Assembly: GCF_009827535.1 (NCBI RefSeq)
Contig: NZ_WTYN01000001.1
Location: forward strand, 930,001-994,000
Direction of reading: 5' to 3'
Origin: Qipengyuania oceanensis
GTDB taxonomy: Bacteria > Pseudomonadota > Alphaproteobacteria > Sphingomonadales > Sphingomonadaceae
DNA length: 64,000 bases
Position numbers and translations under genes: made by a program. Under the pieces are notes generated by a model. It searched no databases and was not told the origin of the DNA. It saw only the letters and a list, made by a program, of their open reading frames with translations. Of this stretch, positions 1 through 64,000 are shown piece by piece. Numbering within the stretch: position 1 is the stretch's first letter; each line of letters opens with the position of its first letter.

Positions 1-53
1 AATATGCCGAGGTGATCGACAGCGACGCTGCGCTCGCCATCCTCGCGCGGTAG
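1..53 (+). CDS. 3' end of an unidentified gene (partial)
   Basis: The first 53 bases keep one frame open up to a TAG at 51-53, giving a C-terminal tail of 16 residues that ends ALAILAR. The gene starts outside the window and the tail is too short to assign a family. It converges on the monooxygenase gene on the other strand, about 50 bases away. Confidence 0.4.
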   Translation, partial: YAEVIDSDAALAILAR

Positions 54-104
54 ATCAGACTACCCGGATCAGTCTCCCTCGCGAAACCGGTCGGCGCCGA
101 GGGG

Positions 105-1907
105 CTAGCTGAACTCCAGCCCCTCGAACGTGCCCGCTTTGCGCCACTGGTCGATGTGCGTGAAGAATCCCTGCGCGCCTGCCGGATGACCCATGGCGAA
201 GCGTTCCTGCTCTCCGTATCCCTGGCCCTCGTTGTTGTAATAGCCGGGCGTACACTCGGTGCTGCCGAGCCGCGCTCCGGGGCCCGTCAGCAGGAAATCG
301 ATCCAGGCCTGCTCCGCTTCGGCACTCGGCTCTACGCTCGCATGGCCCTCGCCTTCCGCATGCTTGACAATGCAGGCGACCGTGTCGGCATGGTCGACGA
401 GGTTGTGCGGATAGTTGGCGATGAAGGCCGCCGCCTGGTTCTGCTGCACGACGAACATGTTCGGAAACCCGTGAACGTGCAGGCCGTGCAGGCTGCGCAT
501 GCCCCCCGCCCAATAGTCCGACAGCTTCTGGCCGTCGCGACCCGTCACGTCGAAGCCGGCGCGATCGTGGAAGTCGGTCCCGACCTCGAAACCGGAAGCA
601 TAGACGATGCAATCGACCTCGTACTCCTCGCCGTTTGCGATCACGCCTTTTTCGGTGATCCGTTCGACCCCCTTGCCGTCGGTATCGACGAGATGGGTGT
701 TCGGGCGCGTGAAGGCCTGCAGATACTCGTCGTGGAAGCACGGGCGCTTGCACAGCTGGCGGTACCAGGCCTTGAGCTTCTCGCCCGCTTCGCCGCCGAC
801 GATCGCCTCGGCACGGGCGCGGATTTCGCTCATCTTCTGGTTATCGGCGTCCTCGAACGCGGCCATGATCCCTTCGGGCGTGCGCTGCTCCGGCGGCATG
901 TCGATGACCTGTGCCCGGATGCGCTTGCCCAGATCGGTCCAGCCGTCGTCGACCAGGTCTTCGGCCGGGAAGCCGACACCGAGATTGGCGACGAAATTCT
1001 CCTGCCATTTCTTCTGCCAGCCGGGTCCGGTCACCTCGTCGAACCAGTCGCGCTCGAGCGGCTTGTTGTTGCGCTCGTCGACACTCGAGGGCGTGCGCTG
1101 GAACACGTAGAGTTCCTTTGCATCGCGCGAGACGTTCGGCACGACCTGCACGGCCGTCGCACCCGTACCGATGATCGCCACGCGCTTGTCGGCAAGGCCG
1201 GTCATCGGATCGCCTTCGGGCGTACCGCCGGTATACTCGTAGTCCCAGCGGCTGGTGTGAAAGCTCTTGCCCCGGAACTCGTCGATACCGGGCAGGCCCG
1301 GCAGCTTGGCGACATGGAGAGGTCCGGTGCCCATGCCGACGTATTTGGCGGTGAATTCGTCGCCACGGTCGGTGCGAACGATCCAGACAGAGCGCCCTGC
1401 ATCCCATTCCAGATCGGTCACCTGCGTGTGGAACAGGGCGTTGTCATAAAGGTCGAAGGTCTCGCCGATCCGACTGCAATGGTCGCGGATTTCCGGGGCA
1501 TGAGCGTATTTCTCGCTCGGCATGTGCCCGGTTTCCTCGAGCAGCGGCATGTAGATCATGGATGCGGTATCGCATTGGGCGCCGGGATAGCGGTTCCAGT
1601 ACCAGGTGCCGCCGAAGTCGCCGCCCTTCTCGATGATGCGCACGTCGTTGATGCCCGCATCCTTTAGCCGCGCTCCGACGACCAGCCCGGCAAACCCGCC
1701 GCCGATGAAGGCGAAGGTGACATGATCGGTGCGCGGGGCACGCTCCTTGCGAGGCGTGTAGGGATCGACTGCGAGGTCGGAATACTCGCGCTCCAGGCGC
1801 ACATATTGCGCCGAGCCGTCTGTACGAAGGCGCTTGTCGCGCTCCTCGGCATACTTGCGGCGCAAGGCCTCCTTGTCGACGGGTGCTGCCAGCGCTTCGC
1901 TCGCCAT
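105..1907 (-). CDS. Flavin-containing monooxygenase, Baeyer-Villiger type
   Basis: This is a 600-residue FAD/NADPH monooxygenase of the cyclohexanone/phenylacetone monooxygenase class, which inserts oxygen into ketones to give esters or lactones. The FAD Rossmann motif (IGGGFAGL) is near residue 66. The Baeyer-Villiger fingerprint FRGKSFHTSRWDY follows, and then an NADPH-binding GTGATAVQ motif. The usual BVMO N-terminal extension is present. The start at 1907 is preferred over an upstream in-frame start because a strong AGGAGG stands just before it and MASEALAA begins a typical N-terminus. The substrate cannot be read from the sequence; the longer frame upstream overlaps a perfect inverted repeat. 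The gene stands alone, so regulation may act through that repeat. Confidence 0.9.
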   Translation of the reverse strand: MASEALAAPVDKEALRRKYAEERDKRLRTDGSAQYVRLEREYSDLAVDPYTPRKERAPRTDHVTFAFIGGGFAGLVVGARLKDAGINDVRIIEKGGDFGGTWYWNRYPGAQCDTASMIYMPLLEETGHMPSEKYAHAPEIRDHCSRIGETFDLYDNALFHTQVTDLEWDAGRSVWIVRTDRGDEFTAKYVGMGTGPLHVAKLPGLPGIDEFRGKSFHTSRWDYEYTGGTPEGDPMTGLADKRVAIIGTGATAVQVVPNVSRDAKELYVFQRTPSSVDERNNKPLERDWFDEVTGPGWQKKWQENFVANLGVGFPAEDLVDDGWTDLGKRIRAQVIDMPPEQRTPEGIMAAFEDADNQKMSEIRARAEAIVGGEAGEKLKAWYRQLCKRPCFHDEYLQAFTRPNTHLVDTDGKGVERITEKGVIANGEEYEVDCIVYASGFEVGTDFHDRAGFDVTGRDGQKLSDYWAGGMRSLHGLHVHGFPNMFVVQQNQAAAFIANYPHNLVDHADTVACIVKHAEGEGHASVEPSAEAEQAWIDFLLTGPGARLGSTECTPGYYNNEGQGYGEQERFAMGHPAGAQGFFTHIDQWRKAGTFEGLEFS

Positions 1908-1932
1908 TGTCCTCTCCTCCTGTGGTCCCGGT

Positions 1933-1960
1933 CCGAACCCGATTCGAACTTCGGGTTCGG
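1933..1960. promoter_or_regulatory. Perfect 10-bp inverted repeat upstream of the monooxygenase
   Basis: CCGAACCCGA at 1933-1942 is the exact reverse complement of TCGGGTTCGG at 1951-1960. The 8-base spacer itself contains TTCGAA. It lies about 26 bases upstream of the monooxygenase start codon, so it is either an operator or a stem in the 5' leader. It is not followed by a T-run in either direction, which argues against a terminator. Confidence 0.5.
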
Positions 1961-2062
1961 TTTCGCAAAGAGACTGACCCATCTCGTCAGGAGAGGCAAG
2001 TACCCTGCCGCAGGTGGGTAAGGTCGCGACTTTGCCCGAGGCCATCGGCGATCCGACAAACG

Positions 2063-2094
2063 AAAAGTCCCGTCGTTTCCGACGGGGCTTTCCT
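2063..2094 (-). terminator. Intrinsic terminator (probably bidirectional)
   Basis: CCCGTCG and CGACGGG form a 7-bp GC-rich stem around a TTTC loop, flanked by an A-run on one side and a T-containing tract on the other. Read leftwards it ends in ACTTTTCG, so it fits as the terminator of the small membrane-protein gene ending at 2115. Confidence 0.7.
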
Positions 2095-2114
2095 GGTATT
2101 CGACGTGGAGTGGG

Positions 2115-2384
2115 TCAGGCCACTGCAGCAGGGGCTTTCGAGGTAGCCGGGGGTGTCTGGTCGGTGTCGTTGGCCGCCGTGGCGGACTTCTTCTGCTCGT
2201 TCTTGTCGATCAGTTTCTTGACGACATAACCGCCCGCGCCCAGCGCGATCATCGCGGGCAAGCTCATGCGGCGAAGGACCGTGCTGGCTACCACGCCCAG
2301 TGCCGCGCCGGTAGCGCCGCCGACACCGCTGGTCTGCTTGGCGACCTTGTCGCCCACGAAAGCTCCGATAATCTTACCAATCAT
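2115..2384 (-). CDS. Small Gly/Ala-rich membrane protein of unknown function
   Basis: An 89-residue protein beginning MIGKIIGAFVGDKVAK. It has a glycine- and alanine-rich hydrophobic stretch up to about residue 58, then a basic segment (VVKKLIDKNEQKK) and a Pro/Ala/Thr tail. This layout suggests a small inner-membrane protein with a cytoplasmic C-terminus. The start at 2384 is chosen because AAGGAGAA precedes it at good spacing; an upstream ATG adds 11 unlikely residues. It is monocistronic and followed by a terminator hairpin. No function can be assigned. Confidence 0.7.
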   Translation of the reverse strand: MIGKIIGAFVGDKVAKQTSGVGGATGAALGVVASTVLRRMSLPAMIALGAGGYVVKKLIDKNEQKKSATAANDTDQTPPATSKAPAAVA

Positions 2385-2531
2385 GCGTAATTCTCCTTTG
2401 TGCGAACAACGGTCCACCCTGCCCGATGTTCCGTCGCGTCACTCCGCATGACCGCCGCCCGCCGACCTGCGCGTCCGCTTGCGCTGATGCCATCCGGGCC
2501 GGTCGCAATCCGAGGAACGGAAGCACGCCCC

Positions 2532-2576
2532 AATCCTTTCACTTTCAAGCGAGAATTCGCTGCTCCCGAAAGGATT
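2532..2576 (+). promoter_or_regulatory. Leader hairpin enclosing the catalase ribosome binding site
   Basis: AATCCTTTC at 2532-2540 is perfectly complementary to GAAAGGATT at 2568-2576. Nested inside is a second stem, AGCGA at 2548-2552 with TCGCT at 2557-2561. The Shine-Dalgarno AAAGGA of the catalase, whose ATG is at 2581, lies entirely in the outer stem. The fold would hide the ribosome binding site. A DNA-level operator is the alternative reading. Confidence 0.55.
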
Positions 2577-2580
2577 TCCC

Positions 2581-4164
2581 ATGACCAAGAAAAGCACCAC
2601 GCCGCCCACCACGACGGACGCCGGCATTCGCGCGCCGAGCGACGAGCATTCGCTGACGCTCGGCCCTGACGGCCCGATCGTCCTCAACGACCACTACCTC
2701 ATCGAGCAGATGGCGAACTTCAACCGCGAACGCATTCCCGAGCGTCAGCCCCACGCCAAGGGGTCGGGTGCCTTCGGCTATTTCGAATGCACCGAAGACG
2801 TCTCGCAATACACCAAGGCGGTCTGCTTCCAGAAAGGCAAGAAGACCGAAACTGCCATGCGGTTTTCGACCGTTGCCGGCGAGCGTGGCAGCCCCGATAC
2901 CTGGCGCGACCCGCGCGGCTTCTCCGTCAAATTCTACACCGAGGACGGCAATTTCGACATGGTCGGCAACAACACGCCGATCTTCTTCATCCGCGATCCG
3001 CTCAAGTTCCAGCATTTCATCCGCAGCCAGAAGCGCCGCGCCGACAACGGCCTGCGCGATCACGACATGATGTGGGATTTCTGGACCCTCAGCCCCGAAA
3101 GCGCGCACCAGGTGACCTACCTGATGGGCGATCGCGGCGTGCCGAAGAACTGGCGCGAGATGAACGGCTACGGTTCGCACACCTACATGCTGATCAACGA
3201 GGAAGGCGAGAAATTCTGGGTCAAGTTCCACTTCATGACCGATGTCGGCGAGATGAGCGGCAACGCTCACCTGACGCAGGACGAGGCGGTCAAAAAGGCA
3301 GGCGAGGACAGCGATTACCATCGTCGCGACCTGTTCGACGCGATCCACAAGGGCGATTTTCCCAGCTGGACGCTCAAGTGGCAGATCATGCCCTACGAGG
3401 ATGCCAAGACCTATCGCATCAACCCGTTCGACCTGACCAAGACCTGGCCTCATGCAGACTATCCGCTGATCGAGGTCGGCAAGCTGGTGCTGAACGAGAA
3501 CCCGGTCGACTGGGATACTCAGATCGAGCAGCTCGCCTTCGAGCCGAACAACATGATCCCCGGCATCGGCCTGAGCCCCGACAAGATGCTGCTTGCGCGC
3601 GGGTTTTCCTATGCGGATGCGCACCGGCATCGTCTCGGCGTCAACTACAAGCAGATCCCGGTCAATTCGGCGCGGAATGCCGAGGTCAATTCCTACTCGC
3701 GCGCAGGTGCGATGCGGACCGTCAATGCAGTCGACCCCGTCTATGCGCCCAATTCCTATGGCGGCCCGGCAGCGCAACCCGTCACCGGCAACGAGGCCGC
3801 CTGGTATGCAGATGGCGACATGGTGCGCCAAGCCTATACCCTTCGCGAGGACGATGACGACGTCAGCCAACCGCGTGCGCTGATCAACGAGGTCATGGAC
3901 GACGCGCAACGCGATCGCTTCGTATCGAACGTCGCCGGCCACCTTGCCGACGGTGTCAGCGAGAAGGTGCTGCAACGGGCATTCGAATACTGGAAGGCGA
4001 TCGACGCGAAGATCGGCGAACGGATCGAGAAAATGGTGCGCGACAAGATCGGCGGCAAGTCGAAGGCTCCGGGCATGGGCTCGGCCAAGTCGACCACGGA
4101 TGAAGCAACGCTCGGCCCGGTCGGGGTCGGCGATCCGACGCGCGAGACCGAACCGGCAGAGTAA
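2581..4164 (+). CDS. Catalase (monofunctional haem catalase)
   Basis: A 527-residue haem catalase that disproportionates hydrogen peroxide to water and oxygen. The distal histidine is H58 in [12 protein letters not shown], the distal asparagine is N131 in [14 protein letters not shown], and the proximal haem ligand is Y344 in [12 protein letters not shown]. The NADPH-region and wrapping-loop residues typical of small-subunit (about 480-530 aa) catalases are present. No signal peptide is visible, so it is cytoplasmic. The start at 2581 is set by AAAGGA six bases upstream, which is buried in a predicted hairpin. The C-terminus carries a lysine/serine-rich tail beyond the catalase core. It is monocistronic and converges on the sulfotransferase gene. 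Confidence 0.95.
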
Positions 4165-4174
4165 CGTTGGGCCC

Positions 4175-5482
4175 CTACCTCCCGAGCGCGAGCCTGCGCT
4201 TGCGTTCGGGAGCACGGCTTTCCACCGGCACATCGAAGCGGCGGATGTAGTCGCCGAGTTCTTCCTGTACCCGTTCGCTGCTCAGGCCGAATTCCTCCAG
4301 GCTGTACCTGTGCGGATGCCGCTTGAGCGAGCGCGAGCGTTCGAGATAGGCTTCCATGCCCGCGGCCGCTGGCGCCATGTCGAATTCCAGGAAGCGATAG
4401 ACGCGCTCCATCGTGCCGCGCCAGTCGCTTTCCATGTCATCGTACTGCACGTCGATGTAGCGGTCCGGCGACAGTTCTTCGCGCGCTTCCTGCATCCGTT
4501 CGACCTGCAGGCGCGTCTTGCGTAGCCATTCCTCGCCCATCTGCGCCGGATCGGGATCGTCGGAATAGATGATCGTCTGGTTCCACGCGAGCGAGGTCGC
4601 ACTGCCGACTACGGCGTTGGGATCGCGGTGGGTGAAGATGAGCCTCGCATCGGGAAAGACATTGAGCAGGGCCTTCAGGTCCAGCATGTGCTGCGGAGTC
4701 TTGAGGATCCACGGGCGGATGGAACTGACCTGCTGCGACCAGCCGACCAGCCGCAACAGGTCTGCAAGATAACGATAGGCCGGCGTCGCATCCTCGCCTT
4801 CGCACCAGCGGCCATAGGCCGGCACGTGCCACTGCGCCTCGTGCTTCATCCCCCACATGCTCGCCACCAGCAGGCCGAGTTCTTCTTCGGGTTCGTAAGG
4901 GCCGGTCGGGTGAATCGAGAGCGTGCGCGGATTGGCGAGCCGGGCGACCTTCATGATCCGTCCCGCCAGGACCGGGCGGAAATCCTCCTTCTCGCCCGCC
5001 AGCACTTCCTCGAAATCCGGCCGGGGGACCGGGCTGATCGTCTCGAAACTGCGCATGTGCGAGAAGCGGCGATCGCTCGCCAGCAGGCGATGCATCCGGG
5101 TAGTCCCCGATCGCATCGGGCCCACGATCACCACCGGGCGCTTGATCGGGCGGGAGAGAATTTCCGGGTGCCGCCTGAACCACATCTGCGCCCAGAGACG
5201 GTCGACCAGCACCTTGTGGAATTGCTGCATGGCCGAAAAATCGCCCGCGACGTTGAGCCGTGCCTCGGCATGGATCGAGTCCAGCAGGACGTCCATCGGG
5301 CCTTCGAACCAGCGGTCCCCGAAATCGTCCATCCCGGCAGCCTCGGTCGCCTGTTCGAGCAGGTAGTCCTTTTCCAGCCTTGCAGGCTGGATCAGGCCGA
5401 GCGCTCGCCCTGCGCCGACGAACTTTTCCGCTATGTCGATGAAAGCCGTGCGACGAGGTGGCTGGATCTTCTGCTGGTCCAA
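4175..5482 (-). CDS. Sulfotransferase family protein
   Basis: About 435 residues with the PAPS-dependent sulfotransferase fold. The 5'-phosphosulfate loop is VVIVGPMRSGTTRMHRLL near residue 130, and the 3'-phosphate region includes FTHRDPNAVVGSATSL. Such proteins move sulfate from PAPS to hydroxyl or amine acceptors. The family is expanded in Sphingomonadales and the acceptor is usually unknown. No signal peptide or membrane segment is visible. The TTG at 5482 is preferred because AGGA lies just ahead of it; a TTG at 5515 is also in frame. The gene is divergent from serS. Confidence 0.8.
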   Translation of the reverse strand: MDQQKIQPPRRTAFIDIAEKFVGAGRALGLIQPARLEKDYLLEQATEAAGMDDFGDRWFEGPMDVLLDSIHAEARLNVAGDFSAMQQFHKVLVDRLWAQMWFRRHPEILSRPIKRPVVIVGPMRSGTTRMHRLLASDRRFSHMRSFETISPVPRPDFEEVLAGEKEDFRPVLAGRIMKVARLANPRTLSIHPTGPYEPEEELGLLVASMWGMKHEAQWHVPAYGRWCEGEDATPAYRYLADLLRLVGWSQQVSSIRPWILKTPQHMLDLKALLNVFPDARLIFTHRDPNAVVGSATSLAWNQTIIYSDDPDPAQMGEEWLRKTRLQVERMQEAREELSPDRYIDVQYDDMESDWRGTMERVYRFLEFDMAPAAAGMEAYLERSRSLKRHPHRYSLEEFGLSSERVQEELGDYIRRFDVPVESRAPERKRRLALGR

Positions 5483-5630
5483 ATTTCCTCGCCCTGTAGC
5501 CTCGCGCAGGGCCAAAAGCCCTTGTTGTCCAATTCCCTAGCCGCTCGCTTGTTCCGATCAACCCTCGCCGGCGGGTAACACGCGCGAGGAGTCTGGCATT
5601 TGCCGGCCCGAGCGGGCATAGGCCGCGGCC

Positions 5631-7040
5631 ATGCACGACATCCGCATGATCCGCGATAATCCCGAAGCTTTCGACCAGGCACTCGAGGCGCGCGGCGCGC
5701 AGCCCGTGGCCGCCAAGATCGTCGCGCTCGATGCCGAGCGTCGCGACGTGTCCACCAGGCTGCAGGCGATGCAGGGCCGCCGCAACGAGGCATCCAAGGC
5801 GATCGGCCAGGCGATGGGCGCTGGCGACAAGGAACGCGCCGAAACGCTCAAGGCCGAAGTCGCCGAGATCAAGTCGGCCATGCCGCAGCTCGAGGACCGT
5901 GATCGTGCGCTGGGCGAGGAACTGAATGCCCTGCTGGCAGGCATTCCGAACATTCCGGCAGACGGCGTACCGGTCGGACCGGACGAGGATTCGAACCAGG
6001 AAGTCTCGCGCTGGGGCGACCAGCGCAATTTCGCTTTCGAACCCAGGGAACACGCCGACCTCGGACCTGCGCTCGGCCTCGAGTTCGAGACGGCGGCGGC
6101 GATGAGCGGCGCGCGTTTCGCTTTCCTGCGCGGCTCCATGGCGCGGCTCGAACGCGCGCTCGGCCAGTTCATGCTCGACATGCAGAGCACGGAGCGAGGC
6201 TATACCGAGTGCCAGCCCCCGCTGCTGGTTCGCGACGAGGCGCTATACGGCACCGGGCAACTGCCCAAGTTTGCCGAAGATCTTTTTAAAATCTACCGAA
6301 ATTCCAATTGGCTAGAATTCCAGTTGAGAAAAATAGAAGAGAAAATCTCTGGTGATGCAACTCTTCGGGAGACAATTGAGGCAGCCTCGGAAGCTGAGCG
6401 GGAGTGGCGAGAAATGGGCGGAGATCGCCTATGGCTCATCCCCACCGCCGAAGTCTCGCTGACGAATTCGGTGCGCGATCAGATCATCGACGATCTCTCG
6501 CAGCCGCTGCGCCTCACCGCCCTCACCCCCTGCTTCCGGAGCGAGGCCGGCGCGGCGGGTCGCGATACGCGCGGTTATATCCGCCAGCACCAGTTCTCCA
6601 AGGTCGAGCTGGTTTCGATCTGCGAGCCCGACGACCACGAAGCCGAGCACGAGCACATGGTCCGTTCGGCGGAGCTCGTGCTCGAAGCGCTCGAACTGCC
6701 CTATCGCAAGATGCTGCTGTCGACTGGCGACATGGGCTTCGGCGCGAGGAAGACATACGACCTCGAAGTGTGGCTTCCCGGCCAGCAGGCCTATCGCGAG
6801 ATCAGCTCGATCAGCTGGTGCGGCGACTTCCAGGCGCGGCGCATGAATGCGCGCTTCCGGCCCGAGGCTGGCGGGAAGAAGACCGAATTCGTCCATACGC
6901 TGAACGGCTCGGGCCTGGCGGTCGGACGCACGCTCGTCGCGGTGCTAGAAAACTACCAGCAGGAAGACGGCAGCGTCGCGGTGCCGAGCGTTCTTGCGCC
7001 CTACATGGGCGGGATCGAGCGGCTGGAGCCTGCCGCCTGA
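5631..7040 (+). CDS. serS: Seryl-tRNA synthetase with an internal insertion
   Basis: A class II aminoacyl-tRNA synthetase that charges tRNA-Ser (and tRNA-Sec). Residues 1-110 form the long coiled-coil arm that grips the tRNA. Motif 2 ([24 protein letters not shown] split around FRSE) and motif 3 ([11 protein letters not shown]) are intact. At 469 residues it is about 44 longer than usual bacterial enzymes. The excess maps to residues 221-264, between the conserved LPKFAEDLF and [12 protein letters not shown] segments. The first 60 bases of that segment are only one-third G+C, in a gene otherwise about two-thirds G+C. The frame is intact. The stop codon shares a base with the surE start. Confidence 0.95.
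6291..6422 (+). other. In-frame low-GC insertion inside serS
   Basis: This is about 132 bases (44 codons) encoding a charged, helix-prone stretch beginning [18 protein letters not shown], between the conserved segments LPKFAEDLF and WLIPTAEV of SerRS. Bases 6291-6350 contain 20 G/C of 60, against roughly two-thirds G/C on either side; the second half is closer to normal. Near-repeats ATTCCAATTGG and ATTCCAGTTGA lie inside. No transposase or clear terminal repeat is present. Confidence 0.6.
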
Positions 7041-7804
7041 TGCGCATTCTCGTCACCAACGACGATGGCATCCACGCGCCGGGCCTCGAATTGCTCGAAG
7101 CCGTGGCACGCGAACTGAGCGACGATGTCTGGGTGTGCGCGCCCAGCGAGGAACAGTCCGGCATGGGCCACGCGCTCACGCTCACTCGCCCCGTTCGCCT
7201 CAACAGCCACGGAGACCGGCGCTTTTCCGTGTCCGGCACGCCGACCGATTCGGTCATGCTCGGCATGCGCACGGCGATGGATGCCAAGCCCGACCTGGTT
7301 CTTTCGGGCATCAACCGGGGCGCGAACCTGGGTGACGACATCACCTATTCCGGCACTGCATCGGCGGCGATGGAGGGGGCGCTGGCGGGCGTCAAATCGG
7401 TCGCGCTGAGCCAGGTACTGGGCCGCGAAGCCGGTCGTGACGACGTGCCCGATTTCGCCGCGGCGCGCGCATGGGCGGTGCGCACGCTTCGCCCCCTGAT
7501 CGACGCGCCCTATGCCGAGCGCACCCTGTTCAACGTCAACTTCCCGCCCTGCGCGGCAGAGGACGTGCGCGGTATCCGCGTGACGCGGCAGGGTTTTCAC
7601 GACTACGATCGTGGCACGGTCGTCGAAGGGACGGACCCGCGCGGACGCCGCTATTACTGGTTCGGCCTCGACCAGATCGAACACACGCTCGACCATGGCA
7701 CGGACCTCGAAGCCATCGACGAGCGTTACGTGTCGGTGACCCCGCTGCAACTCGACCTGACGCATTACAATTCCATCGGCCGCATCGCGGAGCTTTACGA
7801 ATGA
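7040..7804 (+). CDS. surE: 5'/3'-nucleotidase SurE
   Basis: A 254-residue nucleoside-monophosphate phosphatase of the SurE family. It is a cytoplasmic, divalent-metal enzyme linked to stationary-phase survival. The N-terminal [15 protein letters not shown] carries the metal-binding Asp-Asp pair (D8, D9). The conserved SGTPTDSV and SGINRGANLGDDITYSGT segments follow. The start ATG overlaps the serS stop (TGATG), so the two genes are translationally coupled. serS-surE linkage is common in alphaproteobacteria. Confidence 0.95.
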   Translation: MRILVTNDDGIHAPGLELLEAVARELSDDVWVCAPSEEQSGMGHALTLTRPVRLNSHGDRRFSVSGTPTDSVMLGMRTAMDAKPDLVLSGINRGANLGDDITYSGTASAAMEGALAGVKSVALSQVLGREAGRDDVPDFAAARAWAVRTLRPLIDAPYAERTLFNVNFPPCAAEDVRGIRVTRQGFHDYDRGTVVEGTDPRGRRYYWFGLDQIEHTLDHGTDLEAIDERYVSVTPLQLDLTHYNSIGRIAELYE

Positions 7805-7811
7805 GCGCGGG

Positions 7812-8927
7812 TTGAGCCAGCCGCCCGACACCACCCTGCCGCAAGGCTTGCGCGGTCGCACCATACGCGGCCCCAAGTTCAAGCCGTTGCGCCGCGCGAT
7901 CAGCCTGCCGGTGTGGGGCGATCTCGGCATAAGGCTCGGCCTCGCGATCTTCCTCGTCTTCATCGTGGTCATGATCCACTGGTGGGACAAGGAAGGGCTG
8001 GTCGACAATCTCGACGGCGAGGTCAGCTTCCTCGACGTGATCTATTTCACCATGATCTCGATCACGACTACCGGCTTCGGCGACATCGCCCCGATTTCCG
8101 ACCGGGCGAGGCTGGTCGAGGCGGTCATCGTGACCCCGATCCGTTTCGCCGTGTTCTTCATTTTCGTGGGCACGGCCTACAACTTCCTCATCAAGCGCAG
8201 CTGGGAGAAATGGCGCATGGCCCGTATCCAGGAAAAGCTGTCCGATCACATCGTGGTTCTGGGCTATGGCGTCTCCGGCTCCGAAGCGGTCAACGAGCTG
8301 ATCGAGCGCGGAACCGATCCGGCCTGCATCGTGGTCATCGACCCGAGCGAGGAGCGGCTGGCGGTCGCCGAGGCGCTGGGCTGCAACGTCATGGCGGCAG
8401 ATGCGACGCGCGACGATACTCTCAACGCGGTTCGCATCGGCGAGGCGCAACGGGTGCTCGTATCGGCGGGGCGCGACGATACCTCGATCCTGATGGTCCT
8501 GACTGTCCGGCACCTCGCACCCGAGGTTCCGATCAGCGTCGTCGTGCGCGCGGAAGACAACGAACTGCTCGCGCGGCAGGCAGGCGCGAACAACGTCATC
8601 AATCCGGTGCGCTTTACCGGCCTGCTGCTGGCCGGCAGTGCGCGCGGCGCGCATATCAGCGAGTATCTGGCCGATCTGGCCTCGGTCGCGGGGCGCGTCC
8701 AGCTTGTCGAGCGACCGGCCAAGCCGGAGGAATTCGGCAAGCCGATTACTGAGCTCAGCAGCGGCGGAACCGGCCTGCGGATCTACCGCAACGGCGAAGC
8801 CCTGGGCTTCTGGGAGCCCGCTTGCCAAATCATGGAAGAAGGCGACATCATCGTCGAGATCGTGCCCACGGACAATGGCCACCCGAGCCGCCAGGATCTC
8901 GAAGAAGGCGGCGCGACCGTTCTCTAG
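7812..8927 (+). CDS. Potassium channel with RCK (TrkA-N) domain
   Basis: A 371-residue two-transmembrane channel subunit. The first membrane helix is around residues 36-55, and a pore loop with the filter TTTGFGD follows near residue 83. The second helix is around residues 100-122. The RCK domain then begins at about residue 135 with HIVVLGYGVSGSE, a nucleotide-binding Rossmann motif, and a TrkA-C-like C-terminus follows. The filter reads GFGD rather than GYGD, which is tolerated in bacterial K+ channels. The start is a TTG at 7812, because the ATG at 7801 meets a stop within four codons. It lies 7 bases after surE, so co-transcription is likely. Confidence 0.88.
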   Translation: MSQPPDTTLPQGLRGRTIRGPKFKPLRRAISLPVWGDLGIRLGLAIFLVFIVVMIHWWDKEGLVDNLDGEVSFLDVIYFTMISITTTGFGDIAPISDRARLVEAVIVTPIRFAVFFIFVGTAYNFLIKRSWEKWRMARIQEKLSDHIVVLGYGVSGSEAVNELIERGTDPACIVVIDPSEERLAVAEALGCNVMAADATRDDTLNAVRIGEAQRVLVSAGRDDTSILMVLTVRHLAPEVPISVVVRAEDNELLARQAGANNVINPVRFTGLLLAGSARGAHISEYLADLASVAGRVQLVERPAKPEEFGKPITELSSGGTGLRIYRNGEALGFWEPACQIMEEGDIIVEIVPTDNGHPSRQDLEEGGATVL

Positions 8928-8928
8928 C

Positions 8929-9297
8929 TCATCCGGTGATCCAGAACGCCAACCCCATCGCGAGATAGGCGCAAAGCCAGTAAGCCCAGTCGTAAAAAGC
9001 CGCGGATACCGGTCTGCCGTGCCGTATTGCCCCGATCACCAGCGCGGGCCCGATGAATGTCAGCGCCAGCCCGCCGGTCATCATGAAATACAGCCACGGC
9101 TTGGCCTCGAGTGTTTCTGCGCCGACCCGCGCAAGCATGTGGCCGACCATGACCGTGCTCACCACCAGCAGCAATGCGGCCAGACCATGCAGCCAGTAGG
9201 GCGGCTTCGGCATGGCCCGCTTGCCGTAGAAAGCCACGCCGAGCGCTGCGGCGACCAGCCAGGCGAGCGCGACTCCGATCCAGTTGACAGGTCCCAT
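8929..9297 (-). CDS. Small four-helix membrane protein (DUF1761-like)
   Basis: A 122-residue protein with four predicted membrane helices, at about residues 5-20, 33-52, 66-87 and 100-120. The N-terminus [19 protein letters not shown] followed by FYGK resembles the DUF1761 family; I assign this only tentatively. The start at 9297 is preceded by AGGAGG at ideal spacing, so the longer frame upstream is not used. It is divergent from rimO and convergent with the potassium channel gene. Function unknown. Confidence 0.7.
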
Positions 9298-9349
9298 GGC
9301 GATGCCTCCTAGCGCAGCGACGCGTTTGGGTGTAGGGGGCGCGCCGTTC

Positions 9350-10729
9350 ATGACCGATACCGCTACCTCGATCCCCGACCAGAAGAAGGTCGGCATGGTT
9401 TCCCTCGGCTGCCCCAAGGCGCTCGTGGATTCCGAACGCATTCTCACGCGCCTGCGCGCCGATGGCTATGCGATGAGCCCCGATTACGCCGGTGCCGACG
9501 TGGTGCTGGTCAATACCTGCGGCTTTCTCGACAGCGCCAAGGAAGAAAGCCTTGCCGCGATCGGCGAGGCTATCGCAGAGAACGGGCGCGTCATCGTGAC
9601 CGGCTGCATGGGCGAGGAAGCCGACGCGATCCGCGCAGCCCACCCCCAGGTTCTCGCGGTAACCGGCGCGCACCAGTACGAGCAGGTCGTCGAGGCGGTG
9701 CACACCTACGCGCCCCCGTCGCAAGGGCCGTTCATCGACCTCATTCCGCAGCCGGACATCAAGCTGACGCCGCGGCATTACAGCTACCTCAAGATTTCCG
9801 AAGGCTGCAATCACTCCTGCTCCTTCTGCATCATCCCCGATTTGCGCGGGAAACTTGCCAGCCGCCGGGTCGATGCCGTGCTGCGCGAGGCGGAAAAGCT
9901 GGTTGCCGCTGGAACCAGGGAGCTGCTCGTCATCAGCCAGGATACCTCGGCCTACGGCGTCGATATCCGTCACGAGGAGCGCGACTGGAAGGGCCACCCC
10001 GTCCGGGCGCACATGACCGATCTCGCGCGTGAGCTCGGGCACTTGAAGACACCGCAGGGCGATACGCCGTGGGTCCGGCTGCACTACGTCTATCCCTACC
10101 CCCATGTCGACGCGGTGATCCCGCTGATGGCCGAGGGGCTGCTTACGCCGTATCTCGACATCCCCTTCCAGCACGCCTCACCGTCGGTGCTCAAGCGCAT
10201 GAAGCGCCCGGCGAATGAGGCCAAGGTGCTCGAACGGCTGAAGGGCTGGCGCGAGATCTGTCCCGAAATCGCCGTCCGATCGAGCTTCGTGGTCGGCTTT
10301 CCGGGCGAGACCGAGGACGATTTCCGCTACCTGCTCGACTGGCTGGAAGAAGCCCAGCTCGACCGCGTGGGCGCCTTCCGGTTCGAGCCGGTCGAGGGTG
10401 CGCAGGCCAACGCGCTGCCCGATCCCGTGCCCGAGGAAATCAAGGAAGAGCGCTACGCACGGATCATGGAAGTGACCGAGCGGATCAGCGCCGCCAAGCT
10501 GGCCGCCAAGGTCGGCAGCACCATCCCCGTCATCATCGACGAGGTCGGCGAACCGGACGAGGATGGCGACATCGGCGCCACGGGCCGCAGCCAGGCCGAC
10601 GCACCCGAAATCGACGGCGCAGTCTACCTCCGTAACGTCCCCGGATCGCTTGCATCGGGCGACTTCGTCGACGTCACCGTCGAGGACGCGGACGCGCACG
10701 ACCTGTTCGGGGTTATCGCAGGCTCCTGA
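9350..10729 (+). CDS. rimO: Ribosomal protein S12 methylthiotransferase RimO
   Basis: A 459-residue radical-SAM enzyme that methylthiolates a conserved aspartate of ribosomal protein S12. The N-terminal UPF0004 domain holds three cysteines for the auxiliary [4Fe-4S] cluster (SLGCPK, NTCGFL, TGCMG). The radical-SAM domain carries CNHSCSFC, and a C-terminal TRAM domain ends the protein. [12 protein letters not shown] is diagnostic for RimO rather than MiaB. The start at 9350 (MTDTATS) matches the family; an in-frame upstream ATG adds 22 unlikely residues. The 3' end overlaps the convergent alkB gene by 17 bases. Confidence 0.95.
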
Positions 10730-11276
10730 AGGTGATTGATCGGCGGGTCGCATCGATCGGCGCGATCGAATGCTCCCAGTTCTCGCGCACCTCGCCCGAC
10801 AGGAGATAGGCGGAGCGCGGCGGCAATTCGACCTTCCGGCGATCGAACCCATCAGCCGTCCTGCGACGCAAACGCAGCACTGCCGGCGCGCCCAGCGAGA
10901 GCCCCACGACCTCGTCGTAATGCGGCCGGTCGCGATGCCAGCCGATCCCGGCTCCCGGGTCGTAGCGGATCAGCAACGCCTGACCGAATTGCCCGGGTTC
11001 GCGTTCCAATCGGGGAAGTAGCGTCGCGCGCAAGGCAACCAGCCAATCGGGCAAGTCCGGTGCGGGCACGGGGCGCGCATGCTGGTAATCGTAGGCGCTG
11101 CCGTAATGCGCGGTCAGCCGCTTGCCTTCCCACTGACCGAACTGGAACGGTGCGAGAGGTACTGCGTCGATCCGCTGCTCCAGCGCGGCCTCCGTCGCCG
11201 GATCGATCGCGTCTTCCACGAAAAGCAGTCCGGGTACTACCGGACCGGTGTCGAAGAGGAGTCCCTGCTGCGGCAT
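10713..11276 (-). CDS. AlkB-family alkylated-DNA repair dioxygenase
   Basis: A 187-residue Fe(II)/2-oxoglutarate dioxygenase of the AlkB family, which removes alkyl lesions from nucleic acids oxidatively. The iron ligands appear as HRD in [14 protein letters not shown] and a later His in WEHSIAPID. The 2-oxoglutarate-binding arginines are in TRRSITFR at the C-terminus. The start at 11276 (MPQQGLLF) fits small bacterial AlkB proteins; an upstream ATG at 11312 would add an atypical 12 residues. It overlaps rimO tail-to-tail by 17 bases. The exact substrate (DNA, RNA or protein) is not determined. Confidence 0.88.
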
Positions 11277-11359
11277 GGCTCGGCATATAGGAACCACGCA
11301 GTAGGATTTCATCGGCTGGCCTTCGCCCCTGCCGAGCGCGTGGTCTTAGCCCACCTGCG

Positions 11360-11399
11360 AAAAACCCGGCCCCGTCGCGTGGACGGAGCCGGGCTCTTC
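11360..11399 (-). terminator. Intrinsic terminator of the S46 peptidase gene
   Basis: CCCGGC-C-CCGTC and GACGG-A-GCCGGG pair into an 11-bp stem with one mismatch and a GCGTG loop. On the minus strand the stem is followed by TTTTTCG, about 20 bases after the peptidase stop codon. Confidence 0.85.
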
Positions 11400-11415
11400 A
11401 CTTGTGCCGAACGGC

Positions 11416-13470
11416 TTACCTGCGCTTGAGTTCGGCGACGATGTGCGGCGCCGGGTAGATCTTCTCGAGCGCTTCCTGGACTGCTGCGGTCGAAACCGAA
11501 ACCGTCCGGTTGAGCGTGCCATCGTAGCCGTAATTGCCGCCCAGCGAATGGATGTTGCCGTCGAAGGCAGCACCGATCACCGTGCCGTTGCGATCGATCA
11601 CCGGCGAGCCCGAATTGCCGCCGATGATGTCGTTCGTGCTGACGAAGTCATAGGTGACGCTGGGGTCGATCTTCGCCTTGTTGGCGGCGAAGGCCGGGGC
11701 GAGGTCGAACGGAGCATTGCCGGTCGCACGCTCGAACGTGCCGCCCATAGTGGTCGCGATCGGCACTTCCTGGCCGCGCTCGGTCCAGCCCTTTACCTGT
11801 CCGTAGCTGATGCGCAGCGTGAAGGTCGCATCCGGGTATAGGCTGTCGCCGTAGGCTGCGAAGCGCGCATCGGCCAGCTGTCCGCCGGCGATCGCCAACG
11901 GCCCGCTGTAGGCTTCGCGCACCGCGGTGATCTGTTCGCGCTGTAGCGGGGCAAGCCTGAGCGCATACTGGATCATCGGGTCATCCGACGCCTGGATTGC
12001 TGCCAGCCCGCCGTCCCACAACGCCTTGCGGACGGCCGGATCGGCCAGCTTCGTGTTGGTGACCAGCCGTTCGGCCAGCTGTTCGGGGCTCTCGCGACCG
12101 AGCAGCAGCTTGCTCTGCGGATCGTCGACGCCGAGATATTCGCGCGCCTTCGAAAGGCTCCAGCCCATCATCAGCTCGTCGAGCCACGGGTAGATGGGCT
12201 TGGCGTCGAGCAGGCTCTTTTCCATCAGCGGCAGCGAGCTGTCGGTGTAGCCGGGCAGCCGTTCACCATTGGGCTTGCCGCGTTCCTGCGCCGCGAAAAC
12301 CAGCGACTGTGCATAGGCGAACAGCTCGCCCGACGGCTGGTTGAAACGGTACGGGATGTAAAGGTCGCGATAGGCGGCGACCGCCTGTTCGACCGCAGCC
12401 CAAGGATCGCCGATCGCGTCGTTGTCCGCGCTCTGCGCCTTCAGGTCGGCTTCGGCTGCGGCAAGCTTGCCGGTGAATGCCGGATCGTTGAGCGCCTTGG
12501 TCCGCCCGATGTAGACCTTCAGGCTGTTCTCGACGCCGCTCAACGTGTCGAGCCCTTCGCGCGCATGTTCGGGGCTTTCGTCCATCGCACGGATCAGGCG
12601 CCCGCGCAGTTCCGAAAGGGTCGCCACCGTGATCGGCAGGCGAACCTCGCGCTCGAACGCGAGCTGGCTCTGCGTGTTGAGCCGGCTGGTCGAACCGGGG
12701 TTGCCGACCACGAAGGTCAATTCGCCTTCCTGGGGTGCGCGCGGGTTCCAGACCAGGTGATCCGGCGTGCTCACCGGCTTGCCGTTTTCGTAGGCGCGCA
12801 GGAAGCTCGCATCGAGCGAATAGCGCGGGAAGTTGAAGTTGTCGGGATCGCCGCCGAAGGTCGCGGCCCGGTCCTCCGGTGCCCAGACGAGGCGCACGTC
12901 CGAATACTTGCGATAGGTATAGAGCTTGTACTGGCCGCCGCCGAACAGCGTGACGACCTGGCAGCGCGTCGTCGCGAGATCGGTGCAGTTTGCCTTTTCG
13001 ATCTCGGCGATCTTGGCATCGCGGGCACGGGCAAGTGCGTCACCCGACAGGCCTGCGAACGAGGCCTTCACGTCGCCGGTCACGTCGGTGATCTTGGTCA
13101 CCACTTCGGCCTGCTGGCCGGGGCACATCTTCTCATCGCTGTTGCGCGCGGCGATGAAGCCGGCATCGAGCAGGTCTTCCGCGCTGGTCGAATTGTCGAA
13201 CAGGCAGGTAGCGATGCAGTGGTGGTTGGTGAGGATCAGGCCCTTGGGCGAGACGAAGCTGGCCGAGCATCCGCCGGTCAGGCGAACGGCGCCCTTCTGC
13301 ACCTTGTCGAGCCAGGCCTGGTCAGGGGCCCAGCCGTAAGTGTCGCGCATGGCCTCTGCCGGGAAATTATCGAAGGTCCACATGCCTTCGTCGGCCTTGG
13401 CAGGAGCAGTTGCGACCATGGCTGCCGCGACCGAAACGGATGCGAGGCAGGCGATGCGATGAAATCTCAT
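11416..13470 (-). CDS. Secreted S46-family dipeptidyl-peptidase
   Basis: A 684-residue serine peptidase of MEROPS family S46 (DPP7/DPP11 type), which releases dipeptides from peptide N-termini. Residues 1-26 form a signal peptide ending APAKA, so it acts in the periplasm. The catalytic histidine is in ILTNHHCIATC (H83/H84), and the catalytic serine is in IIGGNSGSPVID near residue 622. Length matches family members (about 680-720). I cannot tell the P1 preference (acidic or hydrophobic) from the sequence. A strong terminator follows, and the gene is divergent from the transglutaminase-like gene. Confidence 0.92.
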   Translation of the reverse strand: MRFHRIACLASVSVAAAMVATAPAKADEGMWTFDNFPAEAMRDTYGWAPDQAWLDKVQKGAVRLTGGCSASFVSPKGLILTNHHCIATCLFDNSTSAEDLLDAGFIAARNSDEKMCPGQQAEVVTKITDVTGDVKASFAGLSGDALARARDAKIAEIEKANCTDLATTRCQVVTLFGGGQYKLYTYRKYSDVRLVWAPEDRAATFGGDPDNFNFPRYSLDASFLRAYENGKPVSTPDHLVWNPRAPQEGELTFVVGNPGSTSRLNTQSQLAFEREVRLPITVATLSELRGRLIRAMDESPEHAREGLDTLSGVENSLKVYIGRTKALNDPAFTGKLAAAEADLKAQSADNDAIGDPWAAVEQAVAAYRDLYIPYRFNQPSGELFAYAQSLVFAAQERGKPNGERLPGYTDSSLPLMEKSLLDAKPIYPWLDELMMGWSLSKAREYLGVDDPQSKLLLGRESPEQLAERLVTNTKLADPAVRKALWDGGLAAIQASDDPMIQYALRLAPLQREQITAVREAYSGPLAIAGGQLADARFAAYGDSLYPDATFTLRISYGQVKGWTERGQEVPIATTMGGTFERATGNAPFDLAPAFAANKAKIDPSVTYDFVSTNDIIGGNSGSPVIDRNGTVIGAAFDGNIHSLGGNYGYDGTLNRTVSVSTAAVQEALEKIYPAPHIVAELKRR

Positions 13471-13586
13471 TTATCTCTCCGGTTACAATGGAAACTGCTC
13501 TGGCTTCGATGCAAGGCGGAGTCCATTGCAAATGTAATCCGCTCCCCTCGGGAAACCGGAAGGCAGCTGGTCCGTTCGAAGACCAC

Positions 13587-14384
13587 ATGACCATTTCCAT
13601 CCAGACCGATTTCGCATTCGAGCTCGAGCACACCACCGACGTACTCCTGCAGTTTGAAGCAGCGATCATCCCCGAACAGCAGCTGAGCGGCCTCTCGACC
13701 GAGATGTCGCGGGCAGAGCACATCGCCCGCGTGCCTGCGCAGGACGGGATCGGCGATCGTATCTGGGTCCGCGCCCAAGGCCGCTACGAGGTGAGCCACC
13801 GGGCCACTGCAGAGATCAACCGCATCGTGCCGAACCTGTCGGAACTGCGCGGTCTCGACCCGCACGACTTGCCGGGCGAGACGATCAAGTACCTGTTTGA
13901 TTCGCGCTATTGCCAGGCCGACCGGATGCAGCATTTCGTCGAGGCGGAATTCGGCGATTGCGCCGGCGGCGCGCGGATCGATGCGTTCCGCGCCTGGATA
14001 TCGGACAATTTCACCTACGAGCCCGGCAGCAGCAATGCGACCACGACCGCGCTCGACAGCTTCGTCGAACGGCGCGGCATCTGCCGCGACTACGCGCATG
14101 TCCTGATCACACTGGCGCGCGCATCGACCATCCCGGCCCGCTATGTCGCCTGCTATGCCCCCGGGGTCGACCCGCAGGACTTTCATGCTGTTGCGGAAGT
14201 CTTCCTCGAGGACCGGAGCCAGCCGCATGGCGGCGCCTGGCACATCGTCGATGCCACCGGGATGGCCGATCCGGCCAAGACCGTTAAGATCGGCGTCGGG
14301 CGCGACGCTGCCGACGTCAGCTTTCTGACCAGTTTCGGCATCGCCAACCTGTGCGAAAAGAATGTGAGCGTTATCGAGAGCTAA
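13587..14384 (+). CDS. Transglutaminase-like cysteine protein
   Basis: A 265-residue protein with an N-terminal beta-rich domain and a transglutaminase-like (papain-fold) domain. The nucleophile Cys is in RRGICRDYAHVLITLAR, with the His in DFHAVAEVF and the Asp in WHIVDATGMADP. No signal peptide is visible. Bacterial members are usually cysteine proteases or cyclases in peptide metabolism, and the substrate here is unknown. The start at 13587 (MTISIQTDF) is favoured because the upstream extension is rich in Arg/Pro and lies in the promoter region of the divergent peptidase gene. Confidence 0.85.
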   Translation: MTISIQTDFAFELEHTTDVLLQFEAAIIPEQQLSGLSTEMSRAEHIARVPAQDGIGDRIWVRAQGRYEVSHRATAEINRIVPNLSELRGLDPHDLPGETIKYLFDSRYCQADRMQHFVEAEFGDCAGGARIDAFRAWISDNFTYEPGSSNATTTALDSFVERRGICRDYAHVLITLARASTIPARYVACYAPGVDPQDFHAVAEVFLEDRSQPHGGAWHIVDATGMADPAKTVKIGVGRDAADVSFLTSFGIANLCEKNVSVIES

Positions 14385-14483
14385 AGCCATTCTTTGCGGC
14401 TGTCCGGGCGACCCGCTCTGGATAGCGCGGGTATGCGCTGCTAGGGCTGATGCTGCGATGCACCAATTCCGGGGCCTCGCGAT

Positions 14484-14493
14484 CCGATATCGG
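14484..14493. repeat. 10-bp palindrome upstream of zwf
   Basis: CCGATATCGG is a perfect palindrome 20 bases ahead of the zwf start codon. It could be a regulator half-site. It does not resemble the HexR consensus used for zwf in other proteobacteria, and could be chance. Confidence 0.25.
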
Positions 14494-14513
14494 CTTTGGG
14501 GAGGCGATAGGAC

Positions 14514-15968
14514 ATGGATTTCACGGCCGATCGGCTGTTGCTGTTTGGCGCCACGGGCGATCTGGCCCAGCGCATGCTCTTGCCGTCGCTCTGCGCGCTG
14601 CACGCCGACGATCTCCTGCGGCCCGATCTGAAGATCATCGGAACTGCCCGCTCGGATCTCGACGATGCGGGTTTCAGGGATTTCGCACGCGACGCGCTGG
14701 AGAAGCATTTGCCGGAAAACCGGCGCGGCTCGATGGACGATTTTCTCGGGCGCCTCTTCTACCAGCCACTCGATGCGACGACGCTCGACGGTTACACGCT
14801 GCTCGCCGAGAAGGTCGGCCAGTCCGAGAGCGGTCTCGCGATCTTCCTCAGTACTGCGCCCAGTCTGTTCGAACCGACCATTAAGGGTCTGCAGCACGCG
14901 GGCCTCACGGGCGAGAACGTGCGCATGTGCCTGGAAAAACCGCTCGGCATCGACCTCGAGAGTTCGTGCGAGATCAACGACGCGGTCGCCGAGGCATTTC
15001 CCGAAGAGCGCATCTTCCGGATCGACCACTATCTCGGCAAGGAGACCGTGCAGAACCTGCTCGCGCTGCGCTTTGCCAACATCATGTTTGAACCGCTCTG
15101 GAATGCAGCGCACATCGACCATGTCCAGATCACGGTCGCGGAAACGGTCGGGCTGGAAAGCCGGGTGGCGTATTACGACGACAGCGGCGCATTGCGCGAC
15201 ATGGTGCAGAACCACATGCTCCAGCTGCTCGCCCTGGTCGCGATGGAGCCGCCGAGCGATTTCGACGCAACCGCGGTGCGCGACGAGAAGGTCAAGGTGC
15301 TGCGCGCGCTACGCGAAGTGCAGAACGGCGAGACGGTTACCGGGCAGTATCGCGCTGGCGCGATCGGCGGCGAGGCAGTGCCGGGATACGACGACGAGCT
15401 GGGCAAGGACAGCGACACCGAGACCTTCGTCGCGATCAAGGCGCATGTCGACAACTGGCGCTGGAAGGGCGTGCCCTTCTACCTTCGGACCGGCAAGCGC
15501 CTGCCCGAGCGCGTTACCGAAATCGTGGTGCAGTTCCGCTGTGTCCCGCACTCGATCTTTGCCGGTGACAAGAAGGGCCACGGCGGCGCGAAGCTGCAGC
15601 CCAACCGACTGGTCATCGGCATCCAGCCCGAGGAGAACATCTCGCTCACGCTGATGGCCAAGGTCCCCGGCCTCGATCGCGAAGGCATTCGCCTGCGCCC
15701 GGTGCCGCTGGATATCGCCATGCCCGATGCCTTTTCCGGGGCGGTCCGGCGGATCGCCTACGAACGGCTTCTGCTCGACCTCATCGAAGGCGATCAGACG
15801 CTCTTCGTGCGGCGCGACGAGGTCGAGGCGCAATGGCAATGGGTAGACCACATTCGCGACCTGTGGCGGGCCAACGCGACTGCGCCCAGGACCTACACGG
15901 CGGGCAGCTGGGGCCCGTCTGCAGCGATCGCGCTGGCCGAACGCGACGGAGTGAGCTGGCATGAGTGA
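14514..15968 (+). CDS. zwf: Glucose-6-phosphate 1-dehydrogenase
   Basis: A 484-residue NADP-dependent enzyme oxidising glucose-6-phosphate to 6-phosphogluconolactone, the entry to the Entner-Doudoroff and pentose-phosphate routes. The nucleotide-binding LLLFGATGDLAQR is at residues 9-21, and the active-site RIDHYLGKETVQN near residue 169 has the substrate His and Lys. GGAGG lies upstream of the ATG. The last eight bases overlap the start of the PEP-carboxylase-like gene, so the pair is almost certainly one operon. No edd, pgl or eda gene is adjacent, unlike many sphingomonad loci. Confidence 0.96.
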   Translation: MDFTADRLLLFGATGDLAQRMLLPSLCALHADDLLRPDLKIIGTARSDLDDAGFRDFARDALEKHLPENRRGSMDDFLGRLFYQPLDATTLDGYTLLAEKVGQSESGLAIFLSTAPSLFEPTIKGLQHAGLTGENVRMCLEKPLGIDLESSCEINDAVAEAFPEERIFRIDHYLGKETVQNLLALRFANIMFEPLWNAAHIDHVQITVAETVGLESRVAYYDDSGALRDMVQNHMLQLLALVAMEPPSDFDATAVRDEKVKVLRALREVQNGETVTGQYRAGAIGGEAVPGYDDELGKDSDTETFVAIKAHVDNWRWKGVPFYLRTGKRLPERVTEIVVQFRCVPHSIFAGDKKGHGGAKLQPNRLVIGIQPEENISLTLMAKVPGLDREGIRLRPVPLDIAMPDAFSGAVRRIAYERLLLDLIEGDQTLFVRRDEVEAQWQWVDHIRDLWRANATAPRTYTAGSWGPSAAIALAERDGVSWHE

Positions 15969-18732
15969 TCTCTCGAGCGTCGACGGACTTGTCGAGCGTC
16001 TCCAGCAGCTGCACCAGCGGACGCAGGAAACGCCTCTTTTCAATCCGGTCTTCCAGCTCGCGCACGACCTATCGCGCCAGTTGGAAGGGGGCGAGATCGA
16101 CCTCGATCGTATCGATTCCCTCATTGCCGAGCTCGAATGCGAAGCGCTTCAGAGCCGCGCTCGGCGGCTGCGCCGGATGGTCGGCCCGATCGGACGCGAG
16201 CACGACTGGATCGGGGAAGCCGCCGACTTCGCCGAGTTTCGCGACCGCTGGGAGACGCCCCAGCTCCACGCCGTGTTCACCGCGCACCCGACCTTTCTGC
16301 TCACGCCGGAGCAGATCGCCTCGATCGCCGATGCGGCGGAAGGTGACGACGACATCGGGCAGAACGCCTGCGTGGCGCCGCACGACCGGCCAGCGATCAC
16401 GCTCGATTTCGAACACCGGCGCGCCATGCGCGCGATCGCCCATGCACAGGATGCGCGCGACGCGATGGTCGCCCGCCTGATCGAGCAGGCACGCGAGAAC
16501 TGGCCTTCGGACTGGCAGGATTTCGCCCCGCAGCCTTTCCGCTTCGCAAGCTGGGTTGGCTACGACATGGACGGGCGCACCGACATCAAGTGGTACACCT
16601 CGATCGCCTTCCGACTGTCGGAAAAGGCAGAGCGGCTGGCCCGTTACGCCACCACCCTCGAAGCGATCGACGCGGGCCACCCGCTCCTCCCCAGGCTGCG
16701 CGACGCGGCAGCTTATACGGCCGAGCGTGCCGGGGACTTCCGGCAGGATCTGAGCGATCCGGCGGACCTGTCTGCCGCGGCGAACCGGCTGACCGACGAT
16801 CACCCGGACAAGCTGCTAAGCCTTGCGCCGATCATCGCGCAACTTTCCGAGGAAGCGCTCGCCGCAGATCCTGGCCGGGCGGTCGCTCTGAAAACGCTGG
16901 TCGCCGCCATGCGGGCCGACGGGCTCGGCATGGGGTGGATCCATTTCCGGGTGAATTCGAGCCAGCTGCACAATGCCATCCGTCGCCGGATCGATCCGGA
17001 CAACACGCTCGATCTTGCCAGCAAGGGCGCAGTCGCCGCGCTGCGCGACATCCTTGCCGAGGTGCAGCCTCTGCGAAGCAATTTCGCGGCGCTCGCGATC
17101 GAGAGTTCGACCGCGATCCGCCAGTTCCTCGCGATGGCGCAGATCCTCGCCCACGTCGATGCGGACACGCCGATCCGGATGCTGATCGCCGAATGCGAGC
17201 AGCCGACGACGATCCTGGCCTCGCTCTATTTCGCGCGGCTGTTCGGGATCGAGGACAAGGTCGACGTATCGCCCTTGTTCGAGACCGAAAGCGCGCTCGA
17301 ACACGGCGGGCGCTTCCTCGATGCCCTGCTGCAGGAACCAGCCTATCAGGACTACGCGCGCAAACGCGGACGCGTGGCGATCCAGACCGGATTTTCCGAC
17401 GCCGGCCGTTTCGTCGGGCAAGTCCCCGCAAGCCTCGCGATCGAGCGGCTGCAGGGCCGGATGGCCGAAGCGATGGCGAAGAACGGGTTGACCGATGTCA
17501 GCGCGCTGATCTTCAATACGCATGGCGAGGGCATGGGCCGCGGCGCACACCCGGGCAGCTTTGCAGACCGGCTCGAATGGCCGCTTTCGCCGTGGACGCG
17601 GCGGCGTTTCGTGCGCGCAGGAATCCGGCTGGAGCCGGAAGCGAGCTTCCAAGGCGGCGACGGCTATCTCTATTTCGAGACGCCCGAACTGGCGCGCGCC
17701 ACGCTGGAGACGATTGCCGCCAACCGGCCCGCGGAAACCGATCCCGATGCGCCGGCCGACCCGTTCTATCGTCGCACCGACCTGAGCCTCGACTTCTACC
17801 GCGCGATCCGCAGCCATCAGCGCAATCACCTGGAGAGCAAGACCTACAGCCGCGCGATCACGGCATTCGGCCTCGGGCTGCTCAACGAGACCGGCAGTCG
17901 CAAGTCGCGCCGCCAGTCGGACCTGTCGGCCGATCGCGACATGAGCCTGCGACAGATCCGGGCGATCCCGCACAACGCGATCCTGCAACAGCTCGGTTAC
18001 CCGGTAAACATCATCGCCGGCATCGGTACCGCGGCGGACGGCAATTACGAGGACCTCGCCGCGCTCGTCGCCGACAGCCCGCGCGGGCGGCAGATCATGC
18101 GGATGGTGCGCGCCTCCAATGCGCTCGCCAGCATCAAGACAGTCGCGGCCTACGGCGAGTTGTTCAATTCGGCCTACTGGGCGAGCAGACCCTATCGCGG
18201 CACCGAGGACAACCTGGCCCAGGCGTGCGAGACGCTCGCGGAATACCTGACCAAGGACGATCGCAACGGGGTGTTCCGCCGGCTCGCCTCACGCCTAAGG
18301 GTGGACGGGCTCAAGCTGCATCGCCTGCTCGATATGGTGCCGGACGAAAGCCCGCTGGAAGATCGCGAGGACATCCGCCGCCGCATCGGCGTCCTGCAGG
18401 CGCTGCGACTGGCGCTCTTGCAGCACATGTTCCTCAAGGTCGTCTCGATCCCCGTCTTCAGCCGCGCCAACGACATCAGCCGCGACGATGTGCTGGAGAT
18501 GGTGTTCACGCTGCGCGTCGAGGACGCTCTGGCGCAATTGCGGCGCGCCTACCCCACCAGCTTCCCGCAGATCGACGATTTCGCCGTGGACGAGCCGAGC
18601 GATTACCCCGACGGCCAGGGCGAGGGATACTCCTCGATCCAGCGCAATTACATCGAGCCGCTCGAGAGAGCCTACGAATTGTCGCTGAGGATATCGACCG
18701 CGATCGCCAACGAATTCGGCGCCCACGGCTGA
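15961..18732 (+). CDS. Divergent phosphoenolpyruvate carboxylase homologue
   Basis: A 923-residue protein of the PEP carboxylase family by length and motif order. FTAHPT with the catalytic-type His is at H109, then VGYDMDGRTDIK (199-210) stands in place of GGDRDGNPNVT. GFSDAGRFVG (477-486) replaces GYSDSAKDAG, and HGEGMGRGAHP (521-531) replaces HGRGGSIGRGGAP. The C-terminus ends in Gly, as in PEPC, but without the NTG signature. Aligned to E. coli PEPC by eye, the equivalents of K546 and R581 become R483 and E523, and the third motif is two residues shorter. Anaplerotic PEP carboxylation is the default call, but activity is uncertain. It overlaps zwf by 8 bases. Confidence 0.75.
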   Translation: MSDLSSVDGLVERLQQLHQRTQETPLFNPVFQLAHDLSRQLEGGEIDLDRIDSLIAELECEALQSRARRLRRMVGPIGREHDWIGEAADFAEFRDRWETPQLHAVFTAHPTFLLTPEQIASIADAAEGDDDIGQNACVAPHDRPAITLDFEHRRAMRAIAHAQDARDAMVARLIEQARENWPSDWQDFAPQPFRFASWVGYDMDGRTDIKWYTSIAFRLSEKAERLARYATTLEAIDAGHPLLPRLRDAAAYTAERAGDFRQDLSDPADLSAAANRLTDDHPDKLLSLAPIIAQLSEEALAADPGRAVALKTLVAAMRADGLGMGWIHFRVNSSQLHNAIRRRIDPDNTLDLASKGAVAALRDILAEVQPLRSNFAALAIESSTAIRQFLAMAQILAHVDADTPIRMLIAECEQPTTILASLYFARLFGIEDKVDVSPLFETESALEHGGRFLDALLQEPAYQDYARKRGRVAIQTGFSDAGRFVGQVPASLAIERLQGRMAEAMAKNGLTDVSALIFNTHGEGMGRGAHPGSFADRLEWPLSPWTRRRFVRAGIRLEPEASFQGGDGYLYFETPELARATLETIAANRPAETDPDAPADPFYRRTDLSLDFYRAIRSHQRNHLESKTYSRAITAFGLGLLNETGSRKSRRQSDLSADRDMSLRQIRAIPHNAILQQLGYPVNIIAGIGTAADGNYEDLAALVADSPRGRQIMRMVRASNALASIKTVAAYGELFNSAYWASRPYRGTEDNLAQACETLAEYLTKDDRNGVFRRLASRLRVDGLKLHRLLDMVPDESPLEDREDIRRRIGVLQALRLALLQHMFLKVVSIPVFSRANDISRDDVLEMVFTLRVEDALAQLRRAYPTSFPQIDDFAVDEPSDYPDGQGEGYSSIQRNYIEPLERAYELSLRISTAIANEFGAHG

Positions 18733-18736
18733 GCCA

Positions 18737-19684
18737 TCAGGTCCGGGGCGGTTCCTTTAGGACCCGCCAGCCCTCACCCGTCCGCTCGATCAGCGCCCCC
18801 GCGATGGTGCCGCGCTGCCCTGCTTCGAGCGAGCGCATGAGTCTCGCAAGCGCACCGTCGCGCGGTTCGTTGCCATGGAGCGCGACCAGCGACGAGAGGA
18901 CGCGTAACTGGACCGCAAAGGGTGCCGGCGAGCGGTAAGTCGTCATGTCGCCGTCCCTCTCGACCCGCTCCGCGACTTCCCGCCCTGCGGCCCACTCCAG
19001 CACTTCTGCGGCATCGGCGAGATTGGCGGCGCTCGCTGCCAGTGCGGCAACGTCCAGCCAGTCGGCATCGGCCAGCGCCTTGCGGACGCGCACCCGGTCG
19101 AAACGCTCGTCGAGGTTGGACGGATCGCGAACCGGATCGACGCCCTTGGTCGCACAGACCGCCTCCAGCTCGCTCTTGCGCCATCCGAGCAGCGGACGAA
19201 GCAAGGGCAGCTCCACGCCGGGGACCATTGCTGTCGCGCGCACGCCCGCAAGACCCGCGACACCCGACCCGCGGTTGAGTCGCATCAGAAGCGTCTCCGC
19301 CTGGTCGTCCGCATGGTGGCCGGTCAGCAAGGCCTCAATTGCTTGGTCTTCGGCCCAAACTGCGAGCGCGGCGTAGCGCGCGGACCGGGCTTCGGACTGG
19401 AGATTGCCGCGCGCCACTTCGACCGTCAGGATCCGATGGGGGACATCCAGCCTGGAGCAGACATCGGCGCACAACCGCGCTTCATCGGCGCTTTCCGGGC
19501 GCAGACCGTGATCGACCGTCGCGGCGCGAACCCTGCCCGGAAAAGCCTCGGCAGCGAGCACCAGCAAGGCCAGACTGTCCGGCCCGCCCGACACCGCGAC
19601 ACCCGGACGCTCGATGCCCGGCAGAAGCGCCTCGAGATCGCCGCGAAAGCGTCCGATCAGTTGCGGGTCGAGCGGCCTATCAAT
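18737..19684 (-). CDS. tilS: tRNA(Ile)-lysidine synthase, start codon uncertain
   Basis: TilS converts C34 of tRNA-Ile(CAU) to lysidine, letting it read AUA. The PP-loop SGGPDSLALL, GHHADDQAETLLMRL and RPLLGWRKSELE segments are clear. The first ATG/GTG/TTG in frame is GTG at 19594, but that codon is the valine just before SGGPDS and would remove the first beta-strand. The frame stays open 30 codons further, encoding family-like DPQLIGRFRGDLEALLPG, with only rare candidates: ATT at 19684 (overlapping the upstream stop) or CTG at 19660. From 19684 the length would be 315. The gene follows cpoB and is probably translationally coupled to it. Confidence 0.85.
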   Translation of the reverse strand: MDRPLDPQLIGRFRGDLEALLPGIERPGVAVSGGPDSLALLVLAAEAFPGRVRAATVDHGLRPESADEARLCADVCSRLDVPHRILTVEVARGNLQSEARSARYAALAVWAEDQAIEALLTGHHADDQAETLLMRLNRGSGVAGLAGVRATAMVPGVELPLLRPLLGWRKSELEAVCATKGVDPVRDPSNLDERFDRVRVRKALADADWLDVAALAASAANLADAAEVLEWAAGREVAERVERDGDMTTYRSPAPFAVQLRVLSSLVALHGNEPRDGALARLMRSLEAGQRGTIAGALIERTGEGWRVLKEPPRT

Positions 19685-20627
19685 TGCATTTCACTTTCTT
19701 CCGGTTCGCCTCGTACTGGTCCTTGAGGCGGCCGGACGCGACCGCGGGATAGGTTTCGCTGAACTCAGCGAGCGCGATGCAGGCGCGGTCGGTATCCTTC
19801 AGCTGGATCATCGATTCCGCGAGATAGAGAAGGCTGTCGGGTGCGCGGGCAGACTGCTTGTCCGCCTGGTAATTCTTGAGGAACCACGGGGCGGCCTCGC
19901 GCGGCTTGCCATCGTCGAGATAGGCACGGCCGAGAAGGTTGCGGGCCCAGCTGGTCCGCGCATGGTTCGGGTACTTCTCGAGAAACAGCGCGAGCTGCTG
20001 CTGCGCTTCGGGGAAGAACTTGGCATCCCACAGGCGGAAGCCATAGGAATACTCGTCGTCGCCGGCGTCGTCGGTCTGCGGCTTCATGATCGCCTGCACG
20101 GCTGCCAGCCGCTCGGCAGTCGGGCCTGCAGGCCTCGCTGCGGCGGCAGGGGTGGGAGCGGGTCTCGCAGCCGCGGGCGCGGGCGTGGCGGTTGCGGGTG
20201 CAAGCGCGCTCGGGCCGGTCGCTGCCGGAAGCGGGTTGCCTGGTGCGGCTACTCCGCTGGTGACCTCGAGCGCGGCGAGCCTGCTGGCGAGATCGCGGTA
20301 GGAGTTGCCGTTTTCCTCGACCTGCGCCGTCAGCTGCTGCATCTGCGCTTCCATCGCATCGAGACGAGCGAGAATGTCGGTTACTGCCGTGGTCGACGGA
20401 TTGGCCGGGGTAAAGGTCACCGAACCCTGCCCCGTCGAAATCTCGGGTTCGAAAAACTTGCCGTCGCCGCCCGGGAAGACCTTGCGCTGCAACGCGCGCA
20501 CTTCGGCTTCCAGCTTGCGGATGCGGACTTCGGAATTGTCCTGCGCCGCGGCGGGCACGGCGGTCAGGGCCGTGGCGGCCAGCGCGGTGGCGCCAAGGGT
20601 CAACCGGATCGATCGGGCGAAACTCAC
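19680..20627 (-). CDS. cpoB: CpoB/YbgF-type periplasmic TPR protein
   Basis: About 315 residues. An N-terminal signal peptide ends AVPAAAQ, then a short coiled coil (SEVRIRKLEAEVRALQRKV) resembles the YbgF trimerisation segment. A second coil follows, then a long Pro/Ala-rich linker and C-terminal TPR repeats. CpoB links peptidoglycan synthesis with outer-membrane constriction through the Tol-Pal system. GTG at 20627 is preferred, since GGGAG precedes it and the signal peptide then begins MSFARSIR; an ATG at 20642 is possible. No tol-pal genes are adjacent; the neighbours are rodZ-like upstream and tilS downstream. Confidence 0.85.
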   Translation of the reverse strand: MSFARSIRLTLGATALAATALTAVPAAAQDNSEVRIRKLEAEVRALQRKVFPGGDGKFFEPEISTGQGSVTFTPANPSTTAVTDILARLDAMEAQMQQLTAQVEENGNSYRDLASRLAALEVTSGVAAPGNPLPAATGPSALAPATATPAPAAARPAPTPAAAARPAGPTAERLAAVQAIMKPQTDDAGDDEYSYGFRLWDAKFFPEAQQQLALFLEKYPNHARTSWARNLLGRAYLDDGKPREAAPWFLKNYQADKQSARAPDSLLYLAESMIQLKDTDRACIALAEFSETYPAVASGRLKDQYEANRKKVKCN

Positions 20628-20702
20628 GTCACATGCTCCCATTGCACAGTGCAGGATCGAACCTGCCGGACCATCATACCCATTGTCGAGCGTGGCTGAA
20701 TG

Positions 20703-21563
20703 TCAGGTTGCCGGATTGTCCACCGCTGCGGCAGGCTGACCGGGGCTTGCCGGCTCGTCGGCGCGGGCGAGCAGGGATTTGGCATCGATCGCGACGTCGC
20801 TGACAACCGCCTGCTGCTCCGCCAGCTTGGGCACGGCCTTGCCGCCGATGGTGACTGCGAATGCGTCCGGGCGACCGGTGCGGATCTTTGGAGCTTTCGC
20901 TTCGGACGGGATGGTGAACTGCTCGCCCTTGTCCATCAGCTTTTCGAGCAGCACGTTTTTCTCGGTGCCGTCGTAGAAGCGGACCCACATCCCGTCGCCG
21001 AGCGAGGTGAATACGACTGGCGCTGCCGGATCGACCGCTTCGCTGGGGCTTTCGCTCGGCTGCGCTGCGGCCTGCCGGGCAGCAGCCTGGCGGGCCTGTT
21101 CCGCCTCTTCCTGCGCGATGAGCGAGCCGGGCCCCGCGCCGGGCGCAAGATAGCTGCGGTAGAAGGCAAAGCCCCCGACGATGAGCAGGATGACCGCGAG
21201 CGCCGACGCCAGGGCGAGCCCGCGCGAGGGGACGCGTGCCGGGTCGCCCGGCTCCATGGCGCGCGGCCGGTCCGACCGGTCGCCGCTGCCGGCCAGTTCC
21301 TCGCGCACGTCGGCAGCGATTTCCTTCTCGTCGAGCCCGACGACACGGGCATAGCTGCGCGAAAAACCGACTGCATAGGTGCGTGCCGGCAGAGCAGAGA
21401 AATCGCCGCTCTCGATGACACGCAAATGGCGCTCGGGAATTCGGGTTTCCGCAGAAACCTGCGCAATTTCGAGTCCCGCTGCCTCGCGCGCGGCACGCAG
21501 GCGCTGTCCCACCCCTGCCCGGGCCTGCGGCTCTGCGTCGAGATATTCTTCAGTGTTGTCCAT
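20703..21563 (-). CDS. RodZ-like helix-turn-helix membrane protein
   Basis: A 286-residue protein with an N-terminal Cro/CI-type HTH (about residues 15-80, GQRLRAAREAAGLEIAQVSAE onwards), one transmembrane helix near residues 115-135 and a periplasmic DUF4115-like domain. This is the layout of RodZ, which links MreB to the cell wall and sets rod shape. A Pro/Ala/Gln-rich linker follows the membrane helix. The start MDNTEEYL at 21563 is chosen over a longer frame with no family match. It is followed at about 75 bases by cpoB, consistent with a shared cell-envelope operon. Confidence 0.8.
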   Translation of the reverse strand: MDNTEEYLDAEPQARAGVGQRLRAAREAAGLEIAQVSAETRIPERHLRVIESGDFSALPARTYAVGFSRSYARVVGLDEKEIAADVREELAGSGDRSDRPRAMEPGDPARVPSRGLALASALAVILLIVGGFAFYRSYLAPGAGPGSLIAQEEAEQARQAAARQAAAQPSESPSEAVDPAAPVVFTSLGDGMWVRFYDGTEKNVLLEKLMDKGEQFTIPSEAKAPKIRTGRPDAFAVTIGGKAVPKLAEQQAVVSDVAIDAKSLLARADEPASPGQPAAAVDNPAT

Positions 21564-21622
21564 ATACGATCCGTTGCGTCCCGATCCCTCGCCGCTGCCA
21601 TGCTGCGATCGCAATCATAGTC

Positions 21623-21652
21623 AAGCCGACGGTCGCAAGCGCGCGTCGGCTT
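21623..21652. terminator. 9-bp inverted repeat between ptsP and the rodZ-like gene
   Basis: AAGCCGACG at 21623-21631 pairs perfectly with CGTCGGCTT at 21644-21652 around a 12-base loop. It lies just after the ptsP stop codon on the minus strand, so termination is the likely role. There is no clean T-run, so an operator or mRNA-stability hairpin is possible. Confidence 0.45.
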
Positions 21653-21683
21653 ATAGACGGGCTGCGCTCAATGCGCGATGAAT

Positions 21684-23954
21684 TCATTCGAGGTCGATGT
21701 CGCGTTCGCTGGCCCACTGGTTGACCGCCGCGCGCATGTCGTCCGGCGGATTTGCGAGCCAGTCCGTCATCGCCTTGGTTATTTCCGACAGGTCGACCTT
21801 GCGGATCAGTTCCTTGATCGGCCCCACGGCCGCTGGCGTGATCGACAGCCTGCGATAGCCGAGCCCGAGCAACGCGAGCGCTTCCATCCGCCGGCCACCC
21901 ATCTCGCCGCAGACGCCGAGGTCGATGTCGTATCCGGTCAGCGATTGCGGGATGCGCCGCAGGAAACGCAGGATCGCGGGGCTCATCCAGTCATAGCGCG
22001 CCGCGAGCTTGGGATTGGCCCGATCGGCCGCGAACAGGAACTGCGTCAGGTCGTTGGTGCCCACCGACAGGAAGGATACCCGCCCGACGAGCTGGTCGAG
22101 CACCTCGGCCAGTGCGGGCACTTCGAGCATCGCTCCGTAATGGATCGCTTCGGGCAAGACTCGTTTCAGCTTGCGCAGATAGGCCAGCTGCTCGTCGAAC
22201 ACCGCTTTCGCCTCGTCGAACTCCCACGGTTCGGAGACCATCGGAAACATCACGTAGAGCGAGCGTCCCGATGCCGCTTCGAGCAAGGCGCGCGCCTGCG
22301 ATTTGAGCAGGCCCTCGCGTTCGAGCGAAAGCCGCAGCGCCCGCCAACCCATCGCGGGATTCTCGTCGTGGATGCTGGAATCGGACTGCAGGTAAGGCAC
22401 CGCCTTATCGCCGCCGATGTCGACCGTGCGAAAAACGACCGGCTTGTCGCCCGCCGCCTCGAGAACGTCGCGATACAGGCGCGTCTGGCGCTCTCGCTGC
22501 GGAAGCGTCGCCGAGACGAGGAACTGGAACTCGGTGCGGAACAGGCCGATGCCGTCCGCACCGGTCAGCGCCAGCGCCGCGACATCGTCGCGCAGGCCGG
22601 CATTCATCATCACCTGGATCCGCGTGCCGCAACGCGTGAAGGGCTCGACATCGCGCAGTTCGGCATAGGCCGCCTGCTTCTCGCGGGACTTGGCGAAGCG
22701 TCCCTCGAAGGCGTCGAGCATCGATTGGCTCGGGCGCAGGGTGACGATCCCGCGATCGGCGTCCAGCAGGACTTCGTCGCCGTCGCGGAGCATTCCGCGG
22801 ATGGCCCGCGCACGGCCGATGACCGGGATGCCCATGGCCCGCGCGACGATCACGACGTGCGCGGTCAGCGATCCTTCTTCCAGCACGACACCCTTCAGCC
22901 GACGCCGGTCGTATTCGAGCAGTTCCGCCGGTCCGAGGTTGCGCGCAATCAGGATCGTGTCGCGCCGCAGGCCCTGCGTCGCAGCCGTGCCGAGCTGGCC
23001 CGACACGATCCGCAGCAGCCGGTTCGACAGATCCTCGAGGTCGTGCATCCGGTCTGCGAGCAGCGGATCGTCGATCTCGCGCATGCGCATCCGCGTGCGC
23101 TGCTGGACCCGCTCGATTGCCGCTTCGGCGGTCAGGCCGCTGTCGATGGCCTCGTTGATGCGCCGCGACCAGCCCTCGTCGTATGCGAACATCTTGTAGG
23201 TCTGGATGACTTCGACGTGCTCGCCGCCGGCGCCGAACTCGGCCTGGCTCGCCAAGTGGTCGATCTGATCGCGCATCTTGTCGAAGGCGCGATAGACGCG
23301 CTGGCGTTCGGCCTCGACATCTTCGGCGACGACCTGGTCGATCGTGACCCGCGGCTGGTGGAACACCGCCTGCCCGCGCGCGAGGCCCTGCACCAGCGTA
23401 AGCCCCTCGATCGTTTCCGGTCCGGTCTGCGCCGCGCTGCGGCCGAGTACTTCCTCGTCGTCGGCCAGCCCGGCATTGGCGATCAGTTCTGACAGGACCA
23501 TCGCGGTGGTCTGCAGCGCCTCGATCTCGACGTCCTCGTAACGGCGCGGCTCGACATGCTGTACGTTGAGCGCACCGATCACCCGTTCGCGATAGACGAT
23601 CGGGACACCGGCGAAACTGTGGAATTTTTCCTCGCCCGTTTCGGGGCGGTACTGGAAGTCTGGATGCGCCTTCGCCTCGGCGAGGTTGAGCGTTTCCATG
23701 TTCTGCGCCAGCGTGCCGGTCAGCCCTTCGCCGATCGCCATGCGGGTGACGTGGACCGCGCTCTGGTTGAGGCCGCGGGTCGCGAACAGTTCGAGCATCC
23801 CGTCACGCAGCAGGTAGATCGAGCACACTTCGCTGTTGAGCGTTTCCCCGATGATCTCGACCACGCGGTCGAGCTTGGCCTGCGCGTGGATGCGCGATGC
23901 CATGACATCGTGGAGGCGTGTGAGGATCTGGCGGGCGGCCGCTGCTGCAGTCAT
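21684..23954 (-). CDS. ptsP: Phosphoenolpyruvate-protein phosphotransferase PtsP (nitrogen PTS)
   Basis: A 756-residue enzyme I of the nitrogen-related PTS, which passes phosphate from PEP to NPr. A GAF domain spans about residues 15-165. The PEP-utiliser N-domain and a phosphohistidine segment LTAHVVIVARAMGIPV (H366) follow, and then the C-terminal TIM barrel with GADGIGLFRTEF, SVGTNDLTQF and the GVCGEMGG catalytic-Cys region. The motif reads GSLTAH where GGxTSH is common, a conservative variant. It is expected to be cytoplasmic, sensing nitrogen or redox state through GAF. lysC, a frequent neighbour, is not adjacent. Confidence 0.94.
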   Translation of the reverse strand: MTAAAAARQILTRLHDVMASRIHAQAKLDRVVEIIGETLNSEVCSIYLLRDGMLELFATRGLNQSAVHVTRMAIGEGLTGTLAQNMETLNLAEAKAHPDFQYRPETGEEKFHSFAGVPIVYRERVIGALNVQHVEPRRYEDVEIEALQTTAMVLSELIANAGLADDEEVLGRSAAQTGPETIEGLTLVQGLARGQAVFHQPRVTIDQVVAEDVEAERQRVYRAFDKMRDQIDHLASQAEFGAGGEHVEVIQTYKMFAYDEGWSRRINEAIDSGLTAEAAIERVQQRTRMRMREIDDPLLADRMHDLEDLSNRLLRIVSGQLGTAATQGLRRDTILIARNLGPAELLEYDRRRLKGVVLEEGSLTAHVVIVARAMGIPVIGRARAIRGMLRDGDEVLLDADRGIVTLRPSQSMLDAFEGRFAKSREKQAAYAELRDVEPFTRCGTRIQVMMNAGLRDDVAALALTGADGIGLFRTEFQFLVSATLPQRERQTRLYRDVLEAAGDKPVVFRTVDIGGDKAVPYLQSDSSIHDENPAMGWRALRLSLEREGLLKSQARALLEAASGRSLYVMFPMVSEPWEFDEAKAVFDEQLAYLRKLKRVLPEAIHYGAMLEVPALAEVLDQLVGRVSFLSVGTNDLTQFLFAADRANPKLAARYDWMSPAILRFLRRIPQSLTGYDIDLGVCGEMGGRRMEALALLGLGYRRLSITPAAVGPIKELIRKVDLSEITKAMTDWLANPPDDMRAAVNQWASERDIDLE

Positions 23955-23990
23955 GCGACCCGCCTATAGCATAGCCGGGTAAACGGAAAG

Positions 23991-24009
23991 CGGGGGCGCG
24001 CCGCCCCCG
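23991..24009 (-). terminator. GC-rich hairpin after the DUF465 gene
   Basis: CGGGGGCG and CGCCCCCG form an 8-bp stem with a three-base loop. On the minus strand it is followed by CTTTCCGTTT. It lies just after the stop of the DUF465 gene at 24022 and before ptsP. Confidence 0.55.
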
Positions 24010-24021
24010 TTCGCGTAATCC

Positions 24022-24177
24022 TCAAATGTGTTCGAGTTCCTGCTTGATCCGCAGTTTCTGGAGCTTGATCTGCTTGATCGTCGTATCGTCCGGCGCCGGG
24101 CGGCTCATCTCGGTCTTCAACCGGGCCTCGAGGCCTGCGTGTTTGCTGTGAAGGGCGGCGGCGTGGGACGATTCCAT
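24022..24177 (-). CDS. DUF465 (YdcH-like) small protein
   Basis: A 51-residue protein starting MESSHAAALHSKHAGLEAR and ending in the DUF465 hallmark KLQKLRIKQELEHI-type basic helix, with PAPDDTTIKQIKL in between. It is a two-helix, coiled-coil-like protein of unknown function found throughout alphaproteobacteria. GGAG six bases before the ATG at 24177 supports the start. A second DUF465 gene lies divergently about 180 bases away. Confidence 0.8.
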   Translation of the reverse strand: MESSHAAALHSKHAGLEARLKTEMSRPAPDDTTIKQIKLQKLRIKQELEHI

Positions 24178-24358
24178 TGGCATCTCCATCTGGGGCTTGC
24201 GACCCGGGGGAAGCGACTCGTCCGATGCGGACGGGCCGCGTTTCAGCATCAAGACATAGAATTGATCTCTTGCGAACCCCTTTCCGGGCCTTACTCGGTA
24301 ATCCCGCATGAAATTGCGACGAATCGCGCGGCGCTGCGCAACGAGGGGATGCCCGGTT

Positions 24359-24568
24359 TTGACCGAACAGGAACTCAGGAAAAGGCTCGAAGCCTTGCGG
24401 ATCGAACATCGCGATCTCGATGCAGCGATCGATGCGCTGACCGAGACCGGACGCCAGAACGGATTCATCGACCAGTTGCAGATGCAGCGGCTGAAGAAAC
24501 GCAAGCTCGCACTGAAGGACCAGATCGCGGCAATCCAGGACACGCTGCTGCCCGACATCATCGCCTGA
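24359..24568 (+). CDS. DUF465 (YdcH-like) small protein
   Basis: A 69-residue protein beginning TEQELRKRLEALRIEHRDL and ending in a lysine-rich helix LQMQRLKKRKLALKDQIA, which matches DUF465. The start is taken as TTG at 24359, because GAGGGG lies about ten bases before it and the homologous region begins exactly there; a longer frame starts at 24308 with an Arg/Cys-rich, non-conserved head. It is divergent from the other DUF465 gene and upstream of the RcdA-like gene. Confidence 0.75.
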   Translation: MTEQELRKRLEALRIEHRDLDAAIDALTETGRQNGFIDQLQMQRLKKRKLALKDQIAAIQDTLLPDIIA

Positions 24569-24683
24569 TCCCGTCTGCCCTGCCGCAGCGGACTGTCCCG
24601 CCACGGGACGGGTGCCTTCGAAATGTGGAGGATCTTGGTTAAGCGACTGGTCGGGTTCAGCCTCGCAATGTAACCCGACTGTC

Positions 24684-25148
24684 ATGCGATGGACGAGTGA
24701 CATCTCCGAACCGATTGTCGAAGCGCTGTATTGCGAAGCGCTGGTGCTTGCCGACGAGGTGCGCGCCGCCTTCGACCTCATGCCAGCCGACCAGCGGTAC
24801 GAACCTTCCGACAGCGAGAAGCTCGCCATGTCGGTCGAAGGGCTCCGCACGACCACGCGCATGATGCACGTGCTCGCCTGGCTGCTGAACCAGCGCGCCT
24901 ATTTCTCGGGCGACCTCAGCGAAACGCAGCTGCGTCGCCACGGCGAATTGCCGCAGGACCGGCCTGCCGATCCCGAACAGCTCGAACTGCTCGACGCCGA
25001 AACGCGGGATCTGGTGGCCCAGACCGAACAGATGCATTCGCGGATCGCCCGGCTCGACCGCGCCTGGCGCGACGGTTTCGAAGTGCATATCCCGACGGTG
25101 CGGCAGATGCGCGGCCGGCTCGAAGAGGCTCTCCAGGCCGGGCTTTGA
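24684..25148 (+). CDS. DUF1465 protein, RcdA-like CtrA-degradation adaptor
   Basis: A 154-residue all-helical protein of the DUF1465 family, to which Caulobacter RcdA belongs. RcdA is a polar adaptor that helps ClpXP degrade the cell-cycle regulator CtrA. Residues 5-25 (SEPIVEALYCEALVLADEVR) and MSVEGLRTTTRMMHVLAWLLNQRAY are family-like. The ATG at 24684 has no strong ribosome binding site; a longer frame from 24612 has a Cys/Ser-rich head without family similarity. Function by homology only; partners such as cpdR and popA are not in the window. Confidence 0.75.
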   Translation: MRWTSDISEPIVEALYCEALVLADEVRAAFDLMPADQRYEPSDSEKLAMSVEGLRTTTRMMHVLAWLLNQRAYFSGDLSETQLRRHGELPQDRPADPEQLELLDAETRDLVAQTEQMHSRIARLDRAWRDGFEVHIPTVRQMRGRLEEALQAGL

Positions 25149-25154
25149 CGGCGG

Positions 25155-26624
25155 CTAGCTTGCCTGCAGCGCTTTCTGCCAGCGCCCCAGCCTTTCCTTC
25201 CTGACATCGTCGCCCATCGCGGGTTCGAACCGCGCGAGCTCCCCGCGCATGGCTTGCGCTGCCGTCGCCAGATCCGGATGGATCCCCGCGCCCGCTGCCG
25301 CGAGCATCGCTGCACCCAAGGCAGTGGTCTCGACGAAATCCGGTCGCTCGACAGTGATACCGAGCATGTTTGCCAGATCCTGCGCCATCCAGTCGTTGGC
25401 GCTCATCCCCCCATCGATCCGCAATCTTTGCCACGCGGCCTTGTCGGCGGCAAAAGCGGTCGCGAGATCCCATGTCTGGTGCGCCATCGCCTCCAGCGCG
25501 GCGCGGGCCAGTTCCGCCCGTCCGCTCGAGAAACTCAGTCCCGCCACCACCCCGCGCGCGTCCGCCTGCCAGTGCGGTGCGCCAAGACCCGAAAGGGCCG
25601 GCACGATCACGACCTCGCCGCTGCTGTCGATCGAGCGAGCCAGCGCTTCGGTTTCGGCCGCGCTCTTTATCAGGCCCAGGCTATCGCGTAGCCACTGGAT
25701 GAGGCTGCCGGCGACGAACACGGAGCCTTCGAGGGCATATATGCGCTCTCCCCCCAGCTGATAGAGCACCGTGCCGAGGAGGCGGTGCTGCGAATGGGGC
25801 ATCTCGCTGCCCTTGTTGGTCAGCACGAAGGCACCGGTGCCGTAAGTCGCCTTGGTTTCGCCCGGAGCGAGGCAGGCCTGCCCGATGGTCGCCGATTGCT
25901 GGTCGCCGGCGAGACCGGTGATCGGTATCTCGCGGCCAAGCCATTGCGCCGCACAGGTGGCGAGCGGGCCGGCATTGTCGACCACTTGTGGCAGCGCGGC
26001 GCCCGGAACTTCGAACAGGTCGCACAACCCCTTGTCGAACTGCGCCCCATCGAGCGCGAGCAGGAGCGTGCGGCTGGCATTGCTGGCGTCGGTGATGTGC
26101 CGCCCCCCGCTGAGCTTGAAGACGAGCCAGCTCTCGATGGTCCCGAATGCGAGCGTTCCCCGCTCCGCCGCAGCCGCGACCGCATCCTCGTTGCGCAGAA
26201 GCCAGCGCATCTTCGTGCCCGAGAAATAGGGATCGAGCAGCAAGCCGGTGGAGGCCTGGACACGCGCTTCCTCTCCGCGTTCGCGCAGGGTTTCGCAGAA
26301 ATCGGCAGTGCGCCGATCCTGCCAGACTATGGCGTGGGCGAGCGGTTCGCCCGTATCGCGATCCCAGGCGACGACCGTTTCCCGCTGGTTGGTGATGCCG
26401 ATTGCGGCAATCGTCTCCGCCCCGCCGAGCTTGCCGGCGACATCGCGTGCGCACGCCAGCGTCTTGTCCCAGATTTCCGCCGCATCGTGCTCCACCCAGC
26501 CGGGTCTGGGATAGTGCTGCGTGAGTTCGGCCTGCGCCAGCGCGAGCAAGGCGCCGTCGGGTGAAAATGCCATCGCGCGGGTCGACGTCGTACCGGAATC
26601 GAGGACCAGGATGGTGTCGGACAA
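25155..26624 (-). CDS. glpK: Glycerol kinase
   Basis: A 489-residue FGGY-family kinase making sn-glycerol 3-phosphate from glycerol and ATP. The phosphate-1 motif is DSGTTSTRAMAF near residue 8. NQRETVVAWDRDTGEP and IVWQDRRT are glycerol-kinase signatures, and GLAGDQQSATIGQ and GTGAF complete the ATP site. The start is TTG at 26624, with GGGAGAG in front of it; the frame extends a further 39 codons without family likeness. glpF and glpD are not adjacent. It is divergent from the MBL-fold gene with about 40 bases between starts. Confidence 0.95.
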   Translation of the reverse strand: MSDTILVLDSGTTSTRAMAFSPDGALLALAQAELTQHYPRPGWVEHDAAEIWDKTLACARDVAGKLGGAETIAAIGITNQRETVVAWDRDTGEPLAHAIVWQDRRTADFCETLRERGEEARVQASTGLLLDPYFSGTKMRWLLRNEDAVAAAAERGTLAFGTIESWLVFKLSGGRHITDASNASRTLLLALDGAQFDKGLCDLFEVPGAALPQVVDNAGPLATCAAQWLGREIPITGLAGDQQSATIGQACLAPGETKATYGTGAFVLTNKGSEMPHSQHRLLGTVLYQLGGERIYALEGSVFVAGSLIQWLRDSLGLIKSAAETEALARSIDSSGEVVIVPALSGLGAPHWQADARGVVAGLSFSSGRAELARAALEAMAHQTWDLATAFAADKAAWQRLRIDGGMSANDWMAQDLANMLGITVERPDFVETTALGAAMLAAAGAGIHPDLATAAQAMRGELARFEPAMGDDVRKERLGRWQKALQAS

Positions 26625-26663
26625 TGCGCTCTCCCTTTCGCGCCTAGTTAGCAGGGGCGTGAC

Positions 26664-27575
26664 ATGGGCCGAAACGCACTGCATATGCAAGCCATGGCGA
26701 AAATCCCCGAAAAGCCGTGGCCTACGGGCAAGACCGAGCAACTAGAGGCGCTGGTGCGCCGCGTGCTGGCGCCCAATCCCTCGCCCTACACCTACACGGG
26801 CACGCAGACCTACTTGGTCGGCGGGAACGACGGGCTTGCCGTGATCGACCCGGGCCCGGCAGAGCCCGCGCATCTCGAGGCACTCTACGAGGCGATCGGC
26901 GATGCGCCGGTTCTGGCGATCATGTGCACCCATACCCACCGCGACCATTCACCCGCCGCTGCGCCTCTCAAGGAGAAGACGGGCGCCCCGCTGGTCGGTT
27001 GTGCGCCCTTGCGTCCACAGGGCGGACACGGCGAGTTCCGCGCCGACGAGGCGCTCGATGTCGATTACGAACCCGACCGGGTGATGGAAGACGGCGAGGC
27101 GATGACGGGTCCGGGCTGGACCCTGCGCGCCGTCGCGACCCCCGGGCATGTCTCGAACCACCTGTGTTTCGCGCTCGAGGAAAGCGGCGCGCTGTTCACG
27201 GGCGACCATGTCATGGGCTGGTCGACCAGCGTGGTGATCCCGCCCGACGGCGACATGGGCCAGTACATGGATAGCCTCGAGAAGCTGAACGGGCGCGAGG
27301 ACACGGTCTATTATCCCGCCCACGGTCCGCAGGTCGACAAGCCCCGCCAGCTGATCCGCGGGATGATCGGCCATCGCCGCCAGCGCGAGAACCAGATCGT
27401 GCGGATCCTGGGCGAAGGCCCCGCGACCATTGCCGAAGGTCTCGTGCCGAAGATGTACAAGGGCCTCGACCCGAAGCTGGTCAAGGCGGCCGGCATGTCG
27501 GTAATGGCGCATTTGCTCGACATGGAACGCCGCGGGCTGGCCGTGCGTTCGGGCGATACATGGCAGACAATCTGA
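26664..27575 (+). CDS. MBL-fold metallo-hydrolase (LACTB2/ribonuclease-like)
   Basis: About 303 residues of metallo-beta-lactamase fold. The zinc-binding motif is THTHRDHSP, with downstream ligand histidines in ATPGHVSNHLCF, FTGDHVMGW and YPAHGPQ. A C-terminal winged-helix-like extension (ATIAEGLVPKMY onwards) resembles the LACTB2 group. The exact substrate is unknown; hydrolytic and ribonuclease activities occur in the family. GGGG lies seven bases before the ATG at 26664; an ATG at 26694 is an alternative. The 3' end overlaps the DUF4230 gene by 16 bases. Confidence 0.85.
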   Translation: MGRNALHMQAMAKIPEKPWPTGKTEQLEALVRRVLAPNPSPYTYTGTQTYLVGGNDGLAVIDPGPAEPAHLEALYEAIGDAPVLAIMCTHTHRDHSPAAAPLKEKTGAPLVGCAPLRPQGGHGEFRADEALDVDYEPDRVMEDGEAMTGPGWTLRAVATPGHVSNHLCFALEESGALFTGDHVMGWSTSVVIPPDGDMGQYMDSLEKLNGREDTVYYPAHGPQVDKPRQLIRGMIGHRRQRENQIVRILGEGPATIAEGLVPKMYKGLDPKLVKAAGMSVMAHLLDMERRGLAVRSGDTWQTI

Positions 27576-28267
27576 CAAGTCGCGATACGACCGCCACCAC
27601 GGTCGACCCCGATTTCCGGCCCGAAATCCGGCACGAGCGGTCGCTGGCGCGGGTGCAGGCGGTTCCGTGGCTGATCGTCATCGCCTTGCTGGCCGCGGTA
27701 GCGTGGCTCGGGTGGCGCGCTTTCATCTACCAGGAAGAAGGCGATCCGGTCGGCAGCGCCATGCTCGCCTTCGAGAAGCAGAATTCGCTGACCGTCTTTT
27801 CGAGCCGTTTCGAAGTCGTGGCGGAAAGCGTCGACTCGCGCGGGATCGCGGGCATCGACCTGCTGAAGTCGCGTCAGGCAGCGATCATTCCGGCGACCGT
27901 CGAGTACCGGCTCGATCTCAGCCAGATGGACCGCGACCGGTTCCTGTGGAACGACGCGACCGACACGATGACTGTCGTCCTTCCGGTCCTGAAGATTTCC
28001 CGGCCCAATCTGGACGAAGCGGAACAGCGCGTGTTCACCGAAGGAAACTGGGTGACGCGCGATGCCTCGGCCGACCTTGCGCGCAACAATTCGCAGCAGG
28101 CCGAACGCAAGGCGGCGGCATTTGCCAAGAATCCCGAGATTCTCTCGATGGCACGGCAGGCGGCAAAGGATGCGGTGCGCCAGAACCTCGCCATTCCGTT
28201 GCAGGTCGCCGGCTACGGTGACGTGACGGTAAACGTGCGCTTCGATGGCGAGGGCGAGGCCGGCTGA
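27560..28267 (+). CDS. DUF4230 membrane-anchored protein
   Basis: A 235-residue protein with a short cytoplasmic head, one membrane helix at about residues 36-54 (VPWLIVIALLAAVAWLGW) and a DUF4230-type periplasmic domain. It starts inside the end of the MBL-fold gene (16-base overlap), which implies co-expression. The function of DUF4230 is unknown. No lipobox or cleavable signal is visible. Confidence 0.75.
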   Translation: MADNLTSRDTTATTVDPDFRPEIRHERSLARVQAVPWLIVIALLAAVAWLGWRAFIYQEEGDPVGSAMLAFEKQNSLTVFSSRFEVVAESVDSRGIAGIDLLKSRQAAIIPATVEYRLDLSQMDRDRFLWNDATDTMTVVLPVLKISRPNLDEAEQRVFTEGNWVTRDASADLARNNSQQAERKAAAFAKNPEILSMARQAAKDAVRQNLAIPLQVAGYGDVTVNVRFDGEGEAG

Positions 28268-28399
28268 CGCCGGTGGAGCGAGACACCCCCGTGGCTGCCC
28301 GACGGCCTGTGCGGCCAATCGCGGACGGCCTCGGAACCCCCTCGCCTCCCCCGCCGTTCCGTCTATAGACATGCCACACGCATCTGACGGGACCGATTG

Positions 28400-29386
28400 A
28401 TGACTGCCGAAACCAAAGCCCTTTCGGGCACCGATCTGCTCGAAGAGATCAACCGTCTCCGCAAGGAGAAGAACGCGATCATCCTCGCGCATTATTACCA
28501 GACCTCCGACATCCAGGACATCGCGGACTTCGTCGGCGACAGCCTCGAGCTGAGCCGCAAGGCCGCTGAAACCGATGCCGAGGTGATCGTGTTCTGCGGG
28601 GTCAAGTTCATGGCCGACACGGCCAAGATCCTCAGCCCAGAAAAGATCGTCGTGTTGCCCGACATGGATGCCGGTTGCAGCCTCGAGGACAGCTGCCCGC
28701 CCGACAAGTTCAGGGCGTTCCGCGAGGCGCATCCCGATCACATCGCGCTGACCTACATCAACTGCTCGACCGAGGTGAAGGCGCTGTCGGACGTGATCGT
28801 CACCAGTTCGAGCGCGGAGACGATCCTGTCGCAGATCCCCGAGGACCAGAAGATCATCTTCGGGCCCGACAGGCATCTCGGCGGTTACCTTTCGCGCAAG
28901 TTCGGCCGCGAGATGCTGCTCTGGCCCGGCGTGTGCATCGTCCACGAGGCTTTCAGCGAAACCGAGTTGCTCAAGCTCAAGGAGCAATATCCCGGCGCGC
29001 CGATTGCCGCGCACCCCGAATGCCCGCCGACCATCATCGACCACGCCGACTATGTCGGGTCGACCAGCGGCATCCTGCAGTTCGCCAAGACCTTCGAAGG
29101 CGACACGCTGATCGTTGCGACCGAGCCGCACATCATCCACCAGATGGAAAAGGCGCTGCCGGAGAAGAATTTTATCGGCGCGCCCGGTGCGGACGGCAAC
29201 TGCAGCTGCAACATCTGCCCCTACATGGCGCTCAACACGATGGAAAAGCTCTACGCCTGCCTGCGCGACCTGGAACCGCGCATCGAGATCGAGGAGGGTC
29301 TGCGGCTGAAGGCCAAGCAGAGCCTCGACCGGATGCTCGAGATGGCCAGCGGCACGATCGGCAAGGGCGATCTCGGCAAGGTGTGA
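28400..29386 (+). CDS. nadA: Quinolinate synthase A
   Basis: A 328-residue [4Fe-4S] enzyme that condenses iminoaspartate with dihydroxyacetone phosphate to quinolinate in NAD synthesis. Cluster cysteines are in VFCGVKFM, NCSTEV and the C-terminal NCSCNICPYM segment; HYYQTSDIQDIADFVGDS is the N-terminal substrate motif. The ATG at 28400 follows a TTG, which is a less likely start. nadB and nadC are not adjacent. The gene converges on blh, 9 bases away. Confidence 0.96.
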   Translation: MTAETKALSGTDLLEEINRLRKEKNAIILAHYYQTSDIQDIADFVGDSLELSRKAAETDAEVIVFCGVKFMADTAKILSPEKIVVLPDMDAGCSLEDSCPPDKFRAFREAHPDHIALTYINCSTEVKALSDVIVTSSSAETILSQIPEDQKIIFGPDRHLGGYLSRKFGREMLLWPGVCIVHEAFSETELLKLKEQYPGAPIAAHPECPPTIIDHADYVGSTSGILQFAKTFEGDTLIVATEPHIIHQMEKALPEKNFIGAPGADGNCSCNICPYMALNTMEKLYACLRDLEPRIEIEEGLRLKAKQSLDRMLEMASGTIGKGDLGKV

Positions 29387-29395
29387 TCGCGTGCG

Positions 29396-30145
29396 CTAGC
29401 GCTCGAGCCGCTCGGTCAGCATGTGCGGGGTGGCCATGCCGAACGCCAATGCGACCGCGATTTCCATTGCGAGCAGACCGTTTGCCACCAGTGCGACGAT
29501 CGTCGCCGCTCCGGCGATCGCGATGCCCGTCGGCAGCGCCACTGCCCGCATGATGGCCGGGACACCGTAACTAGCGATCTGTCGTTGCTGGACGGGCACT
29601 GCGTGGGCGAGCACGAAGATCAGCCCGACCGCAAGCACCGGATCGAACAGCGCGACCGCGCCGAGCGAGAGGACGGCGTGACCCGAACCGCTCTCGCCGC
29701 GGACGAGCGCCAGTATCGCGAGCGCGACGCCGACCCCGCCCGCAACCGAAAACGCCACGACGAGTTCGCTCGGCACGCTCCCTGCGGTGATCTGCTCGAA
29801 GATCGCCGTCGTCTCCCGTCGCTGGAAGAGCGCGCTGCCGCCCGTCGCCAGCGCGGCGATGGCGAGCCGGCTCGTGGCCGAGAACGCGCAGTCGCTGCGC
29901 GCGAAATGCCAGGCCGACAAAGCGAGAAAGAGCACCAGCCCGGCAAGCGGCGCGGCAAGGAAAAGTGCCGCGATGGCTGCGCCCACTACGAGGTAGCCCG
30001 CCACGTGAAGCGCGCCGAAGCGCCGCAATTCGCCGTCCTGCTCGTCACCCGCGCCATGCGCGAAGCCGAGCACGTAGAGGATCAGCCCGCACGCCAGCGC
30101 ATAGTCGGGGCCTGCGACCTGTGCGGCGATCGCAGCAATCAGCAC
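29396..30145 (-). CDS. blh: Blh-type beta-carotene 15,15'-dioxygenase
   Basis: A 249-residue Brp/Blh-family membrane enzyme that cleaves beta-carotene into two retinal molecules. The conserved histidines stand in FAHGAGD (residue 30), SAWHFARSD, LAHAVPVQQRQ and TPHMLTERL. The equivalent four positions bind iron in characterised Blh. About seven hydrophobic helices are visible. The start is GTG at 30145, which leaves 29 residues before the first His, close to known Blh proteins; the frame remains open upstream to the rhodopsin stop. No good ribosome binding site is seen. It lies downstream of the rhodopsin gene, separated by a terminator-like hairpin. Confidence 0.85.
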   Translation of the reverse strand: MLIAAIAAQVAGPDYALACGLILYVLGFAHGAGDEQDGELRRFGALHVAGYLVVGAAIAALFLAAPLAGLVLFLALSAWHFARSDCAFSATSRLAIAALATGGSALFQRRETTAIFEQITAGSVPSELVVAFSVAGGVGVALAILALVRGESGSGHAVLSLGAVALFDPVLAVGLIFVLAHAVPVQQRQIASYGVPAIMRAVALPTGIAIAGAATIVALVANGLLAMEIAVALAFGMATPHMLTERLER

Positions 30146-30155
30146 GGCCCACGCG

Positions 30156-30186
30156 AAAAGGGCCCCGGCATCGCGCCAGGGCCCTT
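30156..30186 (-). terminator. Hairpin terminator between rhodopsin and blh
   Basis: On the minus strand AAGGGCCCTGGC and GCCGGGGCCCTT form a 12-bp stem (one T-G pair) with a 5-base loop, followed by TTTTCGCG. It sits 47 bases after the rhodopsin stop and ends 11 bases before the blh GTG. This suggests partial termination or attenuation between the two genes. Confidence 0.75.
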
Positions 30187-30232
30187 GTCTTGCGAGGCGT
30201 AGCCGGTCCAGGCCCTGCCCCCGGCTAACTTA

Positions 30233-31099
30233 TCAATCGCCGCGCCGCGACGCGACGGCCGAGCCCAGCGGCGAGGTTTCGAGCGCCTCGGCAGCCGGGA
30301 CATAGCCTTCCAGCGCGCTACGGCGCAGGACGTAGCGGCTGAGGATGATGCCGTAGATCAGCTTGGACGAGATGTCGGCAATCGAGAACAGCAGCTGGCG
30401 GACGACCACAACGTCGCCGGTGAAGCCGAGTTGCGGCAGCGCGTAGCCGATCGGGTAGAGACCCCAGGTGGCGAGGAAGTACCACCAGATGTTCTTGGGC
30501 CATCCCTTGAGCTCGGCCGGGCTGTTGGCGACACCAAGCGTGATGACGCCGCGGACCTCCACGATCAGCCACACGAAGAACACGGTGGAAATTACGCCCC
30601 ACAGATTCAGGCGCGACCAGTCGCCGGTCTCGCCGAACTGGCCGTAAAGACCCGTCCAGATCATCAGCAGGGCCGGTACGATCATGCGCAACACCCGCTT
30701 GTGCAGGTCGGGACGCGAGATACCGAAGGCGATTGCCAGCTGCGTCAGCAGGATCGGAACCGTGATGGTCCAGTTCCCGTATCGGAAAGCGTTGGTGAAG
30801 CTCTGGTTTTCAGCGAGCGGGCGATAGATGCCGTCGACCAGTTCGTAACTCGCCTGCCAGAGGCTGAACTCGCGCAGCAGGCTGAGGCCCGCCGATGCCA
30901 TGACGACGGCCGACAGGACGGGAACGATGCGATACCGCGGCGCGAGCTGCAGCGACATCATCAGGAAGAACAGGATGAAGGCGAAGTGGGCACCGTAGCT
31001 GACCATCAGGATCAGCGATCCGGTGGTGTATTGCCCGGCGGTGAGTTGAACCAGGTTTTCGATACTGCCGAACTGCGCGGCCGTTTCCATGGATATCAT
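30233..31099 (-). CDS. Microbial rhodopsin, NTQ type (predicted light-driven chloride pump)
   Basis: A 288-residue seven-helix retinal protein. The retinal-binding lysine is K246 in SIADISSKLIYGIIL, with D242 four residues before it. In helix C (FRYGNWTITVPILLTQ) the positions that are D97, T101 and E108 in green proteorhodopsin are N109, T113 and Q120, with identical spacing. NTQ is the motif of inward chloride pumps such as Nonlabens marinus rhodopsin-3. Without the acidic acceptor and donor, proton pumping is unlikely. AAAGGA precedes the ATG at 31099. Retinal would come from the adjacent blh. Chloride transport is inferred, not shown. Confidence 0.93.
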   Translation of the reverse strand: MISMETAAQFGSIENLVQLTAGQYTTGSLILMVSYGAHFAFILFFLMMSLQLAPRYRIVPVLSAVVMASAGLSLLREFSLWQASYELVDGIYRPLAENQSFTNAFRYGNWTITVPILLTQLAIAFGISRPDLHKRVLRMIVPALLMIWTGLYGQFGETGDWSRLNLWGVISTVFFVWLIVEVRGVITLGVANSPAELKGWPKNIWWYFLATWGLYPIGYALPQLGFTGDVVVVRQLLFSIADISSKLIYGIILSRYVLRRSALEGYVPAAEALETSPLGSAVASRRGD

Positions 31100-31217
31100 A
31101 CAAGTATCCTTTGATTGACGGGAGTTAGCTCCGTTGAATGGGCGCCACCGCTTTTCCCAAGCCCCCTTGGCCGCTGCGCGTAGCAACCAAATCGCCCCTG
31201 CGCGGTTATGTTCCTAA

Positions 31218-32525
31218 GTGCAGATCAACAGGGGTGTTTTTTTGTCGAGGCCACGCCCGATCAAGGATTTGTTCGGCTGGGCTCTCCACCGTTTGACGGC
31301 CAATTACTGGTCGCTGGCGCTCGGAGCTGTCCTGCTGGCGCCGATCGTTTTTGCCGCAACGCTGTATGCCGACCGCCAAGGCCTGACCGCCTGGCTGCTG
31401 GAACGCGACCTTGCGCTTGTTTCCTCGGCGGAAACCGCGCGCGATGCCGCGGCGGTCATTGCCGGCATCGACGCCGCCTTTCTGACGCTGTTCTTCTCGA
31501 TTTCGCTGATCGTGCTGACCATCGCCGCAGGCAATCTCGGCGTCCGGCTGATCGATCGCTGGCTCGCCAAGCGGCTGGTCCGGGTGTCGATTGCGGGCCT
31601 CGCCTTCACCTTGATCCACGCCGTGCTGACGATGAGCGCGATCGATGCCGAAGCCACGCTCGCGCAGACCCCGCTGGCGACCTTCGCCAGCTGCATCGTG
31701 CTGCTCGCCATCAACACCGTGATGCTCGCGGTCGCAACGCACGATCTCGGCCGCACGATGTTCGTCGACAAGGCTCTCCATGCCGTGTCACGGGACGGAC
31801 AGGAGCCGGCCATCGCCGTACGCGCGGGCGAACCGGCAAATTTGGCCCTGCCCTTCGCGATCACTGCACCGCGCAACGGATATGTCGAGGGCATCCATCT
31901 CGATCAGCTGGCCAATGCAGTCGAGGGCTGCGGCGAGGCACGCCTGACAGCCGCCCCCGGCCAGCACGTCCTCGAAGGGCAAGCCCTGATCGAAACCGCG
32001 AGCAAGTGCCCCGATCGCAAGGCGGTTCTCCGGGCCATTCCGATCGGGCGGTTCCGCAGCAACAGCCAGGGTCCGGTGTTCCAAATCCGCTTGCTCGTCG
32101 AAGTGGCCGCCCGGGCGCTCTCGCCGGCCGTCAACGATTTCTACACCGCGATCGCCGCCGTCGACGCGCTGACAGAAGTCGCTGGCGCGCATGTCGGCAA
32201 CTGGGTCGACGCGGATCGCAGCGTAGTCAGCAGCGAATATCCGAAGATCGCGTTGCCGGGGCAGGATTTTCGCGGCCTCTTCGAAGACCCGCTTGCCGCG
32301 CTGCGCCAGGCGGCAGCCGACTATCCTTCCGTCTCGATCCGGATCATCGGCAATCTCGAACGGCTCATCCACCTCCATACCGAGGGCAGGCCCGGCCTCG
32401 TGCGCTTTCTGCGAGAATATGCACAGCAGGTCCACCAGCAGGCGCGCGCGCGCTGCGAAATCGATAAGGACCGGTCGTCACTGGATGCCGCATTGGCCTC
32501 GTTTCAGGAAATTCCGCACGCATGA
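31218..32525 (+). CDS. DUF2254 membrane protein (first of a tandem pair)
   Basis: A 435-residue protein with four predicted membrane helices in the first 180 residues and a cytoplasmic C-terminal domain (VEVAARALSPAVNDFYTAI), matching DUF2254. The function of the family is unknown. The track begins at GTG 31218; a TTG at 31242 with AGGGG in front may be the true start. Its stop overlaps the ATG of the next gene by four bases. It is divergent from the rhodopsin gene, with a 118-base shared upstream region. Confidence 0.8.
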   Translation: MQINRGVFLSRPRPIKDLFGWALHRLTANYWSLALGAVLLAPIVFAATLYADRQGLTAWLLERDLALVSSAETARDAAAVIAGIDAAFLTLFFSISLIVLTIAAGNLGVRLIDRWLAKRLVRVSIAGLAFTLIHAVLTMSAIDAEATLAQTPLATFASCIVLLAINTVMLAVATHDLGRTMFVDKALHAVSRDGQEPAIAVRAGEPANLALPFAITAPRNGYVEGIHLDQLANAVEGCGEARLTAAPGQHVLEGQALIETASKCPDRKAVLRAIPIGRFRSNSQGPVFQIRLLVEVAARALSPAVNDFYTAIAAVDALTEVAGAHVGNWVDADRSVVSSEYPKIALPGQDFRGLFEDPLAALRQAAADYPSVSIRIIGNLERLIHLHTEGRPGLVRFLREYAQQVHQQARARCEIDKDRSSLDAALASFQEIPHA

Positions 32526-33841
32526 CTTCCGATATCCGCTTCTTCTGGGCCCGCCTCAACGCGAACTACTGGTTCTATCCGGCGCTGTTCTCGATCATCG
32601 CGGGCGTCCTGGCCTTTGTGATGATCTACCTCGACCGGGCGGGCTTTGCCGAGTTCCTCAACGAAACTGACTGGATCGTGCCGGCCCGTCCCAAGGGCGC
32701 TTCGGACATGCTGACGGTGATGGCCGGATCGATGATCGGCGTCGCCTCGACCGTATTCTCCATCACGATCGCAGCGGTGGCCTACGCCAGTGGCAATTAC
32801 GGCCCGCGCCTGCTGACCAATTTCATGGAAGACCGCGGCAACCAGCTCAGTCTGGCCACCTTCATCGGCGCCTTCGTCTATGCATTGATCGTCCTGCGCG
32901 CAGTGCGGGCCGAGGACGAGACGGCGAGCGACCTGAGCGATGCGACGGCGACTGCCCTGCCCGGCTTCGCACCGCAGCTATCCCTGCTGGTCGCTTACCT
33001 GCTGATGGCATTCTGCGTCGCGGTGCTGGTCTACTTCCTCAACCACATCCCCTCCTCGATCCGGATCAACCGGGTGCTGCAAGGGATCGGCTCGAGGCTC
33101 CTCGATGCGATCCGCGACGTCTATCCGGTAGAGGGCAGTTTCTCCGCCGCCGCCGAACACGATCCGGGCGAGCCGCTGACCGCCTTGGAAACCGGCTACG
33201 TCCAGCTCATCGATTTCGAGGATCTCGCCAAGGTCGCGCGCGATTGCGAAAGCGTCTTCACGCTCAAGGTGCGCACCGGCGATTTCGTGCACCGCGGCCT
33301 GCCGTTGCTCGATGTCGACGGGTGCGATCCCGCCGAGGTCGAGGACCGGGTTCGAAAGTGCTTTACCCTCGGAGCGACCCGGACACCCGAGCAGGACCCG
33401 CAATTCCTCATCGACGAGCTGGTCGAGATCGGCCTGCGCGCGCTGTCTCCCGGGATCAACGATCCCTTCACCGCGATTACCTCGCTGCACTGGCTCGGCG
33501 CGGCGACGTCGGAAATCGGACGGCGGGATCTGCGCAAGAACCTCTGCGGAGACGACGTCGAGGATTGTCCTCTCGTGCCGCTGACAGATGATTTCGAACA
33601 CTACGTGAAGCGCGGTTACGGCGCGATCCGTTCCGGCGTGGCGACCAATCCGATCGCCGCCGAGGTGATGCTCGACACGCTCGCCCATGCCGCCGCCCCG
33701 ATCGAGGACCGGGACCGGCAGGCACTGCTGCGGCGCGAAGGCCAGCTGCTGGCCGACCAGGCGGCGTTGGCACTGGCCGGGCCGGATCTCGACCGTTTCC
33801 AGAAACGGCATGCCGAGTTCGACCGGACCTTCTGGGACTGA
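32522..33841 (+). CDS. DUF2254 membrane protein (second of a tandem pair)
   Basis: A 439-residue paralogue of the preceding protein. It has an N-terminal four-helix region (ANYWFYPALFSIIAGVLAFV and later helices), SITIAAVAYASGNYGPRLL, and the cytoplasmic ALSPGINDPFTAI segment that matches ALSPAVNDFYTAI in its neighbour. The ATG overlaps the upstream stop (ATGA), so the two are translationally coupled and may form a hetero-oligomer. No function is known for DUF2254. Confidence 0.85.
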   Translation: MTSDIRFFWARLNANYWFYPALFSIIAGVLAFVMIYLDRAGFAEFLNETDWIVPARPKGASDMLTVMAGSMIGVASTVFSITIAAVAYASGNYGPRLLTNFMEDRGNQLSLATFIGAFVYALIVLRAVRAEDETASDLSDATATALPGFAPQLSLLVAYLLMAFCVAVLVYFLNHIPSSIRINRVLQGIGSRLLDAIRDVYPVEGSFSAAAEHDPGEPLTALETGYVQLIDFEDLAKVARDCESVFTLKVRTGDFVHRGLPLLDVDGCDPAEVEDRVRKCFTLGATRTPEQDPQFLIDELVEIGLRALSPGINDPFTAITSLHWLGAATSEIGRRDLRKNLCGDDVEDCPLVPLTDDFEHYVKRGYGAIRSGVATNPIAAEVMLDTLAHAAAPIEDRDRQALLRREGQLLADQAALALAGPDLDRFQKRHAEFDRTFWD

Positions 33842-33874
33842 CGACGGGCCTCGGCGAGCCAGCCGGTCAGCGGA

Positions 33875-34756
33875 TCAGCGGGTCGACGCCCGCGCCAGCA
33901 CGAGCGCGCCGCCCAGCAGCGCCATGCCGATGATGTCGATCGCGGTCAGGACTTCGCCGAAGATGAGGTAGCCGTAGATCGCTGCGACCGCCGGCTGGGT
34001 CAGCAGCGCGAGGCCGATCACCAGCGGCGAGAAGTGCCGCATGGCGAAGACCAGCAGGCCTTGTCCGACCAGCTGGCTCGTGACGAACAGGATCAGCACC
34101 GGCGTCCAGTCGGTCGGCCAGAACGGCTCGCCAGCGACGAGCGCGATGGTCAGCAGAGGCACGCAAGCGAAAATGCTCACCCAGGTCAGCAGGCTCCATG
34201 CGCCGATGGTCTTTCGCGCGCCTTGCAAGGTGACGAGGTAGACAGCGTAGAGCAATCCCGCAGCGAGGCAGAACAGGTCTCCGACCAGCGTTCTCGTCGA
34301 GATTTCGGCGCTCTCGCCCATCAGGATCGCCGCTCCAGCCAGCGCGCTGACGATGGCCAGCCACTCGCTGCCGCGCGGCAGTGTGCGCGCGACCAGAAAT
34401 CCCCAGAACAGCATTACGATGCTGCCGGCATTCCCGAACAGCGTCGCATTGCCGGCGCGGGTCATCTCGATCCCGGTGTGCCAGCTCGCCAAATCGAGGC
34501 CGAAGGCGACCGCGCCCAGCGCGACGAACATCAGCGTGCGCCTCGGTATGCCGGTCAGCGGCTGACCCGTCCCCCGCGCCAACAGTGCAAGGAATGGCAG
34601 GGCGAGAAACAAGCGCCAGAAGCCGGCCGAAACAGGCCCCGTATCGGCCAGCCTGACGAGCAGCGGACCGAAGGCCAGGGCGACGTTGCCTGCCAGCAAT
34701 GCCAGCAGCAGCACCGCTTTTCCCGGTAACGCCCTGTCGCCTGCCGCCATCGTCAT
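33875..34756 (-). CDS. DMT-superfamily (EamA) transporter
   Basis: A 293-residue membrane protein with ten predicted helices and two EamA repeats. The repeats are recognisable by LLVRLADTGPVSAGFWRLFLA in the first half and QLVGQGLLVFAMRHFSPLVIGL in the second. Members export amino acids, purines or other metabolites; the substrate is unknown. It converges on the DUF2254 pair and is divergent from the old-yellow-enzyme gene. Confidence 0.85.
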   Translation of the reverse strand: MTMAAGDRALPGKAVLLLALLAGNVALAFGPLLVRLADTGPVSAGFWRLFLALPFLALLARGTGQPLTGIPRRTLMFVALGAVAFGLDLASWHTGIEMTRAGNATLFGNAGSIVMLFWGFLVARTLPRGSEWLAIVSALAGAAILMGESAEISTRTLVGDLFCLAAGLLYAVYLVTLQGARKTIGAWSLLTWVSIFACVPLLTIALVAGEPFWPTDWTPVLILFVTSQLVGQGLLVFAMRHFSPLVIGLALLTQPAVAAIYGYLIFGEVLTAIDIIGMALLGGALVLARASTR

Positions 34757-34828
34757 GCTTGCGCCCTAGCCCAGCGCACGGCAGGGATGAAACGAATAGT
34801 CAATTGCAACGCATTGGGAGACACGACC

Positions 34829-35959
34829 TTGCACGACAGCCTGTTCCAGCCGCTCGACCTCGGCTCGATTTCGACGAAGAACCGCATCTACATGGCACCG
34901 CTTACCCGCGGCCGCTCGACCCAGCCGGGTTCGATCCCGAACGACATGATGGTCGAATATTATCGCCAGCGGGCCGGATCGGGGCTGATCATCAGCGAGG
35001 CGACAGGCATATCCGTGGAGGGTCTGGGCTGGCCCGCCGCGCCGGGAATCTGGTCCGAAGAACAGACCGAAGGTTGGAAACCGGTAACCAAAGCCGTTCA
35101 CGAAGCTGGAGGGGCTATCGTGCTTCAACTGTGGCATATGGGCCGTCTGGTACATCCCGATTTCCTCGGCGGCGAGCCGGGAGTGTCCGCCTCGGCGACG
35201 ACGGCGCCCGATCACGCGCATACGCGCGAAGGGCGCAAGCCGCACCAGCAGGCCCGTGCGCTCGAAACCGACGAGGTCGCCCGCGTGGTCGACGATTACC
35301 GCAAGGCCGCGGCCAATGCGAAGGCTGCCGGTTTCGACGGCGTCCAGCTGCACGGCGCTAATGGGTACCTGGTCGACCAGTTCCTGCGCGATTCGACCAA
35401 CCTGCGCGAAGACAGGTACGGTGGTTCGCCCGAGAACCGGGCACGCTTCCTGCGCGAAGTGCTCGAGGCGCTGATCGGCGAATGGGGCGCGGACCGCGTC
35501 GGAGTGCGGCTGTCGCCGAACGGCGAGACGCAAGGCTGCGACGACAGCAATCCGGCAGCGACCTTCGGCGCGGCTGCCCGGGTCTGCGAAGACCTGAAGC
35601 TCGCCTTCCTCGAATTGCGCGAACCCGGCCCGGACGGCACCTTTGGCGCGACCGATGTGCCCAAGCAGAGCCCGATGATCCGCGAGATCTACTCCGGCCC
35701 GTTGATTCTCAACAGCGACTACACCGCCGAAGAAGCGGAGGCGGATGTCGCTTCGGGCAAGTGCGACGCGGTCAGCTTCGGCCGGCCCTACATCTCGAAT
35801 CCCGACCTTGCCGAGCGCATCCGCGCGGGCGCGGAATGGGCCCCGAACAAGGATGCCCCGAAGAGCTGGTATCTGCCCGGACCCGAAGGATACATCGACT
35901 ACCCCACCATGGAGCAGCAATCGGGGCAGCCGGGCGCGATGCCCGCCGCTGCCGGATAG
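34829..35959 (+). CDS. Old yellow enzyme family alkene reductase
   Basis: About 376 residues of FMN-dependent NAD(P)H oxidoreductase (OYE/NemA group). MAPLTRGRST (FMN contact), QLWHMGRLVHPD, and HGANGYLVDQFLRD with the His-Asn pair are diagnostic, and RYGGSPENRARF is the helical FMN-phosphate region. Such enzymes reduce activated alkenes, nitroesters or nitroaromatics. TTG at 34829 is preferred because GGGAGA stands at good spacing and homologues begin at LHDSLFQPL; an ATG at 34787 is in frame. It is followed 12 bases later by the CitE-like gene. Confidence 0.92.
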   Translation: MHDSLFQPLDLGSISTKNRIYMAPLTRGRSTQPGSIPNDMMVEYYRQRAGSGLIISEATGISVEGLGWPAAPGIWSEEQTEGWKPVTKAVHEAGGAIVLQLWHMGRLVHPDFLGGEPGVSASATTAPDHAHTREGRKPHQQARALETDEVARVVDDYRKAAANAKAAGFDGVQLHGANGYLVDQFLRDSTNLREDRYGGSPENRARFLREVLEALIGEWGADRVGVRLSPNGETQGCDDSNPAATFGAAARVCEDLKLAFLELREPGPDGTFGATDVPKQSPMIREIYSGPLILNSDYTAEEAEADVASGKCDAVSFGRPYISNPDLAERIRAGAEWAPNKDAPKSWYLPGPEGYIDYPTMEQQSGQPGAMPAAAG

Positions 35960-35971
35960 AAAGGCGAGCGT

Positions 35972-36892
35972 ATGAAATCCTGGCTCATAGTGCGTGCGGA
36001 CGAGGAGGCGCTGCTGGCTTCGGCAGCGACCTCGGGTGCGGGCGTCGTGGTCGTCGACTGCGGCTTTGCCGCGGGCGACCGGGCCAAGGATGAAGCGCGG
36101 CATGCGGCGCGCGACTGGCTGTCCTCGCACCGCCAGCAGGTGCTGGCGCATGGCCGGTTCGCGCGCTGGGTCCGCATCAGCCCGATCCACGATGCCGCCT
36201 GGCGCGACGACCTGGAAACCGTGATGGCCGCCGCACCGGAAGGCATTCTGCTGCCCGAATGCAGCGGCCCCGGGCAATTGCAGGAAATCGCGGCGCAGCT
36301 TTACGAGGTCGAACAGCGCAACGGGATCCAGCACGGTGCGACCCGGATCGTGCCGCAAGTGGGTTCGCGCGCCGGCGATGCGCTGAACATCCGCTCCTTC
36401 GCCGAGGAATCGCATCCACGCCTTGCCGGCCTCACATGGGATGCGCGTGCGCTCGCCCACTCGCTCGGCTCGCGCCGGACCCGCGACGGTTTCGGCGGTT
36501 TCACCGATGCCATGCGCCACGTGCGCGCCAGCGTATTGCTGACCGCCCACGCGCGCGGGATCATGGCAATCGAATCGGCCCACGCCGTCGCCAAGGACAT
36601 CGAGGGCGCGGATGCAGCGGCCAAGGCCGCCCGCGCCGATGGCTTTTCGGCGATGGCCGCGCGCCACCCGGCCCATGTCGGACCGATCAACAAGGCCTTC
36701 GAACCCACACCGGAAGAACGCAGCGACGCGCTGTCGATCGTCGCTGCCTTCGCTAGCAATCCCGGCATGGAGACGCTGCCGCACAAGGGGCGGCGGATCG
36801 GGGCATCGGAGCTGGCCCGGGCCCGCCGTCTGCTGGGACAGGAAGAAGACGCCGAGCCCGGCGTCCGGCAGGAAGCCCGCTCGCTGGTCTAG
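35972..36892 (+). CDS. HpcH/HpaI- or CitE-like aldolase/lyase family protein
   Basis: A 306-residue protein resembling the CitE/HpcH TIM-barrel lyases, which cleave or form C-C bonds in acyl-CoA or 2-oxoacid substrates. The call rests on overall pattern: VRISPIHDAAWRDDLETVM, a barrel strand ILLPECSGPGQLQEI, and GFSAMAARHPAHVGPINKAF near the C-terminus, typical of CitE. Usual charged residues in the VPKVE and ED-type motifs differ (LPEC, GLTWDARALAH). Activity is therefore uncertain. AAGGCGAG precedes the ATG, 12 bases after the OYE stop. Its stop overlaps the 3' end of the convergent lipoprotein gene by four bases. Confidence 0.7.
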   Translation: MKSWLIVRADEEALLASAATSGAGVVVVDCGFAAGDRAKDEARHAARDWLSSHRQQVLAHGRFARWVRISPIHDAAWRDDLETVMAAAPEGILLPECSGPGQLQEIAAQLYEVEQRNGIQHGATRIVPQVGSRAGDALNIRSFAEESHPRLAGLTWDARALAHSLGSRRTRDGFGGFTDAMRHVRASVLLTAHARGIMAIESAHAVAKDIEGADAAAKAARADGFSAMAARHPAHVGPINKAFEPTPEERSDALSIVAAFASNPGMETLPHKGRRIGASELARARRLLGQEEDAEPGVRQEARSLV

Positions 36893-37236
36893 TCGTCGGC
36901 AGCCGATGCGCCGTCTGCGCCATCGGCCATGTCGCTGGCGAGAGCATCGATCGCCGCATCGGGATCGGTCTCCTCACCGGATTGCGTTCCGGCCGGCGCT
37001 ACGTCCGCAGCCGAGGCCCCGTCGGAACCCGCGACCGGATCGGCCTCGAGCGGGGGGCTTTGCGACTGGAGCGAATCGAGGGGCAGCATCGCATCGCTGA
37101 TCGTGCCCCCGCGCACCTCGCCGGCCGCGGTGCGCGCATCGCCCGCGGTATCGCGTTCGACTGCCTCTTCCGAACAACCGGCGAAGGCGGCAACGGCCAG
37201 CAAGGGCAATGCAGCGCGCAGAAGGGGACGGATCAT
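36889..37236 (-). CDS. Small outer- or inner-membrane lipoprotein, acidic
   Basis: A 115-residue lipoprotein. The signal peptide ends in the lipobox AFAGC, and Cys20 would be lipidated. The mature part is acidic and low-complexity (rich in Asp, Ala, Gly) with no recognisable domain. Its ATG overlaps the lipB stop by four bases, so it is co-translated with lipB. Function unknown. Confidence 0.75.
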
Positions 37237-37910
37237 GCGGAACAGGCCTTTTCGAGTGCGGCGAGGAAGCCGCCGAAGTTGGCGACCAATGCCTCATCGA
37301 AGGCCTCCGGCGCAAGCGCGATGCCCAACCGATCGAGGCTGGTGACGCCGAATTCCTCGATCCCGCACGGCACGATCCCGGCAAAATGCGTCAGGTCGGG
37401 CGAGAGGTTTACCGAAAAGCCGTGCATGGTGACCCACTTGCGCACCCGCACGCCGATCGCGCCGATCTTCGCCTCGCGCCCGTCCACGTCCCGTGTCCAG
37501 ATGCCGACGCGCCCGTCCGCCCGCCAGCTTTCGACACCCAGATCGGCAAGCGTGGCGATCACCCAGCCTTCAAGCGCATGGACGAAACAGCGCACGTCCC
37601 GCCCGCGCTTGTTGAGATCGAGCAGGACGTAGCCGACCCGCTGGCCGGGCCCGTGATAGGTGTAGCGACCGCCCCGCCCTGCTTCGACCACTTCGAAGCG
37701 CGGATCGAGCAGCTCCGCCTCGGCCGCGCTGGTCCCGGCGGTGTACACGGGCGGGTGCTCGAGCAGCCAGACGAGTTCGCGCGCCTCGCCAGCGGCAATT
37801 GCCGCGTTGCGCGCGGTCATCTCCTCGAGCGCGGCGCGATAGCCGACCTGGCCATGCTCGCGGCGAACTTCGATCCCGGTATCGTTTTCGGTGGCGGGAA
37901 ATTCGACCAT
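37233..37910 (-). CDS. lipB: Lipoyl(octanoyl) transferase LipB
   Basis: A 225-residue enzyme that moves octanoyl groups from acyl-carrier protein to lipoate-dependent enzymes. [16 protein letters not shown] near residue 85, [10 protein letters not shown] with the active-site Lys, and [13 protein letters not shown] with the active-site Cys are intact. The start MVEFPATEN at 37910 is chosen; a longer frame of 73 residues antisense to the neighbour has no family likeness. lipA is not adjacent. A small lipoprotein gene overlaps its 3' end. Confidence 0.94.
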
Positions 37911-37983
37911 GGCGATTGCGTGGCCTTGCCGCCTGCGCTTATCAAGAGGGAACACACGCTTACCGGACGCAGGGGGATCCACG

Positions 37984-38802
37984 ATGGTGGGTAAATTCGA
38001 TTCAAACGCTGCATGGAACAGCGCCGTTCGCATGCTCAAGGCAAACGGCAACGTCGTGGCCGTGGTCGCCGGCGTGTTCTTCTTCCTGCCCAACCTGGCT
38101 GTCGCGCTGGTTGCGCCGGAACTGGCCAACCCGATGGCCGAAGTTCCCCCTGCCGAGACGAGCGAACAGGCAATGGCTCAGCTCTCGCACCTCGGTCCGG
38201 GGTTCTTCGTGACGATCGTCGTCCTCGCGCTGATCCAGGCAGTCGGAGTGCTCGCATTGCTGCGCCTGCTGACCGACCGCGAGAAGCCGACCGTGGGCGA
38301 AGCGCTCAAGAGCGGGCTCGGCGGGCTCGTGCCCTACCTGCTCGCGCAGATCGTCCAGCTGGTCCTTTCGATCCTGCTGATCGGCATCCCGCTCGGCCTG
38401 GTGCTGGCAAGCGGCATGCCCGCGCTGATCCTGATCGGCATAGTGATCGCCCTCGTCGCCTTCATCTTCCTCTTCGTGCGGTTTTCGCTGCTGTCACCTG
38501 CCATCGCGATCGACCGGATCCACGGTCCAATCGCTGCGCTGAAGCGCTCGTGGCAACTGACCTCGGGCAAGGTCGGCCGGCTGGCGCTGTTCTTCTTCCT
38601 GCTCTTCGTCGCGATCATGGTCGTCTACCTGGTCGGATCGATGATCTTCGGCCTGGTCTTCGCGCTGATGGGCGAGAGCATGGCGCAGGTAGGTCAAGCG
38701 CTGATCGGGTCGTTCATCAACGCGCTGTTCGCGACTGTCTTCATGGCGGTAATCGCGGCGGTTCACCGCCAGTTGACCGCAACCGGGGAAGCGGCAGCCT
38801 AG
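37984..38802 (+). CDS. Multi-pass membrane protein, GDPD membrane-domain-like
   Basis: A 272-residue protein with six strongly hydrophobic segments. [19 protein letters not shown] followed by [15 protein letters not shown] is typical of the membrane domain that also precedes glycerophosphodiester phosphodiesterases. No catalytic domain is attached, so the role is unknown. The ATG at 37984 has AGGGGG in front; an upstream in-frame ATG lies within the divergent lipB gene. It overlaps the convergent methyltransferase gene by four bases. Confidence 0.7.
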
Positions 38803-39428
38803 GCGGCGTCCTTCCAGCCCCAGAAGAGCTTGACGGGCAGCACGTTCCACAGCTCGAAACCCTGATCGATGCGCGCGAAATGCCGGGCCATGAAGTCCCG
38901 CGCCTTGGCGCTGAACTGATAGACCAGGAATGCGCCGCCGGGACGAAGAACTTCGTGCGTGGCCTCGGCGATCGCCGGGCCGATGCCGTCCGGCAGGGTC
39001 GAGAACGGGAGGCCCGACAGAACGTAATCGGCATGACCGAAACCATGCGCGCGCACGATCTCCTGCACGTCGGCGGCAGATCCGAGTACCGCGAAGAACC
39101 GGCCATCGGTAATCGTGCGCTTGAGATAGTCGATATAGAGCGGGTTCGTGTCGATCACGATCAAGGTCCCGTCGCGGCGCATCCGCTCGAGGACCGGGCG
39201 ACAGAACGTCCCGACGCCCGGACCGTATTCGACGAACAGCTCGCATTCGGCCCAGTCGACCGGCGCCAGCATCTTCTCGATCGTGAAGCGCGAGGACGGG
39301 ATGATCGATCCGACCATCCTGGGATGTTCGACGAAGCCGCGAAAGAAGACGCCCCACTGGCCGAACAGCGCGCCGAGCTTGCGGCGCAGGCCGGCGCGCC
39401 GGACGATGGCAGTCTCTGAAGTATTCAA
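38799..39428 (-). CDS. SAM-dependent methyltransferase, phospholipid N-methyltransferase-like
   Basis: A 209-residue class I methyltransferase. The SAM-binding GPGVGTF is near residue 68, and the stretch RGFVEHPRMVGSIIPSSRFT followed by VLSGLPFSTLP and EVLRPGGAFLVYQF resembles COG3963 (PmtA-like, phosphatidylethanolamine N-methyltransferase). A role in making phosphatidylcholine is plausible; the lipid or rRNA target is not proven. The start is a TTG at 39428 without a clear ribosome binding site, so it could be shorter. It is divergent from the MFS gene. Confidence 0.75.
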   Translation of the reverse strand: MNTSETAIVRRAGLRRKLGALFGQWGVFFRGFVEHPRMVGSIIPSSRFTIEKMLAPVDWAECELFVEYGPGVGTFCRPVLERMRRDGTLIVIDTNPLYIDYLKRTITDGRFFAVLGSAADVQEIVRAHGFGHADYVLSGLPFSTLPDGIGPAIAEATHEVLRPGGAFLVYQFSAKARDFMARHFARIDQGFELWNVLPVKLFWGWKDAA

Positions 39429-39518
39429 GAATTCGGACCCTCAGCCGCGCCCCTCGCCGATCGTGGCGCTTGGGGGCCTGTATCGGCTTCGGAGTGGCAA
39501 AGAAGGCATTGCATTGCA

Positions 39519-39545
39519 AGCGCGCTCGGGTGGGCGTAGCGCGCT
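39519..39545. repeat. Paired AGCGCGCT palindromes before the MFS gene
   Basis: Two copies of the self-complementary octamer AGCGCGCT lie at 39519-39526 and 39538-39545, centred 19 bases apart, ending five bases before the MFS start codon. They can pair with each other as a hairpin that would occupy the ribosome-binding region, where no Shine-Dalgarno is visible. They may instead be a regulator site. Confidence 0.35.
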
Positions 39546-39550
39546 GAACG

Positions 39551-40921
39551 ATGTCCGAAGGCGATCCCTCCATCCCGCTCGACAAGGCTGTATCCGCGCC
39601 GAGGCGGGCCATTTCGCGCGGGCGCATGGCCTTGCTGTTCATGGTCATGCTGGTCACCGCCGCCGGCAATACCGCGATGCAGTCCGTCATGCCCTCGATC
39701 GGGACCGAGCTGGGCGTACAGGACGTCTGGATCAGCCTCGCCTACACCTGGTCGGCGCTCCTGTGGGTGGTCTGCGCGCCGTTCTGGGCCCGGCGATCCG
39801 ACCAGCGCGGGCGCAAGGCAATGATGGCGCTCGGCCTGGTCGGCTTCATCGTGTCGATGGGCCTGTGCGGGATCGCGCTGTGGCTCGGCCTCTCCGGAGT
39901 GCTGGGAGCGGCCGCGGCGCTGGTCGCCTTCGCGCTCGCGCGCAGTCTCTACGGCGGTTTCGGCAGCGCCGCCCCGCCAGCCGTGCAGGCCTATGTTGCG
40001 AGCCGCACCCCGCGGGCCGAGCGCACGCAGGCGCTCTCGCTGATCGCTTCGAGCTTCGGCCTCGGTACGGTGATCGGCCCGGCCCTCGCGCCGCTGATGG
40101 TCCTCCCCCTGGTCGGACTGACCGGACCGTTCATCATCTTCGCGGCGATCGGAATCGTCACGCTGATCGCGCTGCGAATCCGCCTCCCGAACGACGAACC
40201 GCAGTTCCCGGCACGCGGAAGGACCTATGATGCGCCCTATGCCGGCGCCTCGGCCGAATCGCGCGAGAACGATGCCGAAGACGAGGACGACGACGAGGAA
40301 GACGACGGGCCTGCCGAGCCGGGACGGCTGCGCTGGTTCGAACCGCGGCTGAGGCCGTGGGTCATCATCGGGCTGGTCGGTGGCCATGCGCAGGCGATGG
40401 TACTCGGCATATCGGGCTTCCTGGTGCTCGACCGGCTGGGCCTGCGCGAAACGCCGGAACTGGGCACCGGCCCGGTCGGCCTGGTGCTGATGTGCGGGGC
40501 GATCGCCACGCTGCTCGCGCAATGGGGGCTGATCCCGCGGCTCGACCTGGGCCCGCGCGCGGCGAGCCTTTCGGGCATCGCGCTCTCGGCGGTGGGCGTC
40601 GCCTATCTCTCTGTAGCCAGCGACCTCCATGCCATCGCGCTCGCCTACGCGATCGCATCGCTCGGCTTCGGCCTGTTCCGCCCGGGCACGACTGCCGGAA
40701 CCTCGCTTGCGGTTACCCGTGCCGAGCAGGGCCAGGCCTCCGGCATTACCGCCTCGGTCGCGGGGGCCAGCTTCGTCTACGCACCGGCGCTGGGCGTGTG
40801 GCTGTACGGCCATTCCGACTTTCTCGGCTTCGGCCTGATCATCGCGTTGTGCGCCGTGGTGCTCATCTACGGATGGTTTGCGCTGCAGAAGGACAGCCAG
40901 TTGACGCAGGAGCGCAACTGA
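39551..40921 (+). CDS. MFS transporter
   Basis: A 456-residue major-facilitator protein with about twelve membrane helices. The loop 2-3 motif is recognisable as ARRSDQRGRKAMM, and an acidic stretch (DAEDEDDDEEDD) forms the central cytoplasmic loop near residue 235-250. The drug:H+ antiporter-like pattern is general, so no substrate is assigned. No clear ribosome binding site precedes the ATG; paired octamer palindromes do. It is divergent from the methyltransferase gene. Confidence 0.85.
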   Translation: MSEGDPSIPLDKAVSAPRRAISRGRMALLFMVMLVTAAGNTAMQSVMPSIGTELGVQDVWISLAYTWSALLWVVCAPFWARRSDQRGRKAMMALGLVGFIVSMGLCGIALWLGLSGVLGAAAALVAFALARSLYGGFGSAAPPAVQAYVASRTPRAERTQALSLIASSFGLGTVIGPALAPLMVLPLVGLTGPFIIFAAIGIVTLIALRIRLPNDEPQFPARGRTYDAPYAGASAESRENDAEDEDDDEEDDGPAEPGRLRWFEPRLRPWVIIGLVGGHAQAMVLGISGFLVLDRLGLRETPELGTGPVGLVLMCGAIATLLAQWGLIPRLDLGPRAASLSGIALSAVGVAYLSVASDLHAIALAYAIASLGFGLFRPGTTAGTSLAVTRAEQGQASGITASVAGASFVYAPALGVWLYGHSDFLGFGLIIALCAVVLIYGWFALQKDSQLTQERN

Positions 40922-40934
40922 GCGCCGACCGGGT

Positions 40935-41279
40935 TCAGAGGATTTCCTCGACCTTTTCCTTCGGCCGGCACAGGCGCACGCCCTTGTCGGTCTCGACGAG
41001 CGGGCGCTCGATCAGGATCGGCTCGGCAACCATCGCATCGAGGACTTCATCGGCGCTCGCATCGGGAAGGCCGCGCTCCTCGGCATCGGTGCCACGCAGG
41101 CGCAGACCGTCTTTCGGCGTCATTCCCGCATCGCTGTAGAGTTGCGCAAGCTTATCGCGGCTGGGCGGGTTCTTCAGATACTCGATGACTTCGACTTCGA
41201 CGCCATCGCGTTCCTCGAGGATCGCGAGCGTATTGCGGGACGTCCCGCATTTCGGGTTATGCCAGATCGTCGCCTTCAT
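40935..41279 (-). CDS. ArsC-family reductase (glutaredoxin-type)
   Basis: A 114-residue protein of the ArsC/Spx fold. NPKCGTSRNTLAI carries the active-site Cys, and the conserved arginines include LRLRG and IERPLV. These match glutaredoxin-coupled arsenate reductases, but no ars operon surrounds it, so arsenate reduction may not be its job. AAAGGA supports the ATG at 41279. It is divergent from the siderophore receptor; the shared region carries two Fur-like boxes. Confidence 0.88.
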   Translation of the reverse strand: MKATIWHNPKCGTSRNTLAILEERDGVEVEVIEYLKNPPSRDKLAQLYSDAGMTPKDGLRLRGTDAEERGLPDASADEVLDAMVAEPILIERPLVETDKGVRLCRPKEKVEEIL

Positions 41280-41358
41280 CTGCGTATCCTTTTCGATTGC
41301 GTGTCGGCGGTCGCCTAGCGGGCGGAAAAAAACATGAAAAGCCGCGATTGAGGTTGCA

Positions 41359-41377
41359 ATTGAGAATTACTCTCAAT
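41359..41377 (+). promoter_or_regulatory. Fur-like box 1
   Basis: ATTGAGAATTACTCTCAAT is a 7-bp inverted repeat around a 5-base centre, matching the alphaproteobacterial/sphingomonad Fur pattern. It lies 45 bases upstream of the TonB receptor start and is also upstream of the divergent ArsC-family gene. Confidence 0.7.
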
Positions 41378-41394
41378 AGCAGGCCCGAATGCTT

Positions 41395-41412
41395 TCGAGA
41401 ATCATTCTCAAC
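41395..41412 (+). promoter_or_regulatory. Fur-like box 2
   Basis: GAGAATCATTCTC at 41397-41409 is a perfect 6+1+6 palindrome, the classic core of Fur boxes. It ends 10-13 bases before the receptor start codon, in the leader, where bound Fur would block transcription. Confidence 0.75.
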
Positions 41413-41422
41413 TAGGGATCAC

Positions 41423-43579
41423 ATGAGCCGCTTCAACACCTCCGCCAGTTTGCTGACACTGGCCGCCGTCGCCTTCGCTTCCCCCGCATTCGCCACCGAT
41501 GGCTCAGTCGTGCTCGCTGCGAGCGCAGCCGGAGCGGTCGATGCCGCCGCAGCCGATCCCGGCGATCCCGACCGCGATTATCTTTCCAGCGACATCGTCG
41601 TGCGCGGCAAGCGTACGGATGGCTACACCAACGACGATGGCTCGAGCGCCACCAAGACGCCCACGCCGATCATCGACGTGCCGCAGGCCGTGACTGCCAT
41701 CACCAGCGACCAGCTGGAAGACCAGAACATCCGCCAGCTCGGCGAAGCGCTGCGCTATGTCCCCGGCGTGTCGATGGAGAGCGGTGAAGGCCAGCGCGAC
41801 GAGGTCTTCATCCGCGGCCAGGAGACCACTGCCGATTTCTATCTCGACGGACTGCGCGACGATGCGGAATACTACCGCTCGCTCTACAACATCGACCGGG
41901 TGGAAGTGCTCAAGGGCGCTAACGCGCTCATCTTCGGGCGTGGCGCCGGCGGCGGTGCGATCAATCGCGTGAGCAAGAAGGCAAGCCTGGTCGAGGACGT
42001 GACCGCAGCCCATCTGACGGTGGACAATTTCGGCGCCTTCTCCCTAACCGGCGACGTCTCTCGTCCGCTCGGCGAGGCCATCGCCTTGCGCGTGAACGCC
42101 GCTTACGAGGAGTTCGACAACCAGCGCAATTTCTACGAGGGCCGGTTCATCGGCATCAGTCCGACGGTGACCGCAGCGTTGGGCGAACGCACCACCCTGA
42201 TTGCCAGCTATACCTATGACGACGACCAGCGGACGACCGATCGCGGTGTTCCGTCTTTCGACGGGCTGCCGCTGGCGGGCTACGACGAAACGCTGTTCGG
42301 CGATCCGGACTTTAACTACTCCGATGTCGAGGCGCATATCGCCCGCGCGCGGCTGGAGCATGAATTCTCGGCCGGCCTGTCGGCAAATGTCGCAGTCCAG
42401 TACGCCCACTACGACAAGTATTACGGCAATATCGTGCCTTCGGGCGCGGCGGACACCGACAATGACGGCGTGGCAGATGTCGTCAGCATCGGCGGTTACG
42501 AAAGCGCCACGGTCCGCGAGAACTTGATCGGCCAGGCGAACCTCGTCTGGGAAGGGCGCACCGGCGCGATTGGCCACACGCTGCTCGCCGGCGTGGAAGT
42601 TGCCCGCCAGGATACCGATGCGGTGCGCAATCGGGCTGTCTTCTCCGAATCCACCACCGTCGATCTGGCGGAGATCATCGACATCCCGGCCTTCACGCTC
42701 GCCCCGCAGCGCGCCAGCGCATCGACGCTCGACACGATCTCGCTCTACATTCAGGACCAGGTCGAGCTTGCCCCGTGGCTGCAGGTCGTCGCCGGCCTGC
42801 GTTACGACGAGTTCGATCTCGATTCGCTGAACATCGCCGACAGTTTCGCGGCACGCCGCAAGGACACTGCCGTATCGCCGCGCTTCGGGGTCATCCTGAA
42901 GCCGAGCGAGGCGGTGTCGGTCTATGCCAGCTATGGCGAGAGCTTCCTGCCCGCTTCCGGCAACCAGTTCACGGTGTTGAGCCAGGGTTCGGTTCTGCTC
43001 GAGCCCGAAGAGTTCGAGAACATGGAAGTGGGCGTGAAATATGCCCCCAACCCGGGCCTGCTTCTGACTGCGGCCCTGTTCCGGCTCGAGCGATCGAACA
43101 CGCCGGCGACCGATAACGACGGCCTGACCGTGCTCACCGGCAAGAGCCGGGTCCAGGGCCTGGAACTGTCCGCTGCCGGCGAGCCGATGCCGAACCTCAA
43201 CGTCAACCTGGGCTACACCTACCTCGACGGCGAGATCCTGTCGGCGATCGACGGTGCAGGTGTCGATACCGAGCTCCAGCAGTTGCCCAAGCACCAGCTC
43301 GGCCTGTGGTCGCGCTACGACTTCACCGAACGCTTCGGCCTCGGGCTTGGCGTGGTCCACCAGTCCAAGCAGTTCGCGAGCTATTCCAACAACGTCGAGC
43401 TGCCCTCGTACTGGCGGGTGGACGCGGCAGCCTATTTCGACCTGTCGGAGCAGATCGGTCTGCAGCTCAATATCGAGAACCTGTTCGACGAGACCTATTA
43501 CGCGAGCGCCCACGGCGACAACAACATCCAGCCGGGCAAACCGCTGACCGCCAGCGTGGGCGTGCGGATCGGCTTCTGA
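41423..43579 (+). CDS. TonB-dependent siderophore receptor (catecholate type, Fiu-like)
   Basis: A 718-residue outer-membrane receptor. A signal peptide ends SPAFA. A plug domain follows (VPQAVTAITSDQLEDQNI, DGLRDDAEYYRSLYNIDRVE, then VLKGANALIFGRGAGGGAIN) and then a 22-strand barrel ending in Phe. Plug sequences resemble catecholate-siderophore receptors such as Fiu. It imports ferric siderophore using TonB energy. Two Fur-like boxes sit directly upstream, which implies iron repression. The start at 41423 places the signal peptide correctly; the ORF extends 42 codons upstream through both Fur boxes. The XDH-like iron-sulfur gene converges on it. Confidence 0.93.
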   Translation: MSRFNTSASLLTLAAVAFASPAFATDGSVVLAASAAGAVDAAAADPGDPDRDYLSSDIVVRGKRTDGYTNDDGSSATKTPTPIIDVPQAVTAITSDQLEDQNIRQLGEALRYVPGVSMESGEGQRDEVFIRGQETTADFYLDGLRDDAEYYRSLYNIDRVEVLKGANALIFGRGAGGGAINRVSKKASLVEDVTAAHLTVDNFGAFSLTGDVSRPLGEAIALRVNAAYEEFDNQRNFYEGRFIGISPTVTAALGERTTLIASYTYDDDQRTTDRGVPSFDGLPLAGYDETLFGDPDFNYSDVEAHIARARLEHEFSAGLSANVAVQYAHYDKYYGNIVPSGAADTDNDGVADVVSIGGYESATVRENLIGQANLVWEGRTGAIGHTLLAGVEVARQDTDAVRNRAVFSESTTVDLAEIIDIPAFTLAPQRASASTLDTISLYIQDQVELAPWLQVVAGLRYDEFDLDSLNIADSFAARRKDTAVSPRFGVILKPSEAVSVYASYGESFLPASGNQFTVLSQGSVLLEPEEFENMEVGVKYAPNPGLLLTAALFRLERSNTPATDNDGLTVLTGKSRVQGLELSAAGEPMPNLNVNLGYTYLDGEILSAIDGAGVDTELQQLPKHQLGLWSRYDFTERFGLGLGVVHQSKQFASYSNNVELPSYWRVDAAAYFDLSEQIGLQLNIENLFDETYYASAHGDNNIQPGKPLTASVGVRIGF

Positions 43580-43601
43580 TCCCGGGACGAGGGCTGCCGG
43601 G

Positions 43602-44147
43602 CTATTCGGTGGGCCCGCGTCTGCCCGGACTGAGCGCGGGGACCGCCGCCCGCGCTTCCTCGATCGTCGTGCCCGGCGGCGGCGGACCGGCGATCGCCTC
43701 GCTCCGGCTGGCGACACGTCCGGCCCGCTGGATAGCGCGCACCAGCCGCGGATAGACCCCGCAGCGGCAGATGTTCGGCACCGCCTGCTTGATTTCGTCC
43801 TCCGACGGGGACGGATTGCGGCGGAGCAAGGCCGCTGCCGCCATCACGATGCCGGGTGTGCAGAAGCCGCACTGGATAGCCTGTTCGGCGACCAGCGCCT
43901 GCTGGACCGGATGCGAGCGGTCACGCGACAGGCCCTCGATGGTGGTGACGACGCGCCCTTCAGCCTCGCCGATCGTGACGAGGCAGCTCCTGAGCGCTTG
44001 CCCGTCGACGTCGACCATGCACGATCCGCAGTCGCCGACGCCGCAGCCGTATTTCGTACCGGTCAGGTTCGCCGCGTCGCGCAGCGCCCACAGAAGCGGC
44101 GTGTCCGCGTCCATGTCGAAACGCAACGGCCGCCCGTTCACGGTCAT
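43602..44147 (-). CDS. Orphan (2Fe-2S) subunit, xanthine-dehydrogenase/IorA type
   Basis: A 181-residue protein with the two [2Fe-2S] domains of the small subunit of molybdenum hydroxylases. A plant-ferredoxin cluster (YGCGVGDCGSC, with a later Cys in LRSC) and an alpha-helical cluster (CGFCTPGIVM plus NICRCGVYPRL) carry all eight cysteines. Such subunits pass electrons from a molybdopterin subunit (IorB/XdhB-like). No such subunit is adjacent: the downstream neighbour is the convergent siderophore receptor and the upstream neighbour is MATE on the other strand. It has a C-terminal Pro/Ala-rich tail. The partner may be elsewhere, or the protein may serve another acceptor. Confidence 0.88.
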   Translation of the reverse strand: MTVNGRPLRFDMDADTPLLWALRDAANLTGTKYGCGVGDCGSCMVDVDGQALRSCLVTIGEAEGRVVTTIEGLSRDRSHPVQQALVAEQAIQCGFCTPGIVMAAAALLRRNPSPSEDEIKQAVPNICRCGVYPRLVRAIQRAGRVASRSEAIAGPPPPGTTIEEARAAVPALSPGRRGPTE

Positions 44148-44277
44148 GCTGGGCAAGGCTGGGCTCCTGCGATCATTGCAAACCGCCTAGCTCAACGCGC
44201 CCCGCACCGGCAAGCGCGCCCGACAGCGTCATCGACAAGGTTGCCAGCGACCGCCAGCTCGGCCACAGGGCTGCGCG

Positions 44278-45639
44278 ATGAGCGACGGTGCGAAACTGAC
44301 GCGCGGATCGATCCGCGGCCACCTCGTCTCGCAGACCTTGCCGATGATCATCGGGGTCGCAGCGATCATGTCCATCGGGCTGATCGACGCCTATTTCATC
44401 GGCCAGCTCGGCAGCGCGCAACTAGCGGCAATCGCCTTCATCTTCCCGGTCAGCGTCGCGGTCGCCAGCCTTGGCGTCGGCATCATGGTCGGCATCAATT
44501 CGGTCGTTGCGCGGGCACTGGGCGGCGGCAAGGCAGACCGCGCCAACCAGCTTGCCAGCCTCGGTATCGCATTCGCCCTGGCACTGGGCTGCGTGCTCGG
44601 GCTGGCGCTCTATGTGCTGCTCGGCCCGCTGTTCCGCCTGATGCAGGCCGATGCGGAGCTGATGCCGCTGATCCTCGAATACATGCAGCCCTACGCCTTC
44701 GGCATTCCGTTGCTGCTGCTGCAGATGGGCCTCAACGGAGTGCTGCGCGGTCAGGGCGAGGCGCGCAAGACATCCTACGTCTCGATCAGCTATGCCGCAG
44801 CCAACTGGGTTCTCGATCCGCTGCTCATCACCGGCGCGTTCGGCTTCGAGGGCTTCGGCATCGCCGGCGCAGCCTATGCCACGCTCGCCGGCTGGGCCAT
44901 CGCGATCCTGCTGGCGCGCTGGCTGATCCGCAAGACACCCATCGAGGTCAGCAGGCGGCATCTGCGGCAGGAGCACTATCTCGATCCGCTCAAGGCAATC
45001 GCCCGAGTGGCCACCCCCGCAGCCTTCTCCAACGCCATCAACCCGATCGGCCTGGCCGTGCTGACGAGCCTCGTCGCAATCGAGGGCCAGGCGGCGGTCG
45101 CCGGCTTCGGCGCCGCCGGACGCCTGCAGAGTTTCGCGGTGGTCCCCCTGCTCGGCCTGTCGGGGTCAATCGGTGCCATCGTCGGGCAGAACTGGGGTGC
45201 CGGGCAGGCGGAGCGTGCGCGCCGCGCATTCTATTATGCCGGGGCCTTCAGCCTGGTATACGGCCTGCTGATCGCCGGTCTGCTGGTCTTCGCATCGGAC
45301 TGGTTCGCCGGTTTCTTCAGCGACGATCCCCCGGTGATCGAGCAATTCAATCGCTACCTCGCCATCGCCGCGTGGGGCTATGCCGGATACGGCCTGCTCA
45401 TCATCGGCAACGGCGCGCTCAACGCGATCGATCGATCCGGAATCGCGCTGGCGCAGAGCGTGGCGCGCGTGTTCCTCGTCATGCTGCCCTTCGCCTGGAT
45501 CCTGCGGGGCCAATGGGGTGCGGACGCCGTCTACGCTGCGGAACTGGCCGCCAATGTCATCGGCGGAGCCGTCGCGGCCTTCCTCGTGTGGCACTTCCTC
45601 CATCGCGATGCCGCGGACGCCGGGGAATCCGGCAAGTGA
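44278..45639 (+). CDS. MATE-family efflux transporter
   Basis: A 453-residue protein with twelve predicted helices in two MatE repeats. GQLGSAQLAAIAFIFPVSVA in the first half and EGQAAVAGFGAAGRLQSFAVV in the second are repeat-equivalent. MATE proteins export drugs or toxic metabolites against Na+ or H+. The substrate is unknown. The ATG at 44278 follows AGGG weakly. The cheA leader begins 58 bases after its stop. Confidence 0.88.
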   Translation: MSDGAKLTRGSIRGHLVSQTLPMIIGVAAIMSIGLIDAYFIGQLGSAQLAAIAFIFPVSVAVASLGVGIMVGINSVVARALGGGKADRANQLASLGIAFALALGCVLGLALYVLLGPLFRLMQADAELMPLILEYMQPYAFGIPLLLLQMGLNGVLRGQGEARKTSYVSISYAAANWVLDPLLITGAFGFEGFGIAGAAYATLAGWAIAILLARWLIRKTPIEVSRRHLRQEHYLDPLKAIARVATPAAFSNAINPIGLAVLTSLVAIEGQAAVAGFGAAGRLQSFAVVPLLGLSGSIGAIVGQNWGAGQAERARRAFYYAGAFSLVYGLLIAGLLVFASDWFAGFFSDDPPVIEQFNRYLAIAAWGYAGYGLLIIGNGALNAIDRSGIALAQSVARVFLVMLPFAWILRGQWGADAVYAAELAANVIGGAVAAFLVWHFLHRDAADAGESGK

Positions 45640-45668
45640 CCGTTCGTTAACCATCCTCCTGCATAGAC

Positions 45669-45693
45669 GCACGCTGGATCCAAGGGAGCGTGC
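45669..45693 (+). promoter_or_regulatory. Hairpin around the cheA ribosome binding site
   Basis: GCACGCT at 45669-45675 pairs perfectly with AGCGTGC at 45687-45693. The loop and edge contain the Shine-Dalgarno AAGGGAG, and the cheA ATG is at 45698. The fold could present or limit the ribosome binding site. Confidence 0.4.
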
Positions 45694-45697
45694 AGAC

Positions 45698-48049
45698 ATG
45701 GACGACCTGCTGGCTGAGTTCGTGGCCGAAACCCGCGAAATGCTACAGGCAAGCGAGGGCGAGCTCGTCGCGTGGGAAGCCGATCCGGCCGACCGCGCGC
45801 GGTTGGATACGATCTTCCGCTTTGTCCATACCGTGAAGGGCAATTGCGGCTTCTTCGATTTCCCGCAGCTCGAAGCGCTGAGCCACGCCGCCGAGAGCGC
45901 GCTGGCAGAGGTCCGCGCCGGGCATCGTGAAACCGACGCTACGCTGGTCACCGCCGTGCTGTCGGTTATCGACCGCATTTCCGAGATGGTCGACGCGATC
46001 GAGGCAGGTGGGCCGATCACCGGCGACGATGCGAAGCTGATCGCATCGCTCGAGGCCGATCCGGGCGATCTCGGCGAAGTCGCGCCGCACAGCAGTCACA
46101 AGCAGCGAGAGGACAAGCAGGGGGCAACTCCAGCCACGGCGGCGCAACGCACGATCCGTCTGCCCGTCGAATTGCTCGACCGGGTGATGAGCGGCGTGTC
46201 GGACCTCGTTCTTGCTCGCAACGACCTCGCCCGGCGGTTTCGCGAACACGGCGCACCCGCCGAACTCGACAACCCGTTCGAGCGGTTGTCGGCGATCTTG
46301 GGCGACGTGCGCGAAGCCGTCTCGCGCATGCGGATGCAGCGGATCGAGCACCTGTTCAACGCGATCCCGCGCATGGTGCGCGACCTGTCGGCCGACCTCG
46401 ACAAGCAGGTGATGGTGGAAATCGACGGCAATGGCGTCGAACTCGACCGCGAGATGATCGAACTCGTCCGCGATCCGCTCACGCATATCATCCGCAATGC
46501 CATCGGCCACGGGATCGAGACCCCGTCGCAGCGTCGCGCGGCGGGCAAGCGCGAGATCGGCCTGCTCAGCGTTGCGGCGAGCCAGTCGGGCAACCGGATC
46601 ACGATCCGCATCAGCGACGACGGGCGCGGGCTCGATGCCGACAGGATCGCCAGCAAGGCGATCGCCGCCGGTCTGGTCACTTCGTCTGAACTGGCCGCGA
46701 TGGACAGCGACGAGCGAACCGATCTCATCTTCGAGCCGGGTCTGTCGACCGCCGACAAGGTCGATGCGATTTCCGGACGCGGCGTCGGACTCGATGTCGT
46801 GCGCGCCAACGTCGAACGACTGGGCGGTTTGATCCAAGTCGCAAGCGAGGTCGGTGCCGGTACGGTCTTCACGCTCGTCCTTCCACTCACCCTGAGCATC
46901 ATCGGAAGCCTGACGGTGAAGGCGGCGGGACAGAGCTTCGCGATCCCCCGCGCCTATGTCGACGAGATCGTCCACGGCAGCTCCGCTGCGCTCGAATTCG
47001 CGACCATCGGCGATGCGAGCGTGGTGACCTTCCGCGGGGAGCGGATCCGCTACGTCTCGATCCGCGATGCGCTGGGCCTCGAGCCGGATGCAGAGCGGCC
47101 AGGTGGTGTAGTGATGCTGCGTCTCGTGACGGGCCAGCGCTTCGCGCTCGGGGTAGAGCGGGTGCTCGATCACGAGGAACTGGTGATCAAACCGGTCTCT
47201 CCCGAAATTGCCGGCTGCGGGCTTTATGCCGGCCTCACCCTGCTGGAAGACGGACAACCCATCCTCCTGCTCGACATTCAGGGGATAGCCGCGGCGCGCA
47301 AGCTGGTCGACGCCTCGGTCGAGCGCGGCGCTCGCGAAACCGACGACGACCGGACCGACGCAAGCTGGGATCGCAAGCTGATGCTGTTCCACACGCTCGG
47401 CGGCCTGGAGCGCGCAATGCCCATGGAACTGGTACGCCGGATCGACACCGTCGATGCATCGGCAATCTTGATCGAGGCCGAACGCGCCACCGTGGTGATG
47501 GACGATACGATCTTCGCCCTGACGGGTCACGAAACCGGCCCTCTCCCGGCAAGAAACGTGCGCCTTCTCCGCCTGAGCGACGGAGCGAGCACCATCGTCC
47601 ACGCGGTATCCGCAATCGCCGATGCCGTGGACATAACCGAGCCGCTCAAGCCCGCGATCGACGACCCGTCCATCGAGGGCCTTGCGCTGGTCGACGGGCG
47701 TTCCGTGCCGGTCATCGACGGCCACTGGCTGTTCGCCGCTCATGCGCCAGATGCGACACCCGCCGATGCGCCCCGGTGCTGGCTGCCGGACGACAGCGAT
47801 TGGGCCAGGACGATCCTCGCTCCGCTGGTGCGCGCTGCCGGCTATCGCGTCACGCAGAGCCACGAAGACGCCGACATTGTCTTCGTCCTTGCAGGAGAGG
47901 ACGACGGACACGCGCGTGGAGCGCCGAACATCATCACCCTTCGGGATCAGCGTGCTGGTGCACCGCACGGCGAAGAAAGCATTTATCGCTACGACCGCAA
48001 CGCGATCCTCGGGGCGCTGTCGCGCGCACGCGCAGGAGAAGCCCGATGA
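45698..48049 (+). CDS. cheA: CheA hybrid histidine kinase with degenerate receiver
   Basis: A 783-residue chemotaxis kinase. An N-terminal HPt domain carries the phospho-accepting His (H44 in FVHTVKGNCGFF). A dimerisation domain and the HATPase with N-box (HIIRNAIGHG) and DGRGLD come next, followed by a CheW-like domain to about residue 530. A second CheW-like region (about 560-690) precedes a C-terminal REC-like remnant (about 700-783, LPDDSDWARTILAPLVRAAGYRV). The usual phospho-acceptor Asp of the remnant is missing. There is no clear P2 (CheY-binding) domain. It is the first gene of a che operon whose stop overlaps cheW. Confidence 0.92.
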   Translation: MDDLLAEFVAETREMLQASEGELVAWEADPADRARLDTIFRFVHTVKGNCGFFDFPQLEALSHAAESALAEVRAGHRETDATLVTAVLSVIDRISEMVDAIEAGGPITGDDAKLIASLEADPGDLGEVAPHSSHKQREDKQGATPATAAQRTIRLPVELLDRVMSGVSDLVLARNDLARRFREHGAPAELDNPFERLSAILGDVREAVSRMRMQRIEHLFNAIPRMVRDLSADLDKQVMVEIDGNGVELDREMIELVRDPLTHIIRNAIGHGIETPSQRRAAGKREIGLLSVAASQSGNRITIRISDDGRGLDADRIASKAIAAGLVTSSELAAMDSDERTDLIFEPGLSTADKVDAISGRGVGLDVVRANVERLGGLIQVASEVGAGTVFTLVLPLTLSIIGSLTVKAAGQSFAIPRAYVDEIVHGSSAALEFATIGDASVVTFRGERIRYVSIRDALGLEPDAERPGGVVMLRLVTGQRFALGVERVLDHEELVIKPVSPEIAGCGLYAGLTLLEDGQPILLLDIQGIAAARKLVDASVERGARETDDDRTDASWDRKLMLFHTLGGLERAMPMELVRRIDTVDASAILIEAERATVVMDDTIFALTGHETGPLPARNVRLLRLSDGASTIVHAVSAIADAVDITEPLKPAIDDPSIEGLALVDGRSVPVIDGHWLFAAHAPDATPADAPRCWLPDDSDWARTILAPLVRAAGYRVTQSHEDADIVFVLAGEDDGHARGAPNIITLRDQRAGAPHGEESIYRYDRNAILGALSRARAGEAR

Positions 48050-48477
48050 GCGATCTCGTCGTCCTCGCCACGATCGCCGGCCGCCAAGTCGCTGTCGCCG
48101 CCGCCGAAGTGCAGGCGGTCGTCGACCTGGAAGCGATCGTGCCTGTCCCCGGCGCGCCGCACCACGTGGCCGGCATCACCGCGCTGCGTAGCCGCCCGCT
48201 TACCGTCATCGACATGCAAACAGTCGTCGCAAGCGGCTCCTGTGTCCGCGATGAGTGCCGCGCGCTCGTGGTCGAACACCAGGGGCACGGCTATGCCCTG
48301 ATCGTCGACGAAGTGGCAGACGTGGTCCCGCTCACCGGCGAGCCCAAACCGGTTCCGGGCAAGCTCTCGAGCACCTGGCAGACGCTCGCAAGCGCGCTGG
48401 TCGAAACGGACTCCGGCCCCGCCCTCCTCATCGATTTCCGCACGATCCTTGGCGCCAATCACGAGCAGGCCGCTTAA
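48046..48477 (+). CDS. cheW: CheW-like coupling protein
   Basis: A 143-residue SH3-like scaffold linking the receptor array to CheA. VVDLEAIVPVPGAPHHVAGIT and LRSRPLTVIDMQTVV match the CheW pattern, though the N-terminal strand is short. It overlaps cheA by four bases and is followed by cheY. GGAGAA precedes the ATG. Confidence 0.9.
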   Translation: MSDLVVLATIAGRQVAVAAAEVQAVVDLEAIVPVPGAPHHVAGITALRSRPLTVIDMQTVVASGSCVRDECRALVVEHQGHGYALIVDEVADVVPLTGEPKPVPGKLSSTWQTLASALVETDSGPALLIDFRTILGANHEQAA

Positions 48478-48528
48478 TGCTATGGTTACCGGTTGGGCAT
48501 ATGCTTCGTCCCAAACAGAGGGCGCACC

Positions 48529-48894
48529 ATGAAAACTTGTCTTGTCGTTGACGACTCACGAGTGATCCGGAAGGTCTCGAGGCATATCCTCGAGACGCTG
48601 GATTTCGACGTGACCGAAGCGGAAAACGGCCAGGAAGGCCTTGCCGCATGCGAAACCGCCATGCCGGACGTGATCCTTCTCGACTGGAACATGCCGGTGA
48701 TGACCGGGATCGAGTTCATCACCAAGCTGCGGCAGCGACCGGGCGGCGATGCTCCCAAAGTCGTCTTCTGCACCACCGAGAACGATGTCGCCCATATCCG
48801 CGAAGCAATCAGCGCCGGGGCGGACGAATACGTGATGAAGCCCTTCGACCACGAAACGCTCCAGATCAAACTCCAGCTCGTCGGGTTCGAATAG
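48529..48894 (+). CDS. cheY: CheY-like response regulator
   Basis: A 121-residue single-domain receiver. Acidic pocket D8/D9, phospho-acceptor D52 in LLDWNMPVMTG, T83 and K104 (YVMKPF) are all in place, so it can be phosphorylated by CheA. The start at 48529 (MKTCLVVDDS) matches the family; an in-frame extension of 12 residues is not conserved. It is not a DNA-binding regulator. Confidence 0.93.
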   Translation: MKTCLVVDDSRVIRKVSRHILETLDFDVTEAENGQEGLAACETAMPDVILLDWNMPVMTGIEFITKLRQRPGGDAPKVVFCTTENDVAHIREAISAGADEYVMKPFDHETLQIKLQLVGFE

Positions 48895-48904
48895 GCACGG
48901 CTTC

Positions 48905-49999
48905 ATGCGATCGGTGGCCGGGATCGAAGAGCGAGGCGGACTGACGGACGCCGCGAAGCGCGCGGGCATACGCGTGATGCTGGTCGACGATTCGCTGACC
49001 GCCCGGACCGCTTTTGCACGCATGATCGAGCAGGAGCCGGACATGGAGACGGTGGCTACGGCTGCCTCCGCCGAGATCGCCATCGCTAACCTCGCGCATA
49101 CGCCGGTCGATGTCATCCTGCTCGATCTCGAGATGCCCGGCATGGGCGGCCTGCAGGCCCTGCCCAAGCTGATCGAACGCGCTGCGGGCGCGCAGATACT
49201 GGTCGTCTCCGCTCTCACGCCCGCGGGCGCGGAGCATACGCTCGCGGCGCTCTCGATGGGCGCTGCCGAAACGATGCTCAAGCCGCTCCCGGGCCAGTTC
49301 GACGATGCCTATCGCACGAGCCTGGTCGCGAAGATTCGCGCGCTGAGCGGCACCGAGACTCGCTCTTCCTCCATCACGGCCCGGACCGTTCCGTCCCGTC
49401 GCTCGGTCGGCTCGCGCCCGCAGATCGTCGCGATCGGCGCCTCGACCGGGGGGATCCACGCGCTCGGCCAGTACCTGCAGGCCTTGCCGCGCGGTTTCGA
49501 CATTCCGATCCTCGTCACGCAGCACCTGCCCGACGCGTTCATGTCCGTCTTCGCACGCCAACTCGAGGCGGCTTCCGGTCGCCAGGCGCTCGTTGCCAGA
49601 CCGGGACTAGAGATCAATCGGCGCGCGATCGTCGTCGCGCCCGGGGACAGCCATCTCGTAGTCCGCGGCCGAGGCGGGCAATTCACCTGCGAGCTCGATA
49701 CCCGGCCTGCCGCGAGCGGATGCATGCCGTCGGTCGATCCCATGCTAACCAGCCTCGCCGAAGCCAGTGAGGGCGCGGCGCTGGCCGTCGTGCTTTCGGG
49801 CATGGGCCGGGACGGGGCGAGCGGTGCACGGGCACTGGTGGACGCAGGCGGAACGGTCTTTGCCCAGGACGCGATCAGCAGCGCGGTCTGGGGCATGCCG
49901 CGTGCCGTGATCGAAGCCGGGCTGGCCGCCGAGGTAGGCTCGCCCGATGACCTTGCCGCCAAGACCATCCAGCTGGCGGGAGTGGCATCTTGGACCTAG
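48905..49999 (+). CDS. cheB: Protein-glutamate methylesterase CheB
   Basis: A 364-residue protein with an N-terminal receiver (D29/D28 pocket, D74 phospho-acceptor in LLDLEMPGMGG) and a C-terminal methylesterase domain. The catalytic Ser is S179 in IGASTGG, the His is H206 in TQHLPD and the Asp is in LSGMGRDGASG. It demethylates chemoreceptors and is activated by CheA. The stop overlaps the cheR start. Confidence 0.94.
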   Translation: MRSVAGIEERGGLTDAAKRAGIRVMLVDDSLTARTAFARMIEQEPDMETVATAASAEIAIANLAHTPVDVILLDLEMPGMGGLQALPKLIERAAGAQILVVSALTPAGAEHTLAALSMGAAETMLKPLPGQFDDAYRTSLVAKIRALSGTETRSSSITARTVPSRRSVGSRPQIVAIGASTGGIHALGQYLQALPRGFDIPILVTQHLPDAFMSVFARQLEAASGRQALVARPGLEINRRAIVVAPGDSHLVVRGRGGQFTCELDTRPAASGCMPSVDPMLTSLAEASEGAALAVVLSGMGRDGASGARALVDAGGTVFAQDAISSAVWGMPRAVIEAGLAAEVGSPDDLAAKTIQLAGVASWT

Positions 50000-50907
50000 G
50001 CGACGTCTCGCTGCGCTTCATCGCCGACCTGCTCGCAGAGCGGACCGGACAGCAATTGACCGAAGGGCGCGTGTGGCGGGTCGGGACGGCCTTGTCCGGG
50101 ATCTTCCGCAAGCGCGGAATCTCGAACGTGGAGCAGCTGGTCTGCCTGCTCGACCAGGCCGAGGAAAAGGCGCTGGCCGACGAGGTAGTCGAGGCGCTGC
50201 TCAACAACGAGACCTATTTCTTCCGCGATCCGGCCTACTTCAAGGTGCTGGCCGAACTGATTCTGCCCACACTCAGGCGCGCGCGCGCTGGCAAGCGCAA
50301 GCTCAAGATCTGGTCGGCGGGCTGCTCTACCGGCCAGGAAGTCCTGTCGCTCGCGATGGTTTTCGCCGAGCAGCAGGAACAATGGGCGGACTGGTCGATC
50401 GAGATCCTCGGCACCGATATCTCCGGCCAGGCGATCGATACCGCACGCCGCGGGCGCTACTCGCAATTCGAAATCCAGCGCGGCCTGGGCGTGAACCGCA
50501 TGCTCAATTTCTTCGAAGAGACCGAGCAGGGCTGGCTTTCCACCGACCGGGTATCGCGGCTGGTCCGCTTCAACCGGCACAATGTGCTCGACCAGACCCC
50601 GTCCTCGGGCCCGTTCGACCTCGTCATGTGCCGCAACGTGCTTCTCTATTTCGACGCGGCCACGCGCGAACGCGCGTTCCGCCGGCTGCACGAGGGGCTG
50701 TCTCCCGACGGCTGGCTGATGCTGGGCGCAGGGGAGACGGTCGTCGGCCAGACCCGGCAATTCCAGATCGAACCGGGCGTGGGCGGAATCTATCGTCCCG
50801 TGCCGCAGGAAGGTCCCGCCTTCGGCGCGCCGCACGAGCCGTCATCGGAGACGGGAGCAGCGCTGCCGAATTCGGTCGAAGGTAAACGCGAATTTACCGT
50901 TCCTTAG
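49990..50907 (+). CDS. cheR: Chemotaxis protein methyltransferase CheR
   Basis: A 305-residue SAM-dependent methyltransferase acting on chemoreceptor glutamates. The NNETYFFRD signature is at about residue 72, the SAM-binding WSAGCSTGQE near 109, and MCRNVLLYFD near 216. The start is a TTG at 49990 inside the end of cheB (10-base overlap). It carries a short C-terminal Glu/Pro-rich tail. Confidence 0.94.
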   Translation: MDLGDVSLRFIADLLAERTGQQLTEGRVWRVGTALSGIFRKRGISNVEQLVCLLDQAEEKALADEVVEALLNNETYFFRDPAYFKVLAELILPTLRRARAGKRKLKIWSAGCSTGQEVLSLAMVFAEQQEQWADWSIEILGTDISGQAIDTARRGRYSQFEIQRGLGVNRMLNFFEETEQGWLSTDRVSRLVRFNRHNVLDQTPSSGPFDLVMCRNVLLYFDAATRERAFRRLHEGLSPDGWLMLGAGETVVGQTRQFQIEPGVGGIYRPVPQEGPAFGAPHEPSSETGAALPNSVEGKREFTVP

Positions 50908-50931
50908 CCAAATTCGCCTAGCCGACGGGAG

Positions 50932-52494
50932 TTGACGCTCACTTCAGGGCAATTGGGGGGCTCGGTGATCATCCGGGAAGGTAAATACGGCCTGTCTTCA
51001 CGTGCGCTGGTTTTCGCGCCGCTGGTCGTACTCACCCTGATTTTCGGATCGGTCGCCATCGTTGCAGCTACCGATGCGGTCGTCTTCAAGAAGCCCGCGC
51101 ACCTGCTGCTGGCCGGCGCGACCGTCTATCTCGCGGCACTTTACATCCTCGTCCGGATCGGCCTGATCAATGTTCGCAGGCTCGAACAACTCGGCCTCAG
51201 CGACAGCCTCACCGGCCTGCCCAACCGCCGGGCGCTTCACGCCGACATGGCCCGCCATGCCAAACCGGGCGAAGAGCGCGCAATGGCTCTCATCGATCTC
51301 GACGGGTTCAAGTTCGTCAACGACCACTATGGCCATGCCATCGGCGACCAGTTGATCAAGCAGTGCGCGATCATCTTCCAGAAGGTCTGCGGCGAAGAAG
51401 CCCGATGCTACCGGCTGGGCGGCGACGAGTTCGCGCTCGGGATGAACGGGCCGCTTTCCGCGACCATCCTTGAAGGGATCTGCCGGAGCCTCATCGAACG
51501 GCTGCAGAAACCGATCTCGATCGACGATCGCCGGATCACGCTGGGCGCAAGCATCGGCCTGTCGCGCTCGACCGGCAGCGACGGGATCGATTCTTCCGAA
51601 ATGCTGCGCCGTTGCGACGTCGCCACGCTCGCTTCCAAGCGCGGCGGCAAGATGCGCTGCACCTGGTTCAACGAGGCCTTCGACCGCAGCCGGGATGCCC
51701 TGCGCGAACTAGACGAGGACTTGCGCCGCGCCCTCGCCCAGGGCGAATTCGTGCTGCATTACCAGCCGCTGGTCGATGCCCGGACGCGCGAAGTCGTCGC
51801 GGTGGAATCGCTGATGCGCTGGAACCGCCCGGACGGAAAGGCCATCGGCCCGAACATCTTTATCCCGATCGCCGAGGAATCCGGCCTGATCAACGCGATC
51901 GGCCTGTGGGTCCTGCGGCAGGCCTGCACCGACGCGCTGCAATGGAGCGGCATCAAGCTGTCGGTGAACATTTCGGCGGCCCAGCTTCGCAACCCCGAAT
52001 TCCCGATCCAGCTCGGCGACATCCTGGAAGAAACCGGCTTCCCGTCGGATCGGCTTGAACTCGAAATCACCGAAACCAGCCTCGTCCTGGACCCGGTTAT
52101 CGCGGAGCGCAGCCTCGACGTCATTCGCGGGTTCGGAGTGAACATCTCGCTCGACGATTTCGGGACCGGATATGCCTCGATCGGCTTCCTGCGCCAGTTC
52201 CGCTTCGAAAAGCTCAAGCTCGACCGCTCGCTAGTTGTCCAGGCAAGCGAAGACGACGGCTCGCGCGCCATGATGCTGTCCAGCATCACCGTGGCCCGCG
52301 CCATGAAGATGGACGTGACGGCCGAAGGCGTCGAGACCCAGGAGCAGGCAGATATGGTCCGCGCCGCGGGCTGCGACCAGATCCAGGGCTGGCTCTACTT
52401 CAAGGCGATGCCACCTGAAGACATTGCGCAATATCTCAGCGGCCCGGCCGAAACCGCCGCGGCGCGCGAAACTGCAAGGAAGAAGTCGGCATGA
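50932..52494 (+). CDS. GGDEF-EAL membrane protein (c-di-GMP turnover)
   Basis: A 520-residue protein with two N-terminal membrane helices (about residues 25-47 and 56-75). A GGDEF domain follows with an intact GGDEF at 163-167 and no RxxD inhibitory site before it, and then an EAL domain. In the EAL part the signature reads ESL (VESLMRWN), while DDFGTGYAS, the KLD lysine motif and AEGVET are conserved. It may therefore make and/or break c-di-GMP; the net activity cannot be read. The track starts at TTG 50932; a GTG at 50965 with GGGGGG close upstream is a credible start. It overlaps mcp by four bases. Confidence 0.9.
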
Positions 52495-53837
52495 ACATGC
52501 AGAGCAGGATCGTAAGCGACGAGATGGCGGAAGAAATCGCCGCCGTGCGTCTCGAGCGGGACGAAATCGTCGAACGCAGTAGCAGCGCGCCGGTCGCCTG
52601 GTTCAACGGCCTCTCGTTGCGAGCCAAGCTGCTGATGTGCGCAGGCGGTCCGCTGATCCCGCTCTTCATCGTGACATTCCTGAGCTATCTCGCCGGCAGC
52701 GATCCCGAACATGCCGCCAATCTCGGTTACTGGGCGACAATCGCTTGCCTGGTATCCATGCTGATCGGCGCGGTCGTGATCCACCGCATTCTGGTCGACA
52801 CGGTCGTACCCATCCAGACCTATGCCCGCGACATGAGCCGTCTTGCCGCAGGCGACCGCGACATCCGCGTGAGCGGGACCGCGCGCACGGACGAGATCGG
52901 CGATTTCGCCCGCGCCCTGCTGGTGTTCGTGAAGTCCGGCCACAAGCTCGACGAACTGTACAACGATCGCAAGGCCAGCGCCGAGCGCCGCAAGGGAGAG
53001 GTGCTCCGGCTCGCCCAGGAGTTTGAAAGCAGGATCGGCGATGTGGTCGGCGGTGTCGCCTCCGCCTCGACGCAATTGCAGAGCACTGCCAGGAGCATGG
53101 CGCTGGCTGCCGAGAGCGCGGCGACCCAGACCGAGCGTGTCGCGCGGTCCATGGACGAGGCTTCGTCCGGCGTCACCGCCGCTGCCGCGGCGAGCGACGA
53201 ATTCGCGATGTCGATCGGCGAGATCAGTCGCCAGGCGGCCAGTTCCGCCGAACTCGCCCGCGAAGCAAGCGAGGCGACGAGCAATGCCGATGGCACGATT
53301 TCGGCCCTGTCGACTTCTGCCGAACAGGTCGGCCAGATCGTCGAGCTGATCCATTCGATTGCGCAACGCACCAATCTGCTCGCCCTCAACGCCTCGATCG
53401 AGGCGGCCCGTGGTGGCGAAGCGGGCCGCGGATTCGCCGTGGTCGCGTCCGAGGTGAAGGATCTCGCCGCGCAGACGAGCCGGGCGACCGAGGAAGTGGC
53501 GGCGCAGATTCGCCGCATCCAGGAATCGACCGGAGCGAGCGTTTCCGCGCTGCGTGCGGTCGGTGACCGGGTGAAGCAGCTCGAGACGACCGCCATCTCG
53601 ATCGCGTCCGCCGTCGACCAGCAGTCGGTCGCGGGGCAGGATCTAGCGCGCAGCATCGATATCGCCGCGCGCGGAACCGACGAGGTCTCCTCCCATATCG
53701 ACGAAGTTCGCGAGACCTCGGTTTCGACCGGCGCGGCGGCCAGCCAGCTGCTGAATTCGGCGACCGAGCTCGAAGGGCAGGCATCGACCTTGCGTTCGCA
53801 GGTGGACGACTTCCTGTCGCATGTCCGGGCTTCCTGA
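52491..53837 (+). CDS. Methyl-accepting chemotaxis protein with minimal periplasmic part
   Basis: A 448-residue receptor with two membrane helices at about 47-68 and 79-101 separated by only about ten residues, so there is virtually no periplasmic ligand domain. HAMP follows to about residue 155. The signalling domain has the hairpin tip [20 protein letters not shown]. The first 45 residues are cytoplasmic and charged. Sensing is probably of membrane, cytoplasmic or energy state. The ATG overlaps the GGDEF-EAL stop. Confidence 0.92.
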
Positions 53838-53954
53838 CCAAGCGATCGCCGCCGCCGGCCCTGACCATACCGAGAATTCGATTCGCAACATTGGCTGTGA
53901 TCGCACGCGCGCAAAACACGCCTTGACGTAACGGGTTTTACGACGGCATCCCCT

Positions 53955-53971
53955 CGGTCTAAGATAGACCG
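53955..53971. promoter_or_regulatory. Inverted repeat upstream of the acyl-CoA dehydrogenase operon
   Basis: CGGTCTA and TAGACCG form a perfect 7-bp inverted repeat around AGA, just before the ribosome binding site GAGAGGAG and 15 bases before the ATG. A second, CGTAA/TTACG, lies at 53927-53942. Both could be operators for a TetR-type repressor of fatty-acid-like genes. Confidence 0.4.
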
Positions 53972-53986
53972 CGAGAGGAGATACCG

Positions 53987-55198
53987 ATGGCGACGCAGCT
54001 CGAACCGGAAGTTCATAGCGACGAGGATGCTTTCCGCACGGAAGTGCAGCAATTCCTGGCGAAGAACTTTCCCGAAGAACTCAAGGGCAAAGGCAACGCG
54101 CTTGCCGGAGTCGATGGACCCACCGAAGAAACGGCCCCGCAAAAATCATGGCGCGAAGCCATGGGCGAACGCGGTTGGGGTACCCCCACCTGGCCGAAGG
54201 AATACGGCGGCGGCGGCCTGACTAAAAAGCAGGCGCGCATCCTCGACGAAGAGCTGGCGAAAGCGGGTGCCTACAACCCGATCGGCGGCATGGGCGTGAT
54301 GATGTTCGGCCCGACGCTGCTCGAATACGGCAGCGAGGAACAGAAGCACGAGCATATCCCGGCGATCTGCCGCGGCGAAGTCCGCTGGTGCCAGGGCTAC
54401 TCCGAACCCAATGCCGGATCGGACCTTGCGAACCTGCAGACCTTCGCCGAGGACAAGGGCGATCACTACCTCGTCAACGGCCAGAAGACCTGGACCAGCG
54501 GCGGGCAATGGGCGGACAAGTGCTTCGCCATCGTGCGTACCGACAAGTCCGACAAGCACAACGGCATCAGCTTCATGCTGATCGACATGGACGCCCCCGG
54601 AGTGGAAGTCCGCCCCATCACCATGATCAGCGGCACCAGCCCGTTCTGCGAAACCTTCTTCACCGACGTGAAGGTGCCGAAGAAGAACCTGGTCGGCGAG
54701 GAAGGCCAGGGCTGGACGATCGGCAAGCGGCTGCTCCAGCACGAACGCACCAATATCTCGGGTGGCGGCAGCATGGCGCGTGCCATGGGGCAGAGCCTGG
54801 GCGCGATCGCCAAGAAATACGGCGAGACGAATGCCGATGGCGAACTCGCCGATCCGGTGCTGCGCGACAAGATCGCGGATTTCGAAATCCGCTGGAACAG
54901 CTTCCTTCTCACCGCCCGGCGCGCGATGGAAGAAAGCAAGGCGCAAGGTGGTGTTTCCGAAATCAGCTCGGTGCTGAAGAAAGTCGGCACCAAGCTTAGC
55001 CAGGAGCGTAGCGAACTGCTGATCGAGATCCGCGGCCTCCAGGGCCTTGGCTGGGACGGCGACGACTTCACCGACGGCGAACTGGAAGCGGTGCGCGGCT
55101 GGCTCTTCGGCAAGGCCACGACGATCTACGGCGGCTCGACCGAAATCCAGAACAACATCATCGCCAAGCGCGTGCTCGGCATGCTCGACCACCAGTAA
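53987..55198 (+). CDS. Acyl-CoA dehydrogenase (subunit A of a probable pair)
   Basis: A 403-residue FAD acyl-CoA dehydrogenase. CQGYSEPNAGSDLANLQ and TFAEDKGDHYLVNGQKTWTS-type segments are family hallmarks. The C-terminus has TIYGGSTEIQNNIIAKRVLG, with Gly where the medium-chain enzymes have the catalytic Glu of YEGT. The second dehydrogenase gene follows 36 bases later in the same frame direction. Together they resemble alpha2beta2 acyl-CoA dehydrogenases used for sterol or branched acyl-CoA substrates. The substrate is unknown. Confidence 0.88.
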   Translation: MATQLEPEVHSDEDAFRTEVQQFLAKNFPEELKGKGNALAGVDGPTEETAPQKSWREAMGERGWGTPTWPKEYGGGGLTKKQARILDEELAKAGAYNPIGGMGVMMFGPTLLEYGSEEQKHEHIPAICRGEVRWCQGYSEPNAGSDLANLQTFAEDKGDHYLVNGQKTWTSGGQWADKCFAIVRTDKSDKHNGISFMLIDMDAPGVEVRPITMISGTSPFCETFFTDVKVPKKNLVGEEGQGWTIGKRLLQHERTNISGGGSMARAMGQSLGAIAKKYGETNADGELADPVLRDKIADFEIRWNSFLLTARRAMEESKAQGGVSEISSVLKKVGTKLSQERSELLIEIRGLQGLGWDGDDFTDGELEAVRGWLFGKATTIYGGSTEIQNNIIAKRVLGMLDHQ

Positions 55199-55234
55199 GC
55201 GCAAGCCGAAAAAGCACGTTACGGAGAGACAGAA

Positions 55235-56305
55235 ATGGCAGTTCTCAACGAAGAACAGGAAATGCTGCGCGACATGGCGCGCGACTGGGCGACCAACGAA
55301 AGCCCGGTGACCGAATTCCGCAAGGTCCGCTCGAACGGCGACGAGAAGGCGTTCGACGCCAACGCATATTCGACCATGGCCCAGATGGGCTGGGCCGGGG
55401 TCATCATCCCCGAAGAACATGGCGGGTCGGACTTCGGCTGGCTCAGCGCCGGCCTGGTGGTCGAGGAACTCGGCAAGACCCTCACCGCCAGCCCGCTGGT
55501 GATGAACACGGTGGCAGCATCCGCAATCATCCTGGGCGGCAGCGACGAGCAGAAAGCGAAATACCTCCCGAAGCTCGCCAGCGGCGAGATGATCGCCACG
55601 CTCGCGGTTGACGAAGGCGCAAGTCACGATCCGGCGAAGATCGAGGCATCGGTGTCCGGCGGCAGGCTGTCGGGCAAGAAGGCCTTCGTCCACGAGGCGC
55701 ACGGCGCGGACCTGTTCGTGGTCGCGGCTACAGACGGTCTCTACCTGGTCGAAAAGGGCGACGGCGTCACGCTCAAGACCCGCAAGCTCACCGACCAGCG
55801 TAGCCATGCGGACATCACCTTTGACGGCGCTGCTGCCGACAAGCTCGCCAATGGCGGGGACAGTCTGCTCGACGACGTGCTCGATCGTGCGCGCATCCTG
55901 ACCGCGGCGGAAATGCTCGGCATGGCGCAGCAGGTGTTCGACGTGACGCTCGATTATCTGAAGCAGCGCGTGCAGTTCAACCAGGTGCTGGCGACCTTCC
56001 AGGCGCTGCAGCATCGCATGGCCGATCTGTTCGCGGACCTGGCGCAGATGCGCTCGGCGGTCGAGGGAGGCCTGCAGGCGCTGGACAGCGGCTTCGGCAT
56101 CGACCGTGCGGCGACCATCGCCAAGGCGGAAGCCAACCGCGTGCTCCACACCATGAGCAATCAGGGTATCCAGCTGCACGGCGGCATCGGCATGACCGAC
56201 GAGTACGACGTAGGCTTCTACCTGAAGCGCGCCCGCGTGCTGGAGGCGAGCTTCGGATCGTCGAGCTGGCTCAAGGATCGCTTCGCGACCCTGTCCGGTT
56301 ACTGA
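55235..56305 (+). CDS. Acyl-CoA dehydrogenase (subunit B of a probable pair)
   Basis: A 356-residue paralogue. It is shorter than the usual 380-400 and begins MAVLNEEQEMLRDMARDWA. HEAHGADLFVVAA replaces the long FAD/substrate loop of its neighbour, and QALQHRMADLFADLAQMRSAV then NQGIQLHGGIGMTDEYDVG follow. The reduced middle part suggests it needs its partner to make a complete active site. It is in the same operon as the first dehydrogenase and the serine hydrolase. Confidence 0.85.
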   Translation: MAVLNEEQEMLRDMARDWATNESPVTEFRKVRSNGDEKAFDANAYSTMAQMGWAGVIIPEEHGGSDFGWLSAGLVVEELGKTLTASPLVMNTVAASAIILGGSDEQKAKYLPKLASGEMIATLAVDEGASHDPAKIEASVSGGRLSGKKAFVHEAHGADLFVVAATDGLYLVEKGDGVTLKTRKLTDQRSHADITFDGAAADKLANGGDSLLDDVLDRARILTAAEMLGMAQQVFDVTLDYLKQRVQFNQVLATFQALQHRMADLFADLAQMRSAVEGGLQALDSGFGIDRAATIAKAEANRVLHTMSNQGIQLHGGIGMTDEYDVGFYLKRARVLEASFGSSSWLKDRFATLSGY

Positions 56306-56309
56306 GCCG

Positions 56310-57545
56310 ATGTTCGATTGCGCGCGCCCTCAAGAGCAGGGCTTCGACGGCGAACGGCTCGCCCGCATCCCGACGTTTCTCGCCGACAGCTACGTCGACA
56401 GCGGCCGGCTGCCCAACACGCAGCTGGTCGTCGCCCGCAACGGCGTACCGGTCCACTATTCGAAGCTCGGCAAGATGGGCGACGATGGCAGGGACCTGCG
56501 CGACGATGCCCTGTTCCGCATCGCCAGCATGACGAAGCCGATCACCTCGATCGCCTTCATGCAGCTGGTCGAGCAGTGCAAGGTCGCGCTGGAGGAACCG
56601 GTGACGAAGGTGTTCCCGGAGTTTGCCGGGCTGAAGGTCTATGCCGGGGGCGGCGGATCGATTCCCTTCGCACCCGGCGTGCCTGCGCCGCCGATCCGGT
56701 TCGTCGATTTGCTGACGCACATGTCGGGCTTCACCTACGGGCTGCAGAACCGCAACAATCTCGATGCGACCTACCGTGAGAACAACTTCGATTTCGCACG
56801 CACACATCTGGATTCCGACAGCTTCATCGAGAAACTGTCCAAGCTGCCGCTCGAGTTCGCACCCGGCACGGGCTGGAATTACTCGGTCTCGACCGATGTC
56901 CTGGGCATCGCGGTGGAGCGGATCAGCGGCATGCGGCTGGGCGACTACTTCGCGAAGAACATCTTCGAACCGCTCGGCATGTCCGACACTGCCTTCGGAG
57001 TGGCCGAGGGCAAGGGGGACCGGCTGGTCGATGCCTATGCCTATCGCCCCGGCGACACGCCGAGGATGATCGATTCAGGTGCGAAGAGCCGGTTGAACAG
57101 TCCCGGCAGTTTCGACAGCGGCGGCGGCGGCCTTGTCGGGACGATCGCCGATTACCAGCGCTTCGTGACCATGCTCGTCAATGGCGGCGAGTTGGGCGGC
57201 GTCCGGATCGTCAGCCCCAAGACCTTGCGCCTGATGCGTACCAACCACTTGCCGGGCAACGCCGACCTGACCGAGATGTCGAGCAGCCTCTTTTCCGAGG
57301 CGAACAATGCCGGGACCGGCTTCGGGCTCGGCTTCGCAATGGTGATCGACCCGGCGAAGACGCTGATGCCTTCGAGCCCCGGCGAATATTACTGGGGCGG
57401 CGCCTATTCGACCGCCTTCTTCGTCGACCCTGTCGAGCAGATAACCTGCGTCTTCATGACGCAGGTCTACCCGTCCTCGACCTATCCGATCCGGCGTCAG
57501 CTGAAGACCCTGATCTACTCCGCCCTTGCCGAAAGCTACGCCTGA
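56310..57545 (+). CDS. Serine hydrolase, beta-lactamase/EstB-like
   Basis: A 411-residue protein of the class C beta-lactamase/esterase fold. The catalytic SMTK (SxxK) is near residue 72 and the tyrosine motif YSVS near 195. The C-terminal YYWGGAYST corresponds to the third motif in EstB-like esterases. No signal peptide is visible, so a cytoplasmic esterase or thioester hydrolase is more likely than a lactamase. It lies four bases after the dehydrogenase stop, within the operon, and could cleave an ester or CoA intermediate. Confidence 0.82.
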
Positions 57546-57556
57546 AGGAATTGCCC

Positions 57557-59593
57557 ATGACGTCCCCCATCCGCACCGAACGCCATGACAATGTGCTCGT
57601 GATCGTATCGGACAATCCGCCGGTCAATGCGCTCGGGCAGGCCGTGCGACAGGGCCTTGCCGACGGAATCGACGAGGCGCTGGGCGACGACAGCATTGAG
57701 GCGGTGGTGATCCGTTGCGACGGGCGGACCTTCTTCGCCGGGGCCGACATCACCGAGTTCGGCAAGGCCCCGCAAGGGCCGAGCCTGCCGGAAGCGCTGG
57801 ACCGGCTCGAGGCAAGCGACAAGCCGGTGGTCGCGGCGATCCACGGCACGGCGCTCGGGGGCGGATGCGAGGTCGCCCTTGCCTGTCATTACCGCGTCGC
57901 CGTTCCCAGCGCGAAAATCGGCCTGCCGGAAGTCAAGCTCGGCCTGATCCCCGGGGCCGCCGGCACGCAGCGGCTGCCCAGGCTGGTCGGAGCGGAAGCT
58001 GCCCTCCCCCTCGTCGCCATCGGGGATCCGATCTCCGCCAGGAAGGCCGAGACAATCGGCCTCGTCGATGCGATCGTGGGCGAAGACAGCCTGGAAGCCG
58101 ACGCGATCGCTTTCGCCAAGTCGAAGATCGGTCAGCCGGTCCCCCGCGCGAGCGAGGGCACGGCCAATCAGGACGGGGTCAAGAATCCCGACATCTTCGA
58201 CCAGTTCCGGGCGAAGAACGGCCGCAGGATGCGCGGTTTCGACGCGCCCAATGCCGCGATCGAGGCGGTCAAGGCTGCCGGCGAACTGTCATATGCAGAT
58301 GGTGTCAGGAAAGAGCGCGAACTCTTCACCCAGCTGATGACCGGTAGCCAGTCGAAGGCCATGCGGCATTATTTCTTCGCCGAACGGGCCGCCAACAAGA
58401 TCGACGACGTGCCCGCCGACACGCCGCTGATCCCGATCCACAAGGTCGGCGTGATCGGCGCCGGCACGATGGGCGGCGGGATCGCGATGAATTTCCTGTC
58501 CGCCGGCCTCCCCGTCACCATCCTCGAGATGCAGCAGGACGCGCTCGATCGCGGGACCGGCGTGATGCGCAAGAATTACGAGAACACCGCCAAGCGCGGC
58601 CGGATGACGCCAGAGCAGGTCGAGGGGGCGATGGGCCTGCTCACGCCGACGCTCGATTACGGCGACCTTGCCGACTGCGATCTCGTGATCGAGGCGGTCT
58701 ACGAGAACATGGACGTCAAGAAGCAGGTATTCGGGAAGCTCGACGAGGTGGTCAAGCAGGGCGCGATCCTGGCGTCTAACACCAGCTATCTGAACATCGA
58801 CGAAATCGCGCAGGCGACGAAGCGTCCGGGCTACGTGCTCGGCCTGCACTTCTTCTCGCCGGCGAACGTGATGAAGCTGCTCGAGATCGTGCGCGGTGCC
58901 GAAACCCGCGACGACGTGCTCGCGACCTGCATGAAGCTCGCCAAGAAGATCGGAAAGGTCGCCGCGGTATCGGGCGTGTGCCCCGGCTTCATCGGCAACC
59001 GCATGCTTTCCAAGCGGCAGGAGCAGGCGAACAAGCTCATCATGGAAGGTGCGAACTACTGGGACGTCGACGACGTGCTGCTCGAGTTCGGCTTCCCCAT
59101 GGGTCCGTTCCAGATGGGCGATCTTGCCGGGATCGACATCGGCTGGCACCGCGATCCGAGCAAGGTGACGACCGTGCGCGAGGCGCTGTGCGCGGCCGGA
59201 CGCTTCGGCCAGAAGAACGGCAAGGGCTTCTACGATTACGACGAGGCACGCCAGCGCACTCCGTCGGACGAAGTGAAGCAGATCATCGCCGATTTCGCTG
59301 CGAAGGAAGGCAACCAGCAGCGCGAAATCTCCAAGGAAGAAATCCGCGAACGGCTGCTCTACCCGATGGTCAACGAAGGCGCCCAGATTCTCGAAGAGGG
59401 TATGGCCCAGCGCGCGAGCGACATCGATGTCGTCTGGATAAACGGCTACGGCTGGCCGCTCTACACCGGCGGACCGATGTTCTGGGCCGAGCAGATCGGG
59501 CTGGAAACTGTGGTTTCCGGGCTCGAAAAACACGGCCTGCCGGTCAGCGACCGATTGCGCAAAAATGCCACAGGTGGCGCGGGTTTCGACTGA
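57557..59593 (+). CDS. FadB/FadJ-type multifunctional enzyme (enoyl-CoA hydratase, 3-hydroxyacyl-CoA dehydrogenase)
   Basis: A 678-residue fusion. The N-terminal crotonase domain has [19 protein letters not shown] near residue 100 and [20 protein letters not shown] for the hydratase. It is followed by an NAD-binding 3-hydroxyacyl-CoA dehydrogenase ([16 protein letters not shown] near residue 302). Length fits FadJ/PaaH-type proteins. No thiolase is adjacent, so beta-oxidation is incomplete here. AAGGAA supports the ATG at 57557. It is the last gene of the operon. Confidence 0.92.
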
Positions 59594-59688
59594 ATCTTGC
59601 GCGGGTTCGCTTGACAGCTGACAAAAATAATAGTCCAGTTTCGAGCAACGGGTATCCGACGAGATATCCGGGTGGAGAGGAGTACATC

Positions 59689-62634
59689 ATGAGGAAATTT
59701 AGCTGGCGCCACAGTTGCGCCCTGGTCGCTCTTGCCGGAGCGGCCGCCGCAACGCCTGCCTTCGCACAAGTCGACGAACCGGGTGACAGCGACGAGCAAC
59801 CGACAGCCGAAACCATCATCGTTACCGGGTCGCTGATCCGCGGCACGCCTGAAGACGCGGCGCTGCCGGTCAACACCGTATCGGCCGAGGAGCTGTCCCA
59901 GAAGGGCATCACCTCGCCGCTCGAACTGATCAAGGAATTGCCTTCGGTCGGTTCGGTTCTGGGCGATACCAACCAGTTCTCCACCGCATCGCAGGGCTTC
60001 CAGGGTAACGGCTCGATCAACCTGCGCGGCCTTGGTTTCACCCGCACCCTCGTCCTGCTGAACGGCAAGCGCACGATCCAGGCGCCGGGTGACGGCTTTA
60101 CCGACACCAACCTGATCCCGCTCTTTGCCCTGCAGCGCGTCGAAATCCTGAAGGACGGTGCCGCGGCAACCTACGGGTCGGACGCGATCGCCGGCGTTGC
60201 AAACTTCATCACCCGCGACAATTTCGACGGCGTCGAAGTCGCTGGCGACTGGACCTTCGTGAAGGGCTCGGACGACAATTTCAATGTCAGCGGCCTGATC
60301 GGCAAGAACTTCGGCGGGCTCAACCTGCTCGTCGGTGCCGGCTGGCAGCATCGTTCGGAATTGCCGACGACCGCGCGCGATTACACCAGCCTGACCTACG
60401 ACGTGAACGCATCGGGCTATTCCGCCCTGGCGACACCGGGCCTGTTCGCCGTGACCTATCTTGGTGCTGGCGGGCTCAACACGATCACCGCTCCTGACAA
60501 GGGCTGTACCGAACTCGGCGGCTATCTCACCGCGCCTGTCTGCCGCTTCACCTACATTCCCTTCGACAACATCACCGAAGAGGAAGACCGGTACCAGGCA
60601 TACGCGCAGGCCAACGCCGACCTGAGCGATTCCACCCGCTGGCACGCGAGTGCACTGTGGGCCAAGACCGATCTGGAAAGCATCAACTATTCGCCGTCCT
60701 TCCCGCCCACCCAGGGCCCGAAGGGTTCGGGATTCCGTAACGCTTTCACCACGTCGCCGGCCAACCCGGCCGTTGCGGCCTTTCTGGCGCAGCAGGGCCT
60801 GCCGGCCAGCGGCGGTGCCAACGGAAATGTCGTTGCGGTAACCAACGTGTTCTACCGCCCGCTCGGCTTCCTCGGAAATCCGCTCGATCCCGATCGCGGC
60901 GCCGGTCGCGGCTCGGCCTAGAACAACGCCTGGCGGATCAACACCGGGCTCGAGTTCGACATCGGCGAAAACCTGATCCTGAATGTCGACGGCACCTACT
61001 GGCGGTCCAGTCGCCAGTTCTGGGTCGGCGACATCATCGGTTCGCGCCTGCAATCTGCGCTCAACGGTTTCGGCGGCGCGGACTGCACCGGCACGACGCC
61101 GGGCGCCAACGGCTGCCAGTTCTTCAATCCGTTCGTTCTTGCCGGGCCGGAAAACCCGACGCTCGACGTCCCCAACCCGTTCTACGTGCCCGGGTTCGAG
61201 AACAGTCCCGAGCTTCTCTCGTGGCTGTACATCCCGAACGGCACCTTCCAGCGTGAAGAGCAGTGGATCGGCGATGCCGTTCTTTCTGGCGGCACCGGAT
61301 TCGAACTGCCGGGCGGCGAAGTTGCCTTCGCTGTGGGCGCACAGTTCCGGAAGAACAACTTCTCGAGCCGTCCGTATCGGAGCGAATCCAACCTGAACGT
61401 CAACCCCTGCTTCATCGAGGGCGACACGAGCTGCGTTGGCACCCCGACGGAAGGCGTCGGGCCGTTCATCTTCCTGGGCGGAACCCGGCCGACCAAGCTC
61501 GACCAGAGCGTATACGCGCTCTTCACCGAGCTTTCGCTGCCGGTTCTCGACACGCTCGAGGTCTCCCTTGCGCTGCGTTTCGAAGACTACGGAAGCCCGG
61601 TCGGTTCGACGCTGAACCCGAAGGCGGCCGCTCGCTTCGAAGCGACCGACTGGCTGACCCTGCGCGGTTCGATCGGCACCACCTTCCGCGGTCCGCTGGC
61701 CAGCAACGTGGACGACAACTTCGTCACGGCACTGGCCGGTCTGACGGCGGCGGGCGGCAACTACAAGTCGGTCGACATCTACGGGAACCCGGACCTCGAT
61801 CCGGAAACCGCGCTGACCTACAACATCGGCTTCATCGTCGACACCGGTCCGTTGACCTTCAGCGCCGACTTCTGGACCTACGAGTTCAAGGACCAGATCG
61901 TCACCACGCCGGCCGATGCCATTGCCAGCTTCGTCGGCAACGGGCAGACCACCGGCACCGCTCCGGTCAATTGCTCCAGCTCGCTGGCCTATCTGGTGAC
62001 CTTCTCCGGTGATACCTGCGTCCAGGGCACCACGACCGGTCTCGACATCGCTCGTGTTCGCACGCAGTTCGTCAACGGGCCCGATGTGACCGTTCGGGGC
62101 ATCGACTTTGCCGCCAACTACGACATCGATGCCGGTTTCGGCGTGGTGTCGATCGGTGGTAACGCGACCTGGAACCTCAACTACAAGACCGACGAATTCT
62201 CCGTCGGTGACGTACTGGTTACCGAGGCCTACGACGCGGTCGGCTTCGGCAACTACTTCCGCGATCCGGGCACGCTGCCCGAATGGCGTGCCAACGGCTA
62301 CGTCAACGTGAGGACCGGTGGACTCAACTTGCGCTACTCGGTGAACTACATCGACAGCGTCTTCGACGAACGCTGCACCGGCGATCCCTGCTTCGCGATC
62401 GCAGGCGTTCCGGCAGGCAGCAACTTCGGCAAGAACAGCGGCAGCTATGTCCAGCAGGACCTCGTTGCCAACTACGAACTGCCGGTCGAGTTCGCCAAGG
62501 TTCAGCTGACCGCGGCCGTCCTCAACATCTTCGACGAGGAACCGGCTCAGGCCTACCTGCCGATCGGCTACAACCCGTTCATCGGGAACGCCATCGGTCG
62601 GAACTTCCGTGTCGGAATGCGCGTCGGCTTCTGA
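59689..62634 (+). pseudogene. TonB-dependent receptor interrupted by an in-frame TAG
   Basis: One frame runs from ATG 59689 to TGA 62634, broken only by TAG at 60919-60921. Without it the product would be about 981 residues. A signal peptide ends PAFAQ, and a TonB-box-like region ETIIVTGSLIRG starts the plug (LVLLNGKR, RVEILKDGAAATYGSDAI). A long barrel ends GMRVGF, as in other sphingomonad receptors. Residues 1-410 precede the stop, and the downstream part reads on in the same frame with normal composition. GGAGAGGAG precedes the ATG. A single nonsense mutation, a sequencing error or stop read-through would each fit. The receptor's ligand is unknown. Confidence 0.88.
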
Positions 62635-62657
62635 TCCGACCCGCACCGCAGAAAATC

Positions 62658-62690
62658 AGGCCCGTCACCGCGAGGTGGCGGGCCTTTTTC
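62658..62690 (+). terminator. Intrinsic terminator after the TonB receptor
   Basis: AGGCCCG-TCACC and GGTGG-CGGGCCT pair into a strong stem around a GCGA loop, followed by TTTTTC. It stands 23 bases after the receptor stop. Confidence 0.9.
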
Positions 62691-62707
62691 GCAGCGCACG
62701 GAGGTAG

Positions 62708-63262
62708 TCAGTCGAGTTGCGAAAGGTCGACCGGCGTGTCGACGTCGGCCAGCATACCCGCATCAGGAGGATCGAGTAGAGCGGCATCCGCAAAACTTAG
62801 CGATGCGGCACCGCGGTCGCCCTCCAGAGCCAGCAAGCGATCGAAATATCGCGCGGGGAAAGCGGCGGGTACTCCTGCCGAACCGTCTGCCTGCCGGGTG
62901 AAGACAGGATCATCGCCCGCTGCAAGCGCTCGCAAATGCGCCGGTGCCACGAGCGGCATGTCTGCAAGCGCGATAACGACCCGGTCGCATTGCCGCACCG
63001 AAGCAACTCCGCAGCGAATGGACGAGGCCATTCCCGAGGCCGCGTGACGATTGGGCACCAGAGTCCATTGCGCGGGCACGTCCGCGAAACGAGCGTCCTC
63101 TCCGACGACCAGGCAGTATTCGTCGAACCCCGCCTCGGTACAGGCGTCGGCGGCCCAGCGCCACAAGGGTCGGCCGCGAAAATCCGCGACCAGCTTGTCC
63201 CCACCGAAGCGCCGCGCCTGACCGGCGCCAAGCAGGAGCACCGCCACGCGGCGGTCAGCCAT
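62708..63262 (-). CDS. MocA-like molybdopterin nucleotidyltransferase
   Basis: A 184-residue nucleotidyltransferase with LLLGAGQARRFGGDKLVADF (NTP-binding loop) near residue 8 and ALADMPLVAPAHL as the Mg-binding aspartate region. It resembles MocA/MobA, which adds CMP or GMP to molybdopterin. Its start overlaps the xdhC stop by eight bases, so the two are co-expressed. The choice between cytidylyl and guanylyl transfer is not certain. Confidence 0.8.
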   Translation of the reverse strand: MADRRVAVLLLGAGQARRFGGDKLVADFRGRPLWRWAADACTEAGFDEYCLVVGEDARFADVPAQWTLVPNRHAASGMASSIRCGVASVRQCDRVVIALADMPLVAPAHLRALAAGDDPVFTRQADGSAGVPAAFPARYFDRLLALEGDRGAASLSFADAALLDPPDAGMLADVDTPVDLSQLD

Positions 63263-64000
63263 GATCGCGCAAGCCTTCGTAGAGAGCCGTAACCTGTGCC
63301 AGTGCCGACAGGGCCAACGTCTCGGGCGTCTTGCAGATCGGGACCACGCCCACCGGGCTGGTCAACCGTGCCAATGCTTCCTCGGTCACACCGCGCGAGA
63401 GGAGTTCGGTGAGGCGGGCGCGCCGCGCACGCTCGCCGCCCTGAGCCCCGATATAGAAGGCATCGCTCGACAAAGCCTCCTCTAGCAGCGCAGCTTCCCA
63501 CTCGTGGTCGTGAAACAGCAACAGGATCGCCGTCCATTTGTCGGCGGCAGGCAGCCCGCTTTGCGAACCCATGCGCAAGCTATCCTTGTCGACAGCCTCG
63601 ACCGCGACATGCGCAGCCGCTGCCAGCTGGACGCAAGCGTCGAATTCCGGCCCCTGGCCGAACAGTCGCAAGCGCAGGGCGGGCAAGTAGCGTCGCTGTC
63701 GCAGCGGCGACTTGCCGGGCAGCGTTAATCCGGCAGGCCGGCGTTCGCCCAGAGACTCCAGCGCGGCACGGCAGGCGGCACGGTCCGGCGCGGGATCGAG
63801 CAGTATATCGAGCCCGCCGCCGCACGGCAGCCGAAAGTCGATGTTGTCCGAACCACGTCCGTAGCGCACGACGCGCGCCCCGTCCGCCTTCCGGACATCG
63901 CTGGCGAGTTGGCTTTCGAGACAGCCGTCGGCGAGATCGCCGACCACGCTGCCGTCGGGGCGGACGGCCAACTGAGCGCCGAGAGGGCGCGAAAAGCTCC
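63255..64000 (-). CDS. XdhC-family molybdenum-enzyme maturation protein (partial)
   Basis: The frame is open to the right edge, so the N-terminus lies outside the window. Visible are LGAQLAVRPDGSVVGDLADGCLESQL at the edge, LPCGGGLDILLDP and a C-terminal FYIGAQGGERARRARLTELL with VVPICKTPETLALSALA, the XdhC hallmark order. XdhC binds molybdenum cofactor and inserts the sulfurated form into molybdenum hydroxylases. It overlaps the downstream MocA-like gene. Confidence 0.85.
   Translation of the reverse strand, partial: SFSRPLGAQLAVRPDGSVVGDLADGCLESQLASDVRKADGARVVRYGRGSDNIDFRLPCGGGLDILLDPAPDRAACRAALESLGERRPAGLTLPGKSPLRQRRYLPALRLRLFGQGPEFDACVQLAAAAHVAVEAVDKDSLRMGSQSGLPAADKWTAILLLFHDHEWEAALLEEALSSDAFYIGAQGGERARRARLTELLSRGVTEEALARLTSPVGVVPICKTPETLALSALAQVTALYEGLRDHG

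Follow-up and report, generated by a model that had tools for sequence, protein, structure and literature searches.

A predicted light-driven inward chloride pump of the NTQ rhodopsin class in Qipengyuania oceanensis

The window, a stretch of 64,000 nucleotides of Qipengyuania oceanensis DNA, contains a rhodopsin gene whose product, judged from its sequence, is very probably a light-driven inward chloride pump of the NTQ class. We suggest that such a pump would work as follows. Retinal bound to K246 would absorb green light. In the dark state N109 and T113 would hold a chloride ion beside the protonated Schiff base, where it would take the place of the carboxylate counterion of the proton pumps. 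Photo-isomerisation would then move the chloride beyond Q120 into the cytoplasm, and its successor would come in from outside via the polar cavity of N103, Y107, Q154, E157, R234 and Q235. As negative charge is carried inward, the cell interior would become more negative, which could strengthen the proton-motive force or help the chloride and osmotic balance. We infer the ion, the direction, the route and the colour by analogy with studied relatives; either physiological use is conjectural.

The rhodopsin gene and its chloride-pathway residues

The gene for the predicted pump (ClR) is located at 30233..31099 on the minus strand. The frame is open from the ATG start at 31099 through 288 codons to the stop, without internal stop or frameshift, and the product of 288 amino acids matches the Pfam domain Bac_rhodopsin (PF01036) with 103.2 bits (E = 1.8e-29, cut-off 24.6). 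Neither the rhodopsin nor the two DUF2254 proteins encoded next to it received a name from NCBIfam. Compared with its closest named relative (L002), the gene differs at 40% of the third, 9% of the first and 5% of the second codon positions, and the differences to L003 are likewise mostly at third positions. This substitution pattern is that of purifying selection.

The motif residues N109, T113 and Q120 and the retinal lysine K246 stand where the first-pass annotation had placed them and align with N98, T102, Q109 and K235 of the N. marinus chloride pump (NmClR). The spacing which it had likened to that of DTE proteorhodopsins is also found, as the four residues share alignment columns with the D, T, E and K of five DTE rhodopsins. 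For a wider residue test we took 25 residue numbers from passages of the ClR structure paper (PMC4999514), 24 of which match the letters of the NmClR sequence; residue 242, Thr in the text and Ile in the sequence, disagreed and was dropped. Twelve residues of NmClR are tied in these passages to chloride binding or transport, namely N98, T102, Q109, R95, D231, K235, N92, Y96, Q143, E146, R223 and Q224, and the window rhodopsin is identical at all 12.

We aligned 31 distinct NTQ rows including the window protein, leaving out L021, L023, L025, L029, L034 and re-fetched copies as duplicates or near-duplicates. N, T and Q (bacteriorhodopsin, BR, positions 85, 89 and 96) are kept in all 31 rows, and the same holds for each of the retinal lysine K246 and the counterion pair R106/D242. 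The cavity residues corresponding to N92, Y96, Q143, E146, R223 and Q224 of NmClR are kept in 31, 31, 31, 29, 30 and 31 of the 31 rows. Since the motif with its lysine is retained throughout this clade and the substitutions relative to L002 are biased to third positions, we regard it as homologous and not as a chance likeness. The stack of three aromatic residues (3 omega) is present as well, with Y24, W81 and Y92 at the positions of F15, W72 and Y83 of NmClR. Substitutions relative to NmClR include K2 to G11, F15 to Y24, K46 to R55, A50 to V59, S91 to T102 and T228 to S239; the K46A variant of NmClR pumps about as the wild type (PMC4999514). The position which tunes the colour of proteorhodopsins is Leu117 in the window protein, and a table of PMC7979833 gives 518 nm for the NTQ ClR of S. 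baekryungensis; together these suggest absorption of green light.

Related rhodopsins and their distribution

A sequence search among solved structures returned at the top N. marinus ClR entries and their variants (six distinct sequences, 180-184 bits). Next came, 13 bits below ClR, the sodium pump ErNaR with three chains at 169-171 bits. KR2 reached about 115 bits, and the other sodium pumps and the xanthorhodopsins had at most 129 bits. The window rhodopsin is 39.7% identical to N. marinus ClR, the one solved ClR. With an AF2 model of moderate confidence (pLDDT 66, 17 closely related rows), Foldseek found ClR/NmHR entries as the ten best matches at a TM of about 0.54 and ErNaR as the 11th. 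The chloride-pump class proposed in the first-pass annotation is thus supported by the motif and the pathway residues, and both searches rank chloride pumps first; as ErNaR follows closely in sequence and in fold, the class assignment rests mainly on the residues.

N. marinus ClR, also named NM-R3 or NmHR (PDB 5g28, 6ab9, 5b2n), shares with the window protein the NTQ motif, the lysine, the Arg/Asp pair and the residues of the chloride site and of the extracellular cavity, and furthermore the A-P-basic A-B loop, the three-aromatic stack and the C-terminal GYVPA segment. It differs in its flavobacterial origin, and in flavobacteria the NTQ ClR is often accompanied by NDQ and DTE pumps (PMC4831467), whereas the window rhodopsin is the only one found in its genome. 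The nearest other rhodopsins are the NDQ pumps (KR2, ErNaR) and the DTE xanthorhodopsins, which differ from the window protein in the motif residues; its identity is 32% to an NDQ row (L057) and 26-29% to the five DTE rows.

The proposed placement in a rhodopsin phylogeny came out in part. The 31 alphaproteobacterial NTQ rows form one clade (98/100), in which the window rhodopsin joins that of Qipengyuania aestuarii (100/97). The tree holds one NmClR row and one NDQ row, both on long branches, and joins them with the NTQ clade at a fork without a clear branching order.

An NTQ pump in an alphaproteobacterium is no novelty in itself, since the class has already been described there, including the same order; NTQ chloride pumps are known, and the window protein is a further case. 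The legend of Fig. 3 in PMC4585134 names ClRs of Citromicrobium bathyomarinum, Citromicrobium sp. JLT1363 and Sphingopyxis baekryungensis, the NTQ isolates listed in PMC4831467 include Citromicrobium, Fulvimarina and Parvularcula, and Erythrobacteraceae sp. HL-111 has an NQ-type rhodopsin according to PMC5468372. The Fulvimarina pelagi rhodopsin FR is described as an NTQ chloride pump with chloride-dependent colour (PMC4585134, PMC5877348, PMC9728251). We found no open-licence paper which unites rhodopsin, NTQ and Erythrobacteraceae; PMC7979833 is a match for chloride-pumping rhodopsin together with Erythrobacter. The Citromicrobium and S. baekryungensis pumps have the motif of the window protein and come from other genera, and FR is like it an alphaproteobacterial NTQ rhodopsin; we liken all of them to it by published description. 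Citromicrobium and S. baekryungensis we take to belong to the same order as the window organism, F. pelagi presumably to a different alphaproteobacterial family. A Citromicrobium MAG (L006) encodes a protein 84% identical to the window rhodopsin.

We scanned a species-genome collection with a pattern-based search, which finds close relatives only, and obtained 18 named loci with proteins 75-89% identical to the window rhodopsin over the alignment. The nearest of them are from Qipengyuania and Erythrobacter, which bears out the alphaproteobacterial origin assumed at first. Sixteen of the loci are labelled Erythrobacteraceae; L006 (Citromicrobium) and L017 (Sphingomonas) are labelled Sphingomonadaceae. 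Within the family of the window organism the NTQ gene is present in 17 of 298 genomes, and one more (G026) has fragments only. The decayed gene of G026 (L117) consists of two fragments (query 7-73 and 228-286) and is adjoined by the DUF2254 pair. Seven genomes form a second NTQ clade with proteins 64-71% identical to the window rhodopsin. Among 385 genomes sampled across the class 98.0 bits was the ceiling for all matches except the window's own protein, and the best of them were of DTE type; the Fulvimarina and Parvularcula isolates in the list of PMC4831467 are published exceptions to this absence. Genome G099 encodes two NTQ rhodopsins, 82% (L014/L023) and 69% (L062) identical to that of the window, and the gene of the former (contig C7) has an in-frame TAG near the N-terminus.

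The window genome, estimated to be 100% complete in 14 contigs, has exactly one gene matching PF01036 and no match to the photosynthetic reaction centre profile PF00124. Nine of the 17 NTQ genomes are without another rhodopsin type (G000, G129, G099, G091, G183, G248, G006, G210, G161). Reaction-centre genes are found in four of these nine (G099, G006, G210, G161), which leaves five, the window genome included, with the NTQ pump and neither another rhodopsin type nor a reaction-centre match. Because both are missing there, an effect of light on the energy state of such a cell could be ascribed more easily to the chloride pump. The remaining 8 of the 17 genomes also carry DTG, DTV, DTT, NDQ or DTE rhodopsins; L050-L056 and L066 in ClR-bearing relatives have the motifs DTV, DTT and DTG, and G284 has an NDQ gene (L057) besides its NTQ gene. 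These type counts leave out L067 in G061, for which no motif was matched.

Gene neighbourhood and alternative readings

Divergent to the rhodopsin gene and 118 bases away from it lies a gene for a DUF2254 membrane protein, here DUF2254a (31218..32525, plus strand; PF10011, 162.2 bits). A second one, DUF2254b (32522..33841, plus strand; PF10011, 358.9 bits), overlaps its end by 4 bases. On the other side a blh-like gene of the Brp/Blh beta-carotene 15,15'-dioxygenase family (29396..30145, minus strand, putative GTG start) follows 87 bases downstream of the rhodopsin gene on the same strand. In 18/18 named loci DUF2254a divergently adjoins the pump gene, though the contig ends within it in L009 and it is damaged in L010 and L019; blh follows the pump gene in 18/18. 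nadA is present in 14 of the 18; the contig of L009 is too short, and in L006, L014 and L017 the usual neighbours nadA, OYE and EamA were not seen within the sequence examined. In several pump-less genomes of the family DUF2254b, with or without DUF2254a, lies beside nadA (L103, L112, L113, L116, L119, L124, L126, L127, L129, L130). Therefore the pump gene and blh were either inserted into this site or lost from it.

We compared L006, L014 and L017 by blastn, which was used in place of tblastx, as the latter gave 29, 56 and 76 short matches outside the trio of DUF2254a, rhodopsin and blh. L006 and L014 share a single stretch of about 3 kb, which is the trio, and only pieces of the trio are common to L006 and L017. 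L014 and L017 have in common the pump and DUF2254a stretches and, at a different distance and on the opposite strand, another one of about 800 bases. Both trees make sisters of L006 and L014, with support of 100/97 for the pump and 100 for DUF2254a. L017 joins Aurantiacibacter luteus in the pump tree (92/83, not starred) and stands beside Aurantiacibacter rows in that of DUF2254a (82, not starred). As the trio is shared at differing settings, these comparisons together with the two trees fit a trio which would have moved as a unit at least twice. The additional stretch near the trio (L014:3671-4461, L017:19-794) is 69.6% identical in opposite orientation in otherwise different settings, and its letters look to us like those of a LysR-type regulator.

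All 10 genomes of the closer pump clade have DUF2254a next door, and G026 with its decayed pump gene retains it. In the second NTQ clade DUF2254a was found at 360 bits or more in 0 of 7 genomes. Eight of the 19 genomes which carry DUF2254a have no pump, and DUF2254a is broken beside an intact rhodopsin gene in L010 (no match over residues 203-347) and in L019 (frameshift near residue 206). A strict partnership with the pump is not supported by these counts; a functional tie between the two is possible. The constant rhodopsin neighbourhood is the only functional lead for the DUF2254 family which we met; among open-licence papers, one on protein knots names DUF2254. The AF2 model of DUF2254a has a pLDDT of 84.5, and Foldseek gave 462 matches for it at E up to 10, of which none reached E 0.001. 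The VIA rows for the model are mostly helical repeats, designed or natural. Its residues 198-281 resemble 2dsj (Z 10.5, rmsd 2.1, 73 residues) and human thymidine phosphorylase 1uou (Z 9.4, rmsd 2.8, 78 residues), and we draw no function from either match. More speculatively, the trio might be a mobile unit whose DUF2254a deals with the ions or the voltage which the pump creates, for example as a regulated return path for chloride, and the resulting light-driven, controlled chloride circuit would be the only light-energy system of the cell; we consider this rather unlikely.

The region between rhodopsin and DUF2254a contains an imperfect dyad, GGAACATAAC-N12-ATTTGGTTGC (31183..31214, minus strand), which is similar in many relatives in the alignment and is possibly an operator or a promoter. 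Its strict pattern occurs once in the window genome. A search of 19 genomes found it in 2, with a single copy in each and 0 control matches, and the strict form is thus not family-wide. A sigma-70 promoter search near the rhodopsin gene found none, and one terminator-like site was observed there against 1.0 expected. The conserved intergenic boxes are not spaced as the consensus of an EcfG-type promoter would require.

How well do other readings of the rhodopsin compare with the inward chloride pump? It could bind anions as an NTQ rhodopsin and nevertheless have another main job, that is, as a light sensor or as a pump for another anion, perhaps together with the DUF2254 protein. The constant divergent position of DUF2254a in the 18 named loci, the recurrence of the trio in other settings and a genome without other rhodopsin or reaction-centre match would be in line with such a role. 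However, the residues of the ClR pathway are kept up to the cytoplasmic side (Q120, S63, A53-P54-R55), and DUF2254a is found in pump-less genomes and broken beside intact rhodopsins. We judge a sensor or a pump for another anion to be improbable.

Smaller still is the probability of an outward sodium pump (NaR) or a proton pump which merely carries NTQ. ErNaR is indeed the next nearest solved relative, and G284 of the same family has its NDQ gene plus an NTQ gene. An NDQ sodium pump requires however an Asp at BR position 89, which is T113 here, and the carboxylates of the DTE/DTX proton pumps at position 85 and usually also at 96, acceptor and donor of the proton, are replaced by N109 and Q120. 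Moreover, T102D abolished the pumping of NmClR (PMC4999514). The motifs TSA and TSD of archaeal and cyanobacterial halorhodopsins, as defined in a table of PMC5877348, differ from the N-T-Q of the window protein, and this identity was discarded. A gene which is decaying or unexpressed appears to us equally remote. The patchy presence in the family, the remains in G026 and the in-frame stop in the relative G099 speak for it, but the window gene has neither stop nor frameshift and differs from L002 and L003 mostly in third codon positions. An inward chloride pump thus stays the preferred reading.

Retinal supply and a possible antenna

The Blh neighbour, presumed from its family to be the retinal maker, matches PF15461 with 58.3 bits (cut-off 28); its 84.2 bits to TIGR03753 are below the cut-off of 95.25. 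In the 66A03 enzyme, His21, 78, 188 and 192 are essential and the Ala mutants have less than 5% activity (PMC9227343). The Blh neighbour keeps H30, H80 and H181 and has Gln at the fourth position, which was mapped to His192 by spacing and alignment. The source of retinal is therefore not certain. Gln is found at this position in all 23 aligned ClR-linked Blh rows, the window included; of the 12 aligned Blh rows from DTE rhodopsin loci, 10 have His and 2 Gln. A filter for score and length left L010, L035 (second NTQ clade), L040 (DTE) and fragments out of these counts, and the Blh of L035 reads differently at the fourth position. RPE65-type oxygenases were not found in 8 of the 10 genomes of the closer clade (all but G000 and G183). 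Since Blh is the only candidate for retinal formation found in these eight, it is probably active despite the Gln.

The window genome has matches to lycopene cyclase, phytoene synthase and the Blh family. It has also three matches to RPE65-family carotenoid oxygenases (G000, contigs C1 and C2), and 15 of the 17 other genomes searched have none. In L031, L033 and L034 (G006, G210, G161) the NTQ gene occurs together with reaction-centre genes, and no Blh or RPE65-type match was found in these genomes.

In xanthorhodopsin a glycine, G156, opens the retinal pocket to the carotenoid. Its counterpart in the window rhodopsin is G168, and Gly stands at this position in 39 of 39 aligned rows. PDB entry 9jow is by its title a myxol-bound structure of NM-R3, and the window genome has four matches to the broad hydroxylase family PF04116. 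A carotenoid antenna on the window rhodopsin is possible.
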